Made by a program: the position numbers and the translations under genes
In this document: positions 1-56,160 of the stretch, piece after piece
Layout of the letters: the number at the start of each line of letters is the position of its first letter
Numbering within the stretch: the first letter of the stretch is position 1
Origin: a virus
Virus record (IMG/VR): IMGVR_UViG_3300047550_001246
Coordinates: 1 to 56,160 of that record
Strand: one strand, 5' to 3'
Length of the DNA stretch: 56,160 nucleotides
The notes under the pieces: model-generated
Database searches by the model: none
What the model saw: the letters and a program-made list of their open reading frames with translations, nothing else
Told to the model about the DNA's origin: nothing

Positions 1-1443
1 ACGCCGAGTGCGTGGGATACGACGGTATTTAGAACTTTTCAACTTGGCACTGGCGCTGGATCAGGGGCATTGTCAGGTCGGACAGACGGTGCAAACAATG
101 TTGCTTTGACTGTAAACGCATACTATGGAACCGGCGCATATCGTTATGTCGGAACCGGAACCGCAACGCTTTATAACCAGCAAAACGGTGTTCATTCTTG
201 GCAAACAGCAGCCTCCGGCACCGCAGGCAACGCGATCACGTTCACGCAGGCGATGACGCTGGATGCGTCGGGTCGCCTACAACTCGGCACGACAACCGCA
301 GCAGGAATGCTTACGGTTTCTGCTCCTGCAAGTACAACTTACGGAACATTTAACGCTGTATCTAACGGGTTTGGTTATCTCACGCTGCGGAATAACGGCA
401 CAGACTGCGGATACATAGGGCCTGGTGCGCTTGGTAGTGGAAATCAACTTAGCCTCGCTTCCGCAGGCTCAACCCCGATTCTTTTTGGCACTAACGGCTC
501 CGAACGCGCCCGCATCACGGCGGCAGGAGAATTTGTTGTAGGTTCCACAACCAGCGCCTATACGTCTTCAGGTCGTGGTGTTATTGAAGTAAACGGAAGC
601 AGTCAATCGCTTTATGGCTTCCGAACAGGTGGCACAGCGCGTGGCTATTTGCTGCATGACGGCACAAACTTAACTATCAGCAACGATGTCTCAGCAGCAC
701 CGTTAATCTTCCAAACCGCAGCATCCGAACGCGCACGCATCACGAGTGGGGGGGATTTTTTAGTTGGTGAAACATCAACTCAATACTCATCAAAAATACT
801 TACAAATGGTGGCCCAATCTCCACCAGAATAGCCAACGTAGATGCTAATTACGGAGATGTTTTTGTTGCGGGATATACAGCAAATACGTCGGAAAGAAAC
901 ATTATAAGAAGTGCAGTATCTTCTGTAGCGGGAAGTTCTGGCTTCCAATTTATGATTTCTGACGGTGCTGGCTCGGCTACCGTAACTGAGTCATTCCGCA
1001 TTAATCGCACAAGTTGCACCGTCGTTGGGTCACTGTCCAAAGGCTCAGGTTCGTTCAAGATTGACCATCCATTAAAGCCTGATACGCACCACCTCGTACA
1101 TTCGTTCATTGAAGGCCCGCAGGCTGACTTGATTTACCGTGGTAAGGCTACGCTTATAAATGGCAAGGTCACGGTAAACGTAGATGCCGCTGCTGGAATG
1201 ACGGAGGGTACGTTTGCGGTGCTGTGCCGTGAGGTGCAGTGCTTTACAAGTAACGAGTCAGACTGGGATGCTGTTCGCGGAGTCGTTGCAGGAAACATCT
1301 TGACGATTGAATGTCAAAACCCAAACTCATCAGCCACTGTTTCTTGGATGGTAATCGGTGAGCGTAAAGATAAGCATATGTACGACACAGAGTGGACTGA
1401 CGAAAACGGAAAAGTCATTGTAGAACCGTTAAAAGGAGTTTGA
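1..1443 (+). CDS. Tail fibre protein, C-terminal part (5' truncated)
   Basis: The frame is open from base 1 (first residues T-P-S-A-W), so the gene starts outside the window; the TTG at 70 is only an internal codon. The protein is Gly/Thr/Ser/Ala rich with fibre-type repeats: ERARITAAGEFVVG and ERARITSGGDFLVG recur, and TFTQAMTLDASGRLQLG is typical of phage fibre modules. The last ~110 residues (from about base 1050, GSFKIDHPL) look like a conserved C-terminal domain I remember from many aquatic phage fibres, with IGERKDKHM and the end VIVEPLKGV. It should act at the virion surface in host recognition. It may be the C-terminal half of the gene that starts at 55151. Confidence 0.8.
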   Translation, partial: TPSAWDTTVFRTFQLGTGAGSGALSGRTDGANNVALTVNAYYGTGAYRYVGTGTATLYNQQNGVHSWQTAASGTAGNAITFTQAMTLDASGRLQLGTTTAAGMLTVSAPASTTYGTFNAVSNGFGYLTLRNNGTDCGYIGPGALGSGNQLSLASAGSTPILFGTNGSERARITAAGEFVVGSTTSAYTSSGRGVIEVNGSSQSLYGFRTGGTARGYLLHDGTNLTISNDVSAAPLIFQTAASERARITSGGDFLVGETSTQYSSKILTNGGPISTRIANVDANYGDVFVAGYTANTSERNIIRSAVSSVAGSSGFQFMISDGAGSATVTESFRINRTSCTVVGSLSKGSGSFKIDHPLKPDTHHLVHSFIEGPQADLIYRGKATLINGKVTVNVDAAAGMTEGTFAVLCREVQCFTSNESDWDAVRGVVAGNILTIECQNPNSSATVSWMVIGERKDKHMYDTEWTDENGKVIVEPLKGV

Positions 1444-1445
1444 CT

Positions 1446-1604
1446 GTGGAAGCAAAGTTAGAAATGACGCTTGAAGAAGCCGTCGCCATCGTGAATCTGC
1501 TGGGTAGCCTCCCGACGAGTCAAGGCGGGTTCCCGCTCTGGCAGAAACTGAAGGCGCAGGTGGAGGCGCAGTTGCCGAAGCCGGAAGAGGTGGTCAAGCA
1601 ATGA
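1446..1604 (+). CDS. Small conserved phage protein, 52 aa
   Basis: The GTG start follows AAGGAG by about 8 bases; the stop TGA overlaps the next start as ATGA. The product is a short helical protein (MTLEEAVAIVNLLGSLP, then a Gly-rich turn and LWQKLKAQVEAQ). No membrane segment and no recognisable enzymatic motif. It sits between the fibre gene and the lysis genes, where small proteins of this look are common in related phages. Function unknown. An internal ATG at 1464 is a weaker alternative start. Confidence 0.6.
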   Translation: MEAKLEMTLEEAVAIVNLLGSLPTSQGGFPLWQKLKAQVEAQLPKPEEVVKQ

Positions 1605-1885
1605 CCATCAACGTCGCGTTTCTCCTAATCTTCCTAGCCCTCCAAGTGTTGGACATCTGGACAACGCTCAAGGCTTTGAAGTTAGGAGGACGCGAGGTGA
1701 ACCCGGTCTTGGCGAAGTTGTTTGAGCGGTTTGACCCCTTAGCCACGATGGTGGCGGTCAAGTTACTCGGAGTCTGGGCCTTGTGGTACTTGGATAATTA
1801 CTGGATCACGGGGCTAATGTGTGCGCTGTACCTCTACGTCGTGGATCGGAACCTCGGCGTGATTGAGACGTTGAAGAAGCGATGA
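1601..1885 (+). CDS. DUF5658-like integral membrane protein
   Basis: 94 aa with three hydrophobic segments (about residues 4-20, 45-62 and 66-83). The pattern LDIWTTLKALKLGGREVNPVL resembles the DUF5658 family of small membrane proteins. It overlaps its neighbours by 4 bases on each side (ATGA), so it is translated as part of the lysis cassette. A holin or antiholin role is inferred from position only. Confidence 0.65.
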   Translation: MTINVAFLLIFLALQVLDIWTTLKALKLGGREVNPVLAKLFERFDPLATMVAVKLLGVWALWYLDNYWITGLMCALYLYVVDRNLGVIETLKKR

Positions 1886-2061
1886 CGGTCGAAGCCAAAG
1901 ACCTGAAGTTGCTAAAGAGTGACTACACCCACCGGATCAAGTCGGTCGGGGACAGGGTAAGGGGTTTGGAGCGTAGGCTCGACTGGGTTGAAAAGTTGTT
2001 GTGGTTATCGGCGGGAGCCGTGATTAGTTGGTTGGTGTCGATAGTCTTGAGGAATGTGTGA
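1882..2061 (+). CDS. XhlA-like small lysis protein (coiled coil + C-terminal TM)
   Basis: 59 aa. Residues 5-38 are a charged helix (VGDRVRGLERRLDWVEKLL) followed by one membrane segment (about 39-57, LWLSAGAVISWLVSIVL). This amphipathic helix plus C-terminal TM layout is that of XhlA-type hemolysin/holin partners. It starts with ATGA overlap on the previous gene and its TGA overlaps the next ATG (TGATG). Assignment rests on architecture and on its place before a holin and an endolysin. Confidence 0.55.
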   Translation: MTVEAKDLKLLKSDYTHRIKSVGDRVRGLERRLDWVEKLLWLSAGAVISWLVSIVLRNV

Positions 2062-2288
2062 TGGAAGACGGGCAGATTTTATTCAACATCATTATCGGGA
2101 TCGCTGGCGTATTTGGCGGCTGGATTTTGAATAACATCTCCCGTTCTATTGAGCGTCTGGACAAGGACGTTCGGGCGATGCCGTTGACCTACGTGACCCG
2201 TGCGGATTACCGCGCAGACATTGAAGAAATCAAAGCGATGCTGATGCGGATCAACGACAAGTTAGATGCCAAGGCGGATAAGGAGTAA
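2061..2288 (+). CDS. Small membrane protein with cytoplasmic coiled coil
   Basis: 75 aa. One N-terminal membrane segment (about residues 5-24, ILFNIIIGIAGVFGGWIL) is followed by a charged helical region (ISRSIERLDKDVR; ADIEEIKAMLMRINDKLDAK). Proteins of this layout recur next to holin/endolysin genes in many phages. I chose ATG 2061 over an earlier in-frame start because it overlaps the upstream stop (TGATG). Probable holin accessory; exact role unknown. Confidence 0.6.
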   Translation: MEDGQILFNIIIGIAGVFGGWILNNISRSIERLDKDVRAMPLTYVTRADYRADIEEIKAMLMRINDKLDAKADKE

Positions 2289-2291
2289 CCG

Positions 2292-2837
2292 ATGCCCCTC
2301 CCTGCTGCACTCCTGCCTTTGATAAAGCCGCTCCTTTCGAACGGTTTAAATCTCGTGGCGAACGCCGTTTCCGCGAAGGGCAAGCAATGGGTTGAGAATA
2401 AACTCGGCGTTGAGTTAAAGCCGGATATGTCCTCTGAAGACTTGGCCAAGGTTCAAATGGCCCAGATGGAGCATGAAGAAGAACTGCTTCGGCTACGCAT
2501 TGAAGAGGACAAGTTGGATTTGGCCAAGACGGAACTTTTCCTCAAGGACGTAGACTCGGCGCGGGATCGTGAAGCAGCAATTGCCACCTCGGACAAAGCA
2601 CCGCTGCTCAACAAGATTGTCACGCCTGTCCTTGCCCTTTCCATCCTGCTGCTGACTTTCAGCCTTTTTGGTGTTGTGATGTTCGACAACACTCCGGTTG
2701 AGTCCAGCCGCAAAGATATTCTGATCTACATTCTCGGGGTCTTGTCTGCGATCTCTACACAGATCGTGTCGTACTACTTCGGCTCCTCGCAGGGTAGTAA
2801 GGACAAGGCAGATCAGCTCAAGGAGGCGCTTAAATGA
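2292..2837 (+). CDS. Holin (3TM / GTA-type holin family)
   Basis: 181 aa. The N-terminal amphipathic stretch (residues 1-30) is followed by a long charged helix (45-100) and two clear membrane segments (about 109-131 and 143-164), ending in a charged tail. This matches the 3TM holin family found in gene transfer agents and phages. It should form membrane lesions that release or activate the endolysin. Its stop overlaps the endolysin start as ATGA at 2834, as expected for a holin-endolysin pair. Confidence 0.8.
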   Translation: MPLPAALLPLIKPLLSNGLNLVANAVSAKGKQWVENKLGVELKPDMSSEDLAKVQMAQMEHEEELLRLRIEEDKLDLAKTELFLKDVDSARDREAAIATSDKAPLLNKIVTPVLALSILLLTFSLFGVVMFDNTPVESSRKDILIYILGVLSAISTQIVSYYFGSSQGSKDKADQLKEALK

Positions 2838-3199
2838 GTAACGTCTCCGAACAGGCTGGATTCTTGCTTGACATGTGTAAGCTGATTGAAAAGGCGACGG
2901 AACTTGGCTTCGTGGTGACGGGTGGCGAGTTGTACCGTACCCCCGAGCAGCAACAGATTCATGTTCGTGCCGGTCGTAGCAAGACAATGAACAGCCTGCA
3001 CTTGAGCCGCCGAGCCGTGGACCTAAACTTTTTTAAGGACGGTAAGTTGTGCTACGACAAGGCTGAGCTTGCCCCGCTTGGCGCTTATTGGGAAAGTTTG
3101 CACCCGCTTAATTCGTGGGGTGGGAATGGAGTTCGCTTGGTCGATACTCCCCACTTCAGCCGGGGTATTGGTAAGCCGGAATGGCGGCGCGTTACTTAA
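2834..3199 (+). CDS. Endolysin, M15 (VanY/L-Ala-D-Glu) peptidase
   Basis: 121 aa, a single-domain zinc peptidase of the M15 family. Visible motifs are R35 in YRTPEQQ, the SLHLSRRAVDL segment giving zinc ligands H56 and D63, and DTPHFS giving D105 and H107. It should cut the peptide stem of peptidoglycan to lyse the host. There is no signal peptide, so export depends on the adjacent holin. No cell-wall-binding domain, usual for Gram-negative phages. Confidence 0.9.
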   Translation: MSNVSEQAGFLLDMCKLIEKATELGFVVTGGELYRTPEQQQIHVRAGRSKTMNSLHLSRRAVDLNFFKDGKLCYDKAELAPLGAYWESLHPLNSWGGNGVRLVDTPHFSRGIGKPEWRRVT

Positions 3200-3211
3200 T
3201 TGGAGATTTAA

Positions 3212-3859
3212 ATGCCAGCCGCAATGACCTTTACCAGTTTGCAGTCGGACATCCGCAACTACCTTGAGCGTGGCGGAGCGACGGATCCAATTGTCTTTGA
3301 GCAGATTCCGCGTCTCATTACGCTGGCTGAGCGTCGGATTGCGCGTGAGCTGAAGATCCAAGGTTTTCAGAATGTGGTCACGATGACCATGCAGTCTGAC
3401 GTTGCCGTGTATGCAAAGCCGGATCGGTGGCGCGATACCATCAGCATTAACTACGGCACCGGCACAGGCAACAACACGCGGGTTCAGGTCTATCCAAGAT
3501 CGTATGAATATGTGCGTGAGTATTGGCCAAACGAAACCGAAACCGACCCGCCAAAGTTTTACGCTGACTACAATTACAACTACTGGATCTTTGCTCCAAC
3601 GCCCGATGCGGCGTACCCGGTAGAGATTCTGTATTACGAACTGCCGCCGCTGTTGGATGATACGAATCAGACCAACTGGTTGTCGGAGTACGCGCCCAAC
3701 TTGTTGCTGTATGGGTCGCTTGTGGAGGCGACGCCGTTTGTGAAGGACGACCAGCGCGTACAGTTGTGGCAGTCCTACTACGACCGCGCTTTGGCGGCGT
3801 TGAATGGTGAAGACTTACAGAAGATCGTTGATCGGTCTACGAATCGTCGGGAGGCTTAA
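3212..3859 (+). CDS. Head-tail adaptor-like protein (SU10 adaptor type)
   Basis: 215 aa. An N-terminal helix set (FTSLQSDIRNYLERG; PRLITLAERRIARELKIQG), a central beta-rich aromatic segment and a C-terminal helix set (NLLLYGSLVEATPFVKDDQRVQLWQ) match the adaptor proteins that sit under the portal of SU10/P22-like phages. It begins 13 bases after the endolysin stop. A second protein of similar type is encoded at 51182-52177, so one may be a connector and the other a second ring. Confidence 0.7.
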   Translation: MPAAMTFTSLQSDIRNYLERGGATDPIVFEQIPRLITLAERRIARELKIQGFQNVVTMTMQSDVAVYAKPDRWRDTISINYGTGTGNNTRVQVYPRSYEYVREYWPNETETDPPKFYADYNYNYWIFAPTPDAAYPVEILYYELPPLLDDTNQTNWLSEYAPNLLLYGSLVEATPFVKDDQRVQLWQSYYDRALAALNGEDLQKIVDRSTNRREA

Positions 3860-3861
3860 CA

Positions 3862-5058
3862 GTGCCTAGCTTTACTCAAACTTTCGGCGGAACGAACATC
3901 TATCCAAGTGATGTCTCGTACCGTTATGTGTCCCTGACGATTGATCAGGTGCTGGACTGGCCGCTAGAGACTGCGCCGTCAAATGATGTCGTGGCATCCA
4001 TTATGGATGTTAATGCGACGACGACCAGCCTTGTCATTACGATGCCGGATGCGCGGGATGCAAGTACCGGCGAAACGGTGTTATTTAATAACGTCGGTTC
4101 TAACACCTTTACGGTCAAGACCAGCACGGGCGTGCAAATTTGCGCACCCACTTCGGGCAGCACGTTTCAGATTTACCTGACGGACAACAGCACGGAGTCT
4201 GGAGCTTGGCGTTCGTTCCAATATGGTGCATCGGCTTCGGCTGCGAACGCGGCGGCACTTGCGGGTCTTGGGCTGAAGGCGATTGCGACGACGCTGAATC
4301 AGTCGGTTCCGGTCAGTACTTTTAGCACCACCTACACCGCTGCCACGAGTGACCGTGCTAAGGCATTGGTATGGACGGGAGGCGCAGGGACTCTTGCGTT
4401 TGATACTGCCCCTACTCTGGGCAACGACTGGTTTGTCAATGTTCGCAATAGCGGCACAGGCGATCTGACGCTAAACCCGAGCAGTTCAGAGACGATCAAC
4501 GGTGAACTGACTCTTGTGTTGTCTCCGGGTGACAGCGCAATCGTAGTTACAAACGGCGTACAGTTTTGGACGATTGGCTTTGGTCAGTCTGCTGTATACG
4601 CTTTTAGCTTGCTTCAGATTGATGTATCGGGCAGTGGAAATTACACGCTGTCAATTGCGGAACTGAACAAGACGGCTTATGTGTTTACTGGCACGCTGAC
4701 GGGTAATCGGGACATCATTGTTCCGACCACGGTGCAGCAATACTGGGTCAGCAATCAAACCTCTGGGTCTTATACGCTTGGAATGCGTACATCTGGTCAA
4801 GCCAGCCCCGGTGTCACGGTAGCAGCCGGTGCCCGAGCCATTTTGTACTGCGACGGAACAGATGTGGTGGATGCCGACACGGCAACGATTGCCATTCCGG
4901 TTACCGTGGCTCAAGGCGGAACTGGCGCAACAACGGCTTCTGGAGCAAGAACCAACTTGGGCGCAACGTCGATTGGTAACGCGGTCTTTACGGCTGCGAG
5001 TACTTCTGCGGCGCAGATTGCGCTGGGTCTTGACCCGATTGAAGGCGGTAGTTACTGA
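3862..5058 (+). CDS. Fibre-like virion structural protein
   Basis: 398 aa, Gly/Thr/Ser rich and beta-strand prone throughout, with no membrane segment. Near the C-terminus VAQGGTGATTASGARTNLG matches the GGTGA-T-A-ARTNLG signature found in phage fibre and head-fibre proteins. It lies between the adaptor and the tail nozzle gene, with ATG overlap (TGATG) to the latter at 5058. Probably a short fibre or virion surface protein; it could also be a nozzle-associated protein. Confidence 0.65.
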   Translation: MPSFTQTFGGTNIYPSDVSYRYVSLTIDQVLDWPLETAPSNDVVASIMDVNATTTSLVITMPDARDASTGETVLFNNVGSNTFTVKTSTGVQICAPTSGSTFQIYLTDNSTESGAWRSFQYGASASAANAAALAGLGLKAIATTLNQSVPVSTFSTTYTAATSDRAKALVWTGGAGTLAFDTAPTLGNDWFVNVRNSGTGDLTLNPSSSETINGELTLVLSPGDSAIVVTNGVQFWTIGFGQSAVYAFSLLQIDVSGSGNYTLSIAELNKTAYVFTGTLTGNRDIIVPTTVQQYWVSNQTSGSYTLGMRTSGQASPGVTVAAGARAILYCDGTDVVDADTATIAIPVTVAQGGTGATTASGARTNLGATSIGNAVFTAASTSAAQIALGLDPIEGGSY

Positions 5059-6668
5059 TGCCACTTCAGCCGGTCATCGTTCGCTCCGAACCCGGAATTA
5101 AGCGGGACGGAACGAAGTTTGAAGGTAACTTTTATGTTGACGGGCAATGGGTCCGTTTTCAACGTGGGTTGCCGCGTAAGATCGGTGGGTATCGCGCACT
5201 CCAGGATCGACTGGATGGCATCGCCCGTGGCATGCACATTCACAATCATAATGGTTATACCTATGTCCACATAGGTACGGCAGCGGGCGTGTTTCGTTTT
5301 CGTCTCAGCCAGAACGGACAATCCAGCATTGTTACCGATCGCACGTACAGCGGATACGTCGCCAACTCCGATAACCTTTGGCAGTTTGATGTGGCGTTTA
5401 ACACCACAAACAGTCAGAACGAAATTTTGGCTCATGCAGCGCCAAACATCGAAGACATCTCTTCAGATGCTGCGGGTCAGCTTTATCAAGGTTTTGATAA
5501 CGGAACGAGCGAGTTGGTCCCGGTTTCTGGCATTACCGTCTCTGGCGGTATCGTTGCCCTTGCTCCGTATGTGTTTGCGTATGGATCAGATGGCTTTATT
5601 CAATGGAGCCGCGCAGGGTACACGGATGACTGGTCCGGCGGCGATGCTGGTGAGGCGCGTGTTACGAGTCAAAAAATCGTTAAAGGATTGCCTCTACGAT
5701 CCGGTGCAGGTAACGCGCCGTCTGGACTCTTCTGGTCATTGGATTCAGTCATTCGTGCGACCTACGTTGGCGGTGCCCCGGTTTTCCAGTTTGACACCAT
5801 TACCTCGCAGTCAAGCATTCTCTCTTCGCAGAGCGTGATTGAGTACGACGGTATTTACTTCTGGTGCGGTGTTGACCGTTTCTTGATGTTTAACGGTGTC
5901 GTGCGTGAAGTGCCGAACTCGCTGAACCTGAACTGGTTCTTTGATAACCTAAACTACTCTCAGCGCCAGAAAGTATTTGCTTTTAAGGTTCCGCGCTGGG
6001 GCGAAATCTGGTGGTGTTACCCGAGGGGTAATGCAACTGAGTGTACGCATGCCGTCATTTACAACGTGCGTGAGAACACATGGTACGACACGGAACTCCC
6101 GAACGGCGGACGCTCTGCGGGTCAATATGCGCAGGTGTTTAGTTCACCCCTCGTAGTAGGTGTGATTGATACCGAAACGGTTCAATTCCGCGGAACGCAA
6201 GATACAGAGCGTCGCGTAACAGAAGACGATCAACCGCGAATCATTAATGACCCAAAAGGTTATGTGGTTTGGCAGCATGAATACGGAACGGATGAAATTA
6301 ATGGCGACAGGATTCGCCCCATACAGTCTTACTTTGAAACGGCGGATATGTCTTTGGTTGCGGCACCTGAGCCACAAAACATGGCTGTTCGTGTTGAGTA
6401 CATGGAGCCAGATTTTGTTCAGTCTGGAAACATGACCGTACAAGTTACGGGTAGAGCAAATGCTAAAGCAGGCGAAGTAACAAGCGATCCTCAAACAATT
6501 TATGCAACGCTAACGGATCGTCAGCAGCAGCTTGTCTACTTCCGCGAGATTCGTCGAGAAATGCGCTTTCGATTTGAGAGCAACACGGTTGGCGGGAACT
6601 ACCAGATGGGGCAGATCATTGCCCATATCGAACCGGCTACGGGTACGGTCCTTGGAGAGAATCCATGA
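5058..6668 (+). CDS. Tail nozzle / packaged DNA stabilisation protein (P22 gp10-like)
   Basis: 536 aa, beta-rich with propeller-type repeats (YTYVHIGTAAGVFRF; VFAYGSDGFIQWSRAGYTDDW; GIYFWCGVDRFLMFNG; EIWWCYPRG). Proteins of this length and look form the nozzle or plug below the adaptor ring in short-tailed phages, sealing packaged DNA. The gene sits directly after adaptor and fibre genes and overlaps the next gene by 4 bases. This is one of the main arguments for a podovirus-like virion. Confidence 0.7.
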   Translation: MPLQPVIVRSEPGIKRDGTKFEGNFYVDGQWVRFQRGLPRKIGGYRALQDRLDGIARGMHIHNHNGYTYVHIGTAAGVFRFRLSQNGQSSIVTDRTYSGYVANSDNLWQFDVAFNTTNSQNEILAHAAPNIEDISSDAAGQLYQGFDNGTSELVPVSGITVSGGIVALAPYVFAYGSDGFIQWSRAGYTDDWSGGDAGEARVTSQKIVKGLPLRSGAGNAPSGLFWSLDSVIRATYVGGAPVFQFDTITSQSSILSSQSVIEYDGIYFWCGVDRFLMFNGVVREVPNSLNLNWFFDNLNYSQRQKVFAFKVPRWGEIWWCYPRGNATECTHAVIYNVRENTWYDTELPNGGRSAGQYAQVFSSPLVVGVIDTETVQFRGTQDTERRVTEDDQPRIINDPKGYVVWQHEYGTDEINGDRIRPIQSYFETADMSLVAAPEPQNMAVRVEYMEPDFVQSGNMTVQVTGRANAKAGEVTSDPQTIYATLTDRQQQLVYFREIRREMRFRFESNTVGGNYQMGQIIAHIEPATGTVLGENP

Positions 6669-6904
6669 GAACGCATCGCATCGTAGACCCGCGTGGAATG
6701 GACATTCAGTATTGGGCGGATACACTCTGCTTGGATCTGGACGAGTATGCGGTCATTCCGCAACTTTACGATAAGAACCGATGGCAAGATTGGGCGGCGG
6801 GTTTAGTAAGTATTAATGGCATCTCGCAGTTGAATCCGCCGTCGCCTTATCAGTTTGACGACTGGCGTGAGTGGGCGCTTCGCTTTTATCAAGTTTTGGA
6901 CTAG
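6665..6904 (+). CDS. Hypothetical small protein, 79 aa
   Basis: ATGA overlap with the nozzle gene shows it is co-translated with virion genes. The product is Trp/Tyr rich (IQYWADTLCLDL; DKNRWQDWAAGL; FDDWREWALRFYQVLD), soluble and mostly helical. I recognise no family. By position it is probably a minor tail or assembly protein. Confidence 0.6.
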   Translation: MRTHRIVDPRGMDIQYWADTLCLDLDEYAVIPQLYDKNRWQDWAAGLVSINGISQLNPPSPYQFDDWREWALRFYQVLD

Positions 6905-6911
6905 GTGAACT

Positions 6912-9900
6912 ATGAGTCGTTTTTACACCTATGGTGACATCCCTGACGTAAGAGGGGTGTTTTACGAAGAAGGACCCAGTGGTCTTGGTTTTTTTTCTGA
7001 ACCATCGTTTGACTACTCACCTGTATTTTCGCAGCCTTTAGAAGATGCTCCTTTAAGTTACTTTCAAGATGATCGACAACTAGAGTTGGATCGTCAGGCT
7101 GAAGAGAGACGCCAGTTTGAACTTTTTGAAGCACAGCGCAGACAGGCTGAGCAAGAATATGCTCGTCGCCTTGAACAAGAGCGTGCAATTGAACTTGCTC
7201 GGCAACAACAGATTGCGCGTGAGCAAGAGGCTGCGCGACAAGCAGAGGCTGCGCGTGTTGCTGAAATGGTCCGTCAGCAGGAGATGGCTCGACAAGAAGC
7301 ATTAAGACAGCAAGAGATGGCTCGTCAAGAGGCATTAAGACAACAAGAGATTGCTAGACAGCAGGAAATGGCTCGCCAAGAGGCTGCGCGTAGAGCAGAA
7401 GAAGCCCGTATGGCAGAAGAGGCCCGTAGGGCAGAGGAAGCGCGTCAAGCAGAACAACAGAGACAGGCTGAACTAAGAATAATTCAAGAGCAAGAAAATG
7501 CTCGACGCGCTGAAGAGACTCGTCGCGCCGAGGATTTAAGGCGCGCCGAACAGCAGCGTATTGCTGAGGAAACTCGTCGTGCAGAGCAGGCCCGTCTTGC
7601 TCGTGAAGCACAACTAGCGCGAGAAGCCGAGGTTGCTCGTAGAGCAGAAGAGGAAGCAACCAGTCGTCGTCAAGCCGAGGCTGCAAGAAGGGAGCAGGAG
7701 CGGGTTGCTACTGAGCAAGCGCGTCTTGAGCAAGAACGGGTTGCTGAAGCGCAACGTCAAGCTGAGGTTCAGCGTCAAGCCGAATTGCAACGTCAAGAAG
7801 CAGAGCGTCAGGAAACGGCTCGTCGTCAAGCTGAAATGGCAGAGATGCAACGTCGTCAAGCGGAGCAAGAAAACTCTATGCGTGTTGAGCAAGAGCGTCA
7901 AGCACAACTTCAGCGTCAGCAAGAGCTGGCTGATTTGCAGCGTCGTGAAGAGGCTCGTAGGGCAGAAGAGGAGCGAGCAAGAATTCCAACTCCTCAAGAA
8001 GAAGTTGCTATTTCACAACCGCCGCTTAGTCAGGTTGGAGATGAGTTAATTCCGCAAGCTCCTCCAGAAGATCCAATGCGTGGGGTTAGTGGTCCGGAAA
8101 TGTTTCGTTGGTCAGACGGCACATATCACTTTAGACCTGAAGAATCTGGTCAAAGAACTCCAATTGATCAGCTTCCTGACTATTATCGTCGCTTAACTGA
8201 AGAGGCTTTGGCTAAGTCGCCTCTGCAAGATATTCCAGACTATATGCGTCAAAATCTTGTAGGGCCGTCTCGCACTCCTCCCGAAATGCCTGAAGAATTA
8301 ATTCCCACTCCTCGCGGAGAAAATGTTCCGATTTCACCGCTTACCTCGCTGCCTAGTGGCCCAGACCCAATTAGCGACTCTTGGGGATATCGTGGTGAAA
8401 ATGTTCCGGTAGCGCCGCTTGAAAGTTTACCCGGACCGGGATTGGCTGGAGATGATGGAAGACTTCCGCGTGGGGAAGATGTTCCGGTAGCGCCGCTTTC
8501 ATCGACAGTTGATTTTATTAGAAGTCAACTTGGTGAGCAGCCTCAAGCCCCGTCTTCACCGCTTGCTGATACGGCAGCGGCTGCGCCAAGCATAAGTGAT
8601 TGGACCGCGCTTTCTGAACAAGCAACTGCTGAATTTATTAACTCGCTTTCTCCTGAAGATCGTCAAGCGTTGTTTGACGCAGACATGGCGGGAATGGCTC
8701 GTGGAAGTCCTCTTAAGGAAAGCCCGCTGGCTTTGAACTTTAGTGGCGCTGGTTTTGGCGGCACCTACTCCTTAAGTCCGCAGGCGCTCTTTACCGAAGG
8801 CACCGGAGGCGCTGACTTAGAGACGGGAAGTCTTTACGCACCGCTTAGCAGCCCGTCTATAGAGCGCGGCAAGGAATTGCAAAAGCAACGCGAAGCCTTT
8901 GTTACTTCAAAGGCCGGAGAGATGCCCGGTGCCGCTGATCTTAAGAAAGCAGCGGAAGCAATGCAGGCTGAGGCTAAGAGAGAAATTTCTGCTGAAGAAG
9001 AAAAGTATCTTGCCACGCTTCCGCAGCGCCGAGAGTTGTCTAGCCTCCTTAAGCAAGGAAAGTTTGCTGAAGCATTTAAATATGCTGCTGACAACGGCGT
9101 AACGGAACTCATTACAAACCCGGCTGAGCTTAAGAATCTTCGCGGTGCGTTTTCAAAGGATGAGTTAGGTAAATTCTTCTCTTCCATGCCAGAGGATTTG
9201 AAACCTATCTTCGCACCGTCCGGTCTGCAAGATGAAAAGTTTAATTTCGATCCGCAGAAAGGCGTTGAGTACAGCGTAGGTCAGTGGCGCGGTGAAACAG
9301 GATTCCCGCTTGTCAGTTCTGCCTTTATGGCAAAGAAAGACAAGACGGTTGAGAATCTTGCCAAAGTTGCTGGTCTTGCGATGCTGACCGCTGGTTTTGC
9401 ACCGGGGTTACTTGGCGGAGCGCCTGCGGGTGGTGCTGCTGGAGCTGGCGGCGCTGGAGCAGGGGCTGGTGCAGCGGGAGCGGGTGCTGCTGGGGCTGGT
9501 GGCGCGCTAAGCGCTGCTGAACTTGCTAGCATTCTTCCTGAAATAGTAATTACGTCTAGCAAAGTAAGCCCTTTGTTAACTGCTGCTGGAGCTGCTGGCG
9601 CTGGTCTTGCTGCCTCTCAACTTGGCGGCGGGGCTGCGGCTGCGCCTACGGCATCGACTGCTCCAACCACGCCTGTTGATCCACTTCAAGAAATTCTTGT
9701 CACCGGATCAAAAGTTCCCCCCGCTAGTTTAAGCGCAATCGGCCCCGGCACTTTGGCATCTTTAAACTTGATGCGCGGTGTCAGTGATATTCCGGTAGAC
9801 ATTTACGGAAGACCTGTTGAACCGCCTCCGGCAGAAGCTCCGCCTGAAACGCCGCCAGAAGAGCCGCTTAAGGAAATCCTTGTTACCGCACCTAAACCTA

Positions 9901-10829
9901 TTTCTGCCTTAGATATTGCAGCGGGTGCTACGGTGCCTGCGCTTTCTAAAACAATTGCAGACATGGGGTACAGAGCGCCTGCTTTTGAAGGAACTCCGAT
10001 TGAGAATATCCCTGAAGTTGTTGTTCAAGGAACCGCTCCAAAGCCGATTGACTTAACTTCGGTTGTTGGTCCCTTGACTGCTGCTCAACTAACGCAGGGC
10101 TTTACACAGCCTCAAGTTGATCCAACAACGGGTGAACTTAAAGAGCCGCCTAAGACGCAGCAGGAGTTGGATGCTATTGAAGAAGCCTTGAAGACCGGCA
10201 AACCAATACCGGGAACTGCAAGCGTTGTTGATAAAATTAAGGACGCTTACGATACTTACAAAAAAATTAGGCAAATTTCGAGTTTACTTGGCGGTCTTGG
10301 TGCAGCCGCTGCTGGGTATAAAAAGCCAGTTACTACAGTAACAACCCCCACAGGCCCTAGTGGTGCGCTGCCCAAGTATGAATTAAAGCGCACGCAGCTC
10401 CAGCCTCAGATTGACTACTATCGCTATGGCCTTGGTCCTGAAGCAAGGTTTTTTTCGGACGTTCTTAATCCGCCTCCGCCGCCAGAGCCGCCGCAACTTC
10501 CGCCCTCTAAGCCACCGGGTGATGAGCCGGTCTTTGCCGCTGGTGGTCTGACGGGTTATGCCAGGGGCGGTAGCAAGAAATCCCGTTACGTTGCTGGTCC
10601 CGGCTCTGGGCGGGATGACAAGATCCCGGCGCTGCTAAGCGATGGGGAATACGTGATTGATGCTGAAACGCTGGCTCTTTTAGGGGACGGCTCGACCAAA
10701 GAGGGTGCTCGGCGCATGGATAAGTTCCGTGCTAAGATCCGTAAGCACAAGGGTCGTGCCCTATCGCGTGGCCGGATTAGTCCAAACGCAAAGTCGCCCG
10801 ATAAGTATATGGGCGGAGGGTTGACCTGA
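6912..10829 (+). CDS. Giant coiled-coil virion protein, likely ejection/internal protein
   Basis: 1305 aa. Residues ~55-360 are an almost unbroken Glu/Arg/Gln/Ala coiled coil (RQAEAARVAEM-type repeats). Next comes a Pro-rich linker with three copies of a GE(N/D)VP(I/V)(S/A)PL repeat, a helical middle, a Gly/Ala-only stretch (~835-870), and four repeats of a short hydrophobic motif (EILVTGSK-like, bases 9531-10050). The C-terminal ~90 residues contain AGPGSGRDDKIPALLSDGEY, a domain seen at the ends of large phage virion proteins. No enzyme motif. Position after the nozzle gene suggests a protein packaged in the head and ejected, or a long flexible tail component. Confidence 0.65.
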   Translation: MSRFYTYGDIPDVRGVFYEEGPSGLGFFSEPSFDYSPVFSQPLEDAPLSYFQDDRQLELDRQAEERRQFELFEAQRRQAEQEYARRLEQERAIELARQQQIAREQEAARQAEAARVAEMVRQQEMARQEALRQQEMARQEALRQQEIARQQEMARQEAARRAEEARMAEEARRAEEARQAEQQRQAELRIIQEQENARRAEETRRAEDLRRAEQQRIAEETRRAEQARLAREAQLAREAEVARRAEEEATSRRQAEAARREQERVATEQARLEQERVAEAQRQAEVQRQAELQRQEAERQETARRQAEMAEMQRRQAEQENSMRVEQERQAQLQRQQELADLQRREEARRAEEERARIPTPQEEVAISQPPLSQVGDELIPQAPPEDPMRGVSGPEMFRWSDGTYHFRPEESGQRTPIDQLPDYYRRLTEEALAKSPLQDIPDYMRQNLVGPSRTPPEMPEELIPTPRGENVPISPLTSLPSGPDPISDSWGYRGENVPVAPLESLPGPGLAGDDGRLPRGEDVPVAPLSSTVDFIRSQLGEQPQAPSSPLADTAAAAPSISDWTALSEQATAEFINSLSPEDRQALFDADMAGMARGSPLKESPLALNFSGAGFGGTYSLSPQALFTEGTGGADLETGSLYAPLSSPSIERGKELQKQREAFVTSKAGEMPGAADLKKAAEAMQAEAKREISAEEEKYLATLPQRRELSSLLKQGKFAEAFKYAADNGVTELITNPAELKNLRGAFSKDELGKFFSSMPEDLKPIFAPSGLQDEKFNFDPQKGVEYSVGQWRGETGFPLVSSAFMAKKDKTVENLAKVAGLAMLTAGFAPGLLGGAPAGGAAGAGGAGAGAGAAGAGAAGAGGALSAAELASILPEIVITSSKVSPLLTAAGAAGAGLAASQLGGGAAAAPTASTAPTTPVDPLQEILVTGSKVPPASLSAIGPGTLASLNLMRGVSDIPVDIYGRPVEPPPAEAPPETPPEEPLKEILVTAPKPISALDIAAGATVPALSKTIADMGYRAPAFEGTPIENIPEVVVQGTAPKPIDLTSVVGPLTAAQLTQGFTQPQVDPTTGELKEPPKTQQELDAIEEALKTGKPIPGTASVVDKIKDAYDTYKKIRQISSLLGGLGAAAAGYKKPVTTVTTPTGPSGALPKYELKRTQLQPQIDYYRYGLGPEARFFSDVLNPPPPPEPPQLPPSKPPGDEPVFAAGGLTGYARGGSKKSRYVAGPGSGRDDKIPALLSDGEYVIDAETLALLGDGSTKEGARRMDKFRAKIRKHKGRALSRGRISPNAKSPDKYMGGGLT

Positions 10830-12223
10830 TGAGCGTCGTAGACTTTCTTTTTGAGGGCAAGGCCCCGGCTCCGGTCACGCTGACCGGGACATCAGCTGTT
10901 CAGCTTCCCGAGTGGTATACCCAATACACCACCGACATGCTGGGCCGCGCTCAGGCCGTTGCAAATCTGCCTTATGCTGCGTATCCGGGGCCGCGTATTG
11001 CGCCATTTACCCCGACCGAGCAAACCGGCTTTGAGGCCACCAAAGCCGCTGCGGGGGCGTATCAGCCCTTTCTCCAGCAAGCCGGTTCAACTTTAGGACA
11101 GGCAGGAGCGATAAGCGGCCTGGGCGCGGCTGAGCCTCTCTTTACACAAGCCGCCGGAATGATGGGTGCGCCTGCCGCTGCGCCGTTCTTGACGCAGGCT
11201 GGCGGGATGTCCGCCGCCGCCGCAGCGCAGCCCTTTCTTGCGCAGGGCATTTCACCGATTAGCCGAGCAGGCGAGGCTTCTGCTGTATCAGCAGCGCAAC
11301 CGTTTTTAAGTCGCGCTGGCCGTGCGTTCCCGCAGGCTGTTCAGGAGTACATGAGTCCGTACATTCAAAACGTAGTTGAGCAGATCGGTGATATTGGTGT
11401 ACGTCAACTGCAAGAAAAGTATTTGCCGGAAATTGGTCAAGAGTTTATTCAAGCCGGTCAATTTGGTCCGGGTCCCGGCAGCAGTCGCATGGGTGAGTTT
11501 GGTGCTCGCGCTTTACGCGATGTGCAGCAGTCTATATTGGCTGAGCAAGCCAAGGCGCTACAAGCTGGGTACGGGCAGGCTGCGGATATTTTCGGAAGAG
11601 ATGTCGATCGCTTGACGCAACTTGCTGGAACGGTTGGTCAATTGAGTACTGCCGACTACAACAGAATGCTCGAAAGCGGAGCGCGCATTGCAGATGTTGG
11701 TGCAAAAATTGGCCAGCTTACGGCAGAAGATGCTCAGCGTCTTACCGAGATTGGCAAGGCAACTGGCGCGCTTACTCAGCAAGATGCCGCCAATCTTGCA
11801 AGAATTGCGGAATCTCGAGGACAGCTGTCGCAGCAAGATGCCGCTAATCTTCAGTCGCTTGCTTCGAAGTATTTGGGAATGGGCGAAGCTGCGCAATCCA
11901 TGGGGATTACCGGAGCAGAAGCCATTACCGGAGTTGGCGCAAAAGAACGCGCCATGCAGCAAGCCAATTTGGATCTTGCTTATCAAGACTTCTTGCGTCA
12001 GGAAGGATATCCAGAAGAAAGAATCAAGTTTCTTTCCAATGTGCTTAGCGGGGTTCAGATTCCAAAGACCGAGATTACAACTCAACAAACTATTCCGAAG
12101 GAAAGCGAACTTACGACGGGTCTTTCTGAAGCTGCGAATACCTACAAGGTTCTTGATGAAATTCTCAAGGGATCGACAGGTAAAGACATTGGTGATCTTT
12201 TAAGAAGATTATTTGGTGGGTAA
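10829..12223 (+). CDS. Internal virion / ejection-type protein, Ala-Gln rich
   Basis: 464 aa. The N-terminus (residues 1-70) has an LPEWYTQYTTDMLGRAQ segment typical of a family next to ejection proteins. Residues 75-165 carry four imperfect AAQPFL(T/A/S)(Q/R)AG repeats. The middle (AGQFGPGPGSSRMGEFG) precedes long Ala/Gln helices in which GQLS-ADxxRxxExG heptad-like units recur. No enzyme motif. Its start overlaps the stop of the giant coiled-coil gene (TGATG). Probably a helical protein ejected with the DNA. Confidence 0.6.
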   Translation: MSVVDFLFEGKAPAPVTLTGTSAVQLPEWYTQYTTDMLGRAQAVANLPYAAYPGPRIAPFTPTEQTGFEATKAAAGAYQPFLQQAGSTLGQAGAISGLGAAEPLFTQAAGMMGAPAAAPFLTQAGGMSAAAAAQPFLAQGISPISRAGEASAVSAAQPFLSRAGRAFPQAVQEYMSPYIQNVVEQIGDIGVRQLQEKYLPEIGQEFIQAGQFGPGPGSSRMGEFGARALRDVQQSILAEQAKALQAGYGQAADIFGRDVDRLTQLAGTVGQLSTADYNRMLESGARIADVGAKIGQLTAEDAQRLTEIGKATGALTQQDAANLARIAESRGQLSQQDAANLQSLASKYLGMGEAAQSMGITGAEAITGVGAKERAMQQANLDLAYQDFLRQEGYPEERIKFLSNVLSGVQIPKTEITTQQTIPKESELTTGLSEAANTYKVLDEILKGSTGKDIGDLLRRLFGG

Positions 12224-12229
12224 TAAGCT

Positions 12230-13168
12230 ATGGCACTTCCAATGAGCAGCATGCTTTCCGCAACAGGTCTTTCTGATCCGCGCCAAAAGATGCGCGAGGA
12301 TTTGATGCGCATGTACGGCGATTACATTCTCTCTGGCCCCAAAGCAACGGTACCTGCTGTTAAGCCAGCATCTGCTTCTGCCAGCACGGAGCCAGGGTGG
12401 GGCGATATCACTGCCGCTGAAGATGAAGAGGAAGAGATCAGCGAAGACAAAGGACAGATCGTAGAGGTTGACGAGGATGAAGAAGAAGCGACTGCTCCAG
12501 CGCAGCCGTTGGACGCTGCTGACGAAGAATTGGAAGCAGCCGCAGAAGAGGCAACAGAAGAGCCAGTTTCAAGCGCTGACACTTACGAAAGTGAGATATT
12601 AAAGCTTCTTGAAGAGGCTAAAGGAAAACTTCTCCAACCAAAAAAGCTTAGCATTGCAGACATTCTTGGCGCGGGAACGATGCGTCGATCTGCTCAGTTG
12701 ATTGGTGAAACTGAGAAGTTAAACGAAGAGCGACAGATGAAAGCGCAGGAACTTGCGCTTGATATCTTAATGCGCAAGTCGAAGATTGAAAAGGAACGCG
12801 AGGCTGCGCAGGCACTGGCTAAGTATCGACAAGGATTGATTGATGTTCGCCGAGCGGCTGCGGAAAAAGGTTCGCAAGATCCGACGCAAGTACGTGCTGA
12901 TCGAATTGCTGCAAAGGCCATGTTTCCAGATCTTCCTGAAGATCAGGCTTATGCAAAGTATCTTCGAGACGTTAAGTATCGACAGCGACCGGCTTCAGCT
13001 CAGCGACCCACTGAGTCTCAGATGCTTGCCTCTTTAAGAGCGAAGAAAGCTCGCGGTCAACCAATGACTGTAGAGGATGAGCAGCTTCTCAAGGTTCTTG
13101 AAGACAAAATAAAAAGAGAAAGCGCGCTTGAAGAGGCAATGAGAAGAAGCCTTGGGTTAGATAAATAA
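12230..13168 (+). CDS. Acidic helical virion-associated protein
   Basis: 312 aa. Residues ~60-125 are extremely acidic (DEEEEISEDKG; VDEDEEEATAP), followed by basic helical segments (KLNEERQMKAQELALDILM). Acidic-then-basic layout is common in scaffolding-like or ejected proteins. It lies in the run of ejection-type genes, 6 bases after the previous stop. Family not recognised. Confidence 0.55.
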   Translation: MALPMSSMLSATGLSDPRQKMREDLMRMYGDYILSGPKATVPAVKPASASASTEPGWGDITAAEDEEEEISEDKGQIVEVDEDEEEATAPAQPLDAADEELEAAAEEATEEPVSSADTYESEILKLLEEAKGKLLQPKKLSIADILGAGTMRRSAQLIGETEKLNEERQMKAQELALDILMRKSKIEKEREAAQALAKYRQGLIDVRRAAAEKGSQDPTQVRADRIAAKAMFPDLPEDQAYAKYLRDVKYRQRPASAQRPTESQMLASLRAKKARGQPMTVEDEQLLKVLEDKIKRESALEEAMRRSLGLDK

Positions 13169-13179
13169 CGAGGGCTACG

Positions 13180-16100
13180 ATGCCTAACTTTACGGTCATC
13201 GGTCCGGACGGAAAGAAGTGGAATGTTCCTGCACCTGAGGGGTCAACCCAAGAGGATGCAGACGAATACGTTCTGAAGTCCAAGTACGGCATCAGCAAGG
13301 CAGAGGCAAAGTCTGCTCCTGCTCCTGCGCGTGTAGATTTTATGCAACAAGGTCGGGCTGATGCGCGGCCTTCTCTTGCTCCGCCTCCAACGCCGCGACC
13401 GGCACCGGAGCCGGAGCGCCCTGCTGCTACGCGCCGTGGACCTGCTCCGCTCAGTCTGACTTCGCTGATTACTGAACCTGCGATGACAATGGTGTCTGGC
13501 ATCGCAAGTTTGCTGCCGTCGTATGCGCGCGGCCTGTACGGGCTTGCTAGAGGAGAGTCTGATCCCGAAGCGGCTGCGGCAATTCGCGAAACGCAGCGGA
13601 AACTAACATACGAACCGCGTACAGATATCGGCAGACTTGGGTTGGAGACGATTCGTCCGGTTGCGGAAGTGCTATCTGTTCCGTCTCAATTGATTGGTCG
13701 CGGCACCGAAGCAGTCACCGGCTCCAAGGTTGCTGGCACAATTGCGGAAGATGTGCTTGGCCCAGAGGTTTTGATCCCTGGTGCGGTGGGTGTGCGCGCT
13801 TTGGTTAAAGGTCGTCGCGCTCCGGAAGTGCCGTCAACGGCAATCGTTCCCGAAGAACCCGCTCCGCCCTTAACGTCCCCAGCGCCAGAGGTTCCAGCGG
13901 TCAAGCCTAAAAAAGGTAAGAAGCCAAAGGCATCGACGTTGCCGGTGGTTAAATCTCCGGATCAAGTCAACACGCAGATTACGAAATCTGAGATTGAACT
14001 GTCACCAGACCCAGAACTGGAGGCTGCGCGTATTGCTGCGCGCGATCTGCCGGAGAACGTACTACCTGGCGTGAAAGCCGGGGAACGTATCGCGCCTACC
14101 GTCGCAGCGCAGCGCAACATTACGAACGCTGCAAAGGAACTTCTCGAGACGGGAGAAGTCAAGATCGATCCTAGTATCCCGCCGTTCTTGCAAGTTGCAA
14201 ACCTGCTTCAGTCAGGTCGTTTGCGACCGGATGTGTATGTAGACATTCTAAAGCGCAACAATCTGACTCCGGAAGAGTTTGCGCAATCTTACGTGCAAGA
14301 AGTTTCTCAGGCTGGTCGCACGTTGCAAATCCTGAGCGACTTTAGAAAGTTTACCCGAGAAGCAGAAGATGCAGTCGAGGGCATCAACACGCAGGCTGCT
14401 GGTGGAATTGTTGACGATCGCGGCATCTTCCGTCGCATTGATGACATACGACGAGGATTGATGGTTTCGCAGCTTTCAACTGCGGTTCGTAACGGAACCG
14501 TTGGTGTTGGGCGATCTATTCTGGATACTGGCACAAAGTTGATTGACTTTGGCATTCAAAAAGCTACTGGCCGAATAAATCCAGATATGCCGCTTACTAC
14601 GGCAGGAGATGCCTTCGGTCAGATTCTTAATCTTTTAAACCCGAAACAGTCGTACGATCTTACAAAACGCATCTTAGAAGTTCGCCCGAAAGAATACGAT
14701 GAAATGTTCCGTCAGTACAACGCTGGCGTTTCACTAGGCGGCAAGTCTGGTGGCATTCTTGGCGCAGCGGAAAAGGGTGTGTATGCGCTAAACGTCTTTA
14801 ACCGATTCCAAGACAGCGTAATGCGTAGCGCAGTTTTTGCGGACTCGGTTGAGCGCGGCATGAAAGCGCGTGGACTTGACTTCCATGAAACGATGAAGTC
14901 TGGTCGCATGGGTGATATCCCGGAAGACATCGTACAACGTGGCGTTCAAGACGCCATGGAGTTCACGTTTTCAAATAAGCCAAAGACTAGAACAGAGCAA
15001 GCAGTTGTCACTGCGATTGATAACATTCCACCGCTTGCAATTGCTATTCCTTTCCCGCGCTTCCTGATCAACTCAATGCGCTTTATGACGGAGTACAGTC
15101 CTGCGGGTCCGCTGCATTTGCTGAGCAAGAACGAGCGGGCTGCGCTCAAGTCCGGTGATACACGGCTCCTTGCAAAGTCTCTGGCTGGATCGGGTTTGTT
15201 GTATGGCGCATACGCGCTTCGTGACTCTGAGTATGCTGGCGAGAAGTGGTACGAGCTCAAGGGCGAAGATGGCAAGACCATCGACATGCGCCCGTATGCT
15301 CCGTTCTCTGCATACCTTTTTGTCGGAGACTTAATCAAGCGCAATATCGACGGCACGCTTTACAGTCTCAAAGGGACTGATATTACGGAGGCGCTTGTTG
15401 GCATTGGTTCTGACAAGACGGGCTTGCAGTTGGTTGATGGGGTGCTTGGCGAGATGCGGGAAGACCCGGAGTATGGCGCGAAGAAGGCAAGCGATTACTT
15501 TGCAAAGCTTGGCGGCGAGTACGCTGGTACGTTCTTCATTCCGTTCCAGCAGATCCGCGATGTCATGGCGGAGTTTGAACCAGAAGAAGCCAAGATTCGC
15601 AGAGTTACAGAGGAGCCGCTGACTGCTCCGATTACATCCAAACTTCCTGGCGCGGGTCGTGAATTGCCCGAGTCGTTCTCGTACACCAACCCGCAGCCTC
15701 GGGTGCGTGAGTCTCCGGCGCTTCGCCAGGTTACGGGTGTCACCCAGATTTCGCCCAAGAACGAAGCTGAAAAAGAAATGGACCGGCTTCAGATCAAAGA
15801 GTTTGAAATCTTCAAGCGAACGGGCAACCCGAATGCGGATCGACTTATTGCGTCGATGACCTCTCGCCTCGTTGATGACCTAGTCTCAAAGATGGTTCAA
15901 AGCGAGAACTACACAAGGCTTTCCAATGATCAGAAGAGAGTTGTATTAAAAAAATTACTTTCCGAGGCTAATACTTTTTCTAGGAATCAAGCTATCAATC
16001 AAATGCCTGAAGCTTTTATTGAGGAAAAGATTAAAAGCTCTTTGAGTAAAGACGAGCTGCGCATGCTTGAAGAAGCGGGGATGAAGTTTCCAGAAAAGAA

Positions 16101-16449
16101 GGCTAAAGGTGGTCTTATAACTTCCGGAAACATTGATGTATCAAAACTTCCTGCCGTGCGTAACCCGGATGGCTCTTACAGCACCGTGCGGTCTATGGGT
16201 ATTGAGATGGATGGAAAGCATTATCTAATACCCAAGGTCGTCAACGGTCGTGTGGTGTCAGATGATGAAGCCTTCAATCACTTTATAAAGACCGGCAAAC
16301 ATCTCGGTATTTTTAGTAGCCGAGCTGATTCTGATGCTTACGCAAAACAACTTTCTGAAGCGGAAGCTAAAAGAATTGGTAAAGCTAAAGGTGGTGCTGC
16401 GTACACACCACAAGAAGAACTCTTGCTAAGAAGATACGCAAGCAGGTAG
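13180..16449 (+). CDS. Large internal virion protein (1089 aa)
   Basis: The N-terminus (GPDGKKWNVPAPEGSTQEDA) matches the short beta-alpha start motif common on phage internal proteins. A Pro-rich linker follows (~70-110), then long helices. Residues ~610-640 and 665-690 are hydrophobic (IPPLAIAIPFPRFLI; LAGSGLLYGAYAL) and could insert in membrane during ejection. The C-terminus has two KGG motifs flanking a domain containing NPDGSYSTVRSMGIEMDG and HFIKTGKHLGIF, which recurs at the ends of phage internal proteins. I see no lysozyme or peptidase catalytic motif. Likely an ejection protein. Confidence 0.65.
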   Translation: MPNFTVIGPDGKKWNVPAPEGSTQEDADEYVLKSKYGISKAEAKSAPAPARVDFMQQGRADARPSLAPPPTPRPAPEPERPAATRRGPAPLSLTSLITEPAMTMVSGIASLLPSYARGLYGLARGESDPEAAAAIRETQRKLTYEPRTDIGRLGLETIRPVAEVLSVPSQLIGRGTEAVTGSKVAGTIAEDVLGPEVLIPGAVGVRALVKGRRAPEVPSTAIVPEEPAPPLTSPAPEVPAVKPKKGKKPKASTLPVVKSPDQVNTQITKSEIELSPDPELEAARIAARDLPENVLPGVKAGERIAPTVAAQRNITNAAKELLETGEVKIDPSIPPFLQVANLLQSGRLRPDVYVDILKRNNLTPEEFAQSYVQEVSQAGRTLQILSDFRKFTREAEDAVEGINTQAAGGIVDDRGIFRRIDDIRRGLMVSQLSTAVRNGTVGVGRSILDTGTKLIDFGIQKATGRINPDMPLTTAGDAFGQILNLLNPKQSYDLTKRILEVRPKEYDEMFRQYNAGVSLGGKSGGILGAAEKGVYALNVFNRFQDSVMRSAVFADSVERGMKARGLDFHETMKSGRMGDIPEDIVQRGVQDAMEFTFSNKPKTRTEQAVVTAIDNIPPLAIAIPFPRFLINSMRFMTEYSPAGPLHLLSKNERAALKSGDTRLLAKSLAGSGLLYGAYALRDSEYAGEKWYELKGEDGKTIDMRPYAPFSAYLFVGDLIKRNIDGTLYSLKGTDITEALVGIGSDKTGLQLVDGVLGEMREDPEYGAKKASDYFAKLGGEYAGTFFIPFQQIRDVMAEFEPEEAKIRRVTEEPLTAPITSKLPGAGRELPESFSYTNPQPRVRESPALRQVTGVTQISPKNEAEKEMDRLQIKEFEIFKRTGNPNADRLIASMTSRLVDDLVSKMVQSENYTRLSNDQKRVVLKKLLSEANTFSRNQAINQMPEAFIEEKIKSSLSKDELRMLEEAGMKFPEKKAKGGLITSGNIDVSKLPAVRNPDGSYSTVRSMGIEMDGKHYLIPKVVNGRVVSDDEAFNHFIKTGKHLGIFSSRADSDAYAKQLSEAEAKRIGKAKGGAAYTPQEELLLRRYASR

Positions 16450-16459
16450 AGTCAACCCC

Positions 16460-16675
16460 ATGAAAAAGCGGGAGAAGTACATCCCTGTCCAGATTGAGGA
16501 TGGGAAGTGGTACCGCATGAAGGGTTACACGCACACGGAGTGCTGTGACTGTGCACTTGTACACAAGGAAGAGTTCCGAGTTGTAGATGGCCATATTGAA
16601 TGGCGGGCTGTTAGGGATGACAAGGCTACGGAAAAACGCCGCAAGGAACTCGGCATCAAAATCACCAAGAAGTAA
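16460..16675 (+). CDS. Hypothetical small Cys-containing protein, 71 aa
   Basis: Basic and soluble. TECCDCALVHKEEF gives a CCxC cluster, and the end is Lys/Arg rich. It lies 10 bases after the large virion gene and 2 bases before the metallophosphoesterase. No strong ribosome site is visible. I do not recognise a family; the CCxC group might bind a metal. Confidence 0.55.
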   Translation: MKKREKYIPVQIEDGKWYRMKGYTHTECCDCALVHKEEFRVVDGHIEWRAVRDDKATEKRRKELGIKITKK

Positions 16676-16677
16676 TC

Positions 16678-17676
16678 ATGCCAAAATACACAGACGATTC
16701 CGAGTTTATAGATGCTTGGAAACGGTTTAATAAAGCGAGCTTAATTGCTAAACATTTCAAGATGAATGTGAGATCCGTCTACGACAGGCGACGGATAGTA
16801 GAGCAAAAGTACGGCATTTCTCTTGTAAGCAATCAAAAGAGCACGCCATCCAGTAGCGTCAAAAACAAGATTGGCGACAGGCTTAACGAACTGGCTAAGG
16901 CTCGACAAGAAAAGTACGAATTAGAAATGTCCGACACGCTCAAGGATGGCGTGTTGATGATCGCCTCCGATGCCCACTATTGGCCCGGTATTGTCACCGC
17001 TGCCCACAAAGCCTTCTGCAACTTAGCCAAGCAGCTTAGTCCGAAAATGGTGATCCTGAACGGGGACATCTTGGACGGCGCTCGCATTAGCCGTCATGCG
17101 CGGATCATGTGGGAAAAGCAACCGCTGATGAAGGACGAAATCGCTGCCGTTCAAGACCGATGCGCAGAGATTGAGCGGGCTGCGGGAAAGGCCAAGTTGA
17201 TCCGCACCATTGGCAATCACGATGCCCGGTTTGAGAACTATCTCTCTAGCCGCGTGAGCGAGTTTGAAGAGATGACGGGCATGACCCTGCTCGACTATCT
17301 ACCGCGCTGGCGCGCGGGGTGGGCGGTACATCTCAACAGGGAAACCGAAGGCTGGTTAACCATCCGGCATCGACCTGTATCCGGTGGGATACACGCCTCT
17401 TACAACAGCACTCTACGGGCTGGTGTGTCGTATGTGCACGGGCACCTTCACAAGCTTCAGGTTACGCCTTGGGCGGACTATCGCGGTCGCAGATACGGCG
17501 TAGATACCGGGACTCTTGCAGAGCCATACGGACCGCAGTTCAACTACTGCGAAGCCGGACCTGTTAACTGGGCATCGGGGTTTGCCGTTATTACTTTTGT
17601 GGGCGGTAAGATGCTTCAGCCGGAACTGTGCGTTGTCGAACATGGCAAAGCCTGGTTCCGTGGAAAAGAGGTCTAG
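16678..17676 (+). CDS. Calcineurin-like metallophosphoesterase with N-terminal HTH-like segment
   Basis: 332 aa. All metal-site motifs are present in order: D98-x-H100 (SDAHYW), GD-x-x-D at 129-133 (NGDILDG), GNHD at 179-182, and H254-GHLH at 255-258. Residues 12-45 look like a helix-turn-helix (SLIAKHFKMNVRSVYDRRR). The family hydrolyses phosphoesters, including nucleic acid backbones in SbcD/Mre11-type members. It is the last gene of the rightward block, and its TAG overlaps the TAG of the convergent gene. Role probably DNA processing or packaging linked; substrate unknown. Confidence 0.85.
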   Translation: MPKYTDDSEFIDAWKRFNKASLIAKHFKMNVRSVYDRRRIVEQKYGISLVSNQKSTPSSSVKNKIGDRLNELAKARQEKYELEMSDTLKDGVLMIASDAHYWPGIVTAAHKAFCNLAKQLSPKMVILNGDILDGARISRHARIMWEKQPLMKDEIAAVQDRCAEIERAAGKAKLIRTIGNHDARFENYLSSRVSEFEEMTGMTLLDYLPRWRAGWAVHLNRETEGWLTIRHRPVSGGIHASYNSTLRAGVSYVHGHLHKLQVTPWADYRGRRYGVDTGTLAEPYGPQFNYCEAGPVNWASGFAVITFVGGKMLQPELCVVEHGKAWFRGKEV

Positions 17677-17876
17677 GGGAATCTTACCCCATCAGTCTCG
17701 ACTTTTTGGTTTTGTAAAGACTCAACGTAAGCGGTAACGATCGCTTCGATGAACTCGTCAAACTTGTCTGGGGTGAACTCCAGAAAGTTATAGATTCCGT
17801 TTGCCTCGATGAAGTAACCCGCCGCCGCTGCGGCTTCGTTAATCGCGACCTGTTCGTTTGGTGACTTGTCGATCAT
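17673..17876 (-). CDS. Hypothetical small acidic protein, 67 aa
   Basis: Helical and soluble (NEQVAINEAAAAAGYFIEAN; KFDEFIEAIVTAYVESLQNQK). It overlaps the upstream helicase stop by 4 bases (ATGA), so it is the last gene of the leftward recombination operon. Family not recognised. Confidence 0.6.
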   Translation of the reverse strand: MIDKSPNEQVAINEAAAAAGYFIEANGIYNFLEFTPDKFDEFIEAIVTAYVESLQNQKVETDGVRFP

Positions 17877-19546
17877 GTATTTCTCTTGAGTTCACCCAGT
17901 ACCATCTTGAGCCGCTCCATTCTCCTGGACCCCTCGGTATAGACGGGATTGCTTGTCGTTTCTGGCATGAACCGAAACTCAACGATCTCCGTGTACTGAC
18001 CGTTCTTTTGGACCTTGATCTCAGCGGGCTTGAGCAAGCCATCGGCCTTAGCAATGGCATCGACCGTGGACTCTGGAATCAACCCCGGCTTGGACATCCG
18101 CTTGCGCCACCACTTTATAGCCTTGTCCTTGGGGTAACCCTTGTGATCGAAGCACACCCATTCCCGATAGGTTTGGAACCCGGAGCGATACTCAACCCGC
18201 ATGGAGTCCGGCTTGCCCGCCTTCTGATGCTTGCGGTAGAACACGGCATTCACCTTCTTCCACTCCGCCGGAGCATCGATGCTCATTACCGGCAGCGTCG
18301 TCGCAGTACGCTGGATCTCAGGCTCTTTGGGAGGCCAGATATATCCACAGTCGGGGCACTCTGAGAGGCCCGCAAAAACGATGCTATCGCACTCTGGGCA
18401 GGTCTTAGTCGGAGCCTCTCCGCCCTCCTCGCTCTTGCGGGGCTTCTTGGGATTGACGCGATCGACCGGCCCGTGGCGGGCGACGTTGCCTGCGAAGTCC
18501 AGCACCAAGCAGTCCTGCTTGCCAGGAGAGTTGCGCATTCCGCGACCCATGATCTGTATATACAAGCCGGTTGAGCAGGTAGGTCTGAGCACCGCAAGCA
18601 GATCTACAGCCGGAGCGTTGAATCCGGTGGTAAGTACACCCATGGATGCGATCGCTCGGAGTTTGCCTGCCTTGAAGTCCGCAATGATTTCATCGCGCTC
18701 CGCGCGCGGGGTGTCCCCAAAGATCGTGGCGCAATCGATGCCGTGCTTTTCAACGAGCGAGGCGATGTGTGTGGCGTGACTCACACCAGAGCAGAAGATC
18801 AACCACGACCGGCGGTCCTTGCCGTACTCCAGAATCTCTTTCACTACGGCTGCGTTGATATCGTCCTTGTTCACCGCTCGCTCAAGATCGCCGGAGATAA
18901 ACTCTCCGCCTCGAGTCGCAACCCCGCTCACGCTAAGTTGTGTCTTCGGCTGTTTGGATATCAGTTTGGTTAAGTATCCATCCCGCACCATATCCGCAAG
19001 CGGAGCGTCATAAGACACGCCATCAAAAAGCGAATCCTTACCGTCGTACAGCAAGCCAGAATCCAAGCGATATGGTGTAGCAGTTAACCCAATCACCCGC
19101 ATGTCGGGGTTCATCACCTTCAAGTTCTTGAGGAACTTTTGGTACATAGTGTTGGTCTTACGCGGAATGAGGTGTGCCTCATCGATCAATACGATGTCCA
19201 CCTTCACAAACTTCGATGCCTTCCCGTGCACCGATTGAATCCCGCAAAACACAATCGACGGATCGTAGTCGCGCTTGTTGAGTCCGGCTGAGTTGATCCC
19301 TGCCGGAGCCTCTGGCCAGAGCGATTTGAGTTCTTCGTAGTTCTGGCGAATCAATTCGCGAACGTGCGTCACGACCAAGATCTTGGTGTCCGACCACTGC
19401 GTCAGCACCTGACGGCAGAACTCTGCAATCACAATGCTCTTGCCAGTTCCGGTCGGAAGCACGATGACAGGATTGCCATCGTACTCGCGCAGGTAATTCA
19501 TCGTGGCGTCGATAGCTTCGGTTTGATACGGACGGAGTTCAATCAC
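17873..19546 (-). CDS. SF2 DEAD/DEAH-box DNA helicase with zinc ribbon
   Basis: 557 aa. Walker A PTGTGKS at 31-37, DEAH box at 122-125 (VLIDEAH), motif III-like LTATPYRL, and motif VI QIMGRGMRN identify a superfamily 2 helicase of the SSL2/UvsW-like type. Towards the C-terminus (~390-415) CPECD and CPDCGYIWP form a four-Cys zinc ribbon. It should use ATP to remodel branched or duplex DNA in replication or recombination. It is coupled to neighbours by 4-base overlaps on both sides. Confidence 0.9.
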   Translation of the reverse strand: MIELRPYQTEAIDATMNYLREYDGNPVIVLPTGTGKSIVIAEFCRQVLTQWSDTKILVVTHVRELIRQNYEELKSLWPEAPAGINSAGLNKRDYDPSIVFCGIQSVHGKASKFVKVDIVLIDEAHLIPRKTNTMYQKFLKNLKVMNPDMRVIGLTATPYRLDSGLLYDGKDSLFDGVSYDAPLADMVRDGYLTKLISKQPKTQLSVSGVATRGGEFISGDLERAVNKDDINAAVVKEILEYGKDRRSWLIFCSGVSHATHIASLVEKHGIDCATIFGDTPRAERDEIIADFKAGKLRAIASMGVLTTGFNAPAVDLLAVLRPTCSTGLYIQIMGRGMRNSPGKQDCLVLDFAGNVARHGPVDRVNPKKPRKSEEGGEAPTKTCPECDSIVFAGLSECPDCGYIWPPKEPEIQRTATTLPVMSIDAPAEWKKVNAVFYRKHQKAGKPDSMRVEYRSGFQTYREWVCFDHKGYPKDKAIKWWRKRMSKPGLIPESTVDAIAKADGLLKPAEIKVQKNGQYTEIVEFRFMPETTSNPVYTEGSRRMERLKMVLGELKRNT

Positions 19547-19761
19547 GAGTCGAGTTCCTTTTTCGGCATGATTTTCAAAATTATTTCCGCAACTTCTTTC
19601 ACACGTTCAAATTCAGATTGAGCTTGCGCCATGATTAAACTGTAGGCGTAGACATCCAATGCTTTCATAACAATGAACAGATCATCGCCCGTGATTAGCA
19701 TCGTGGCTTCGATGTCTTCCTCGTCAACGTCCTCTTCGTTCAAGCCGCTGTATCTGTCCAT
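19543..19761 (-). CDS. Hypothetical acidic protein, 72 aa
   Basis: N-terminus is very acidic (LNEEDVDEEDIEATM), followed by a helical region (ALDVYAYSLIMAQAQSEFER). It sits between the nuclease and helicase genes with overlaps to both (22 and 4 bases). No recognised family; it may be a partner of either enzyme. Confidence 0.55.
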   Translation of the reverse strand: MDRYSGLNEEDVDEEDIEATMLITGDDLFIVMKALDVYAYSLIMAQAQSEFERVKEVAEIILKIMPKKELDS

Positions 19762-20690
19762 ATTGATCCGTCCTTCATCAGATACTCAACCCAGTTAGGG
19801 CCAGAGTTTATCTGTTCTCCGGGGATCAAGTCTGGAACAAATAGGTGATGATCGCAGCCTCGCTTTTGAACCTCGATGTCAAGGTTCTTGTTGTGCCATT
19901 CGCACTTCCACTCTCCAGTCGGAAGCGGAGTGCTGTGCAAGCAAGTCCGGCATGACTTTTGCCGTGGCATGTCGGTGCCGTGGCACATGTTGTGAAAGTT
20001 GCAGTACTTGCATTCGTGCCACGCCGGATCGTTTGACAGTTTGCTCGGCGGTCTGTTTGCAAAGATGACGCGCTTGGCTTTCTCGAGATAAGTGTTCACT
20101 TCCTCTGCGTTGTACTCGGTGCACACGCTCGTCAGATCGCGAACGCCAGGAGAGGCTGCGGTCAAGTAATGCTTCTTTGTTCCAAAGAAGTGCATGTAGA
20201 TTTGGGCCTGCACATAGTAGATGTAGTCCCAGTTCTTGAGCGCAGTAGACTCATCCACCAAGCGCAGCTTCTGCAATTTCTTAAACTTGTTTTCGTTAAC
20301 GACCTTGCATTCCCAAACGTATAGCGTCTCGGGGTCTTGCAATAGCCCACGGATTAATCCGTCGCAGTTACCACGGAAGTGTCCTCCGATTGACTCGAAG
20401 GAGTGCTGAACACCGGGTTCCTTCTCCGTGGAAAGATCGATTCCGGGCACAGCCCGCAACAGCGCTGCAACTACCTGTTCGCCCCGGTGTCCATCATTGA
20501 TTCGTCGAAGCCCTCCGGCTTCAATAAAGCCGCGCTTCACCCATCTGAAGTTGTACCACAGCTTGCGTTCGCATGGATCACCGATGGCTGATGCACCAAG
20601 GTATCCGCGCGGATTGTTCTCTTGTAACGACTCCATCGCTGCGTCGATCGCGCGAAGAGTCAAGTCTTCTGTATCGGGTAATCTGACCAT
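19740..20690 (-). CDS. PD-(D/E)XK nuclease, RecB/Cas4-like
   Basis: 316 aa from the chosen start. Nuclease core: SAIGDPCERKLWY, then GHRGEQVVAALL (conserved His/Glu), GNCDGLI (catalytic Asp), ECKVVN (E-x-K) and YYVQAQIYMHFFG. Two Cys groups follow: CKYCNFHNMC and CRTCLHS...C..H, ending CDHH, which could bind metal or an Fe-S cluster. Likely the exonuclease of the Sak4/SSB recombination module. I chose ATG 20690 because GAGG lies about 9 bases upstream and longer starts would run into the next gene. Confidence 0.8.
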   Translation of the reverse strand: MVRLPDTEDLTLRAIDAAMESLQENNPRGYLGASAIGDPCERKLWYNFRWVKRGFIEAGGLRRINDGHRGEQVVAALLRAVPGIDLSTEKEPGVQHSFESIGGHFRGNCDGLIRGLLQDPETLYVWECKVVNENKFKKLQKLRLVDESTALKNWDYIYYVQAQIYMHFFGTKKHYLTAASPGVRDLTSVCTEYNAEEVNTYLEKAKRVIFANRPPSKLSNDPAWHECKYCNFHNMCHGTDMPRQKSCRTCLHSTPLPTGEWKCEWHNKNLDIEVQKRGCDHHLFVPDLIPGEQINSGPNWVEYLMKDGSIWTDTAA

Positions 20691-20769
20691 AAAGCCCTCA
20701 AAGAGGAGGCGCGACATCCAGCAAGTGGGGGATAGCAAATAAATGCTAGCCAGATGCCGCGCCCCTTTG

Positions 20770-21255
20770 TTACTTCTTATGACGCTCCCACGGCTTCGGC
20801 CCACCAGCCGATGCAGCAGGGGCTGCGGTCGCTGCCGGAGCGGCGGCTACCGGGGCTGCACCACTCGCGCTCGAGAACGCAGCGCGCGCTTCGAGCGTGC
20901 CCATCTTGTTCTCCTTGTGAGTGATGTTGACCTTGAGCGGCTTGAAGTGAAGTTGCTCAGTATCCTGCAACTCGCTGACCCCAACGGCTGCGCAGATATT
21001 GCCAAGCGCCTTCTTCGCGATCTTGACCGTGGTGTCGTTCTTGTTAAAGAGGTTAAGCCTCTCCCAGTAACGACGTCCCGTGAAGCGAGGACCAAGCACC
21101 TCGAACTCAAGCTCAAGATACTGACCGTCGCCCGCCTTCGTGTCGCGAAGTTCAGACTTCACGATCTGCATCGTGTAGTCACCGACAGGAAGAATCTCGC
21201 GCGGGCCAGAACCAAGATCGCCTGCCTCTGCGATGTTGAAATTAATTTTTGCCAT
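20770..21255 (-). CDS. DUF669-like single-strand DNA-binding protein
   Basis: 161 aa. The N-terminal ~110 residues are a beta-rich fold (GDYTMQIVKSELRDTKAGDG; LEFEVLGPRFTGRRYWERLN) typical of DUF669, the SSB partner of phage recombinases. The tail is Ala/Pro low-complexity ending GPKPWERHKK, like the disordered C-terminus of SSBs but basic rather than acidic. It lies between the Sak4-like ATPase and the nuclease, the usual gene order. Confidence 0.75.
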   Translation of the reverse strand: MAKINFNIAEAGDLGSGPREILPVGDYTMQIVKSELRDTKAGDGQYLELEFEVLGPRFTGRRYWERLNLFNKNDTTVKIAKKALGNICAAVGVSELQDTEQLHFKPLKVNITHKENKMGTLEARAAFSSASGAAPVAAAPAATAAPAASAGGPKPWERHKK

Positions 21256-21260
21256 GTGAA

Positions 21261-22025
21261 TTAACCTCCAGTTACATTGTTCATAGCGGTGCCAAGCGCA
21301 TCCGCAAACTTGTTGTAGTCAAGCGGCAGGGTGTCGGGTAACGCCCAGCGAGACTTCGCCTGCCAGCCCGGACGCTCTTGTGTGTAGAGCACACGGTTAC
21401 CGCTGCCCACCGCGCGAGTAATCTTCTGATTGAATCCAACGTCACTCTTGACCGTCGAGTACTGCTGGTTTGCGAACATCAGAATGTCGCACCACTCCGC
21501 AATCAAACTCGCGCTGCCGTGATGCAGATCAAGTTGATAGCGATCGTATGGGTCAGCGAGCGGATCATCGAATCGCTTGACCTGTGAGTGAGCAAGCATG
21601 ATCACCTGCATGCCACGCTCGTTACGCAAGTAATCGAGCGCGTCTAGGATCTGTCGCCAGTAATCGGCTGCGGCTTTGTAACCACGACCGTACCCGATGG
21701 CATCGATCGTCGCGACGTTGTTATCGCTCGCGACTTTCTTGTGCACGAGTTGCTCCGCCCAGTCCGCGCTATCGACTACCACGGTTCCGAAGTCGTGCTC
21801 CTCGCTTGCTAATGAACCGATGCAATCCATGATGTCTTCAAACTTCTGACATCGCGGGAAGGCATCGACATTGATGGCATCCAAACCCTCTTCGGTCTGG
21901 ATGAACACCGGCTTCGGAGCCTGCGATGCGAACGTGCTCTTACCGATTCCGTGCACACCGTACAACACGATGCGCGGCGGTCGGGCGGTGCCGGTCTTTT
22001 TTAAACTGCTAAGTGATATAGCCAT
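21261..22025 (-). CDS. Sak4-like RecA-fold ATPase
   Basis: 254 aa. Walker A is GVHGIGKST at 23-31, Walker B is TVVVDSADW at 81-89, and MLAHSQVKRFDDP is the sensor-like strand. This short RecA fold is the Sak4 type of single-strand annealing recombinase, usually encoded with an SSB. ATG 22025 is preceded by AAGGAG 8 bases upstream, so the longer upstream frame is rejected. It overlaps nothing and lies 4 bases after the previous gene. Confidence 0.85.
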   Translation of the reverse strand: MAISLSSLKKTGTARPPRIVLYGVHGIGKSTFASQAPKPVFIQTEEGLDAINVDAFPRCQKFEDIMDCIGSLASEEHDFGTVVVDSADWAEQLVHKKVASDNNVATIDAIGYGRGYKAAADYWRQILDALDYLRNERGMQVIMLAHSQVKRFDDPLADPYDRYQLDLHHGSASLIAEWCDILMFANQQYSTVKSDVGFNQKITRAVGSGNRVLYTQERPGWQAKSRWALPDTLPLDYNKFADALGTAMNNVTGG

Positions 22026-22029
22026 TTCG

Positions 22030-22413
22030 TTAAACTCCTTGAACGATAGTGACTGAGGTTTTTGCTGGCTTGACGGTGAGCGCAGCCGATAGCAGTTTGT
22101 AGAACTGCGGCTCGTTGTTAGCGAGGTACTTGACTCCGGTGTCGTCAAGCTCTCGCTTCACCTTCACAGGGTGCAAAGTCTCCGGGATCTTCGATGCAAC
22201 CTTTGCATCAAAGACATCCCAGTCGATCTTGCGATTGAGCTTGCCGGTGATCGTGATCTTGTACACGCCGACATGATGCGTCTCTGCGCCTTCTTCTTTG
22301 GAGCCAAGCAGACTAATCAATTCTTCTTCGAGTGCTACGCGCTTATCGGTAGCCCTCTTCTCTTCTAACTTGGCTGCGAACAGGTCATCTGCGATTTCAG
22401 TTTCGGTTCTCAT
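22030..22413 (-). CDS. Conserved phage protein of the recombination module, 127 aa
   Basis: First gene of the leftward operon. Helical N-terminus (ADDLFAAKLEEKRATDKRVA), then a beta region (VGVYKITITGKLNRKIDW) and a C-terminal part (YKLLSAALTVKPAKTSVTI). Proteins of this look commonly precede Sak4 in phage genomes; I do not know a proven activity. ATG 22413 follows AAGGAACC; a longer frame to 22557 would cross the divergent promoter and is rejected. Confidence 0.7.
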   Translation of the reverse strand: MRTETEIADDLFAAKLEEKRATDKRVALEEELISLLGSKEEGAETHHVGVYKITITGKLNRKIDWDVFDAKVASKIPETLHPVKVKRELDDTGVKYLANNEPQFYKLLSAALTVKPAKTSVTIVQGV

Positions 22414-22462
22414 TTCTAGGTTCCTTGGTTTGTCGTAAATGCCGACGAAATGAATCCTATAC

Positions 22463-22486
22463 CCCCTTGTGACGGAATGCAAGGGG
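22463..22486. promoter_or_regulatory. Inverted repeat operator in the divergent early promoter region
   Basis: CCCCTTG (22463-22469) and CAAGGGG (22480-22486) form a 7-bp inverted repeat with a 10-base spacer. It lies in the 112-base gap between divergent genes starting at 22413 and 22526. A possible rightward promoter overlaps it: TTGTGA (22467-22472), 17-base spacer, CATGAT. The neighbouring tandem-HTH protein is the obvious candidate binder. The half-site GCAAGGGGT recurs at 35335-35343 in front of the other leftward operon. Confidence 0.5.
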
Positions 22487-22525
22487 TGGCATGATGTCAC
22501 TATTCCCGGTATACGGAGACGCTGA

Positions 22526-22888
22526 ATGAACCGGCTTCTGGCATTTTTAAAAGACAATCGCTTGACTCATCAAGAGTTCGCTGCTATGTGCGGGGTCGAA
22601 CGGTCCACCGTTACCAAGTGGATCAAGGGCACCAGGAATCCCTCCCCGAAAGCAATGAAGATCATCGGTCGCAAGACCCGTGGCTCCGTTGCCGTTGCGG
22701 AAGATGACCCGTCCCTTCCGTACAGCAAGAGGCTTGAACTCGCACTGTATAGGAATGGGCTGACGGTGCTCGAGTCATCCAAGAAACTGCGCATGAGTCG
22801 CAACGCAATCTCTCGCTACGTAAAGGGTGAAACCGTACCCAGCGAGAAGGCTCGCGCTCGTCTTTACAAATTATTGGGGGTCCAATGA
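22526..22888 (+). CDS. Transcriptional regulator with two HTH (XRE-type) domains
   Basis: 120 aa containing two helix-turn-helix units: residues ~4-45 (THQEFAAMCGVERSTVTKWI) and ~70-115 (TVLESSKKLRMSRNAISRYV). The two share the spacing typical of XRE/Cro repressors. It is the first gene of the rightward replication operon, and its start overlaps the downstream edge of the likely promoter region; GGAG lies 9 bases upstream. It probably controls the early divergent transcription. The phage lacks an integrase, so a lytic timing role is more likely than lysogeny. Confidence 0.8.
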   Translation: MNRLLAFLKDNRLTHQEFAAMCGVERSTVTKWIKGTRNPSPKAMKIIGRKTRGSVAVAEDDPSLPYSKRLELALYRNGLTVLESSKKLRMSRNAISRYVKGETVPSEKARARLYKLLGVQ

Positions 22889-23262
22889 TTGACATGGTGA
22901 TCTATGGCAAGCCTGTCGCGAAAGCGCGACCGCGCTTCGGACGGAGCAAGTCGGGTAAGCCCGTGACGTATACATCTTCTGAGACACGCAAGTACGAGCA
23001 AGAAGTCAAGACCCTTGCTCAAGTTGCGATGTTCGGGAAGGAAATGTTAGAAGGTCCAGTACGGGTCACGATCACGGCATTCTTTAATCACAAAACGAAG
23101 ACCGGATACCACACATCACGACCCGATCTAGACAACGTCATCAAGGCAATCCTTGACGGATTGAACGGAGTCATCTTTGCGGACGATGCAGCCGTTGCTG
23201 AAATCGTCGCGTCAAAGAAGTACGGAGAAGAACGAGTAGAGGTTCAGATCGAAAATGTCTGA
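22885..23262 (+). CDS. rusA: RusA-like Holliday junction resolvase
   Basis: 125 aa, usual RusA length. The core RPDLDNVIKAILDGLNGVIF gives catalytic Asp81, Asp83 and Asp91, followed by D100-D101 (FADD). N-terminal GKPVAKARPRF is the conserved beta strand of the family. It should cut four-way DNA junctions made during recombination-dependent replication. It overlaps both neighbours (4 and 8 bases). Confidence 0.9.
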   Translation: MIDMVIYGKPVAKARPRFGRSKSGKPVTYTSSETRKYEQEVKTLAQVAMFGKEMLEGPVRVTITAFFNHKTKTGYHTSRPDLDNVIKAILDGLNGVIFADDAAVAEIVASKKYGEERVEVQIENV

Positions 23263-25492
23263 CAACTTCATGCAGCAGTTTGGCGCGAAGCTCAAAGACG
23301 GTGGCTATCGCGTCATCCCCATCATGCCGGGAACCAAACGTCCGGGTAGATGGGATGGTAAACAATGGGGTGAGCTCGCGCGATGGAACGAAATCGACGC
23401 GCAGCAAACTCATATCGACATCTGGTCCGGCTGGCCCGGATGCGGCATCGGCATTCTCACCGGAGAAGTCGTTGCGATCGACATCGATATCCTTGAGCCA
23501 GAGATTGCCGTCGAGATTGGTAGCGTTTTCAAAACGCATCTTGGTGAAGCGGATCTTGTTCGGATCGGTAAAGCACCGAAGGCACTCTACCTTTACAGAA
23601 CGAACGAGCCGTTCAACAAGATCTCGATGCACCCCATCGAGGTGCTCGGACTCGGTCAGCAGTTCGTATCCTATGCGATACACCCGGAAACCTGCGAACC
23701 GTATCGCTGGCCTTTCGGTGCACCGCACGAGGTTCCCGTCAGCGCGCTACCGCTCGTAACCAAAGAGCAAGTGCTGCGCGCGTGTGAGGCTGCGTACCAG
23801 ATACTGCCGCCCAATCTTCGCAAGAAGGTACTGCGCACCACGGTCCCAGATAAAGAAGCAAAGGTTTCAAACGACGGCCTCGTAGGTACGCTCGCTGCCG
23901 TTGAAGATGCTCTGCGCTACGTTCCGAATCCAGACCTCACATGGGATGACTGGAACCGTATCGGCATGGCGATTTACTGCGCGACCGAAGCAAAGGGTTA
24001 CACAGTCTTCGACCAATGGTCGCAAGCTTCCGGCAAGTACAATCAACTCGAGACGCGGCAGAGGTGGGATCACTACAGCAAGTCGCCACCCACCAAGATT
24101 GGTGCGGGAACGCTCTACTTTCTTGCGCAGCAGAACGGTTGGGTTCCGCCTCCGCACATTGATCTCAATCCCATCAAGCCCGTAAAGATTGATCTGACCG
24201 GACTCGACAAGATGGTGAAGAAGACTGTGCGCAGTACGCGCGAGAACTTCCCAAGCGAATGGTTCGACAGCCCATCTCTTGTCGGTCGCGTTACCCGTTG
24301 GATCAACGCTACCGCACAACAACCGCAGCCCACCTTCGCACTAATGAACACGCTCTGCATGTTCGGTGCAATCTTCGGGCGGCGGTATGCGATGGCTCAC
24401 CTCAACACCCGGTGCAACCTGTTCGCGATCGCAGTCGCAAAGCCTGGCGCGGGTAAGGACCACAGTCGGCAGCGCATCAAGGAACTGATGACCGCATCCG
24501 GTCTGTCTCAACTTATCTGCGGCGATCGCTTTAGTTCCGGTGTTGCAATCCTTCGCACCCTTCACGACTACCCGTCACGCATCTCGCATCTCGATGAGAT
24601 GGGGCTGTACTTGCAGAGCTTGACCGCACGTAACGCAGCCTCTCATCAGCGCGACATTATCAAGACCCTGCTCGAGGTGTACTCCTCCAGCAGCGGCGTG
24701 TATCACGGTCAAGAGTATGCGGACTCGCGCGATCGTCAGCGTCTCGATATCAACCAACCCAACTTCAACTTCTTCGGAACCACGACTCCACGCACTCTGA
24801 TCCCCGCGCTCAATCACGACATGGTGGATAACGGAACCATGAGTCGTATCCTGCTTGTGCCTCCGTTCGATGATTACCCTGTTCCGCAGATACCAGAACA
24901 ACTGAGCGCGCCTGATGACATCGTGGAAGATATCCAGAACTCCGCGCAGATCATCCCCTCCGGTGTCGGTAACATGGCGAACGTGCAGTCGATCCCGAAT
25001 GCAGCGGTCGTGCCCATCATCGTGGAGTGGGAAGACTCAGCCTTCGCGGAGTACAGCAAAGTACGCGAGTGGCAGTTAAACCAAGCGCGCAACGATGACG
25101 CACTCTGGGTTCGCTTCACCGAAATCACCGTCAAGATCGCCATGATCGAAGCCATCGCTCGCGATCCCGTCGCTCCCATCTTGACGTTTGAAATCTTCAA
25201 GATGGCAAATGATCTTGCTCGCTGGTCGTTCAACTACACCTCTGACCTCATCGTCAAAGAGATCGCAGAGAACGAGATCGAAGCTTCGCACAAGAAGATT
25301 CTCAACATCATCCGCAAGTCTGGCGATGAAGGCATGAGCACCACCCAGATCGCAAAGGTCTGCCAAGGTATGAAGGCTCGCGACCGTAACGAAATCTTGC
25401 AGACCCTCGTCGAGTCCGGTGATCTCATGGAAGAGATAGTGAAAGGATCTATCGGTCGCGACCGTCGCGTCTACCGCGCAAGGGTCAGATAA
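23255..25492 (+). CDS. Primase-polymerase / helicase fusion
   Basis: 745 aa. The N-terminal AEP prim-pol domain (1-200) has the DID motif at D76-D78 (VVAIDIDI) and a SYAIHPETCEPYRW strand. Residues ~205-290 (PNPDLTWDDWNRIGMAIY) look like a PriCT domain. The C-terminal half is an ATPase with Walker A KPGAGKDH near residue 394 and Walker B-like ISHLDEMG near 440, of the DUF3987-type helicase group. The last ~70 residues resemble a winged helix (GMSTTQIAKVCQGM). It should prime and unwind the phage genome. It starts with an 8-base overlap on rusA. Confidence 0.85.
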   Translation: MSDNFMQQFGAKLKDGGYRVIPIMPGTKRPGRWDGKQWGELARWNEIDAQQTHIDIWSGWPGCGIGILTGEVVAIDIDILEPEIAVEIGSVFKTHLGEADLVRIGKAPKALYLYRTNEPFNKISMHPIEVLGLGQQFVSYAIHPETCEPYRWPFGAPHEVPVSALPLVTKEQVLRACEAAYQILPPNLRKKVLRTTVPDKEAKVSNDGLVGTLAAVEDALRYVPNPDLTWDDWNRIGMAIYCATEAKGYTVFDQWSQASGKYNQLETRQRWDHYSKSPPTKIGAGTLYFLAQQNGWVPPPHIDLNPIKPVKIDLTGLDKMVKKTVRSTRENFPSEWFDSPSLVGRVTRWINATAQQPQPTFALMNTLCMFGAIFGRRYAMAHLNTRCNLFAIAVAKPGAGKDHSRQRIKELMTASGLSQLICGDRFSSGVAILRTLHDYPSRISHLDEMGLYLQSLTARNAASHQRDIIKTLLEVYSSSSGVYHGQEYADSRDRQRLDINQPNFNFFGTTTPRTLIPALNHDMVDNGTMSRILLVPPFDDYPVPQIPEQLSAPDDIVEDIQNSAQIIPSGVGNMANVQSIPNAAVVPIIVEWEDSAFAEYSKVREWQLNQARNDDALWVRFTEITVKIAMIEAIARDPVAPILTFEIFKMANDLARWSFNYTSDLIVKEIAENEIEASHKKILNIIRKSGDEGMSTTQIAKVCQGMKARDRNEILQTLVESGDLMEEIVKGSIGRDRRVYRARVR

Positions 25493-25517
25493 AAAAGCCC
25501 CGGCGCAAGGCCGGGGC
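25491..25517 (-). terminator. Rho-independent terminator for the leftward early operon
   Basis: Stem GCCCCGGC (25497-25504) pairs with GCCGGGGC (25510-25517), 5-base loop. The A6 run at 25491-25496 is a U-tract when read leftward, so it terminates the 35261-to-25559 operon. There is no T run on the right, so it is a weaker stop for the rightward primase operon. Confidence 0.85.
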
Positions 25518-25558
25518 AAGTCCTAACAGGAGAAAAACGAGATAGCACAGGCCAGAGG

Positions 25559-25774
25559 TTATCCCCTTGGGTCTTGCTTTGCAAGCCAAGAGACATACCA
25601 CAGGGTCTTTCTAGCATCCTGTTCCACGGCATCCTTGTGCCCAAGCCGCCAGAGGTACGCCACTGACGTACCCTTTAGAAATCCACGCCACTCATCCTCG
25701 GTCAGCATCGATCGAATGGCATCGATGCATTCAATCTCACCCTTCTTGTAGTGGCTTGGGTTTACTGGATCCAT
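25559..25774 (-). CDS. DUF3310 domain protein
   Basis: 71 aa from ATG 25774. The start DPVNPSHYKKGEIECIDAI and the end ARKTLWYVSWLAK match DUF3310, a domain also found in T7 gp1.7-type nucleotide kinases. It may act in nucleotide metabolism. GAAGGAAG lies about 8 bases upstream of ATG 25774. The frame stays open to an ATG at 25924 with its own strong site (AAGGAG, TAATG overlap), giving a possible 121-aa form that overlaps another gene; see findings. Confidence 0.8.
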   Translation of the reverse strand: MDPVNPSHYKKGEIECIDAIRSMLTEDEWRGFLKGTSVAYLWRLGHKDAVEQDARKTLWYVSWLAKQDPRG

Positions 25775-25937
25775 CTGCGGCTTCCTTCTTTTTTCGCTTT
25801 CGTCGAACATGGCTGAGTTTGGCCATGCGTTGGTAGTGCGCCTTAGATCGTCGTTTCTTATCCCCTGTAGCAGCGCTTCCACCTCTGCTTCCGATAGCAG
25901 CGAGGTACTTTCTGATGGCATCATTATCTCCTTCCAT
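25737..25937 (-). CDS. Small basic protein of GSxGG type, 66 aa
   Basis: KYLAAIGSRGGSAATGDKKR and SKAHYQRMAKLSHVRRKRKK look like a recurring small phage family with an IG(S/A)xGG motif followed by basic helices. It overlaps the preceding gene by 14 bases and the DUF3310 gene by 38. GGAG lies 10 bases upstream. Likely nucleic-acid binding given its charge; function not known. Confidence 0.55.
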   Translation of the reverse strand: MEGDNDAIRKYLAAIGSRGGSAATGDKKRRSKAHYQRMAKLSHVRRKRKKKEAADGSSKPKPLQEG

Positions 25938-26088
25938 TTCTAAGTAACTCCAACTCAGCTTTCAAAGTAACAATCTCTTGCTCGAGTACCGCAGCCTCGT
26001 TCCACATGCCATGCGAACGAACTTCAGCCAGAGCAAACTGAACCTTCTTGTCCTGCGACTGACCGTAACCCCACGGCGCAGCCTTCAT
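25924..26088 (-). CDS. Hypothetical protein, 54 aa
   Basis: Short helical protein (KKVQFALAEVRSHGMWNEAA; VLEQEIVTLKAELELLRNGR) ending in a short coiled coil. I prefer ATG 26088, one base after the upstream TGA (TGAGATG), over ATG 26130, which lies inside the glycosyltransferase gene. Family not recognised. Confidence 0.55.
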   Translation of the reverse strand: MKAAPWGYGQSQDKKVQFALAEVRSHGMWNEAAVLEQEIVTLKAELELLRNGRR

Positions 26089-26089
26089 C

Positions 26090-27499
26090 TCATTCTTCCA
26101 CGCCCCCGGAGGGCTTTGATTGTCGATCATTGATCATTACTCCCACTTCTTGCGTGACCTTTTCAACCACGCTATCCCACGGAGCGATCATGTTTTTCCT
26201 TGGAAAAATCCTTACGCTCGGGTACCAGGCACTACGATCGCCCCTTACGTTGCCCCAGTACCAAAGCTTGTTTGCATCCATCAACAACACCGGAACACCT
26301 AACGCACCTGCTAGGTGCACCGTCGAACTACTAATGGCTACGATCACATCACACAATTTGCAAAGCGCAGCCAAGCCTTCAAAGTCATTACTTAGATTTA
26401 CCGAAGAGGTCTGGATGTTTACTCCATTCTTCTGATTAAAATAATCAACTGCCTTCTTGTCGCTGCCGTATTGCAGGTTGATTAGATTCACATCTAACTG
26501 CATGACAGATAACAACCGCTCGAGATCAATACTCTTGTGTGGCCCGATCTTCGGGGCTGCACTAACCCACGACAGACCTACCGTCAGTTTGTTCAGATCA
26601 AGGTCAAGTTCCTTGCGGTACTTCTCCACCAGCTCCGGGTCAGCCTTCAAATACTTCCGGGCAGCGTAGTACTCAATGTCATCCAAGCTCTTGATAAACG
26701 ATCTGCCAATGCTTGCAAACGGAATCTGCGAGGTATGCAAATCAGATTTAACTTGATCAATGCTCGACATGAAGTTCACATCCGGCATCGAGCGACTGAA
26801 TAGCGAGATCAGTCTCGGGTCAACCATCGCCGTCACATAATCTGCTCGCTTGCGAATCGACGGGATCAACGATCCGTAAATAATCATGTCACCGATGCCC
26901 TGCTCGCCCCACACAAGCACGGACTTGTGCTCGCTATCGAGCGACCATTGCGGCTTCTGCGTTACAAGACGACGGCTCTTGAATCGATTGCTGTTCCATC
27001 TCTTTTCATACAAAGGCCAGCCCGTCTCGAAGTCGTTTAATTGCAGAGCAAGCAATCCCAAAATCCAATTTGAATTCGCATCGTCTGGTGAAAGTTCGTT
27101 GGCCTTCAAGAAGTCTTGCTTCGCCAGATCCCACCGTCGCATCTCCCAATTCGCAGCCCCTCGCTGCACATAAGCCAGCGTGTAGTCGGGCTTCATCTGC
27201 GTGACTTTAGTAAAGTCTTCGATGGCCTCGTCGTACTTTTGCTGCTCTGATTTGACAACACCACGATTGACGATGTCTTCAAACGTCAGCGCGCCACGAC
27301 GCTCAGCGGCATCATAATACTGCTCCGCTTCTGCAAATTTTCGCTCAATCTGAAGCAACCGCGCCTTGGCACGATACGCAACAATGTCTTTTGGATTAAG
27401 CGAGATCGCATAGTTGCAAAGGTCCATGGCTTCAGCGTATTTGCCCGCCTGAAACTTAGCTTCGATTTGCTGAATTGCACGTTGATGTTTGGTAATCAT
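26090..27499 (-). CDS. TPR-containing glycosyltransferase
   Basis: 469 aa. Residues ~1-150 carry four to five TPR repeats (AGKYAEAMDLCNYAISLNPK; EAEQYYDAAERRGAL; YDEAIEDFTKVTQMKPDYTL). The C-terminal half has the GT9/SPINDLY-like pattern: VLVWGEQGIGDMIIYGSLIP, VGLSWVSAAPKIG, DVIVAISSSTVHLAGALGVP, then YWGNVRGDRSAWYPSVRIF. Such enzymes transfer sugars to proteins or glycans. It follows another glycosyltransferase with ATGA overlap (27496-27499), which also fixes the start at 27499. Target (virion, host surface or host protein) unknown. Confidence 0.85.
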   Translation of the reverse strand: MITKHQRAIQQIEAKFQAGKYAEAMDLCNYAISLNPKDIVAYRAKARLLQIERKFAEAEQYYDAAERRGALTFEDIVNRGVVKSEQQKYDEAIEDFTKVTQMKPDYTLAYVQRGAANWEMRRWDLAKQDFLKANELSPDDANSNWILGLLALQLNDFETGWPLYEKRWNSNRFKSRRLVTQKPQWSLDSEHKSVLVWGEQGIGDMIIYGSLIPSIRKRADYVTAMVDPRLISLFSRSMPDVNFMSSIDQVKSDLHTSQIPFASIGRSFIKSLDDIEYYAARKYLKADPELVEKYRKELDLDLNKLTVGLSWVSAAPKIGPHKSIDLERLLSVMQLDVNLINLQYGSDKKAVDYFNQKNGVNIQTSSVNLSNDFEGLAALCKLCDVIVAISSSTVHLAGALGVPVLLMDANKLWYWGNVRGDRSAWYPSVRIFPRKNMIAPWDSVVEKVTQEVGVMINDRQSKPSGGVEE

Positions 27500-28167
27500 A
27501 TTGTTGATGCCACCGCCATCCATTCACGACCGTAGTCCACATCGCACCAGTCCTTAAACCAAGGACCTCCGCGTGTGAAATGCACGGCGATGGGATCTGG
27601 CTCGTCCTTGCGGGTGTACCACCCTTCCAGATAGTTGTATGCGATCGGAAGCTCACCGATCACATCGTCCGTTAACCACTCAAACCTATGAAGATACATC
27701 CCCGTCGCGACGTTGACCACCTCTGGCGTAAGTTTCTTAACTTGTTCATGCTCACAGTTGATGAACATGAAACTCGACCAGTTCTTACGGGGATATTGAT
27801 GCTGCGCGCGATGATCCATTTTAGTCGTTTCGGTAGGCCGGTAGTCGTGCTTTACAAGCATGCACGCCTTTGCCCGGTCGGCGTAGCCAAGCAGTCCCGC
27901 GATGTCCCGCCGGAAAAGAAAATCGCAGTCGCAAAACACGGCCCAGCCGGTATACCCCGCGAGGTATGGAGTCAGAAACCGCGTGAAGCTGAACTCCGTA
28001 GACGAGAGCGGGTCGATGCCACGCCAATAAATACCCTGCTCACGCAGATCGCTTTGCTTTATCGGAACGATGTCGAGCGGGATTGAACTCGTCAACTCGA
28101 GCGATCGCTTGCATACTTGGTACGCCACATCTTCGCGACTGTCGTAGCCGATAAATACTTTAAGCAT
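27496..28167 (-). CDS. Glycosyltransferase, GT-A-like, with DxD motif
   Basis: 223 aa. The start MLKVFIGYDSRED and FCDCDFLFRRDIAGLL (DxD-type metal site) fit GT-A nucleotide-sugar transferases; HFTRGGPWFKDW near the end is a family-type acceptor-site segment. The start at 28167 overlaps the previous stop by 8 bases, with GAGG upstream. It forms a three-gene glycosyltransferase set with its neighbours. Confidence 0.8.
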   Translation of the reverse strand: MLKVFIGYDSREDVAYQVCKRSLELTSSIPLDIVPIKQSDLREQGIYWRGIDPLSSTEFSFTRFLTPYLAGYTGWAVFCDCDFLFRRDIAGLLGYADRAKACMLVKHDYRPTETTKMDHRAQHQYPRKNWSSFMFINCEHEQVKKLTPEVVNVATGMYLHRFEWLTDDVIGELPIAYNYLEGWYTRKDEPDPIAVHFTRGGPWFKDWCDVDYGREWMAVASTI

Positions 28168-28831
28168 TGAGGAAAGCCTCTTTGCGGGCTGGACCCTTGT
28201 AGTGGAGTATTCGGGGAACATCTCCGTCAACAACACGGTCTGGGAGACAGGCATATTCTTTCTCCTCCATCTCGCCCACTAGTTCGGGGTAGAGCATGTG
28301 CGAGTACACCTTGAGGGCTTCTTGATCGCCATACCATTTGCGAAGCGGCTCTTCCATGAACCCCATTAGAATCGCCATCCCCTTCCACGCATGGTAGTTC
28401 TTCGTAATCGTCATGCACCCAAGGTACGGGTACAACGTACCCAGCGGAATGCCGTGGTACTTCTTGAAGATCCCGTCCCGTTGCAGTCCGTTGAATCCAG
28501 CGTCGCGATCGAACGATCGACGGCAGAACACGACCTCTCGCTCGCCCAGAATCGCAGCCGGATCTACGGGTAAAACAAACAGCATGTCCGTGTCAATGTA
28601 GGCAGAGGGCTGCGTGATCCGCGCTTGCGCGAATGCTTTCGTTCGCCAGTACATCAACTCTTCGTAGTTACCCTGCGAGTACTTGTACTGATCCACGCCA
28701 GGTATTTCGGGTGTCGCATCATCCGTGCACATGGTGACATGCGCGTCGGGCATCACCGCTTTGAGCGATGCCACCATCTTCGTCGGGAACGATACGTCAG
28801 CCCCAACGTGAAAGAATACAAATCGACTCAC
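28160..28831 (-). CDS. Glycosyltransferase-like protein with DTD motif
   Basis: 223 aa, same length as its neighbour but little sequence similarity. AYIDTDMLFVLPVDPA contains DxD in a GT-A context; preceding VTMCTDDATPEIPGVDQY and following EVVFCRRSFDRDAGFNG are consistent with nucleotide-sugar binding. ILHYKGPARKEAF near the C-terminus is like the GT8 C-terminal His. It overlaps both neighbours. Confidence 0.75.
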   Translation of the reverse strand: MSRFVFFHVGADVSFPTKMVASLKAVMPDAHVTMCTDDATPEIPGVDQYKYSQGNYEELMYWRTKAFAQARITQPSAYIDTDMLFVLPVDPAAILGEREVVFCRRSFDRDAGFNGLQRDGIFKKYHGIPLGTLYPYLGCMTITKNYHAWKGMAILMGFMEEPLRKWYGDQEALKVYSHMLYPELVGEMEEKEYACLPDRVVDGDVPRILHYKGPARKEAFLNA

Positions 28832-29013
28832 TCTTCCGTCCTCACTTGAATCATGGCGTCGGCAACCTTGTACGCATCGCGTGCAAGTTGCCAGACGTTC
28901 GGGTGCGATCCCTCTACGCTGCCGGAAAGCATGCCCTGCATGGCTGCGGTTGCGAAGTAATCACGCAACTCCATGCCGTATGCTGCCCTGTCTTCTTCTC
29001 TCTTAGCCATCAT
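28828..29013 (-). CDS. Hypothetical protein, 61 aa
   Basis: Helical, soluble (MELRDYFATAAMQGMLSGSV; WQLARDAYKVADAMIQ). This short pattern resembles small phage proteins of the RDYFAAAALQG type. ATGA overlaps at both ends. A second ATG at 29010 has better spacing to GGAGG. Confidence 0.65.
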   Translation of the reverse strand: MMAKREEDRAAYGMELRDYFATAAMQGMLSGSVEGSHPNVWQLARDAYKVADAMIQVRTEE

Positions 29014-29339
29014 TCCTCCAGAGGATCTTTAAGCATGACCGTCGTTGCCGTTGCAGGTGCGACGGAATATTTGTTAAGCACATCGACGCATCTGTTAATC
29101 GTCTGTTCGCGGATCAGCACCGCTAGTTTGCAGATGATCTGCGCGTTGTTCTTTTTTGCGATCGGTCCGGCGGCATCAAACTCACGCGCCGTCTTCTCAA
29201 CAAACGCCCAATCAAAGTAGTCCAGCTTTCCCTCTGGACCGATCTTGCACCACGTTTCTTCACCTGTCTTGGTCGTAGTCGGATTCTCAAGGTAATCAAA
29301 CTCTTTTTCCTGCTTTGATTCCTCATTCGTGTCGCTCAT
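29010..29339 (-). CDS. Hypothetical protein, 109 aa
   Basis: Acidic, soluble, no TM. Segments EETWCKIGPEGKLDYFDWAF and IAKKNNAQIICKLAVLIREQ are well-formed but not recognised. It lies between a methyltransferase and the glycosyltransferase set with 4-base overlaps at both ends. Confidence 0.6.
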   Translation of the reverse strand: MSDTNEESKQEKEFDYLENPTTTKTGEETWCKIGPEGKLDYFDWAFVEKTAREFDAAGPIAKKNNAQIICKLAVLIREQTINRCVDVLNKYSVAPATATTVMLKDPLEE

Positions 29340-30112
29340 AACTTCACCATCACTCCTTGTCCGGTTGGTAACTCTAAAATCTTCTCTGGCTTGTCTTGCA
29401 AAAACTTCTGGTGCGAAAGCCCAGACTCTTGATATCGAGCAAACCCATAGTCATCGAACACCATGATCGCACCCTTCGACATGCGCTCGTACACCTCTGG
29501 CATGACATGCGCTTCGGCTTCGTGTCCGTTCAAGTCTAGGTGCGCGAAACAAATTTCATCGGGTAACTTGTGCGGAATGGTTTCAAATACGCTGCCCTCG
29601 CAGATCACGGGGCAGTACTTACGCATGCGTCGCTCGACTTTTTTCGCAAGGTCGGGTCCGTGCAGGTTCTTCTTGTGATCACCATCCGGGGCATCGAAGT
29701 AATCGTACAAGTACAGGTTCTTCCCCCAGATCAGCGGCTCGTTGTAGTTGCAGAAGACCGCCGTGCTCTTCGCCTCGTAGCATCCAATGTCAACGATGTC
29801 GCCATCGATGTGCGCTGCCTGTGAGAGTGCCCAGCACAAGTTATGTATGCGCCAGGATCGAGCGCGCAGTAGGACATCCTCCTCGAACTCACGCATCGCT
29901 TCGACGAACTTCGGATCGCGCATCCAGAATAGGCTGCGGAACCAGATGAAGATGTCATCGTGGATCGTGAACGGAATGTCGCCTTTGTGCATGAGCTCTG
30001 CCATCTTCGAGATGGCAGCGATGAATTCAGATCGATCGCTTTCGGTCTGAAACATCTGCGCGTAGTCTTTGTTCGCAAACATCAGCACAGGTTGAACGTA
30101 GGAGTTCGTCAC
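29336..30112 (-). CDS. TylF/MycF-type methyltransferase
   Basis: 258 aa. GDIVDIGCYEAKSTAVFC is the SAM-binding motif I of the TylF/MycF group of sugar O-methyltransferases. Other matching segments are LYLYDYFDAP, FAHLDLNGHEAEAHVMPEVY and IMVFDDYGFARY (metal/acid site). With the adjacent glycosyltransferases this suggests addition and methylation of a sugar. Overlaps both neighbours by 4 bases. Confidence 0.8.
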   Translation of the reverse strand: MTNSYVQPVLMFANKDYAQMFQTESDRSEFIAAISKMAELMHKGDIPFTIHDDIFIWFRSLFWMRDPKFVEAMREFEEDVLLRARSWRIHNLCWALSQAAHIDGDIVDIGCYEAKSTAVFCNYNEPLIWGKNLYLYDYFDAPDGDHKKNLHGPDLAKKVERRMRKYCPVICEGSVFETIPHKLPDEICFAHLDLNGHEAEAHVMPEVYERMSKGAIMVFDDYGFARYQESGLSHQKFLQDKPEKILELPTGQGVMVKL

Positions 30113-30321
30113 AATTTAACTCCGTAATACCGACCTACTAATTTGAATGCCTCGATATGCTTTTTGAGTTCAGCCAAGTCCTCGTCTTTCTTGAGACTAA
30201 AAATGGCGATGCCTTTGCCAGCCTTTCGCGCTTTGTAGTCCGCCTCCAAGAGTTCCAACGTGCGCTTCAATTCCGCAGCAGCGATCTCTTCCAGAAGATC
30301 AGAACTAATTTCAATTTTCAC
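30109..30321 (-). CDS. Hypothetical coiled-coil protein, 70 aa
   Basis: Predicted all-helical (SSDLLEEIAAAELKRTLELL; FSLKKDEDLAELKKHIEAF). I prefer GTG 30321, which overlaps the previous stop (GTGA) and has GGGGAG upstream; ATG 30336 is the alternative. Family not recognised. Confidence 0.55.
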   Translation of the reverse strand: MKIEISSDLLEEIAAAELKRTLELLEADYKARKAGKGIAIFSLKKDEDLAELKKHIEAFKLVGRYYGVKL

Positions 30322-30896
30322 TCCAATGCTCCCCATTGATCTGCCATTGCGGCTGCGATCCCTGCGTAAGTTTCGCTCCGCTTCTTCCATCGGTCGGGTG
30401 ACGGGGCCATCTTGTGAATGCGCGCCTCACGGCCCTCAACAATCTGCGTCGGCTTCAAGAGCGGCAGGTTCTTCAACCAGAGGCACGTTGCTTTTGTCTC
30501 GCCATGCCCAAACTGCCACGGCTGAATGATCTGGTCGGGCTTTCGGATGCGCGATGAAATGATACTGACGGGATTCTCCAGAGCGATGCGCGGGATCGAG
30601 CTATCAAGCAGGAACCGCACGAACTCGAGGGCTTCGGCTTGCTCTGCTTGCTTTTCCTTGAACCACCTCGCCCCGCTCACGGCAAGGTGGGTGCAGGGCG
30701 GGTGTGCAATCATCAAGTCCCAGAGCGGGATCGCCCACGGTTTGTCCCGTCCAAGCACGTTTCGCACATCTTCTTGGTAGTGGTGCTCGCTGCCATCATC
30801 GGCGGGGAGTAGATCGCATGACCACGCATCATGCCCGCGCTCACGAAATGCCCTACGCACCACGCCAGAGTACTCGCATGCAACTAAAACGCGCAT
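30318..30896 (-). CDS. Cytosine methyltransferase-like protein (short)
   Basis: 192 aa. Motif I-like MRVLVACEYSGVVRRAFRER, motif IV IAHPPCTHLAVSGARWF (catalytic Cys in PPCT) and ALENPVSII (ENV-like motif VI) identify a C5-cytosine methyltransferase relative. It is half the usual length, with no visible target recognition domain. It might be a protein that methylates a degenerate site, or another SAM enzyme. Starts at an overlapping TGATG. Confidence 0.75.
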   Translation of the reverse strand: MRVLVACEYSGVVRRAFRERGHDAWSCDLLPADDGSEHHYQEDVRNVLGRDKPWAIPLWDLMIAHPPCTHLAVSGARWFKEKQAEQAEALEFVRFLLDSSIPRIALENPVSIISSRIRKPDQIIQPWQFGHGETKATCLWLKNLPLLKPTQIVEGREARIHKMAPSPDRWKKRSETYAGIAAAMADQWGALE

Positions 30897-31063
30897 CAGA
30901 TAAACGCGCCCACGAACACGCCCGTTACGAACGCAACGATGCAGAGCAGAATCTCCGCAATCATCGTGGCGGATCGCTGCCTGTTGTACTCTTGATCGAG
31001 GTATTCGATCTGATCACGCAGTTGTCTAATCTCTGCGCGCAATCGGTCTTGCGAATACTCCAT
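30896..31063 (-). CDS. Small membrane protein, 55 aa
   Basis: A charged helical N-terminus (DRLRAEIRQLRDQIEYLDQE) is followed by one membrane segment (MIAEILLCIVAFVTGVFVGA). The start at 31063 overlaps the previous TGA (TGATG). Could be an early host membrane effector; no family recognised. Confidence 0.65.
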   Translation of the reverse strand: MEYSQDRLRAEIRQLRDQIEYLDQEYNRQRSATMIAEILLCIVAFVTGVFVGAFI

Positions 31064-31194
31064 CACCAGTAATCCCCATACTTGCAGTCGGTCTGCTTGC
31101 CACGCGAGCATCGGTAGTTGGGCGGCGGAACCCATGCCCAATCAAGGTGCGCGTTGTACTTCCACAGTTTGATCAATCTTTTTAACCAGTTCAT
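31063..31194 (-). CDS. Hypothetical protein, 43 aa
   Basis: Basic and Trp rich (MNWLKRLIKLWKYNAHLDWA), with two Cys near the end. The start lies 5 bases after the stop of the 31200-31556 gene and inside the out-of-frame ORF at 31142-31345. Too short for a family call. Confidence 0.45.
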   Translation of the reverse strand: MNWLKRLIKLWKYNAHLDWAWVPPPNYRCSRGKQTDCKYGDYW

Positions 31195-31345
31195 CGGGGT
31201 CAGTCCTCGCGAGTTCGATTTCGAGTAAGCGTATCTCTCTCTGCTTTTCGCAGATTCGCTGCCATATAAGTTCGACTTTCTTGAGGGGGCGATCGCCACC
31301 TCCCAACCGTCCATCTTCCGGTACGTCTGCCTTCTTCGACTGCAT
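31142..31345 (-). CDS. Overlapping small helical protein, 67 aa
   Basis: GAGGAA lies 8 bases upstream of the ATG, and the product is a charged helix (WQRICEKQREIRLLEIELAR). It overlaps the 31200-31556 frame by 146 bases and the 43-aa gene by 53. The protein composition looks natural, whereas the overlapped C-terminus of the other frame is Arg/Thr/Ser rich. Either nested translation or a sequence frameshift explains this. Confidence 0.45.
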   Translation of the reverse strand: MQSKKADVPEDGRLGGGDRPLKKVELIWQRICEKQREIRLLEIELARTDPDELVKKIDQTVEVQRAP

Positions 31346-31556
31346 CTTTTAATTCCTCAATCAATCGTCGCGCATGCAAGAGGCGCATTCGTTCGCGCTT
31401 GCGCTCCATCCACTTTATGATTTCATCAGGATGCGCCTTCCTGTGGGTACGCATCTTCATAAAGTTGCACTTGCCCTTGTGCTCCGTGTGACAGGTCGGA
31501 CAGATGGAGACTTTCTTCCTTGATAGTCCCCACCGCTCCCGAAAATCATGCGTCAT
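31200..31556 (-). CDS. Small zinc-binding-like protein, 118 aa
   Basis: Starts MTHDFRERWGL with SICPTCHTEHKGKCNF, a CPxCHxxH/C cluster that may hold zinc. Middle is basic helical (IIKWMERKRERMRLLHARRL). The last ~50 residues overlap another ORF and look less natural. Starts inside the previous stop (ATGA at 31553). Confidence 0.5.
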   Translation of the reverse strand: MTHDFRERWGLSRKKVSICPTCHTEHKGKCNFMKMRTHRKAHPDEIIKWMERKRERMRLLHARRLIEELKDAVEEGRRTGRWTVGRWRSPPQESRTYMAANLRKAERDTLTRNRTRED

Positions 31557-31906
31557 TCGTAAGACAACTCCCATTGACGCGCGAGTTCGTCCTCGTGCGC
31601 GTTCATGTCACGCACATACTGAATGGCATCTTCAACGTGAATCAGCGCGTCAATCGACTTGCCACCCACGTTCCAGTATTGAACTTGATCGAGCGGAATG
31701 TCCGCGCATTTCCAGTCGTACACCGTCGCCACAACATCGCGCTCCGGTCCATCAAACAAGATGACCCATTCCGCGCGCGTCTTGCCGTCCGCTGATGCCT
31801 GTAGCGGATTCCCAAACGCCTGTCGCAGCTCGTCGTACGATGCCTTCAGCACCCCAACGAAACATGTCCCATTCGCTACGCGAAAGTTATCCATCACTTG
31901 ATACAT
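31553..31906 (-). CDS. Hypothetical protein, 117 aa
   Basis: ATG 31906 follows AGGAGAG by 8 bases. Segments: FRVANGTCFVGVLKASYDEL (beta-alpha) and AEWVILFDGPERDVVATVYDWK, then HVEDAIQYVRDMNAHED. This small alpha/beta protein resembles phage early proteins that bind DNA or a host factor, but no family is certain. The preceding 109 bases (31907-32015) hold no gene. Confidence 0.6.
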   Translation of the reverse strand: MYQVMDNFRVANGTCFVGVLKASYDELRQAFGNPLQASADGKTRAEWVILFDGPERDVVATVYDWKCADIPLDQVQYWNVGGKSIDALIHVEDAIQYVRDMNAHEDELARQWELSYE

Positions 31907-32015
31907 GTGCTCTCTCCTATGTAAGTGAGCAGACCCATTCATCATACCCAATCGGCTTGTACACTCAACACAATTTTGTTGCGCTGCCTTGGTTGTCCAC
32001 CCTGCGGTCAGCGCG

Positions 32016-32642
32016 TTACTGCGCCGTCAACATCAGTATCGACTGCGGAACCATGAGCGCGGTCTTTCCGTTCGGTCTTGGGTAAACCAGGAAGTGCGTG
32101 TTCCCCATCGCAGCCATCAAGAGGGATGCGTTCGCGACCCCCTTCTCAACGCCTTCGAAGTCATCCAGGACGATCAGCGGAGCGGTGCTCAAGCGCATCA
32201 TCAACTCGACGTCGGGCTGCGTAATCCGCCCGTCGATGTAGAACAGATCGACCTTGACCTTTTGATTCGCCAGCTCTTGAAACATCGCGGTCGATGTGGT
32301 CTTCGGGAATTGCTTGATCTCAACCCCGTATGTATTCCCAATGTCGATGTCGTTCGATGCATCGCAGGTGTATATCTTCCCCTTCCGCATGCCCGTCGCT
32401 AATGCTCTGGTAGAGCGTCCGATGTACGTCCCCACCTCCGCAATGACAGAGGGTGCAAAGTACTCCGCAATCGTTCGTAGTTCCGCAGCATCCTGCGGGC
32501 TGATCGATCCGGTCTGGTAGTCGGCTTGCTTGAGGAGCGGACCCTCATCCATCACGTTGTAATGTTCGCGCAGCCCGTTCGGAGCAATCGCCTCCCACAC
32601 CGCGCGCGAGAACACCATCCGGTTAATCTTGAGCGGGTTCAT
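32016..32642 (-). CDS. Class I SAM methyltransferase
   Basis: 208 aa. Motif I VIAEVGTYIGRSTRALATG, then DLFYIDGRI and APLIVLDDFEGVEKG (motif IV/metal acid) match the O-methyltransferase/CmcI-like group. It starts with an ATGA overlap (32639-32642). With 29336-30112 the operon has two such enzymes around the glycosyltransferase cassette. Substrate unknown. Confidence 0.75.
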   Translation of the reverse strand: MNPLKINRMVFSRAVWEAIAPNGLREHYNVMDEGPLLKQADYQTGSISPQDAAELRTIAEYFAPSVIAEVGTYIGRSTRALATGMRKGKIYTCDASNDIDIGNTYGVEIKQFPKTTSTAMFQELANQKVKVDLFYIDGRITQPDVELMMRLSTAPLIVLDDFEGVEKGVANASLLMAAMGNTHFLVYPRPNGKTALMVPQSILMLTAQ

Positions 32643-32809
32643 GCGACCTCCCGCACGTTGATGGTTTCCTCGTCGTACCTCTCGCGCTCGTCGGTGCAGG
32701 TGACATCAAAGTCACCGTGCGCTTCGACGATAGCCTCCTGCTCGTCTTGTGCCTCGACTCTGATGGTCTTGATGACCGTGGCACGAATCGTAATGTCGTA
32801 GGTTTTCAT
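32639..32809 (-). CDS. Small conserved phage protein, 56 aa
   Basis: MKTYDITIRATVIKTIRVEA then DEQEAIVEAHGDFDV: two beta strands and an acidic helix, as in many small phage early proteins. The stop overlaps the methyltransferase start as ATGA. A relative with the same MKTY(D/N) start is encoded at 32979-33125, suggesting a duplicated pair. Confidence 0.6.
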   Translation of the reverse strand: MKTYDITIRATVIKTIRVEAQDEQEAIVEAHGDFDVTCTDERERYDEETINVREVA

Positions 32810-32982
32810 GCGATTGCGACCTCCACTTCCTTGACTTTGGCTAGGGCTGCACGTTGGTTGCTTGCATCGAGTCCTGCGGCTTCAAGGATTTCGGCGGCTT
32901 CCCACAAGGATTCCTCCAACTTACAGATGCAAACCTGCAACTCCAATACATACCCTCGCTTTATCACGATCATGTCGTTCAT
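32806..32982 (-). CDS. Hypothetical protein, 58 aa
   Basis: Helical (VLELQVCICKLEESLWEAA; NQRAALAKVKEVEVAIA). ATGA overlaps at both ends fix start and stop. No family recognised. Confidence 0.55.
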   Translation of the reverse strand: MNDMIVIKRGYVLELQVCICKLEESLWEAAEILEAAGLDASNQRAALAKVKEVEVAIA

Positions 32983-33125
32983 GCTGCCTCCTGCTCTTTG
33001 AAATCAAACGGCGTTACGTCTTTGTCACGTACGCAGTCTGCTAGGTACTCCAATAATTTGTAGTACGCATCTTCGTCATCTTCGGCTTCAATTAAAAAAT
33101 CGCAATTCACGTTGTAGGTTTTCAT
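32979..33125 (-). CDS. Small acidic protein, 48 aa
   Basis: MKTYNVNCDFLIEAEDDEDA followed by a helix (YYKLLEYLADCVRDK). The same MKTY start as the 56-aa gene at 32639-32809. ATGA overlaps at both ends. Function unknown. Confidence 0.55.
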   Translation of the reverse strand: MKTYNVNCDFLIEAEDDEDAYYKLLEYLADCVRDKDVTPFDFKEQEAA

Positions 33126-33592
33126 GCAACCTCCCGAAAAATCCGCACGGCCTCGTCAATCGGCAGCGCATTGAGCACCGTCCGTCCCTCGCGCAGCCTG
33201 TGAGCGATGTAGTCCGCTCGCGTGTCCGCGCTCTTGATCGCGGTCGTCTGCCAGAGTTTGCCGTCCTTCAAGTACACCACCTTGTTACGCATGATCCGCT
33301 GCAATTGCTTGCGCGAGAGATGCTCGCTTAAGATTTCCTGCACCAGCGACTCTGCGCTCTGCGAGAACTCGTGCGTCTTGCCGTCCCACTCGTAGGTGCT
33401 AGGCGGCAGGGTCTTCGCGTAAGCATTCAGTTCATCCTCTGCTGAGTGATCGGAGAATCGATCCGCACCACCGTAGCCCTCGTTGCTCACCGTCCCACGC
33501 GCTTTGCCGTTGATGTAGAGCGAAGCCTCGAAACATTGTGTCTCTTGAGACGCGAATGCGGCATGCTTGATGTTCTTCAGTTCAATCTTCAT
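33122..33592 (-). CDS. Conserved phage protein, 156 aa
   Basis: Segments FEASLYINGKARGTVSNEGY and SLVQEILSEHLSRKQLQRIM with KVVYLKDGKLWQTT look like a well-formed alpha/beta protein found in several phage early regions. No catalytic motif identified. It is coupled to its neighbours by ATGA overlaps. Confidence 0.6.
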   Translation of the reverse strand: MKIELKNIKHAAFASQETQCFEASLYINGKARGTVSNEGYGGADRFSDHSAEDELNAYAKTLPPSTYEWDGKTHEFSQSAESLVQEILSEHLSRKQLQRIMRNKVVYLKDGKLWQTTAIKSADTRADYIAHRLREGRTVLNALPIDEAVRIFREVA

Positions 33593-33792
33593 GTGTCTTG
33601 CTCCTCGTCTTCGGTTTCTTCAGTTTTCTCAATGTGCATGCTTCCGCATGCTGGACAGATATCGTCCTCGAACAGGGTGACCCATCGCCTCCCAATTCCG
33701 TAATCGATCATCTCGCGCTCGACAACACGCTCTGGTTCATCGAACTCGTGCGCGCAGGATTTGCATCGATAGTCGTACGTCAGATCACGCAT
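33589..33792 (-). CDS. Zinc-ribbon protein, FmdB-like, 67 aa
   Basis: YDYRCKSCAHEFDEPE and DDICPACGSMHIEK provide two CxxC pairs, the FmdB/zinc-ribbon pattern. The end is very acidic (KTEETEDEEQD). Likely a small nucleic-acid or protein-binding factor. ATGA overlap with its neighbour. Confidence 0.7.
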   Translation of the reverse strand: MRDLTYDYRCKSCAHEFDEPERVVEREMIDYGIGRRWVTLFEDDICPACGSMHIEKTEETEDEEQDT

Positions 33793-33973
33793 ACTGGCTC
33801 TCCTCTGTGAGGTTGTGCGTTGCCCAGCTTACGAATCGCCCCATCGATTCCCCGTATTCCATGCCATGCAAACTCGCGGCCTGTTTAAATGCGGATACCG
33901 GCTCCAGATCGGGGCTGCGATCCATCATCGTCAGCGCGTCTTCGTAAATCACAAAATAAAGTTGCTCGTTCAT
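33785..33973 (-). CDS. Hypothetical protein, 62 aa
   Basis: Soluble helical protein (LTMMDRSPDLEPVSAFKQA; SMGRFVSWATHNLTEESQY). Overlaps neighbours by 8 and 4 bases. No family recognised. Confidence 0.55.
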   Translation of the reverse strand: MNEQLYFVIYEDALTMMDRSPDLEPVSAFKQAASLHGMEYGESMGRFVSWATHNLTEESQYA

Positions 33974-34158
33974 AGCATCACCTTCTGCGCGCGCTTGCGC
34001 GCGTTGTTTTTCGCTGCCCGAATGTCATCCGCATGCATGCCCTCCGCGAGTTCCATCGCGAGATTTATCGCGCGTTCGGACTGCTCTTCAGTCGGTGCGG
34101 TGATCGCGAGAAAGAGCGCAAGGGTGAGTGCCTCGCGCGGGGTTTGGGGTGCTCTCAT
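33970..34158 (-). CDS. Hypothetical protein, 62 aa
   Basis: Starts TPREALTLALFLAITAPTEE, then ERAINLAMELAEG and a basic end (RAAKNNARKRAQK). Resembles small phage helical proteins with a hydrophobic first helix, possibly nucleic-acid binding through its basic tail. ATGA overlaps. Confidence 0.55.
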   Translation of the reverse strand: MRAPQTPREALTLALFLAITAPTEEQSERAINLAMELAEGMHADDIRAAKNNARKRAQKVML

Positions 34159-34451
34159 GTTACGTCTCCCGTGGCCTTTGCGATGGCGGCTTCGGCTAAC
34201 TCTCGAACCGCTGACACAACGTCTAACAATTCATCTCGCGGCAGTCCTGCGATGTCGTGCGTTACCTCATGCAAAATATCCGACAGGGCTTCGAGCATCT
34301 GCGGTGCGCTCGAAATGAGTCGAGCGTCTGCTTTGCGAGGAGCGTAAATACTCGCAACGGGTACACCGCTTTCACCGACAATCCTGTACGGTCGATCCGC
34401 CCGGTCGGATTCAATCAGCATCCATGGACCTTGTGTGTGTGATGCGCTCAT
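34155..34451 (-). CDS. HTxxPW-type phage protein, copy A (98 aa)
   Basis: Start HTQGPW, then ADARLISSAPQMLEALSDI and a C-terminal AEAAIAKATGDVT. This is a common small phage family with an HTxxPW start and ARLI-SAP-LL-AL core. It is a tandem paralogue of the next gene (see findings). Start 34451 overlaps the previous stop (ATGA); the longer ORF upstream is rejected. Confidence 0.7.
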   Translation of the reverse strand: MSASHTQGPWMLIESDRADRPYRIVGESGVPVASIYAPRKADARLISSAPQMLEALSDILHEVTHDIAGLPRDELLDVVSAVRELAEAAIAKATGDVT

Positions 34452-34732
34452 GTCGCATCTCCCGCTGCCTTTGCGATGGCTGCGCGAGCGATGTTGTCGT
34501 ATGTCTGCCATGCGACAGGCATCGCGTCGAAGTGCCTCTGGTAAGCATCGACAATGTCTTGCAACGCAGCCAGTAGGTCGGGTGCGGAACTAATGAGACG
34601 GGCATTCGCTGCCGTCTCTGCGTCATTGTGATCGTCTTCGACAGATGCAACGAAAGGTTTTATGAAATCACCGTTGCCGTAGATGCAGCGACCGTTTGTA
34701 ATGACCCAAGGTGCGGGTGTGTGCTTGCTCAT
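34448..34732 (-). CDS. HTxxPW-type phage protein, copy B (94 aa)
   Basis: Starts MSKHTPAPWVITNGRCIYGN, core AANARLISSAPDLLAALQDI, end AARAAIAKAAGDAT-like. ATG 34732 overlaps the TM gene stop. A much longer frame extends to 35128 but its upstream part reads as Arg/Ser-rich noise and is rejected. Function of the family unknown to me. Confidence 0.7.
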   Translation of the reverse strand: MSKHTPAPWVITNGRCIYGNGDFIKPFVASVEDDHNDAETAANARLISSAPDLLAALQDIVDAYQRHFDAMPVAWQTYDNIARAAIAKAAGDAT

Positions 34733-34884
34733 CGCACGATGCTCCCTACGAGTGCTCCGATGGCGGCTGATCCCGCCATGAGCGTGAACAAATAAAACCA
34801 GTAGCCAGCGGGCATCAAAATCATCAGCGACGTTGCGATCAGCGACATGCCCACAATCGCGATCAGAAATTCCCAAGCGTTCAT
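34729..34884 (-). CDS. Small membrane protein, 51 aa
   Basis: Two membrane segments (EFLIAIVGMSLIATSLMIL; WFYLFTLMAGSAAIGALVG). ATGA overlaps at both ends show it belongs to the operon. Possibly a host-membrane effector or superinfection factor; no family recognised. Confidence 0.6.
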   Translation of the reverse strand: MNAWEFLIAIVGMSLIATSLMILMPAGYWFYLFTLMAGSAAIGALVGSIVR

Positions 34885-35261
34885 GCGACCTCCGACAGGG
34901 TGAGGTTGTAGATGGAATTGACGTACTTGACCGTGCGCGCGTAGGCATCGGGGGTGCGGTACTCGCGCGGCATCTCATCGATGAATGCGAGAATCGGGAG
35001 CAGGGCCTCGCAATCCTCTTCCCACCACGCGGGTTTCGGGCAGTAACGCTCGTTCGCGACGGCCTGTAACGCCCACGGGGATTGCTCTCGCAATTGCGCT
35101 TGACGGGCAGGGGATAACCAGATGCCACCGTGACGAAAGGTGTAGACCCGCACGATTCCCTCCGCGAGGTGCTCGATTTGATCGATGGTGTCCCATGGTG
35201 AGGGCTGACCCACGCGCGGGGTGTGGGTGTAGGTCGGGACTGTTTCTCGAATGTGGTTCAT
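34881..35261 (-). CDS. DUF7007-like protein, first gene of the leftward operon
   Basis: 126 aa. SPWDTIDQIEHLAEGIVRVY and FRHGGIWLSPARQAQL match the DUF7007 pattern (substrate-loop G-G-I-x-LS). Followed by WWEEDCEALLPILAFIDEM. It has the AGGAACTAGCAC leader directly before ATG 35261. It is the first translated gene after the gap containing the origin. Confidence 0.7.
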   Translation of the reverse strand: MNHIRETVPTYTHTPRVGQPSPWDTIDQIEHLAEGIVRVYTFRHGGIWLSPARQAQLREQSPWALQAVANERYCPKPAWWEEDCEALLPILAFIDEMPREYRTPDAYARTVKYVNSIYNLTLSEVA

Positions 35262-35391
35262 GTGCTAGTTCCTCGTTTGGTTAGGTTCAAATTCACTCGA
35301 CGGGTACATGATAAGCCCAACCCGGTTGAGCATTGCAAGGGGTTCGATTGCAAAGTTTTGTTAAGATTTTGTAATGTGATTGTGCATAACC

Positions 35392-35400
35392 TGTGGATAA
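35392..35400 (-). promoter_or_regulatory. DnaA box
   Basis: TGTGGATAA on the plus strand is the exact reverse complement of TTATCCACA, the proteobacterial DnaA consensus. A near match TGTGCATAA lies at 35381-35389. Host DnaA could load the helicase here. Confidence 0.65.
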
Positions 35401-35447
35401 GTGAGGGGGCGGGGGAATTAATGCATACCCAGCTTGTCCGCCAGGTG

Positions 35448-35463
35448 GTCGTGAAAACGACCG
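35448..35463. promoter_or_regulatory. Hairpin GGTCGT-GAAA-ACGACC
   Basis: Perfect 6-bp inverted repeat with a GAAA tetraloop, located between the two copies of CCGCCAGGTGGTC. It has no T run, so it is not an intrinsic terminator; a protein site or RNA structure is likelier. Confidence 0.45.
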
Positions 35464-35671
35464 CCAGGTGGTCATTTCCGTAGCCGGGTAATTAATGCAT
35501 AACTTAATGCTTAATTAATGCATGACCCGAAAGTGTCGATTTTCCTTTGTAAATCAGTCACTTGGGAATTAATGCATTTAATTCTATTTTTACTTAAGAG
35601 AAACGGAGGGAGAGGGGGTGAGAGGGTGTGTCAAGAAAACAACACACCGTTGCAGGAAAACAACACAAGTA

Positions 35672-35716
35672 TAGATAGATATATAATAATAATAATAAAT
35701 AATAATATATATAATA
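35672..35716. other. AT-rich unwinding-type tract
   Basis: About 45 bases almost free of G and C, built from ATA/AAT runs (TATAATAATAATAATAAATA-like). Such tracts are where duplex DNA melts in bacterial and phage origins. Confidence 0.5.
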
Positions 35717-35802
35717 CCCTATCTTTCGTAGAATCAATGACTTACGCGCGATTGTTTAATGCTTACCTTAAAAGCAAAAATATGCATTAAGTTTTTGGCG
35801 GG

Positions 35803-35830
35803 TTGCGTGAGCGCAAGCGGGTGATATAAA
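35803..35830 (+). promoter_or_regulatory. Sigma-70-type promoter for the rightward packaging genes
   Basis: TTGCGT (35803-35808), 16-base spacer, TATAAA (35825-35830), 38 bases before the GTG at 35869. A small inverted repeat TTGCG-TGAG-CGCAA (35803-35816) overlaps the -35 and could be an operator. Confidence 0.5.
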
Positions 35831-35868
35831 TTGCAGAGGATGCGCGCTAACTTGGAGGCTGCGTAATT

Positions 35869-36408
35869 GTGAACGATAAGACGTTACAGGCGGATAAGGG
35901 CGTTACCCTTGGGGAGGGTAGCGGGGTGAAGTCGAGCGGCTATAATGGCTCGACCGCGCGTTCTGGGGGTGTTGTAGTGCAGCAGAGCACTAGAGCCGTA
36001 TCCCCAATAAACGATAACCGAAAGCATCCCGATGCGAATCTAGCGGCGACCATTGCGACCATGTCGTTTTCGGGATTCACCATGTCGCAAGTGTGCAGCG
36101 CGCTCCGATTGTCGGAGGAAACCGTTCGCAAGCATTACGACTATGAGTTCAAAAACGGTCAATCGAATATGGTGAACGACATCGCGCAATCTCTCGCGCA
36201 ACGCGCTAAAGCTGGGTCCGATACCGCTGCAATTTTCCTATTGAAAACGCGCGGATCGGGAAAGTTTACGGAGCGCAACGGTATCGAATTGACCGGGAAG
36301 GATGGCGGACCGATTGAGGTGCAGCAGCGCACAGAGATTCTCTCGAACGTGAACGGGCTGCTACGGAAAGGGGTTACGATTGACGGAGAGGTTGAACCGC
36401 TCGACTAA
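35869..36408 (+). CDS. Terminase small subunit-like DNA-binding protein
   Basis: 179 aa, GTG start. N-terminus is low complexity. Residues ~65-95 form an HTH (FTMSQVCSALRLSEETVRKH). The helical middle (SLAQRAKAGSDTAAIFLLKT) and ELTGKDGGPIE resemble small-terminase or related packaging DNA-binding proteins. It is 2.9 kb from terL rather than adjacent, so the role is less certain. It could also be an initiator protein for the adjacent origin. Confidence 0.6.
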   Translation: MNDKTLQADKGVTLGEGSGVKSSGYNGSTARSGGVVVQQSTRAVSPINDNRKHPDANLAATIATMSFSGFTMSQVCSALRLSEETVRKHYDYEFKNGQSNMVNDIAQSLAQRAKAGSDTAAIFLLKTRGSGKFTERNGIELTGKDGGPIEVQQRTEILSNVNGLLRKGVTIDGEVEPLD

Positions 36409-36434
36409 AAAAAGGGGCGGGAATGACCCGCCCC
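36407..36434 (-). terminator. Rho-independent terminator, leftward (probably bidirectional)
   Basis: Stem GGGGCGGG (36414-36421) pairs with CCCGCCCC (36427-36434), 5-base loop. A7 upstream is a U-tract on the minus strand, so it ends the leftward genes 37396 to 36459. It may also stop the rightward transcript after 36408. Confidence 0.85.
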
Positions 36435-36458
36435 AAACTAGCACCTAGCGAATAGTTT

Positions 36459-37229
36459 TTAGGCTGGCACGGCGAAGTTCGAGAGGCTACGACGCGCGCG
36501 ACCCTTTGCGCGCAATGCCACCACGATACCCGGATTATCCAAAAATCTTAGGTCCGTAGAATCGCCATTCTCGACCGTACGACCTAAAAACGTCGCCGGG
36601 AATGTGCCTTTAAAAACGGCGGCGAAATTGACGCGCGACCCGTAATGACGCAAAGCGCGCACCACGATAGGCGCGAATGCTTTCGCATGCGAATAACTAA
36701 ACGTGAGCGCATAGTTCGCGATATCCGCAATGCGACGGTTCGGGAGTTTGGTGTAATCGTAGAATTGTAGTTCCGGGAATGCGGCGAAAATGTGCGGATA
36801 TTCGCGACCGTCGCGCGCGCATGGCACGGTTTCCCATCGGATGTCCGATGTCCCATTCAGTCTAATGACAAGTTTTTTGCGCTTGCGTCGCGCGTACTTT
36901 TTCGCGCTTTCAATTTCGGTCACCAATTGCGCCATAAATCCGACACGGTCCGAAAGGTAAAAATGCGTTCGACGCAATCGCGCTTTCTGAATTGCGTTAT
37001 CTGGCATGTCGTGACCGTGTGAGTCGAAACTAGTGTTTCCCGGTGACATGCCACCCCGGCCCGCATAGTTCAGACAATCGACCACGCATTCCGCAATTCG
37101 CTCTAATCCACATACGTTAGTTCCCGAACTATCGGAAGGTGCAAGGTATAAAACCCCGGTAACGTACCCGCGCTTTTGACCCTTTACGGTTTTCGGATTC
37201 GCATCGATGTTAAGCAATTTCGTTTTCAT
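36459..37229 (-). CDS. GP88-family phage protein
   Basis: 256 aa. GYVTGVLYLAPSDSSGTNVC, KKLVIRLNGTSDIRWETVPC and FPELQFYDYTKLPNRRIADI match the pattern of the phage GP88 family (Cys-bearing N-terminus, VRLNGTSDI, QFYDYTK). The family is widespread in phages with no proven activity known to me. Start is preceded by AGGAACTAGCAC, shared with two other leftward genes. It ends before a terminator. Confidence 0.75.
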   Translation of the reverse strand: MKTKLLNIDANPKTVKGQKRGYVTGVLYLAPSDSSGTNVCGLERIAECVVDCLNYAGRGGMSPGNTSFDSHGHDMPDNAIQKARLRRTHFYLSDRVGFMAQLVTEIESAKKYARRKRKKLVIRLNGTSDIRWETVPCARDGREYPHIFAAFPELQFYDYTKLPNRRIADIANYALTFSYSHAKAFAPIVVRALRHYGSRVNFAAVFKGTFPATFLGRTVENGDSTDLRFLDNPGIVVALRAKGRARRSLSNFAVPA

Positions 37230-37246
37230 GTGTGCTAGTTCCTAGT

Positions 37247-37396
37247 TCAGATTTTGAAACCATTGGTTTTTAAGAATTCGACGTCGGATTTACTTGCCAT
37301 GCACACCGCCATCATGTGGCGCGCAATGTAAGTTTGCAGTCTCGCGCGATTTTTTTCGGTCGGATTCGCGCGGAAGTTTTCGATTAATTTCGTCAT
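37247..37396 (-). CDS. Small protein with conserved leader, 49 aa
   Basis: MTKLIENFRANPTEKNRARL then YIARHMMAVCMASKSDVEFL: two helices. Similar short helical proteins are often encoded just before GP88-type genes. ATG 37396 is preceded by AGGAACTAGCAC. A promoter lies at 37435-37462. Function unknown. Confidence 0.6.
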   Translation of the reverse strand: MTKLIENFRANPTEKNRARLQTYIARHMMAVCMASKSDVEFLKTNGFKI

Positions 37397-37434
37397 GTGC
37401 TAGTTCCTGTTAGTGGTTATCGAACGTGTGACAA

Positions 37435-37462
37435 ATTGCACCAATCGAGAATCAATCGTCAA
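37435..37462 (-). promoter_or_regulatory. Leftward promoter for 37396-36459 genes
   Basis: On the minus strand TTGACG (37462-37457), 16-base spacer, TGCAAT (37440-37435), about 40 bases before ATG 37396. The -35 is the same hexamer as the promoter at 47295. Confidence 0.5.
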
Positions 37463-37497
37463 GCCCATCAATGCACACGACCACCACGCGGACAGTC

Positions 37498-37631
37498 TCG
37501 CGCGCGCTAGTAGTAAACCGCGCGACATGCGCGTACACGCGCGCGCACCTGGCGCGCACATGCACGCACACGCACACGCGCGCACGCATGCGCGCCTGGA
37601 GCGCGCACGCGCACGCGCGGTTTATGCGCGC
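37498..37631. repeat. Alternating purine-pyrimidine (CG/CA) tract, Z-DNA-prone
   Basis: About 130 bases made almost only of CG, CA, TG and GC steps, with an inverted repeat AAACCGCGCG (37515-37524) and CGCGCGGTTT (37614-37623), and an inner one GGCGCGCA (37551-37558) and TGCGCGCC (37589-37596). Three ORFs cross it but none gives natural protein. The whole 37397-37938 gap has no convincing gene. Confidence 0.75.
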
Positions 37632-37938
37632 AATACCCTCGGGACCCCTATCGACGCGCGATCGCCCAATGCGCGATGCGATGCGGTACGGGGCACGGTT
37701 TTCGACGGGTGGGGTGCTGGGTCCCATCGCGTATATCACCTCCCGACTCCACCGCCATTTTTCAGATGCACTATCCCCTTGCGCACAAAAGTGTTAGGGT
37801 CCCATCCGGGTATCTGGCACGGTGCGCGTGCAGCGACTAGACCGGCAGCGGGGCTAGCACACAGGCTCCACGGTTGTTGGAGATCGCTGCTTTCCGGCAG
37901 GATAATCCTGCATACCCCAACGGCAACGAAGGACCTCA

Positions 37939-38499
37939 ATGCTTTACACAGGCGCAGCCCCGTTACCCCGGCATACGTATGCGTATGTGGAGCCGAATGC
38001 GTTAGGGACCCACAACTGGCTGCGAGTTGCGTGGTTTGGGTTGGTATCTCATCCGGGGAGAACGTGGGGATGTCATGTGATGCTGGAGTGCGGGGCGGTG
38101 TATCGGAACGTACCGTTACACAAACTTGCACACAAACCCACAGGGACCCCTTGGGACCCCGCTTCTGCACAGACTTGGGATTGCTACGGGATTCACTTTA
38201 GCGTACTGGAGTATCCGTTTCTTGAAGGGACCCGGATCAGAACCCGGCTACGGTCTAAGGAGGAGCACACGGGCAATTACTTGTTTACCGCGATCCCGAT
38301 GTTGGATGGGTTTAGTTTAGAGCCGGAGCAGAGCAAGGAGTTTTACTTCATCAAACTGGACAACGGGCGCTTTACAGCGCAACCTACGAATCATTTGTTG
38401 GTTCAGGACAAGTCGTTCATTACTGACTCAAACTGGCCCAAGTTAAAGCGTCAAACTGATGTATGGAGTGTTGACCATGGCAACGAAGTCGAAAGTTAA
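37939..38499 (+). CDS. Conserved phage protein upstream of packaging genes, 186 aa
   Basis: Soluble alpha/beta protein. HVMLECGAVYRNVPLHKLAH, PASAQTWDCYGIHFSVLEYP and PMLDGFSLEPEQSKEFYFIK look natural and recur beside packaging genes in uncultivated phages. No motif for an enzyme is visible. The longer ORF starting at 37413 in another frame is rejected. It lies after the CG/CA tract and overlaps the next gene. Confidence 0.6.
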   Translation: MLYTGAAPLPRHTYAYVEPNALGTHNWLRVAWFGLVSHPGRTWGCHVMLECGAVYRNVPLHKLAHKPTGTPWDPASAQTWDCYGIHFSVLEYPFLEGTRIRTRLRSKEEHTGNYLFTAIPMLDGFSLEPEQSKEFYFIKLDNGRFTAQPTNHLLVQDKSFITDSNWPKLKRQTDVWSVDHGNEVES

Positions 38500-38659
38500 C
38501 GCAGCGGGCAATTACACGAAGCCCGAGATGCGTAAGAAGTTGTTCAATCAGATCAAAGCCTCTGCAACGCAGGGCACCGCAGCGGGGCAGTGGTCAGCCC
38601 GTAAAAGTCAGTTGTTAGCCAAGAAATATAAAGAAAAAGGCGGCGGCTACCGTGACTAA
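38477..38659 (+). CDS. Small basic conserved phage protein, 60 aa
   Basis: VNAAGNYTKPEMRKKLFNQI and GQWSARKSQLLAKKYKEKGG form a small basic family that recurs near terminase genes in phages. Start ATG 38477 is preferred because it begins MATKSKVNAAG; it overlaps the previous gene by 23 bases and the next by 8. Likely nucleic-acid binding; function unknown. Confidence 0.75.
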   Translation: MATKSKVNAAGNYTKPEMRKKLFNQIKASATQGTAAGQWSARKSQLLAKKYKEKGGGYRD

Positions 38660-39122
38660 AGTTTGCACAATGTGCGGGGAAGAAAAGCCTTTTTCCGCAT
38701 TTCGTTCTCGTGGTGGAGACATGAAGCATTTGCTTAAAAGCCGATGCAATACTTGTCTTTACAAAGAACATCGCAAATGGACCGTTGAGAATCCTGATCG
38801 TGTTCGGGAGTACCGAACTAAAGACAGTTGGACGCTTGCAAAAAGATGCGCCCGTCGTGGAATTACGCCTGAGCAACTTGTTACTGCATACGAACGTCAA
38901 GAAGAATGCTGTGCAATTTGCAAAACCGAAATTGAGTTAATTGACAGCGCAATTGACCACAATCATCAGACCGGCGAATTTAGGGGCGTGTTGTGCAAGC
39001 AATGCAATCGTGCTTTAGGAATGTTTAAAGACAGTCCGTTTGTTTTAAAGAACGCCTTGGAATATCTAGAAGCATTTGGGAGTTATGGTGATGCCTCTGA
39101 AACCGTCACAAAGATCGCTTAA
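38652..39122 (+). CDS. Endonuclease VII-like HNH nuclease
   Basis: 156 aa, GTG start. N-terminal zinc-binding CTMCGEE and CNTCLYKEH, then ECCAICKTEIELIDSAIDHN (HNH core with DHNHQTGEFRGVLC) and CKQCNRALGMF. This is the recombination endonuclease VII pattern (T4 gp49-type), which resolves branched DNA before packaging, and HNH enzymes are often next to terL. Confidence 0.85.
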   Translation: MTKVCTMCGEEKPFSAFRSRGGDMKHLLKSRCNTCLYKEHRKWTVENPDRVREYRTKDSWTLAKRCARRGITPEQLVTAYERQEECCAICKTEIELIDSAIDHNHQTGEFRGVLCKQCNRALGMFKDSPFVLKNALEYLEAFGSYGDASETVTKIA

Positions 39123-39330
39123 AGACTGGACCGCGCAGGAATGGCGCACCAAGTCGGGCAAGCCGTCGAGTAAAACTGGCGAGCGATATCTACCGGCTGC
39201 TGCGATCAAGGCACTTTCTCCGCAGGAATACGCGGCAACGACGCGAGCGAAGCGCGAGGGCAAAGCGAAGGGCAAGCAGTTTGTAGCGCAGCCGAAAGCG
39301 ATAGCAAAGAAGACCTCGCGTTATCGATGA
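39091..39330 (+). CDS. DUF5872-like small basic protein, 79 aa
   Basis: MPLKPSQRSLKDWTAQEWRT, SGKPSSKTGERYLPAAAIKA and EYAATTRAKREGKAKGKQFV are the repeated segments of a well-known small phage family (DUF5872-like). GGAG lies upstream; earlier TTG/ATG starts at 39076 and 39085 are alternatives. Function unknown; basic. Confidence 0.75.
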   Translation: MPLKPSQRSLKDWTAQEWRTKSGKPSSKTGERYLPAAAIKALSPQEYAATTRAKREGKAKGKQFVAQPKAIAKKTSRYR

Positions 39331-40829
39331 ACCAGCCTGCTAAAGGGACCCCAGCGGGGACCCCTCCCCCGCTGGACATGAATGATCCGTTGATCAAGGA
39401 GCTGAACAAGCTTCCAACGGACGATTTGATTGCGTATGAGAACCGGCTCAAGTGGGCGAATCAGAGACACAAGCACCAGAAGCCACCGAAGGGCGAGTGG
39501 ACAGTGTGGTTGATGCTGGCCGGAAGAGGCGCGGGTAAGACGAGAGCCGCAGCCGAGTGGGTGTGGTGGCAGGCGTACAAAACGCCGGAGACGCGCTGGT
39601 TGGTGTGTGCACCCACAGCAGCGGACATTCGCGATACGTGTTTTGAGGGAGATTCCGGGCTGATTTCTGTGATGCCCGAGCGTGTTGTTCAAGAGTACAA
39701 CAGGTCGCTGTCAGAGATTATTCTCAAGAATGGCTCGTTGATTAAGGGCATTTCAGCGGAAACCCCCGACCGGCTGCGTGGTGGTCAATGGCATGGTGCG
39801 TGGTGCGATGAGTTAGCAGCCTGGCAGTACGATCAAGAAGCGTGGGACATGATCATGTTCGCGCTACGTTTGGGTAAGCATCCAAGGATCGTAGCAACGA
39901 CGACACCGAAGCCGAAGGCGCTGATCAGAGACTTGATCGGGCGTGATGGGTCGGATGTACACGTTACACGGGCATCGACTTACGAGAACATTGCGAATCT
40001 GGCTCCGACTTTTCAGCAGCAATTGCTGAAGTTTGAAGGTACGACGCTGGGTCGTCAGGAGATCCATGCGGAAGTTTTGAACCCTGAAGAGCAGGGCATT
40101 ATCAAGCGCAACTGGATCCAGCTCTGGCCAGCGAAGAAGCCATTACCTGCGCTTGAGCACATTGTGATGAGCTTGGATACCGCTTTCACGGAGCAGACTC
40201 GGGACAAGAAGACTTCGGATTCGGACCCGAGTGCGTGTGTGGTGCTCGGGCTTTTTTACGAGAATGAGAAGCCGAACATCATTTTGCTTGATTGTTGGGA
40301 AGACCGGCTCGGGATGCCGGAGCTCATCAAGAAGGTCAAGCGCGAGATGGAGGTGTACTACGGGGATGATGAGCAGAAGCCCATGATCAAGCCCAAGTTT
40401 GGTCCATCTCGGATGATTAATACGGGCAGAAAGCCGGACACGATCGTGATCGAAGACAAGGGCAGCGGGATTTCGCTCCGTCAGATGCTGGCTCGGGAGG
40501 GCATCGTTGCGCATGCATATAACCCCGGAAAGGCATCGAAGCTGACCCGGTTGCACATGGTGAGTCATTTATTCGCGGGTGGGATGGTGTGGATGGTGGA
40601 GAGCGAGAAGCGTGCGAAGCAGGTGCGCTCTTGGGCGGAGCCGCTCGTGTACCAGCTCTGTTCGTTCTCGGGTGAGGGGACGATCAAGCACGATGACTTG
40701 ATGGATGCCTGCACCCAAGGTTTACGTTTCCTTGCTGATAAAGATATGATAAGCGTGAGTAAGCCTAAGCCGTTGCAGCCGAGGCTCATTGTGAACTCGC
40801 GCCCGAGGGGAAATCCGTATGGCATCTGA
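39327..40829 (+). CDS. terL: Terminase large subunit
   Basis: 500 aa. Walker A LAGRGAGKT at 64-72, Walker B WCDE at 159-162, coupling segment TTTPKPKALIRDL, and the RNase H-like nuclease with SLDTAF, VIEDKGSG and HDDLMDACTQ acidic residues. It should translocate and cut genomic DNA into the prohead. ATGA overlap with the previous gene; its 3' end overlaps the portal start by 11 bases. Confidence 0.95.
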   Translation: MNQPAKGTPAGTPPPLDMNDPLIKELNKLPTDDLIAYENRLKWANQRHKHQKPPKGEWTVWLMLAGRGAGKTRAAAEWVWWQAYKTPETRWLVCAPTAADIRDTCFEGDSGLISVMPERVVQEYNRSLSEIILKNGSLIKGISAETPDRLRGGQWHGAWCDELAAWQYDQEAWDMIMFALRLGKHPRIVATTTPKPKALIRDLIGRDGSDVHVTRASTYENIANLAPTFQQQLLKFEGTTLGRQEIHAEVLNPEEQGIIKRNWIQLWPAKKPLPALEHIVMSLDTAFTEQTRDKKTSDSDPSACVVLGLFYENEKPNIILLDCWEDRLGMPELIKKVKREMEVYYGDDEQKPMIKPKFGPSRMINTGRKPDTIVIEDKGSGISLRQMLAREGIVAHAYNPGKASKLTRLHMVSHLFAGGMVWMVESEKRAKQVRSWAEPLVYQLCSFSGEGTIKHDDLMDACTQGLRFLADKDMISVSKPKPLQPRLIVNSRPRGNPYGI

Positions 40830-43338
40830 GCCGAACGACATGGACGAAGCCAAGGAAGATCTTGGCGAGATGTTTGAACTTCCCGAGGAGATCTCGGAAG
40901 TAGAGGACACCGAGGACGGTGGAGCGATCGTTCGCTTTGGGGAAGAAGAAGACGAAGAGGAAGTAGAGCTAGAGTTTTACACAAACCTTGCTGAGACGCT
41001 TCCCGAAGGGGACATGGATGCGCTGGCCCAAGAGTTCTTGGGTTTGATTGCAAAGGACAAGGAAGCGCGGAAGAAGCGCGATGAGCAGTACGAAGAAGGA
41101 ATCCGACGCACGGGATTGGGCGATGATGCACCAGGCGGCGCTCAGTTTCAGGGCGCAAGTCGGGTCGTGCACCCCATGCTCACTGAAGTCTGCGTGGACT
41201 TCTCTGCCCGAGCTATTAAAGAGCTTTTCCCCGCCGAAGGCCCCGTCAAAGACCACATTGTCGGAGACATAACGGCGCAGAAGGTGGCGAAAGCCGAGCG
41301 CAAGAGCCAGTACATGAACTGGCAGTTGACGCAGCAGATGCCGGAATTCCGTGCGGAACTTGAGCAATTGCTCACGCAGGTTCCGCTCGGTGGTGCGCAA
41401 TATCTCAAACTAAGCTGGGACTCGGGCAAGCGCCGTCCGGTTCCGCTTTTCATCGGCATCGATGACATCTACCTGCCCTACGCGGCAACGAACTTTTATT
41501 CTTCTGAGCGTAAGACGCACGTTCAGTACGTGACGGAGATTGAGTATCTCCAGCGCGTGCGCTCGGGAATGTACCGGGATGTGGATCTAGCGCCGACAAC
41601 GGCGGACCCGGATGTTTCAAAGGCTGAGAAGGCCAACAACAAGATCGAAGGCCGCGATGACGGCGCGTATGACACGGATGGTCTGCGCACGATCTTTGAG
41701 ATCTACGCGATTACGGACATTGAAGAGAAGTACGGTTTAGCGCCGTACATCATTTCGGTCGATAAGACGACGGGTAAGGTGCTCTCGATCTACCGCAACT
41801 GGCAAGAGCAAGACGAAACGCTCGAAGAGATGCAGTGGATCATTGAGTTCCCGTTTGTTCCGTGGCGTGGTGCGTATCCGATTGGCATCCCGCAGATGAT
41901 TGGCGGTATTTCAGCGGCTGCGACTGGCGCGCTACGCGCGCTTCTTGACTCTGCGCACATTGCGAACTTCCCCGGAATGCTCAAGCTCAAGGGCGGACGC
42001 GAAGGCGGGCAGTCAGAGCGCATCGATCCGACCGAGGTGAAGGAGATCGAGGGCGGTGCGTTTAGCGATGACATCCGCAAGATTGCGATGCCGCTGCCGT
42101 TTAACCAGCCGTCCGAAACGCTCTTCCGCTTGCTCGGGTTTTTGGTTGAAGCGGGCAAGGGCGTCGTTCGCACGACGATGGAGAACATCTCCGACACGAA
42201 TACAAACATGCCGGTCGGTACGCAGCTGGCTCGAATTGAGCAGGGCATGATGGTCTTCAGTGCGATCCATGCGCGTCTGCACGACGCGATGGGTCGCACG
42301 TTGAAGGTGCTGCATCGCTTGAACTCCATGTACCTCGAGGATGAAGAGGTCAAGGAGGAGTTGGGCGAATTGGTGGTGCGTCGATCTGACTTTGAAGGTC
42401 CGATGGATGTTATCCCGGTATCTGACCCCAACATCTTTAGCGAAGCCCAGCGTTATGCGCAGGTTCAAGCGATTGCGCAGCGTGCAATTGCGCTTCCGCA
42501 GATCTATGACCTGCGTAAAGTTGAAGAGCGCATTCTGCATCAGTTGAAGATTCCGAATGCAAAGGATCTACTACTTCCTGCTCCGAAACCGAAGGAGATG
42601 AATGCCGTCAATGAAAACATTGCTGCAACGCTTGGGCGTCCAATATCGGCGTTCCCGGAACAGGATCATCTTGCGCACATCCAGGTCCACTTGGACTATC
42701 TCACTAGCCCCGTACTGGGTAGCAGTGTCCTCATGTCGGGGACATACGTTCCTGTCATTCTTAACCATCTCAAGGAACATATCGCTCTTTGGTATGCAAA
42801 TCATGTCTTTGAAGTCGCGTCTACTGCGGCGGGTCGGGATATCTCCGAGATACAGAAGTTCAACAGCACGGAAGTGAAGCAAAGCTTTGATCAGATGCTG
42901 GCTGCTGCATCGCAGCGTGTGGTGCCTGACGCTACACGCGCTTTTGGTGCGATTCCGCAAATCGTGCAGCAAGCGATGCAGGTCATGCAGCAGATGCAGG
43001 GCATGGGTCCGCAAGACCCGCGAGTGGCTGCGCTCATGGCGGAGACGCAGCGCAAAGCCGCTGCCGATCAGGGCAATCTTCAGATCAAGCAGGCCGAGCT
43101 TCAACTCGAAGCGCAGAAGACGCAGGTGGGCTCGCAAGAGCAGGCTGCGAAGATGCAGCAGGCTGCGCAACGCGAGGTGCTCAAGCAAGATCGCTTGGAT
43201 CAGCGTCAAGCCGCAGAGCTTCAGGTCAAGATGGTTACAAACCGCGAGGACAACGAAACCGCCAAAGAAATTGCAGCGGCAGAAGTTCTTACGGGCGAGA
43301 AGGTGGGTGTATCTACAGGAACGGGGATCAACCCGTAG
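40819..43338 (+). CDS. Portal protein (SU10-type)
   Basis: 839 aa, long for a portal, as in SU10-like phages. Acidic N-terminus (EDTEDGGAIVRFGEEEDEEE), then portal core segments FSARAIKELFPAEGPVKDHI, LTQVPLGGAQYLKLSW and GIPQMIGGISAAATGALRAL, and a Gln/Ala-rich coiled-coil C-terminus (~690-800). It makes the dodecameric channel at the capsid vertex. Next gene starts 9 bases after its stop. Confidence 0.9.
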   Translation: MASEPNDMDEAKEDLGEMFELPEEISEVEDTEDGGAIVRFGEEEDEEEVELEFYTNLAETLPEGDMDALAQEFLGLIAKDKEARKKRDEQYEEGIRRTGLGDDAPGGAQFQGASRVVHPMLTEVCVDFSARAIKELFPAEGPVKDHIVGDITAQKVAKAERKSQYMNWQLTQQMPEFRAELEQLLTQVPLGGAQYLKLSWDSGKRRPVPLFIGIDDIYLPYAATNFYSSERKTHVQYVTEIEYLQRVRSGMYRDVDLAPTTADPDVSKAEKANNKIEGRDDGAYDTDGLRTIFEIYAITDIEEKYGLAPYIISVDKTTGKVLSIYRNWQEQDETLEEMQWIIEFPFVPWRGAYPIGIPQMIGGISAAATGALRALLDSAHIANFPGMLKLKGGREGGQSERIDPTEVKEIEGGAFSDDIRKIAMPLPFNQPSETLFRLLGFLVEAGKGVVRTTMENISDTNTNMPVGTQLARIEQGMMVFSAIHARLHDAMGRTLKVLHRLNSMYLEDEEVKEELGELVVRRSDFEGPMDVIPVSDPNIFSEAQRYAQVQAIAQRAIALPQIYDLRKVEERILHQLKIPNAKDLLLPAPKPKEMNAVNENIAATLGRPISAFPEQDHLAHIQVHLDYLTSPVLGSSVLMSGTYVPVILNHLKEHIALWYANHVFEVASTAAGRDISEIQKFNSTEVKQSFDQMLAAASQRVVPDATRAFGAIPQIVQQAMQVMQQMQGMGPQDPRVAALMAETQRKAAADQGNLQIKQAELQLEAQKTQVGSQEQAAKMQQAAQREVLKQDRLDQRQAAELQVKMVTNREDNETAKEIAAAEVLTGEKVGVSTGTGINP

Positions 43339-43347
43339 AGGTGATTT

Positions 43348-43521
43348 ATGGCAAACGATTACATGAACCAGCACAAGATGATGGCCATGGGCATGGCTGT
43401 CAGCGGTCAGAAAATGGTCAACGGTGGCCCGAAGAAGGGCATGGTTGACCAGTCAAAGGGTGTCAAGGGCGACCCGAAAGCAACGCCCGCAATTATTAGC
43501 AAAGGTAAACAAAACGCATGA
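43348..43521 (+). CDS. Small Met/Lys-rich protein, 57 aa
   Basis: NQHKMMAMGMAVSGQKMVNG with VSGQKMVNGGPKKGMVDQSK. Basic; contains GGPKKG, a glycine motif like those in other virion proteins here. Start has GGTGATTT upstream; stop overlaps the next start as ATGA. Possibly a minor head protein. Confidence 0.6.
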   Translation: MANDYMNQHKMMAMGMAVSGQKMVNGGPKKGMVDQSKGVKGDPKATPAIISKGKQNA

Positions 43522-43715
43522 TTGAACGCATCATTGACGAATTGGAGTTGGCCAAGGCTCGCGTTGCACACGACGCGATGAAGCGGCAACTGGAAGGTAA
43601 GGATGCTTCGTTTGAATATGGCAAGGCAGTGGGCACTTACGCCGGGTTGCAGGCCGCATTGAGTTACATTGATCGTCTTCTAAAACAGAATGAAGACGAA
43701 GAAGAGGAGTTCTAA
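43518..43715 (+). CDS. Small helical protein, 65 aa
   Basis: IIDELELAKARVAHDAMKRQ and SYIDRLLKQNEDEEEEF; likely helical with an acidic C-terminus. Similar small proteins lie between portal and scaffold genes in other phages. ATGA overlap with the previous gene. Confidence 0.65.
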   Translation: MIERIIDELELAKARVAHDAMKRQLEGKDASFEYGKAVGTYAGLQAALSYIDRLLKQNEDEEEEF

Positions 43716-44114
43716 ATGTCAGCATTGGATGAGGCTTTTCCTAGTGTAGAGCCGGGTTTGGTTCCGTTTGGATCGCGAGTGCTAGTACAGATTCGCTCGG
43801 CAAAGAAGACTTCTGCGGGTGGCATTATTCTGCATACCGAAACTCGTGAGACAGAGATCTGGAATACCCAGATCGCGAAGGTGGTCACCCTTGGACCGTT
43901 GGCGTTCAAGAACCGCAATACGATGGAATCATGGCCGGAAGGTAATTGGTGCAAACCGGGCGATTTTGTCCGAGTACCAAAGTACGGCGGAGATCGTTGG
44001 AAGGTGCCGTATGGCAATGACGGGGAAGAAGAAGCCCTGTTTGTAATCTTCAACGATTTGGACATCGTCGGTGGCGTAGTGGGCGATCCGCTAGCCATCA
44101 AAGCGTTTATCTGA
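43716..44114 (+). CDS. GroES-like co-chaperonin
   Basis: 132 aa. VPFGSRVLVQIRSAKKTSAG and GGIILHTETRE are the beta strand and mobile loop of GroES (GG-I-hydrophobic-L). AKVVTLGPLAF, PEGNWCKPGDFVRVPKYGGD and the end FNDLDIVGGV fit the 10-kDa chaperonin fold with an insert. Phage GroES proteins (as T4 gp31) work with host GroEL to fold the capsid protein, and this gene sits in the capsid cluster, right after the GAGGAG site. Confidence 0.85.
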   Translation: MSALDEAFPSVEPGLVPFGSRVLVQIRSAKKTSAGGIILHTETRETEIWNTQIAKVVTLGPLAFKNRNTMESWPEGNWCKPGDFVRVPKYGGDRWKVPYGNDGEEEALFVIFNDLDIVGGVVGDPLAIKAFI

Positions 44115-44122
44115 GGTGACCT

Positions 44123-45157
44123 ATGGCAGAGAAAAACATCCTGTCGGAAGACGACAACCAAGAGGCTGAAGAATATGTGGCAGTTGAAACCCCTCTTACA
44201 GAAGGCGAAGACCAAGCTGGAGAGTCTGCTGAAGAGGCTGCGGAAGGCTCCGATGATGGAGACGATGGAATATCCGCCAGCGCAGACTCCGAAGAAGATG
44301 CGCGTCTCTCGGAAGAAGACAGCGACGAAGAGTCGTCGCAAAAGTCAAAAAAGCAATTAACTCCTGAAGAAAAGCGCGCTCAGCGACAGAACCGAAAGTT
44401 CCGCCGCCGTGCTGCGATCGAGCACAAAGAGCGCGAGTTGGCGTTCCTGCGTGCTGAGAACGAGGAGTTTAAGCGTCGCTTGTCGATGGTTGAGCAGCAG
44501 ACGAGCAAGTTCAATGTTAGCGCAGTAGATCAGAAGCTGAACGAAGCATTGAACGAGGCTCAACTTGCTGAGCGCATCATGGCAAAGGCGATTGAGCAGG
44601 GTCAGGGCGAAGATGCTACGAAGGCGCTTCAAATCCGTGATCAGGCGCTCGATCGCGCGCGTCAACTACGGGCTGCGAAGGAAGAGGCTGAAAAGCCGGT
44701 TCCGCAATCAAAGCCTGGTAAAGATCCCCGCGTGGCGGCGTATGCAAAGGAGTGGATCGAAGCCAACAATTGGTACGACCCATCCGGTCGGGATGAAGAC
44801 TCTGCAATCGTAAAGATTATTGACCAGCGCCTGGCTGCGGAAGGTTATAACCCCGCATCTGAGGACTACTGGATTGAACTAGATAACAGAGTATCGCGCC
44901 GTCTGCCCCATCGTTATCAAGAGGATGCCAGCATGGCAGAAGTTGAAAGGCCAGCCGCTAAGGCTGCGCCGACCCGTAAGGGTCCCCCGGTGGGAGGAAA
45001 GCGCGAATATGCGCCGCCGTCCACTCGAAAAGAGGTGTATATCAGCCCCGAACGCAAACAAGCACTTGTTGATGCAGGAGTCTGGGACAACCCAGAGTTG
45101 CGTCAGAAGTACATTAAGCGTTATGCTGAATACGATCGTAATTCTTCTTCTCGCTAA
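44123..45157 (+). CDS. Scaffolding protein
   Basis: 344 aa. First 90 residues are acidic (EDDNQEAEEYVAVETPLTEG), then a long basic coiled coil (RKFRRRAAIEHKERELAFLR; ENEEFKRRLSMVEQQTSKF) and a less-structured end with AAPTRKGPPVGGKREYAPPS. This acidic then coiled layout just before the capsid gene is typical of scaffold proteins. Confidence 0.8.
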   Translation: MAEKNILSEDDNQEAEEYVAVETPLTEGEDQAGESAEEAAEGSDDGDDGISASADSEEDARLSEEDSDEESSQKSKKQLTPEEKRAQRQNRKFRRRAAIEHKERELAFLRAENEEFKRRLSMVEQQTSKFNVSAVDQKLNEALNEAQLAERIMAKAIEQGQGEDATKALQIRDQALDRARQLRAAKEEAEKPVPQSKPGKDPRVAAYAKEWIEANNWYDPSGRDEDSAIVKIIDQRLAAEGYNPASEDYWIELDNRVSRRLPHRYQEDASMAEVERPAAKAAPTRKGPPVGGKREYAPPSTRKEVYISPERKQALVDAGVWDNPELRQKYIKRYAEYDRNSSSR

Positions 45158-45175
45158 ACAAGGGAGCGAGTTACT

Positions 45176-45712
45176 ATGAGCGACGAAAGACTGAAGAAAG
45201 TACTTAACGAAGGGCGTGAGAATCGGCTTGCGTATGATCGCGCAGCAACTGAGAGCCGTGAGCTGTCAGACGATGCCCGTGTTGAGATGTTTCGGCAGCA
45301 GTTTATTCAGGCCGCGTTGCCTGATTTGCCAAAAATTCCGGGTTACCACACTTGCTGGTTGACCACCACGAACCCTAGAGATTCGATCCAGTCTCGCATT
45401 CGGCTAGGTTATGAGCCGATTAAACCCGAAGAGGTTCCCGGTTGGGAATACGTCTCGATTAAGACTGGCGAATGGGCAGGTTTCGTTGGAGTCAACGAGA
45501 TGCTGGCGTTTAAGCTTCCCATGTCGCTGTACAAAAAGTACATGCAGGCGGTGCACTACGATGCCCCCAATGAGGAAGAAGCGCGGCTGATTGGTGCGAA
45601 TGAGCGCATGCGAGAGCAGGCTGAACGCGCCGGTTCAAGTTTGGTCGAGGGTGATGGCATGTCGGCAATTCGGGAATCCGCTAAGGTACGCGCACCAAAT
45701 GAGTGGGCGTAA
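45176..45712 (+). CDS. Conserved phage head-region protein, 178 aa
   Basis: PKIPGYHTCWLTTTNPRDSI, SRIRLGYEPIKPEEVPGWEY and MSLYKKYMQAVHYDAPNEEE are characteristic of a family found between scaffold and capsid genes. C-terminus carries IGANERMREQAERAG. Perhaps a head minor protein; no enzymatic motif. 18 bases after the scaffold. Confidence 0.65.
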   Translation: MSDERLKKVLNEGRENRLAYDRAATESRELSDDARVEMFRQQFIQAALPDLPKIPGYHTCWLTTTNPRDSIQSRIRLGYEPIKPEEVPGWEYVSIKTGEWAGFVGVNEMLAFKLPMSLYKKYMQAVHYDAPNEEEARLIGANERMREQAERAGSSLVEGDGMSAIRESAKVRAPNEWA

Positions 45713-45742
45713 TTAGCAATTACGTTTTGTGAGGATTTAATT

Positions 45743-46303
45743 ATGCCTTCGACCAGTGCAGCTTTTGGCCTGCGTCCGGCTTTTCATCCGAGCGGGGTTG
45801 TTCGCCCTGTCGCGATGACTATTGAGTCGGGCTACAACGCCAATATTCTCCAGTTCCAGCCAGTCCTGATTAGTGCCACGGGCAACATTCAGGCTGCTGG
45901 TGCCAGTACTCCCTTCGTGGGTTCGTTCATGGGTGTCGAGTTCACCGATACCGATGGTCGCCGCCGCGTGAGCAACAAGTGGACCGCCGGAACTTCGGCT
46001 ACGGACATTGTTGCTTATGTGACGACCGATCCGGCTATCGTGTACGAGATCCAATCGGACGCGACCTTGACGCTTGCGGATATTGGTTCTCAGATGGACT
46101 TTGACAGTGTTACCGCTGGTAGCACGACGACTGGCCTCTCTGCGGCCATGTTGGACGTTGCTTCCAAGACCACCTCGGGCAACGCTCTTTGCCGTGTTGT
46201 TAACCTCCAGCCGGATGTCAACAACGCTTGGGGCGACGCTTTCGTCGTTGTTCAAGTCCAGATCAGCGAGCACCAGTTTGTCGCTGACCGTGCAGCCATT
46301 TAA
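45743..46303 (+). CDS. Head decoration-like protein
   Basis: 186 aa, beta-rich and Thr/Ser/Ala rich (FGLRPAFHPSGVVRPVAMTI; TLTLADIGSQMDFDSVTAGS; TTGLSAAMLDVASKTTSGNA). Placed directly before the major capsid gene, where decoration or head-stabilising proteins are usual. TTAAGGAGG follows its stop for the capsid gene. Confidence 0.7.
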   Translation: MPSTSAAFGLRPAFHPSGVVRPVAMTIESGYNANILQFQPVLISATGNIQAAGASTPFVGSFMGVEFTDTDGRRRVSNKWTAGTSATDIVAYVTTDPAIVYEIQSDATLTLADIGSQMDFDSVTAGSTTTGLSAAMLDVASKTTSGNALCRVVNLQPDVNNAWGDAFVVVQVQISEHQFVADRAAI

Positions 46304-46316
46304 GGAGGACTAGAAC

Positions 46317-47231
46317 ATGGCAGTCCCAATGCGTAGTACTGACTTTCGTTCCATCGTTGAGCCTATTCTTAACGAGGCTTTCGATGGCATTTATGACCAG
46401 CGTGCTGACGAGTGGAAGCAAGTATTCGTCCAGCAGCAGGGCATTCCCCGCAACTACCACGAAGAGCCGGTTCTGTACGGATTCGGCGCTGCTCCGGAAC
46501 TTCCGGACGGCACCCCGGTCACGTATGACGCTGGCGGCGTGCTCTTCTTGCAGCGTTACGTCTACAAGGTCTACGGCCTTGCATTCGCGCTCACGAAGGT
46601 ACTCGTGGAAGACGGTGACCACATCCGTATCGGCCAGACCTACGCCAAGCACTTGGCGCAGTCGCTGATCGAAACGAAGGAAACCCTCGGCGCTAACATC
46701 CTTAACCGCGCTTTCACCTCCGGCTACAACGGCGGTGACGGTGTGACGCTTGTTGCGACGAACCACCCGATTGCTACGGGTACGTTCAGCAACCAGCTCA
46801 CGACCCCGGCGAACCTGTCCCAGACCTCGCTTGAGCAGATCCTCATTCAGATCCGCAACGCTGTTGACAACAACGGCAAGCGCATCCGTTTGAACCCGGA
46901 GAAGCTCGTTGTGTCGCCGTCGAACGTGTTCCAAGCGGAAGTGCTCCTCAAGAGCGTTCTCCGTACTGGCACGGCTGACAACGACATCAACCCGGTGAAG
47001 TCGATGGGCCTTCTCGCTGGCGGTCAGGCCAACCTGTCGCGTTTGACCTCGACCACCGCTTGGTGGGTGAAGACGGACGCGCCGGAAGGTCTGAAGCTGA
47101 TGATGCGTCGTGGCCTTGAGAAGAGCATGGAAGGTGACTTCGAAACCGACTCCACGCGCTTCAAGAGCACGGAGCGTTATGCGTTCGGATGGACCGATCC
47201 ACGCACCGTGTTCGGCACACCTGGCGTGTGA
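46317..47231 (+). CDS. Major capsid protein
   Basis: 304 aa. GIPRNYHEEPVLYGFGAAPE, VTYDAGGVLFLQRYVYKVYG, TKVLVEDGDHIRIGQTYAKH and RLNPEKLVVSPSNVFQAEVL, with SLAGGQANLSR-like and KTDAPEGLKLMMRRGLEKSM C-terminal segments match HK97-fold gpT-like capsid proteins of phages with SU10-like portals. AAGGAGG lies upstream. High G+C in the third codon position compared with neighbours fits strong expression. Followed by a strong terminator. Confidence 0.9.
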   Translation: MAVPMRSTDFRSIVEPILNEAFDGIYDQRADEWKQVFVQQQGIPRNYHEEPVLYGFGAAPELPDGTPVTYDAGGVLFLQRYVYKVYGLAFALTKVLVEDGDHIRIGQTYAKHLAQSLIETKETLGANILNRAFTSGYNGGDGVTLVATNHPIATGTFSNQLTTPANLSQTSLEQILIQIRNAVDNNGKRIRLNPEKLVVSPSNVFQAEVLLKSVLRTGTADNDINPVKSMGLLAGGQANLSRLTSTTAWWVKTDAPEGLKLMMRRGLEKSMEGDFETDSTRFKSTERYAFGWTDPRTVFGTPGV

Positions 47232-47264
47232 CCCGCTTACGCGGAACAGTCCAAAAGACTGGAG

Positions 47265-47293
47265 AGAGGGGGCTTCGGCCCCCTTTCTTTTTG
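47265..47293 (+). terminator. UUCG-tetraloop terminator after the capsid gene
   Basis: AGGGGGC (47267-47273), TTCG loop, GCCCCCT (47278-47284), then a T-rich run TTTCTTTTT. Typical strong rho-independent terminator. Confidence 0.9.
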
Positions 47294-47294
47294 C

Positions 47295-47322
47295 TTGACG
47301 GCGCTATAGAAAAGCCTAAACT
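47295..47322 (+). promoter_or_regulatory. Promoter for the small head-fibre gene
   Basis: TTGACG (47295-47300), 16-base spacer, TAAACT (47317-47322). It directly follows the capsid terminator and precedes a 90-base leader with an ATGCAC/GTGCAT inverted repeat (47372-47377, 47395-47400). Confidence 0.55.
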
Positions 47323-47411
47323 AGAAAATAGGACTAGGTGTAACCAGCCCATCTGACCGGCCTAGCGGACGATGCACAGACAGGTGGGCGACTCGTGCAT
47401 GAGGTGATGCA

Positions 47412-47648
47412 ATGGCTAATACAACTTTTACCGGCCCGGTTAATTCGCTTAACGGATTTTCGGGCACTATTCTCACCGTTGCTTCGGCCACGGTAACCAA
47501 TCTTGTTTGCACTTCGCTGACGATTGGCTCGACCAAGCTGACCACGGGTTCAGTTTCGGGCACGATTGCTGATCAAGCGGGTCGCATCCCGGTGTTGATA
47601 GGAAGCACCACACGTTACATCGCTCTGTACAGCAGCCTGACTCCGTAA
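47412..47648 (+). CDS. Small fibre-like head protein, 78 aa
   Basis: MANTTFTGPVNSLNGFSGTI followed by LTVASATVTNLVCTSLTIGS, the same strand pattern as in the large fibre at 52494-55151. GTGSVSGTIADQAGRIPVLI-type end. It is flanked by a promoter and two terminators, so it is an independently expressed gene. Probably a decoration or head-fibre unit. Confidence 0.7.
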   Translation: MANTTFTGPVNSLNGFSGTILTVASATVTNLVCTSLTIGSTKLTTGSVSGTIADQAGRIPVLIGSTTRYIALYSSLTP

Positions 47649-47655
47649 ATTCGCT

Positions 47656-47676
47656 GGGGGGGCTTCGGCCCCCTTT
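47656..47676 (+). terminator. UUCG-tetraloop terminator after the small fibre gene
   Basis: GGGGGC (47658-47663), TTCG, GCCCCC (47668-47673), followed by TTTGCTTG. Its core is identical over 20 bases to the terminator at 47265. Confidence 0.85.
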
Positions 47677-47702
47677 GCTTGTGATTGTGAGGGAAAGCAA
47701 CC

Positions 47703-48332
47703 ATGCGTCCTATTAGTTTTACAAGATCACAGCCTACAGCGAACATTGCGAGCATCGTCACGGCTCAATCTTTGAGTGTGTCGGGTGCAATTACGCTGGA
47801 TGGTGCGTTGGTATCTAACGGTGTGGCTACGCTAACGGTGCCTGCGGTGCTGATTGCGTACAGCCAAGCCTCTTCCACAATTAACTTTGTGGTGACGGGT
47901 ACGGGTCCTGCGGGCCAGTCTCAAGTTGAGACGCTTGCGGTAACGGCGTCGGGCAACCTTACGGGTTCGTTGTCGTTTGCGACAGTGACCAGCATTGTTT
48001 CTGATTCCGCCGCAGCTTCGACCATTAGCATCGGAAACGGTGTGCCAGGTTACACAGCTTGGATTCCGCTCGACATCTACACGCCGAATCAGGTCACGAA
48101 CATTTCCGCAAAGAAGAGCGGAACCGTGAACTACTCGGTTGAGTACACGAACGAAGATCCGTTTAACACGAGCATCCAGCAACTGGCGGTGCCGCATCCA
48201 AACGCGAGTCTGACAAACTCAACGTCTGATGAGACGCAGTTCACGACCACGTTGATGCGTGCGGTGCGACTGAAGATCAACTCAGGCGACGGGTCTGTGC
48301 GATTTACGATCGTGCAGCAGTCCACGAAGTAA
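47703..48332 (+). CDS. Virion structural protein, beta-rich, 209 aa
   Basis: Beta strands throughout with Thr/Ser/Ala content (TAQSLSVSGAITLDGALVSN; IAYSQASSTINFVVTGTGPA; SVEYTNEDPFNTSIQQLAVP). It lies downstream of the capsid genes in the usual place of head-completion or surface proteins. GAGGGAAAG precedes its start. Confidence 0.65.
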   Translation: MRPISFTRSQPTANIASIVTAQSLSVSGAITLDGALVSNGVATLTVPAVLIAYSQASSTINFVVTGTGPAGQSQVETLAVTASGNLTGSLSFATVTSIVSDSAAASTISIGNGVPGYTAWIPLDIYTPNQVTNISAKKSGTVNYSVEYTNEDPFNTSIQQLAVPHPNASLTNSTSDETQFTTTLMRAVRLKINSGDGSVRFTIVQQSTK

Positions 48333-48335
48333 GTC

Positions 48336-49031
48336 ATGGCTAACGTCAAGATTACGGACCTTACAGCGGCGACAGCTCTGGGTGGTACGGAGCTGTTTGA
48401 GTGCGTGCAGGCGGCGACTTCGGTCAAAGCCTCTGCGACTCAGATTAAAACGTATGTGGGCAATTCGCTCAACATTACGGGCGGGGTCTTGGGGTCGGTC
48501 ACGATCAGCAACGGCGTAGGTAACTTTAGCTCGCTTGCAATTACGGCGGGTGCAATCCCGTTTAATGCAATTACTAACATTTCTGTTGGCCAATTTGAAT
48601 CTCACATTGATCAAACGGCTGCGTCGGCTAACGTCGCTACCATTGTTCAAATGAATAATGCAGCGGGATTTAACTCTGGAATCACGATCGCTTCCAGTAC
48701 AAACATCACGGTAGCTGCGACAGGAATTTACTCCATCAACGCCAGTCTTCAGTTTGCAAACTCTGATACTACCAACCATACCTCTACTTTCTGGTTTAGA
48801 AAGGACGGGACGAACATTCCAAATTCTGCATCTATTATTTCTGTTCCAAAAGTAGCAGATGGCGGCAAAACATTGGGTCAAGTGACTATTTTTGACTCAA
48901 TAACTGTTAGCAGTTACATACAGTTGGTTTGGTCTGTAAGTAACACAGCTATTACTTTGGATTATTCGTCTGCAACTGCAACTGCGCCGGAAGTTCCCTC
49001 TGTGATCTTTAACATACAGAGAATTAAGTGA
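48336..49031 (+). CDS. Fibre-like protein with C-terminal jelly-roll type domain
   Basis: 231 aa. N-terminal ANVKITDLTAATALGGTELF is a common short attachment motif of head/tail fibres. The C-terminal half (ITVAATGIYSINASLQFANS; STFWFRKDGTNIPNSASIIS; FDSITVSSYIQLVWSVSNTA) resembles TNF-like jelly rolls in phage fibres. It should be a surface protein. Overlaps the next gene (GTGATG). Confidence 0.7.
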   Translation: MANVKITDLTAATALGGTELFECVQAATSVKASATQIKTYVGNSLNITGGVLGSVTISNGVGNFSSLAITAGAIPFNAITNISVGQFESHIDQTAASANVATIVQMNNAAGFNSGITIASSTNITVAATGIYSINASLQFANSDTTNHTSTFWFRKDGTNIPNSASIISVPKVADGGKTLGQVTIFDSITVSSYIQLVWSVSNTAITLDYSSATATAPEVPSVIFNIQRIK

Positions 49032-49345
49032 TGAACTGCAAAGGCGACTGGTCAGAGTGGAAGCAGTTTGCCAAAGGCGGTGGGGCGTTTAAGAGTCCCG
49101 CTTGGCAGCGTAAGGCTGGGAAAAATCCGGAAGGCGGGCTAAACGAAGCGGGGCGACGTAGCGCAAAGCGCGAGGGGATGAACTTGAAGCCGCCTGTGAG
49201 TGCGAGCCAAGCGAAGAAGTCCCCGAAGGCAGCGGCACGGCGTCGATCGTTCTGCGCAAGAATGTCTGGGATGCCTGGTCCGATGAAAGATGAAAAAGGC
49301 AGGCCAACGCGGAAGGCACTTTCGTTGAGAAAGTGGGATTGTTAA
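49031..49345 (+). CDS. DUF6321-like protein, 104 aa
   Basis: SPAWQRKAGKNPEGGLNEAG, SAKREGMNLKPPVSASQAKK and MPGPMKDEKGRPTRKALSLR match the DUF6321 pattern. Small, basic. A GTG at 49028 is one codon upstream. Function unknown; it is a usual neighbour of structural genes. Confidence 0.8.
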   Translation: MNCKGDWSEWKQFAKGGGAFKSPAWQRKAGKNPEGGLNEAGRRSAKREGMNLKPPVSASQAKKSPKAAARRRSFCARMSGMPGPMKDEKGRPTRKALSLRKWDC

Positions 49346-49510
49346 ATGGGTGATTACAAGCGTCAGCATCAAATGCCTGCAAGGTATTTTGAGAGTTGGG
49401 CTAGAGATGATCAGTACGTGGAGCGCGGGCAGCGGTTCAAACCGAAGAAGCGCAAGGCAAAGGAATTAGACGATCGCCGTTATCGGCGGGAGCAAGAAAA
49501 TGGGCGTTAA
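49346..49510 (+). CDS. Small basic protein, 54 aa
   Basis: [20 protein letters not shown] then [20 protein letters not shown]. Starts right after the previous TAA and overlaps the next gene by 11 bases. No family recognised. Confidence 0.6.
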
Positions 49511-51116
49511 ATACCTTAAAGATTTTGATTTCCCGGCTTCTGGCGGCTTCCACAGCAAAGCCATGCCGAGTCGTGCAAACGCTTCCGCAAAAGGAGTTCC
49601 TGCTCGTGCCAAGCCAAACGCTCCGGCTCATGGTGCTCCGAGGATGGAGTCGAAGCCGAGCGTAGGCAAGCGCCAGGGGTATGCTGAAGGTGGCCGCGTT
49701 CCGGGTTACGACATGGATCGACTCCCGGCCAAGAAGCCGCCGGGGCGCACGATGGATTTGGCTCCCTCGAAGCCGGAAAGGGGCGAGTATCAGGGCTACG
49801 ATAGAGGTGGGGAAGTTGAACCACCCAAACCATCTCGGCGTGAGGGTCTTAAACCTTCTAAGCCAATCTATCAAGAACCCTCTGTTTCTCGTTCTTATAA
49901 AAAAGACGATTATAAAAAAATGAAACCGTCTTACGAGATTGAGGTTCATGGTGAGCCAATAAAATACACTCGAAAAGATGAAGAAAAATATTCTGCTTTT
50001 AAAAATGGCGGTAAGATTGCCAAGGTGATGCGCGAGTACAAAGAAGGTAAATTGCATTCGGGCTCCAAGAAGGGCCCGAAGGTAAAGAACCGCGAGCAGG
50101 CAATTGCGATTGCGCTGTCTGAGGCTCGTAAGGCCGGTGCCAAGATCCCGAAGAAGGCTGAGGGTGGCATTTTTGACGAGCAAGAAGAAATTCGCAGCCT
50201 TGGACGTCCGAAAAGTTATGCCGAATCCGGCAGCGCGGGCGGTAGCAACATCAGTTTTAAGGATGCTTTTAGAAAAGCGCGCGAACAGGGACTAAAGGAA
50301 TTTAATTGGCGCGGTGATAAGTACAGCACCAAAGTTAAGGAAGAAGTTAAAAGCGAGCGCAAGGTCGAAGAGAAGCCAGCTAAGAAAGCAGAAACCAAGA
50401 AGGAGATGTCTGCTTCTGAGCGTCAACGCGAGTTCTACCTCAAGAACCCGGAGCCGGGGCTTAAGTCGGTTGCACCGGAAGAGGTGCTCTTTGGACCGAA
50501 GGCTAAGGCCGCGCTTGCTGGAGCGGGTGCAGCCGCTGCGGGCTATGGATTTAAGAAGTTGCGCGACATGCTGATGCGCCGTGGCGAAAGCGCGCGCAAG
50601 GTAGCCAAAGATGTCAGCAAGGGTGATCTTGCGATGGCGCGTAGCGCAGCCGCTCGAGAGTCTGAAGCAAAGGCAATGGAAGGCTTCAAGAAACAGATGC
50701 AAGCTCGTCAGGGGATGGGCGCTCGATACGCCAAGGGCGGCGAGGTGTTTAGCACGGAGTACTTGGCATACGGCGACAAGAAGGGTCCGTATCGCGGTAG
50801 TCCGAAGAAGGCCAAGATGCTGGGCCGTCGAGATCGCCTTGCCCGCGAAGCCATGGAGCGCGCGGAAAAGTATGCTCCTGGCATGAGCCTTGATATGAAG
50901 GCCAAGGGCGGAAAGGTTTCTCACGCCGAATGGGAACACAGCAAGCGAGATCTTGCTGAAGACCGCAAGCTTGCCAAGAAATACGGCATGTCTTTGAAGG
51001 CTTGGGAAGAGTCAGCGATGGACAAGAAGCATGACCGGCAGCAGTCGATGAGAGGACTGAAGCATGGTGGTATGTCTTATCGTCGCAAACCAATGTACGG
51101 CGGCGGTAAGTGCTAA
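49500..51116 (+). CDS. Basic virion protein with DUF6496 segment and repeated GG motifs
   Basis: 538 aa, Lys-rich. The DUF6496 segment is at ~173-219 ([36 protein letters not shown]). Seven short aromatic/basic-GG motifs recur along the chain (YAEGGRV 61-67, YDRGGEV 100-106, FKNGGKI, KAEGGIF, YAKGGEV, KAKGGKV, LKHGGMS). Residues ~320-345 are an Ala/Gly stretch ([18 protein letters not shown]). Probably a virion-associated, DNA-contacting protein. Promoter-like TAAAAT lies after it. Confidence 0.65.
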
Positions 51117-51181
51117 AATAACTTTCGTGTAGTCATAGGGGTCTGCTCGGTGCAGCGGGCCACGGCGCAAGAGGGACCCTA

Positions 51182-52177
51182 ATGGCGACTTCCGGTACGG
51201 TTTCGACAACTCAGTTTACGACTAGGCAGGTCATCGACCATGCCTACAGGCGTTGTCGTTTGGGTGCGCAACAGATCACCTCTGAGATGATCGACATTGC
51301 GAACGACCAGCTTTACCTAATTCTTTCCAATCTTGCTAACCGTGGCGTTCAGCTCTGGTGTATTGAGCGTTTGATATTGCCGCTTTACGAGGGGCAGGGT
51401 GCGGTCACGTTACCGATCGGAACGGTGGATGTGCTCAATACCAACCTGCGAACGCTGCTGGAATCGACCGGAACTACGGCTACGACATCCACGACCTTTC
51501 AGGTTTATAACGTCGATGGTTTGACGGTAACGACGGTTGGCATCAAGTGGTCCGCAACTTCGCAGCCGTATGTGGTTGAGATGTCCAATGACGGCATCAC
51601 TTGGACTGCCGTTGATACGATGGAGTACACCAACGATCCGGATGAGGTCGCTGGCGAGTGGAGCTGGGTCGATACTGAAGTCCCAGAGTCTGCGGATTAT
51701 TTTCGCGTTCGTGTAACGAGCGGAACCCTTTCGGCCTCGGAAGTTTACTTTGGGAACACGCCCAACGAGATCCCTATTGCGCGATTGAATCGCGATGACT
51801 ATACGGCGCTGCCCAACAAATCTTTCCTTGGCCGTCCTTTGCAGTTTTGGTTTGACCGTCAGATCAACCAGCCGATTATGCGTCTTTGGCCAGTTCCGAA
51901 CGCGGCAGCGGAAACGCAGCAGATCATCGCGTGGCGGCATCGTTACATTCAGGATGTTGGCACGATGACGCAAGAGCTGGACATTCCGCAGCGTTGGTTT
52001 GATGCGATTGTGGCGATGTTGGCGTCAAAGCTTGCAGAAGAGACTCCGGAAGTCGATGCAAATCTGATGCCGATCTTGGAGGCAAAAGCGGAGAAGGCGC
52101 TGGCTCAAGCAGAGAACGAAGAGCGCGATAACTCTCCAATTTACTGGACTCCGAATCTCAGTATGTATACGAGGTAA
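51182..52177 (+). CDS. Head-tail connector/adaptor-like protein, 331 aa
   Basis: N-terminal helices (FTTRQVIDHAYRRCRLGAQQ; MIDIANDQLYLILSNLANRG), a beta domain (SATSQPYVVEMSNDGITWTA; YFRVRVTSGTLSASEVYF) and a C-terminal helical part (PQRWFDAIVAMLASKLAEET) match P22 gp4/T7 gp11-type adaptor proteins with an inserted beta domain. Leader 51117-51181 is gene-free. The other adaptor is at 3212-3859. Confidence 0.75.
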   Translation: MATSGTVSTTQFTTRQVIDHAYRRCRLGAQQITSEMIDIANDQLYLILSNLANRGVQLWCIERLILPLYEGQGAVTLPIGTVDVLNTNLRTLLESTGTTATTSTTFQVYNVDGLTVTTVGIKWSATSQPYVVEMSNDGITWTAVDTMEYTNDPDEVAGEWSWVDTEVPESADYFRVRVTSGTLSASEVYFGNTPNEIPIARLNRDDYTALPNKSFLGRPLQFWFDRQINQPIMRLWPVPNAAAETQQIIAWRHRYIQDVGTMTQELDIPQRWFDAIVAMLASKLAEETPEVDANLMPILEAKAEKALAQAENEERDNSPIYWTPNLSMYTR

Positions 52178-52179
52178 TC

Positions 52180-52494
52180 ATGGGACTTTTCCTTGATACT
52201 CGTGGACAGCCGTATGCAGCGATTGGAATTTGCGATCGTTGTTCGCGCAAGTTTCCTTTAGCAGAGCTAATGCCTGACCGTAACTCTCCGGGACTTCGGG
52301 TGTGCAAAGTAGATTGGGACGAACTTGATCCGTATCGTTTGCCTGCTCGTCAGACCGAAAGAATTTCGCTTCCTTTTGTGAGGCCCGACGTTCCGCTGTC
52401 TTCGCAGCCGTATGGCGTAATTAGTGAAGACGGCAATACTTTCCTTGTGAACGAAGCAGATGATGATTACCTTGAGCCGGAGCAGCCGCTGTAA
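52180..52494 (+). CDS. Small Cys-bearing virion-region protein, 104 aa
   Basis: ICDRCSRKFPLAELMPDRNS and GLRVCKVDWDELDPYRLPAR give CxxC...C, a likely metal site, in a family that follows connector genes. No enzyme motif. Stop overlaps the next ATG (TAATG). Confidence 0.7.
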   Translation: MGLFLDTRGQPYAAIGICDRCSRKFPLAELMPDRNSPGLRVCKVDWDELDPYRLPARQTERISLPFVRPDVPLSSQPYGVISEDGNTFLVNEADDDYLEPEQPL

Positions 52495-55151
52495 TGGCTA
52501 ATGTACCTAGCAATCTTATTCCTGCGCGAATCAGCCAGCTACCAGAGGCTCCGGTTGCGGACCCGGCTGGCTATTTTCCAATTGTTATTTCTGGTACGAC
52601 CTATAAGGTTCAGTTTAGTCAGATCAATCAAAATCTGACGGTCCCACCGAGCAGAGCAATTAATGCGGGCACGGGGCTGACGGGGGGCGGAACGCTATCG
52701 CACGATATTACGATTGCGGTTGCAAACGGAGGTATTGGCGATTCGCAGCTTGATACGACTGGTGTAAGCGCGGGAACGTATGGTGATGGTGCAAATGTCC
52801 CTGTTGTCACGGTAAACACTAAAGGTCGTGTAACTTCATTGAGCACGACGCCGCTGGTTGTTAGCGGTTACGTTCCAGATTCGCGCCAAGTGATTGCGGG
52901 ATCAGGATTGACTGGAGGGGGTACTCTCGCAGCTGATCGCACGCTGGCCATCAATTTCTCAAGCGCGACCCCTCAACCCCTTGGCTCACCTACGGCGGGT
53001 ACTGGGACCAATGCAGCACGGGACGATCACGTTCACCCGGCAGTAGATCTTTCTGACGGCACTGAAACATCTGGCGTTTTGCCGATGGGTCGAGGTGGTA
53101 CTGGCGCAAACATGTCGCCGGTTGCTGGCGCGATTGTTTTTAGTAATGGATCAAATTTTGATTTGACGACGGTTGGCTCAACGGGGCAAGTGCTGTTGGC
53201 GGCGGGCGCGTCGGCTCCGGTTTGGGGCGATGCCGCATCGTTTACGGTAGATGCCGCAGATCGTTTGTTGGGTGGCGCGGCCAATCGGGTCGTGTATCAG
53301 GCTGGCACTAGCGACACTAGTTTTGTCGTTGCCCCGGCTTTAGCCGACACGTTTTTGAAGTGGAACGGTTCTTCATTTGAGTGGGGCGCGGTAGCTGGTG
53401 CGGGTACGGTCACAAGCGTTCAAGGATCGGGCGGTACGACTGGACTGACTGTAAGCGGTGGTCCAATTACCACAGTCGGTACGTTGACGCTGGGTGGTAC
53501 GCTTTCTATCAGCGCAGGCGGTACGGGACTTTCTGGCACGCCAACAAATGGTCAGTTGCTTATTGGCAATGGCAGCGGATATTCACTTGCAAGCCTGACG
53601 GCTGGAACGGCAATTAGCGTTACGAATGCCACTGGCTCCATCAGCATTGCCAATACTGCGCCGGATCAGACGATTACGCTGACCGATGGCACGGCGATTG
53701 ATGTTACTGGCACCTACCCAAGTTTCACAATTACTAATACCGCTCCTGACCAGACGGTTGTTATTTCTGCAAGCACGGCAATATCGGTTAGCGGTACTTA
53801 TCCAAGCTTTACGATTACTAATACCGCTCCGGACCAGACGGTCACGATTACTGCTGGCACAAACATTAGCACCAGCGGAACGTATCCGAGTTTTACGGTT
53901 TCGTCGCCCGATACGGTTGTTGGTCCTGCGGGTGCAACGAGCGGTGCGATTTCGTTGTTTGATGGCGGTACGGGTAAGCTGCTCAAGAACTCTGTCATCA
54001 CAATCAATGCCTCTGGCGTCATCAGTAACGTCAACACGCCAAATACTGGCACCGATGCTGCGAACAAGCAGTATGTGGATGACTTGGTTAGCACCGGAAT
54101 TCACATCCACACGCCAGTTGTTCTTGCAACTTCGCCGGGGTCTTCGCGTACCGATACCTATAACAATGGCACCGCAGGAGTTAGCGCCACGCTGACTTCC
54201 GTTGCTGCGGGCACACTGGTCATTGACGGTACGGTGGCTTCTGCAACGATTCGAGTCTTGATTCAGGACTGCTCTAATCCAATTGGTAACGGTGTTTACG
54301 TTGTAACCAATCCTGGTAGCGCGGTTGCTCAGTACATTATGACGCGCTCGTCGGACGCAGATACGTCAGGACAACAGTCTACACAGTCACTTGATGATGG
54401 AAGTTATTTCTTTACGACGGGTGGCACGAGCAATAAAGGTGCCGCTTGGGTTAACACCAATAGCGGAACCATCAGTTTTGGTTCTACAGCGATCACATTT
54501 GCTCAGTTCAGCAGCTCGCAGGTCTACTCGGCTGGTAACGGGTTAAGCCTAACGGCAACCACCTTTTCTTTAGAAACTCCGGTTACCGTGCTAAATGGCG
54601 GTACGGGCCAGTCATCGGCTCCGACCAATGGCCAGTTGCTGATTGGTAATGGGGCTGGATATAACCTCAGCACGCTGACTGCCGGTTCTAACCTCTCGGT
54701 CACGAACGCTACCGGGTCAATCACGCTCGCGGTTTTAAGCGATGTCTCGTTCAACAGCGCCTCGATTACCACCCTGTCAAGCGGGTCGCTGACGGCGACT
54801 AATCTGACGGCAACCAGCGGTACGGTCACCACGTTGGCTTCGACCTCGGCGGCGATTACCAATTTGTCGGTTACGAGCCTGACGGTATCAAGCCTTTCGC
54901 TTGCCAATGCGACCTTTACGTCCGCCACGATTACGACGCTGACTTCCACCTCGGCGGAGATTACGACCCTTTCGGGAACCACGCTGTCGTATGGCAGTTC
55001 GTCCATTACGAACCTGTCCTTGGGAAGCCTTGTGATCAGCTCGACGACGCTGGTTGCGAACCTGAATGCTGATTTGCTGGATGGGCAAACGGGAAGTTAT
55101 TATTTGGATCTGGCTAATGCCACAGGAACCCTGAGCGGGGGAGCATACTAA
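52494..55151 (+). CDS. Long tail fibre protein
   Basis: 885 aa. The N-terminus (ARISQLPEAPVADPAGYFPI) is an attachment-type domain. Central repeats include GGTGLSGTPTNGQLLIGNGS and GGTGQSSAPTNGQLLIGNGA, and three copies of a (T/N)TAPDQT(I/V)TI-SGTYPSFT unit. The C-terminal ~180 residues are short beta repeats (TTLSSGSLTATNLTATSGTV; SVTSLTVSSLSLANATFTSA) typical of trimeric beta-helix shafts. It should bind receptors together with the following gene. Its TAA overlaps that gene as TAATG. Confidence 0.85.
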   Translation: MANVPSNLIPARISQLPEAPVADPAGYFPIVISGTTYKVQFSQINQNLTVPPSRAINAGTGLTGGGTLSHDITIAVANGGIGDSQLDTTGVSAGTYGDGANVPVVTVNTKGRVTSLSTTPLVVSGYVPDSRQVIAGSGLTGGGTLAADRTLAINFSSATPQPLGSPTAGTGTNAARDDHVHPAVDLSDGTETSGVLPMGRGGTGANMSPVAGAIVFSNGSNFDLTTVGSTGQVLLAAGASAPVWGDAASFTVDAADRLLGGAANRVVYQAGTSDTSFVVAPALADTFLKWNGSSFEWGAVAGAGTVTSVQGSGGTTGLTVSGGPITTVGTLTLGGTLSISAGGTGLSGTPTNGQLLIGNGSGYSLASLTAGTAISVTNATGSISIANTAPDQTITLTDGTAIDVTGTYPSFTITNTAPDQTVVISASTAISVSGTYPSFTITNTAPDQTVTITAGTNISTSGTYPSFTVSSPDTVVGPAGATSGAISLFDGGTGKLLKNSVITINASGVISNVNTPNTGTDAANKQYVDDLVSTGIHIHTPVVLATSPGSSRTDTYNNGTAGVSATLTSVAAGTLVIDGTVASATIRVLIQDCSNPIGNGVYVVTNPGSAVAQYIMTRSSDADTSGQQSTQSLDDGSYFFTTGGTSNKGAAWVNTNSGTISFGSTAITFAQFSSSQVYSAGNGLSLTATTFSLETPVTVLNGGTGQSSAPTNGQLLIGNGAGYNLSTLTAGSNLSVTNATGSITLAVLSDVSFNSASITTLSSGSLTATNLTATSGTVTTLASTSAAITNLSVTSLTVSSLSLANATFTSATITTLTSTSAEITTLSGTTLSYGSSSITNLSLGSLVISSTTLVANLNADLLDGQTGSYYLDLANATGTLSGGAY

Positions 55152-56160
55152 TGCCTACTATTCTGACGAAAAAGAGTGACACTCCGGGCGCGATCCCGGC
55201 AACGGCTAATCTGACCAACGCGGCAGGCGGTGCGGAGCTGGCGGTTAATACCGCAGATAAGCGGCTCTTTACCATCAACTCCAGCAGCGCGGTGGTGGAG
55301 CTGGGTACAAACCCGGCCAGTCTGACCTGCGCAGACGTTTCGGCTACGGTGCTTCGTGCGGGCAGTGCGACGATCACAAATCTAATTGCTACAACGGCTA
55401 CGGTGTCGGATTTTTCGGCTACGGTTGCTCGTATCAGCAGCTTGACCATCAGCAGTCTTTCGCTCAGCAATGCTACGTTCGGATCGGCAACGATTACGAA
55501 TCTGACCTCTACCTCCGCCACGATTAGCAGTGCGCTGACTCTGACGGGCGGCACCGCCAACGGCGTGCTGTATCTGAACGGCAGCAAGGTGGCGACGAGT
55601 GGGAGTGCGCTGACGTTTGATGGGACAGCAGTTGGTATTGGTCAAGCATCTGGAACATCGTCTGGATTTTCCACGGCTCCTAATCTTTTGGTATATGGCG
55701 CAACTAACGCAAATATATTAGTTGCAGGAGATAGTTCTAACGTAGGGGTTACAAGCGCAAGATATACCAACACAACCGGAGGTGGAATTTTAAGAGTTGC
55801 AAAATATCGCGGTACTTATGCGTCGCCCTCTGCTGCACAAACGGGGGACTTGGCTGGTGATGTTCGTTTTGAAGTATGGGGCGGCTCAAATCTTCGGCGT
55901 GTCGCAACTATTGGCGGTACTGTTGAAACTTTTACAAGTGATACAGACATTAGCGGGTATCTCGCGTTTAACACGACTTCTTCTGGAACCACAACGCCAA
56001 CCGAAAAGATGCGGCTTACCGCCGCCGGCAACCTCGGCATCGGGACGAGTTCGCCGTCTGGGTTCCTTGCAAACAAACTTGTTATTGCAACTGGTGGCAC
56101 CGCAAACGAAGGGATGACGATCTACAGTTCGTCAAATAACGGATCAATATGGTTTGCTGA
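55151..56160 (+). CDS. Tail fibre protein, N-terminal part (3' truncated)
   Basis: Open frame to the window end (336 codons). Begins MPTILTKKSDTPGAIPATAN, then the same beta-shaft repeats as in the preceding fibre (TVARISSLTISSLSLSNATF), GLTGGTAN-type and TEKMRLTAAGNLGIGTSSPS, a widespread phage fibre module. The final residues SNNGSIWFA lead off the edge. It probably continues as the partial gene at 1-1443, with a missing stretch between the two. Confidence 0.85.
   Translation, partial: MPTILTKKSDTPGAIPATANLTNAAGGAELAVNTADKRLFTINSSSAVVELGTNPASLTCADVSATVLRAGSATITNLIATTATVSDFSATVARISSLTISSLSLSNATFGSATITNLTSTSATISSALTLTGGTANGVLYLNGSKVATSGSALTFDGTAVGIGQASGTSSGFSTAPNLLVYGATNANILVAGDSSNVGVTSARYTNTTGGGILRVAKYRGTYASPSAAQTGDLAGDVRFEVWGGSNLRRVATIGGTVETFTSDTDISGYLAFNTTSSGTTTPTEKMRLTAAGNLGIGTSSPSGFLANKLVIATGGTANEGMTIYSSSNNGSIWFA

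Follow-up and report, generated by a model that had tools for sequence, protein, structure and literature searches.

A Z-prone CG/CA tract in a variable spacer beside a conserved array of GGGWCCC boxes at the head of a phage packaging operon

Phage pac sites lie inside or beside terS, as in SPP1 and P22 and in the hexamer repeats of P1, while arrays of phage operators are exemplified by the stoperators of L5. The locus described here invites comparison with both. Like pac sites, it contains short repeated boxes that lie within terS or between it and the terL start, although these boxes span up to 1.7 kb, extend into the codons of terL, share a 9-mer with unrelated phages and are known here from sequence alone. 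Like operator arrays, the boxes are short, oriented and situated ahead of an operon, but they are confined to one locus per genome, and their regulator is hypothetical. Next to them lies a tract that resembles the Z-forming (CG)n/(CA)n sequences in its long alternating purine-pyrimidine run and low modelled B-Z energy, whereas it differs from them in its CCTGG islands, in the large excess of CA over TG on the plus strand and in that its Z form is a modelled one.

The window, i.e., the whole stretch of DNA analysed, is the entire 56,160-bp IMG/VR virus record. The tract and the surrounding features are located as follows:

35375-35800, no strand: origin-like region just upstream of terS, with two DnaA-like boxes, several TTAATGCAT iterons and an AT-rich stretch
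35869-36408, plus strand: TerS-like gene (phrog_309, E = 5.6e-6; helix-turn-helix (HTH) plus helix-pair model)
36459-37229, minus strand: GP88-family gene, the last of the leftward unit
37481-37495, plus strand: conserved left end of the spacer module, CCACCACGCGGACAG
37498-37631, no strand: CG/CA alternating purine-pyrimidine tract, a type A spacer module, defined by alternation count and by its variants in relatives
37514-37524, plus strand: left arm of the outer inverted repeat, TAAACCGCGCG, lost in some relatives
37552-37595, no strand: longest uninterrupted alternating run, 44 nt
37614-37624, plus strand: right arm of the outer inverted repeat, CGCGCGGTTTA
37939-38499, plus strand: first rightward gene (phrog_3704)
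38652-39122, plus strand: endonuclease VII-like gene
39327-40829, plus strand: terL, terminase large subunit

The tract is thus found at the terS/terL locus, within a 709-bp spacer that separates two diverging units. From position 37939 on, the rightward genes follow in the order first rightward gene, endonuclease VII-like gene, terL and portal gene. The original prediction, made from the DNA letters of the window, had described about 130 alternating bases with inverted-repeat arms just before the rightward packaging genes. The tract is present as described, and its alternation lies far beyond chance. In the best 130-bp window, 112 of 130 steps alternate, the highest value in the genome, compared with a genome-wide mean of 65 (sd 7) and a maximum of 88 outside the tract; none of 300 simulated first-order Markov genomes exceeded 93 alternations or a run of 30. 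Further alternating runs of 24 nt (37525-37548) and 19 nt (37601-37619) flank the longest one, with CCTGG islands interrupting the alternation, and the two outer arms form a perfect 11-bp inverted repeat. As to its position, the tract does sit at the head of the packaging operon, although the next rightward gene begins only at 37939 and terL at 39327. It was also thought to be the lone exception in ordinary coding DNA, which holds for the strength of its alternation but overlooks a second unusual region at 35375-35800.

A low-quality assembly region, considered at the outset as a trivial explanation, does not account for the tract, because an independent contig (L003) contains it in identical form, with one mismatch in 13,049 bp, and because 15 variants occur at the same place in relatives from many samples. 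A coding repeat was likewise rejected, as no reading frame stays open in all tract variants. An Rfam search returned no RNA family match, a tRNA search was negative, and no intrinsic terminator (a GC hairpin followed by a T run) was detected within 37498-37631.

Relatives were collected as 80 loci from a TerL search. In about fifteen of them, a comparable tract occupies the equivalent position, giving 15 distinct variants for alignment. Their ends, ACCACCACGCGGACA and, in most cases, GCGCGGTYTAATCGCGCAA, are well conserved and may be bound sites, while the interior varies in both length and sequence. The alternating fraction remains between 0.73 and 0.91 among phages with up to 16% divergence in TerL. 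Every variant is much richer in CA than in TG on the plus strand, a strand asymmetry that possibly reflects a mutation bias. The left arm is lost in L045 and L083 and the inner stems in L016 and L025, as seen on inspection of the alignment; hairpin pairing, again judged by inspection of the aligned variants rather than by a formal covariation count, is not kept across relatives. Length changes are evident as well: L016 has lost 42 bp compared with L018, about 41 of them (by eye) in the tract between ACGCACGC repeats, and L020 and L014 differ by 21 bp. Substitutions within the tract favour transitions (31:11 inside versus 31:33 outside, p = 0.015). Together with the retained alternation, this bias could reflect selection for alternation, but in-phase alignment and dinucleotide slippage produce the same pattern.

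Other relatives fill the spacer with different modules, namely GC hairpins (type B), DnaA-box arrays (type C), GCTGGC repeats (type G) or no such repeat (type o), and some of them (L017, L068) have no repeat at all at this place. In six relatives (L017, L019, L021, L023, L024 and L026), TerS precedes terL and the spacer lies in between, but the tract is missing; L019 additionally lacks the small gene, and L017 and L026 are sisters of the clade that includes the analysed phage. Conservation of the tract in related phages, proposed as a check, is therefore partly contradicted by sister phages that retain the TerS-spacer-terL order. On the TerL tree, the distribution of module types requires 18 changes, and different modules occur alongside identical (L021/L022) or near-identical (L040/L041) TerL proteins, L041 having been assigned to type A manually, on the right half of its tract only. 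The possibility that the tract tracks the TerS type was discarded, since type A changes five times on the TerS tree and four times on the TerL tree; module types B and G follow a single long-branched TerS clade. In the trees of both proteins, TerS is far more diverged than TerL. Contig ends were also considered as physical ends, but a rough look showed no pile-up among the loci from the TerL search. The spacer looks like a recombining one, which weakens any interpretation that makes the tract essential.

Considered as a whole, these observations are best explained, with somewhat better than even confidence, by a tract that serves as low-complexity filler of an exchangeable spacer and leaves the sequence-specific work to the neighbouring boxes. 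The CG/CA repeat would occupy the spacer between the leftward genes and the GGGWCCC array that heads the rightward packaging operon. Comparison of the loci shows that its length changes as stretches between short repeats inside it are deleted or duplicated, and that the whole spacer is exchanged through recombination on either side of it, which leaves related phages with quite different spacers. Judged from these alignments, the tract is a real but not a fixed element, an optional and evolving spacer. It is probably a fast-evolving repeat in a recombining region, Z-prone and dispensable, and a role as an indispensable signal for packaging or replication is unlikely. Any effect it has would be passive, with a Z- or hairpin-prone stretch absorbing negative supercoiling between the diverging units. 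The sequence-specific work would probably fall to the GGGWCCC/GGGTCCCAT boxes, read by a small terminase or a late-operon regulator. The tract illustrates how phages swap and mutate the spacer beside essential genes.

The array boxes of the analysed phage, all on the plus strand, are arranged as follows:

37641-37647, plus strand: GGGACCC box that opens the array and is degenerate in modules of other types
37719-37727, plus strand: GGGTCCCAT box 1
37797-37805, plus strand: GGGTCCCAT box 2, 78 bp after box 1
38005-38233, plus strand: GGGACCC boxes at 38005, 38143, 38153 and 38227, inside the first rightward gene
39345-39363, plus strand: two GGGACCC boxes within the initial terL codons

The conserved element at this locus is the box array beside the tract and not the tract itself. 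The array starts 10 bp to the right of the tract, and nine of the twelve GGGWCCC boxes in the genome lie at 37641-39363 (binomial p = 7e-12 for nine of twelve in 1.8 kb, an interval chosen after the fact). The boxes are conserved in 79 relatives, whose -1.2 kb regions of terL contain 425 of them versus 14-19 expected, while a single box is found between -6 and -1.5 kb; in an unbiased count, GGGWCCC ranks among the most region-enriched heptamers. The array is present in every module type, also where the first rightward gene is missing, and further boxes occur in some relatives past the terL start, at distances of roughly 0.4, 0.5 and 1.9-2.1 kb. Within genes, the boxes are kept by codon choice: Gly-Thr and Gly-Ser pairs are written GGG-WCC-C in five of six cases in 37939-39400 versus none of 150 elsewhere (p = 8e-9). 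The codons of the TerL start, KGTPAGTPPP, contain two GGGACCC boxes, which gives the impression that this end of the protein was moulded by the boxes in the DNA. As a candidate recognition element, the array thus shows the conservation that the tract lacks across relatives; its recognition by a protein is putative. It is the part of the region that persists and could mark packaging, and it had been missed in the original prediction.

Arrays of this kind also occur outside the family. When IMG/VR was scanned for two GGGTCCCAT copies at a distance of 60-90 bp, at least 119 stretches were returned, compared with 27 for a palindrome of equal composition used as control. Among the matches listed, 81 non-family loci were searched for TerL with 11 queries, and TerL was found in 40. 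In all 40 of these loci, the array precedes terL or extends into its first part, and in 38 it is oriented towards terL; as many of the 40 are near copies, they effectively count as something closer to the dozen TerL lineages used. In the 65 distinct arrays among the matches listed, about 67 of the 71 boxes beyond the searched pair share the same orientation, and six contigs (6-147 kb) each hold their GGGTCCCAT sites in one array on one strand, with reverse matches only as overlaps with a forward box. Ten large proteins encoded downstream of arrays comprised six TerL proteins, two structural proteins and two without assignment. The array-bearing phages are unrelated tailed phages with GC contents of 0.34-0.69, and only one of 55 arrays outside the family is preceded by comparable alternation. 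Oriented GGGWCCC/GGGTCCCAT arrays heading terminase operons were thus recorded at 37641-39363 of the analysed phage and in L153-L260, and the set of papers searched contained no description of such a box motif.

As regards the host, one TerL match (~51%) lies in a Burkholderiales MAG contig without boxes. Named phages yielded no box arrays in the set tested: the records of RW, CRP-2, CRP-345, CRP-902, HTVC103P, DSL-LC04, Pkon1 and Manatee Spring contain no box in the stretches read, and MinM2 has one, far from terL. In HTVC027P (L261), HTVC023P (L263) and 023Pt_psg01 (L267), one isolated GGGWCCC precedes terL by no more than 170 bp, in AT-rich surroundings. In an AT-rich 320-kb contig (L188), a 30-bp tandem repeat that includes GGGTCCCAT is present six times at positions 5074-5233; this repeat looks separate and was set aside. 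It is tempting to speculate, in full awareness that the balance is against so broad a claim, that the GGGTCCCAT arrays constitute a recurring, oriented recognition code heading terminase operons in many unrelated tailed phages, read by small terminases or a widely shared factor, and that in this family the code dictates codon choice and perhaps N-terminal residues of TerL, while the adjoining spacer, including the Z-prone tract, varies freely. If the array is indeed a packaging or late-operon code, it would allow the packaging start or operon head to be located from sequence alone in many uncultivated phages.

These findings suggest that the boxes are putative terminase-recognition (pac-like) sites or sites of a late-operon regulator, two candidate readings of which recognition by TerS is ranked slightly ahead. 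In one form, the former holds that tract and boxes together make up the packaging start, with TerS reading the boxes and the tract being part of the recognised or cut site. This tentative reading, to which we assign a minority share of our confidence, draws on the position between terS and terL, on the strong conservation and clustering of the boxes and on L225, whose array lies inside a gene related to the terS of the analysed phage. It is also consistent with the oriented arrays upstream of terL in unrelated phages, often beside an HTH protein: in 11 array loci, an adjacent or nearby gene encodes an HTH followed by a long helix pair (model pLDDT 68), a predicted layout that is the one of small terminases and is also seen in the modelled TerS of the analysed phage (pLDDT 62; 85-92 over the helices). 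However, profile and fold comparisons do not prove the homology of this HTH family with TerS, and fold searches with both TerS-like models gave nothing significant, Sf6 TerS being reached only at E = 0.6-1.7 with the TerS of the analysed phage. In addition, the arrays may lie up to about 6 kb from terL, and the tract is dispensable across relatives.

Alternatively, the boxes could be operators of a late-operon regulator, with the tract, as a leader hairpin or spacer, in the same control region. The arrays indeed stand at operon heads, oriented with the operon in 38 of 40 cases, the HTH gene is adjacent in 11 loci, and some arrays precede tail or structural genes instead of terL (L241, L259). 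This reading, which we hold with slightly less confidence than the former, has against it that the boxes of this family continue into several genes and into the codons of terL, which is unusual for operators.

A selected Z-DNA or cruciform element, flipped by supercoiling behind the diverging polymerases and insulating the two units or helping to open the late promoter, appears unlikely. The Z-proneness that had been predicted is borne out by an energy model, whose energy table and junction costs stem from the literature and whose values are to be taken as relative: with a B-Z midpoint sigma of about -0.038, the tract is the easiest stretch of the genome to convert. It is nonetheless only moderately Z-prone, ranking between (CG)16 (midpoint -0.032) and (CA)30. 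Its location between diverging units, the alternation retained as the sequence changes, the transition bias inside and a fold better than that of dinucleotide shuffles (z = -3.3 as DNA and -3.4 as RNA) are all consistent with such an element. However, the tract is missing from sister phages with the same gene order, non-alternating modules with midpoints of -0.049 to -0.058 substitute for it in L033, L072 and L017, the hairpin pairing expected of a cruciform is lost across relatives, and the box arrays of unrelated phages are not tied to it. Moreover, the subset of ORFs scanned included no convincing Z-alpha protein; the C-terminus of the primase (23255-25492) gave a weak, sub-threshold Pfam Z-alpha match, but key residues are missing by eye, and it was rejected as resembling a generic winged helix. 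The initial interpretation is right as to place and Z-proneness; of the roles envisaged for the tract, insulator, superhelical sink, protein site or packaging mark, a required insulator or packaging mark is not supported, because such an element would be expected to persist.

Finally, a replication origin at the tract is highly improbable and was rejected, because the separate origin-like region at 35375-35800 is the better candidate and the tract, while sharing with iteron/DnaA origins the presence of short repeats in an intergenic spacer, contains neither a DnaA box nor an AT-rich unwinding stretch. Exact DnaA boxes are located a few hundred bases upstream of terS in the type A relatives L005, L014, L045 and L048. 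In twelve other relatives (L032, L034, L040, L042-L044, L057, L065, L072-L074 and L078), the tract-equivalent spacer itself harbours three to five DnaA boxes, possibly forming a second origin or a DnaA-titrating array.
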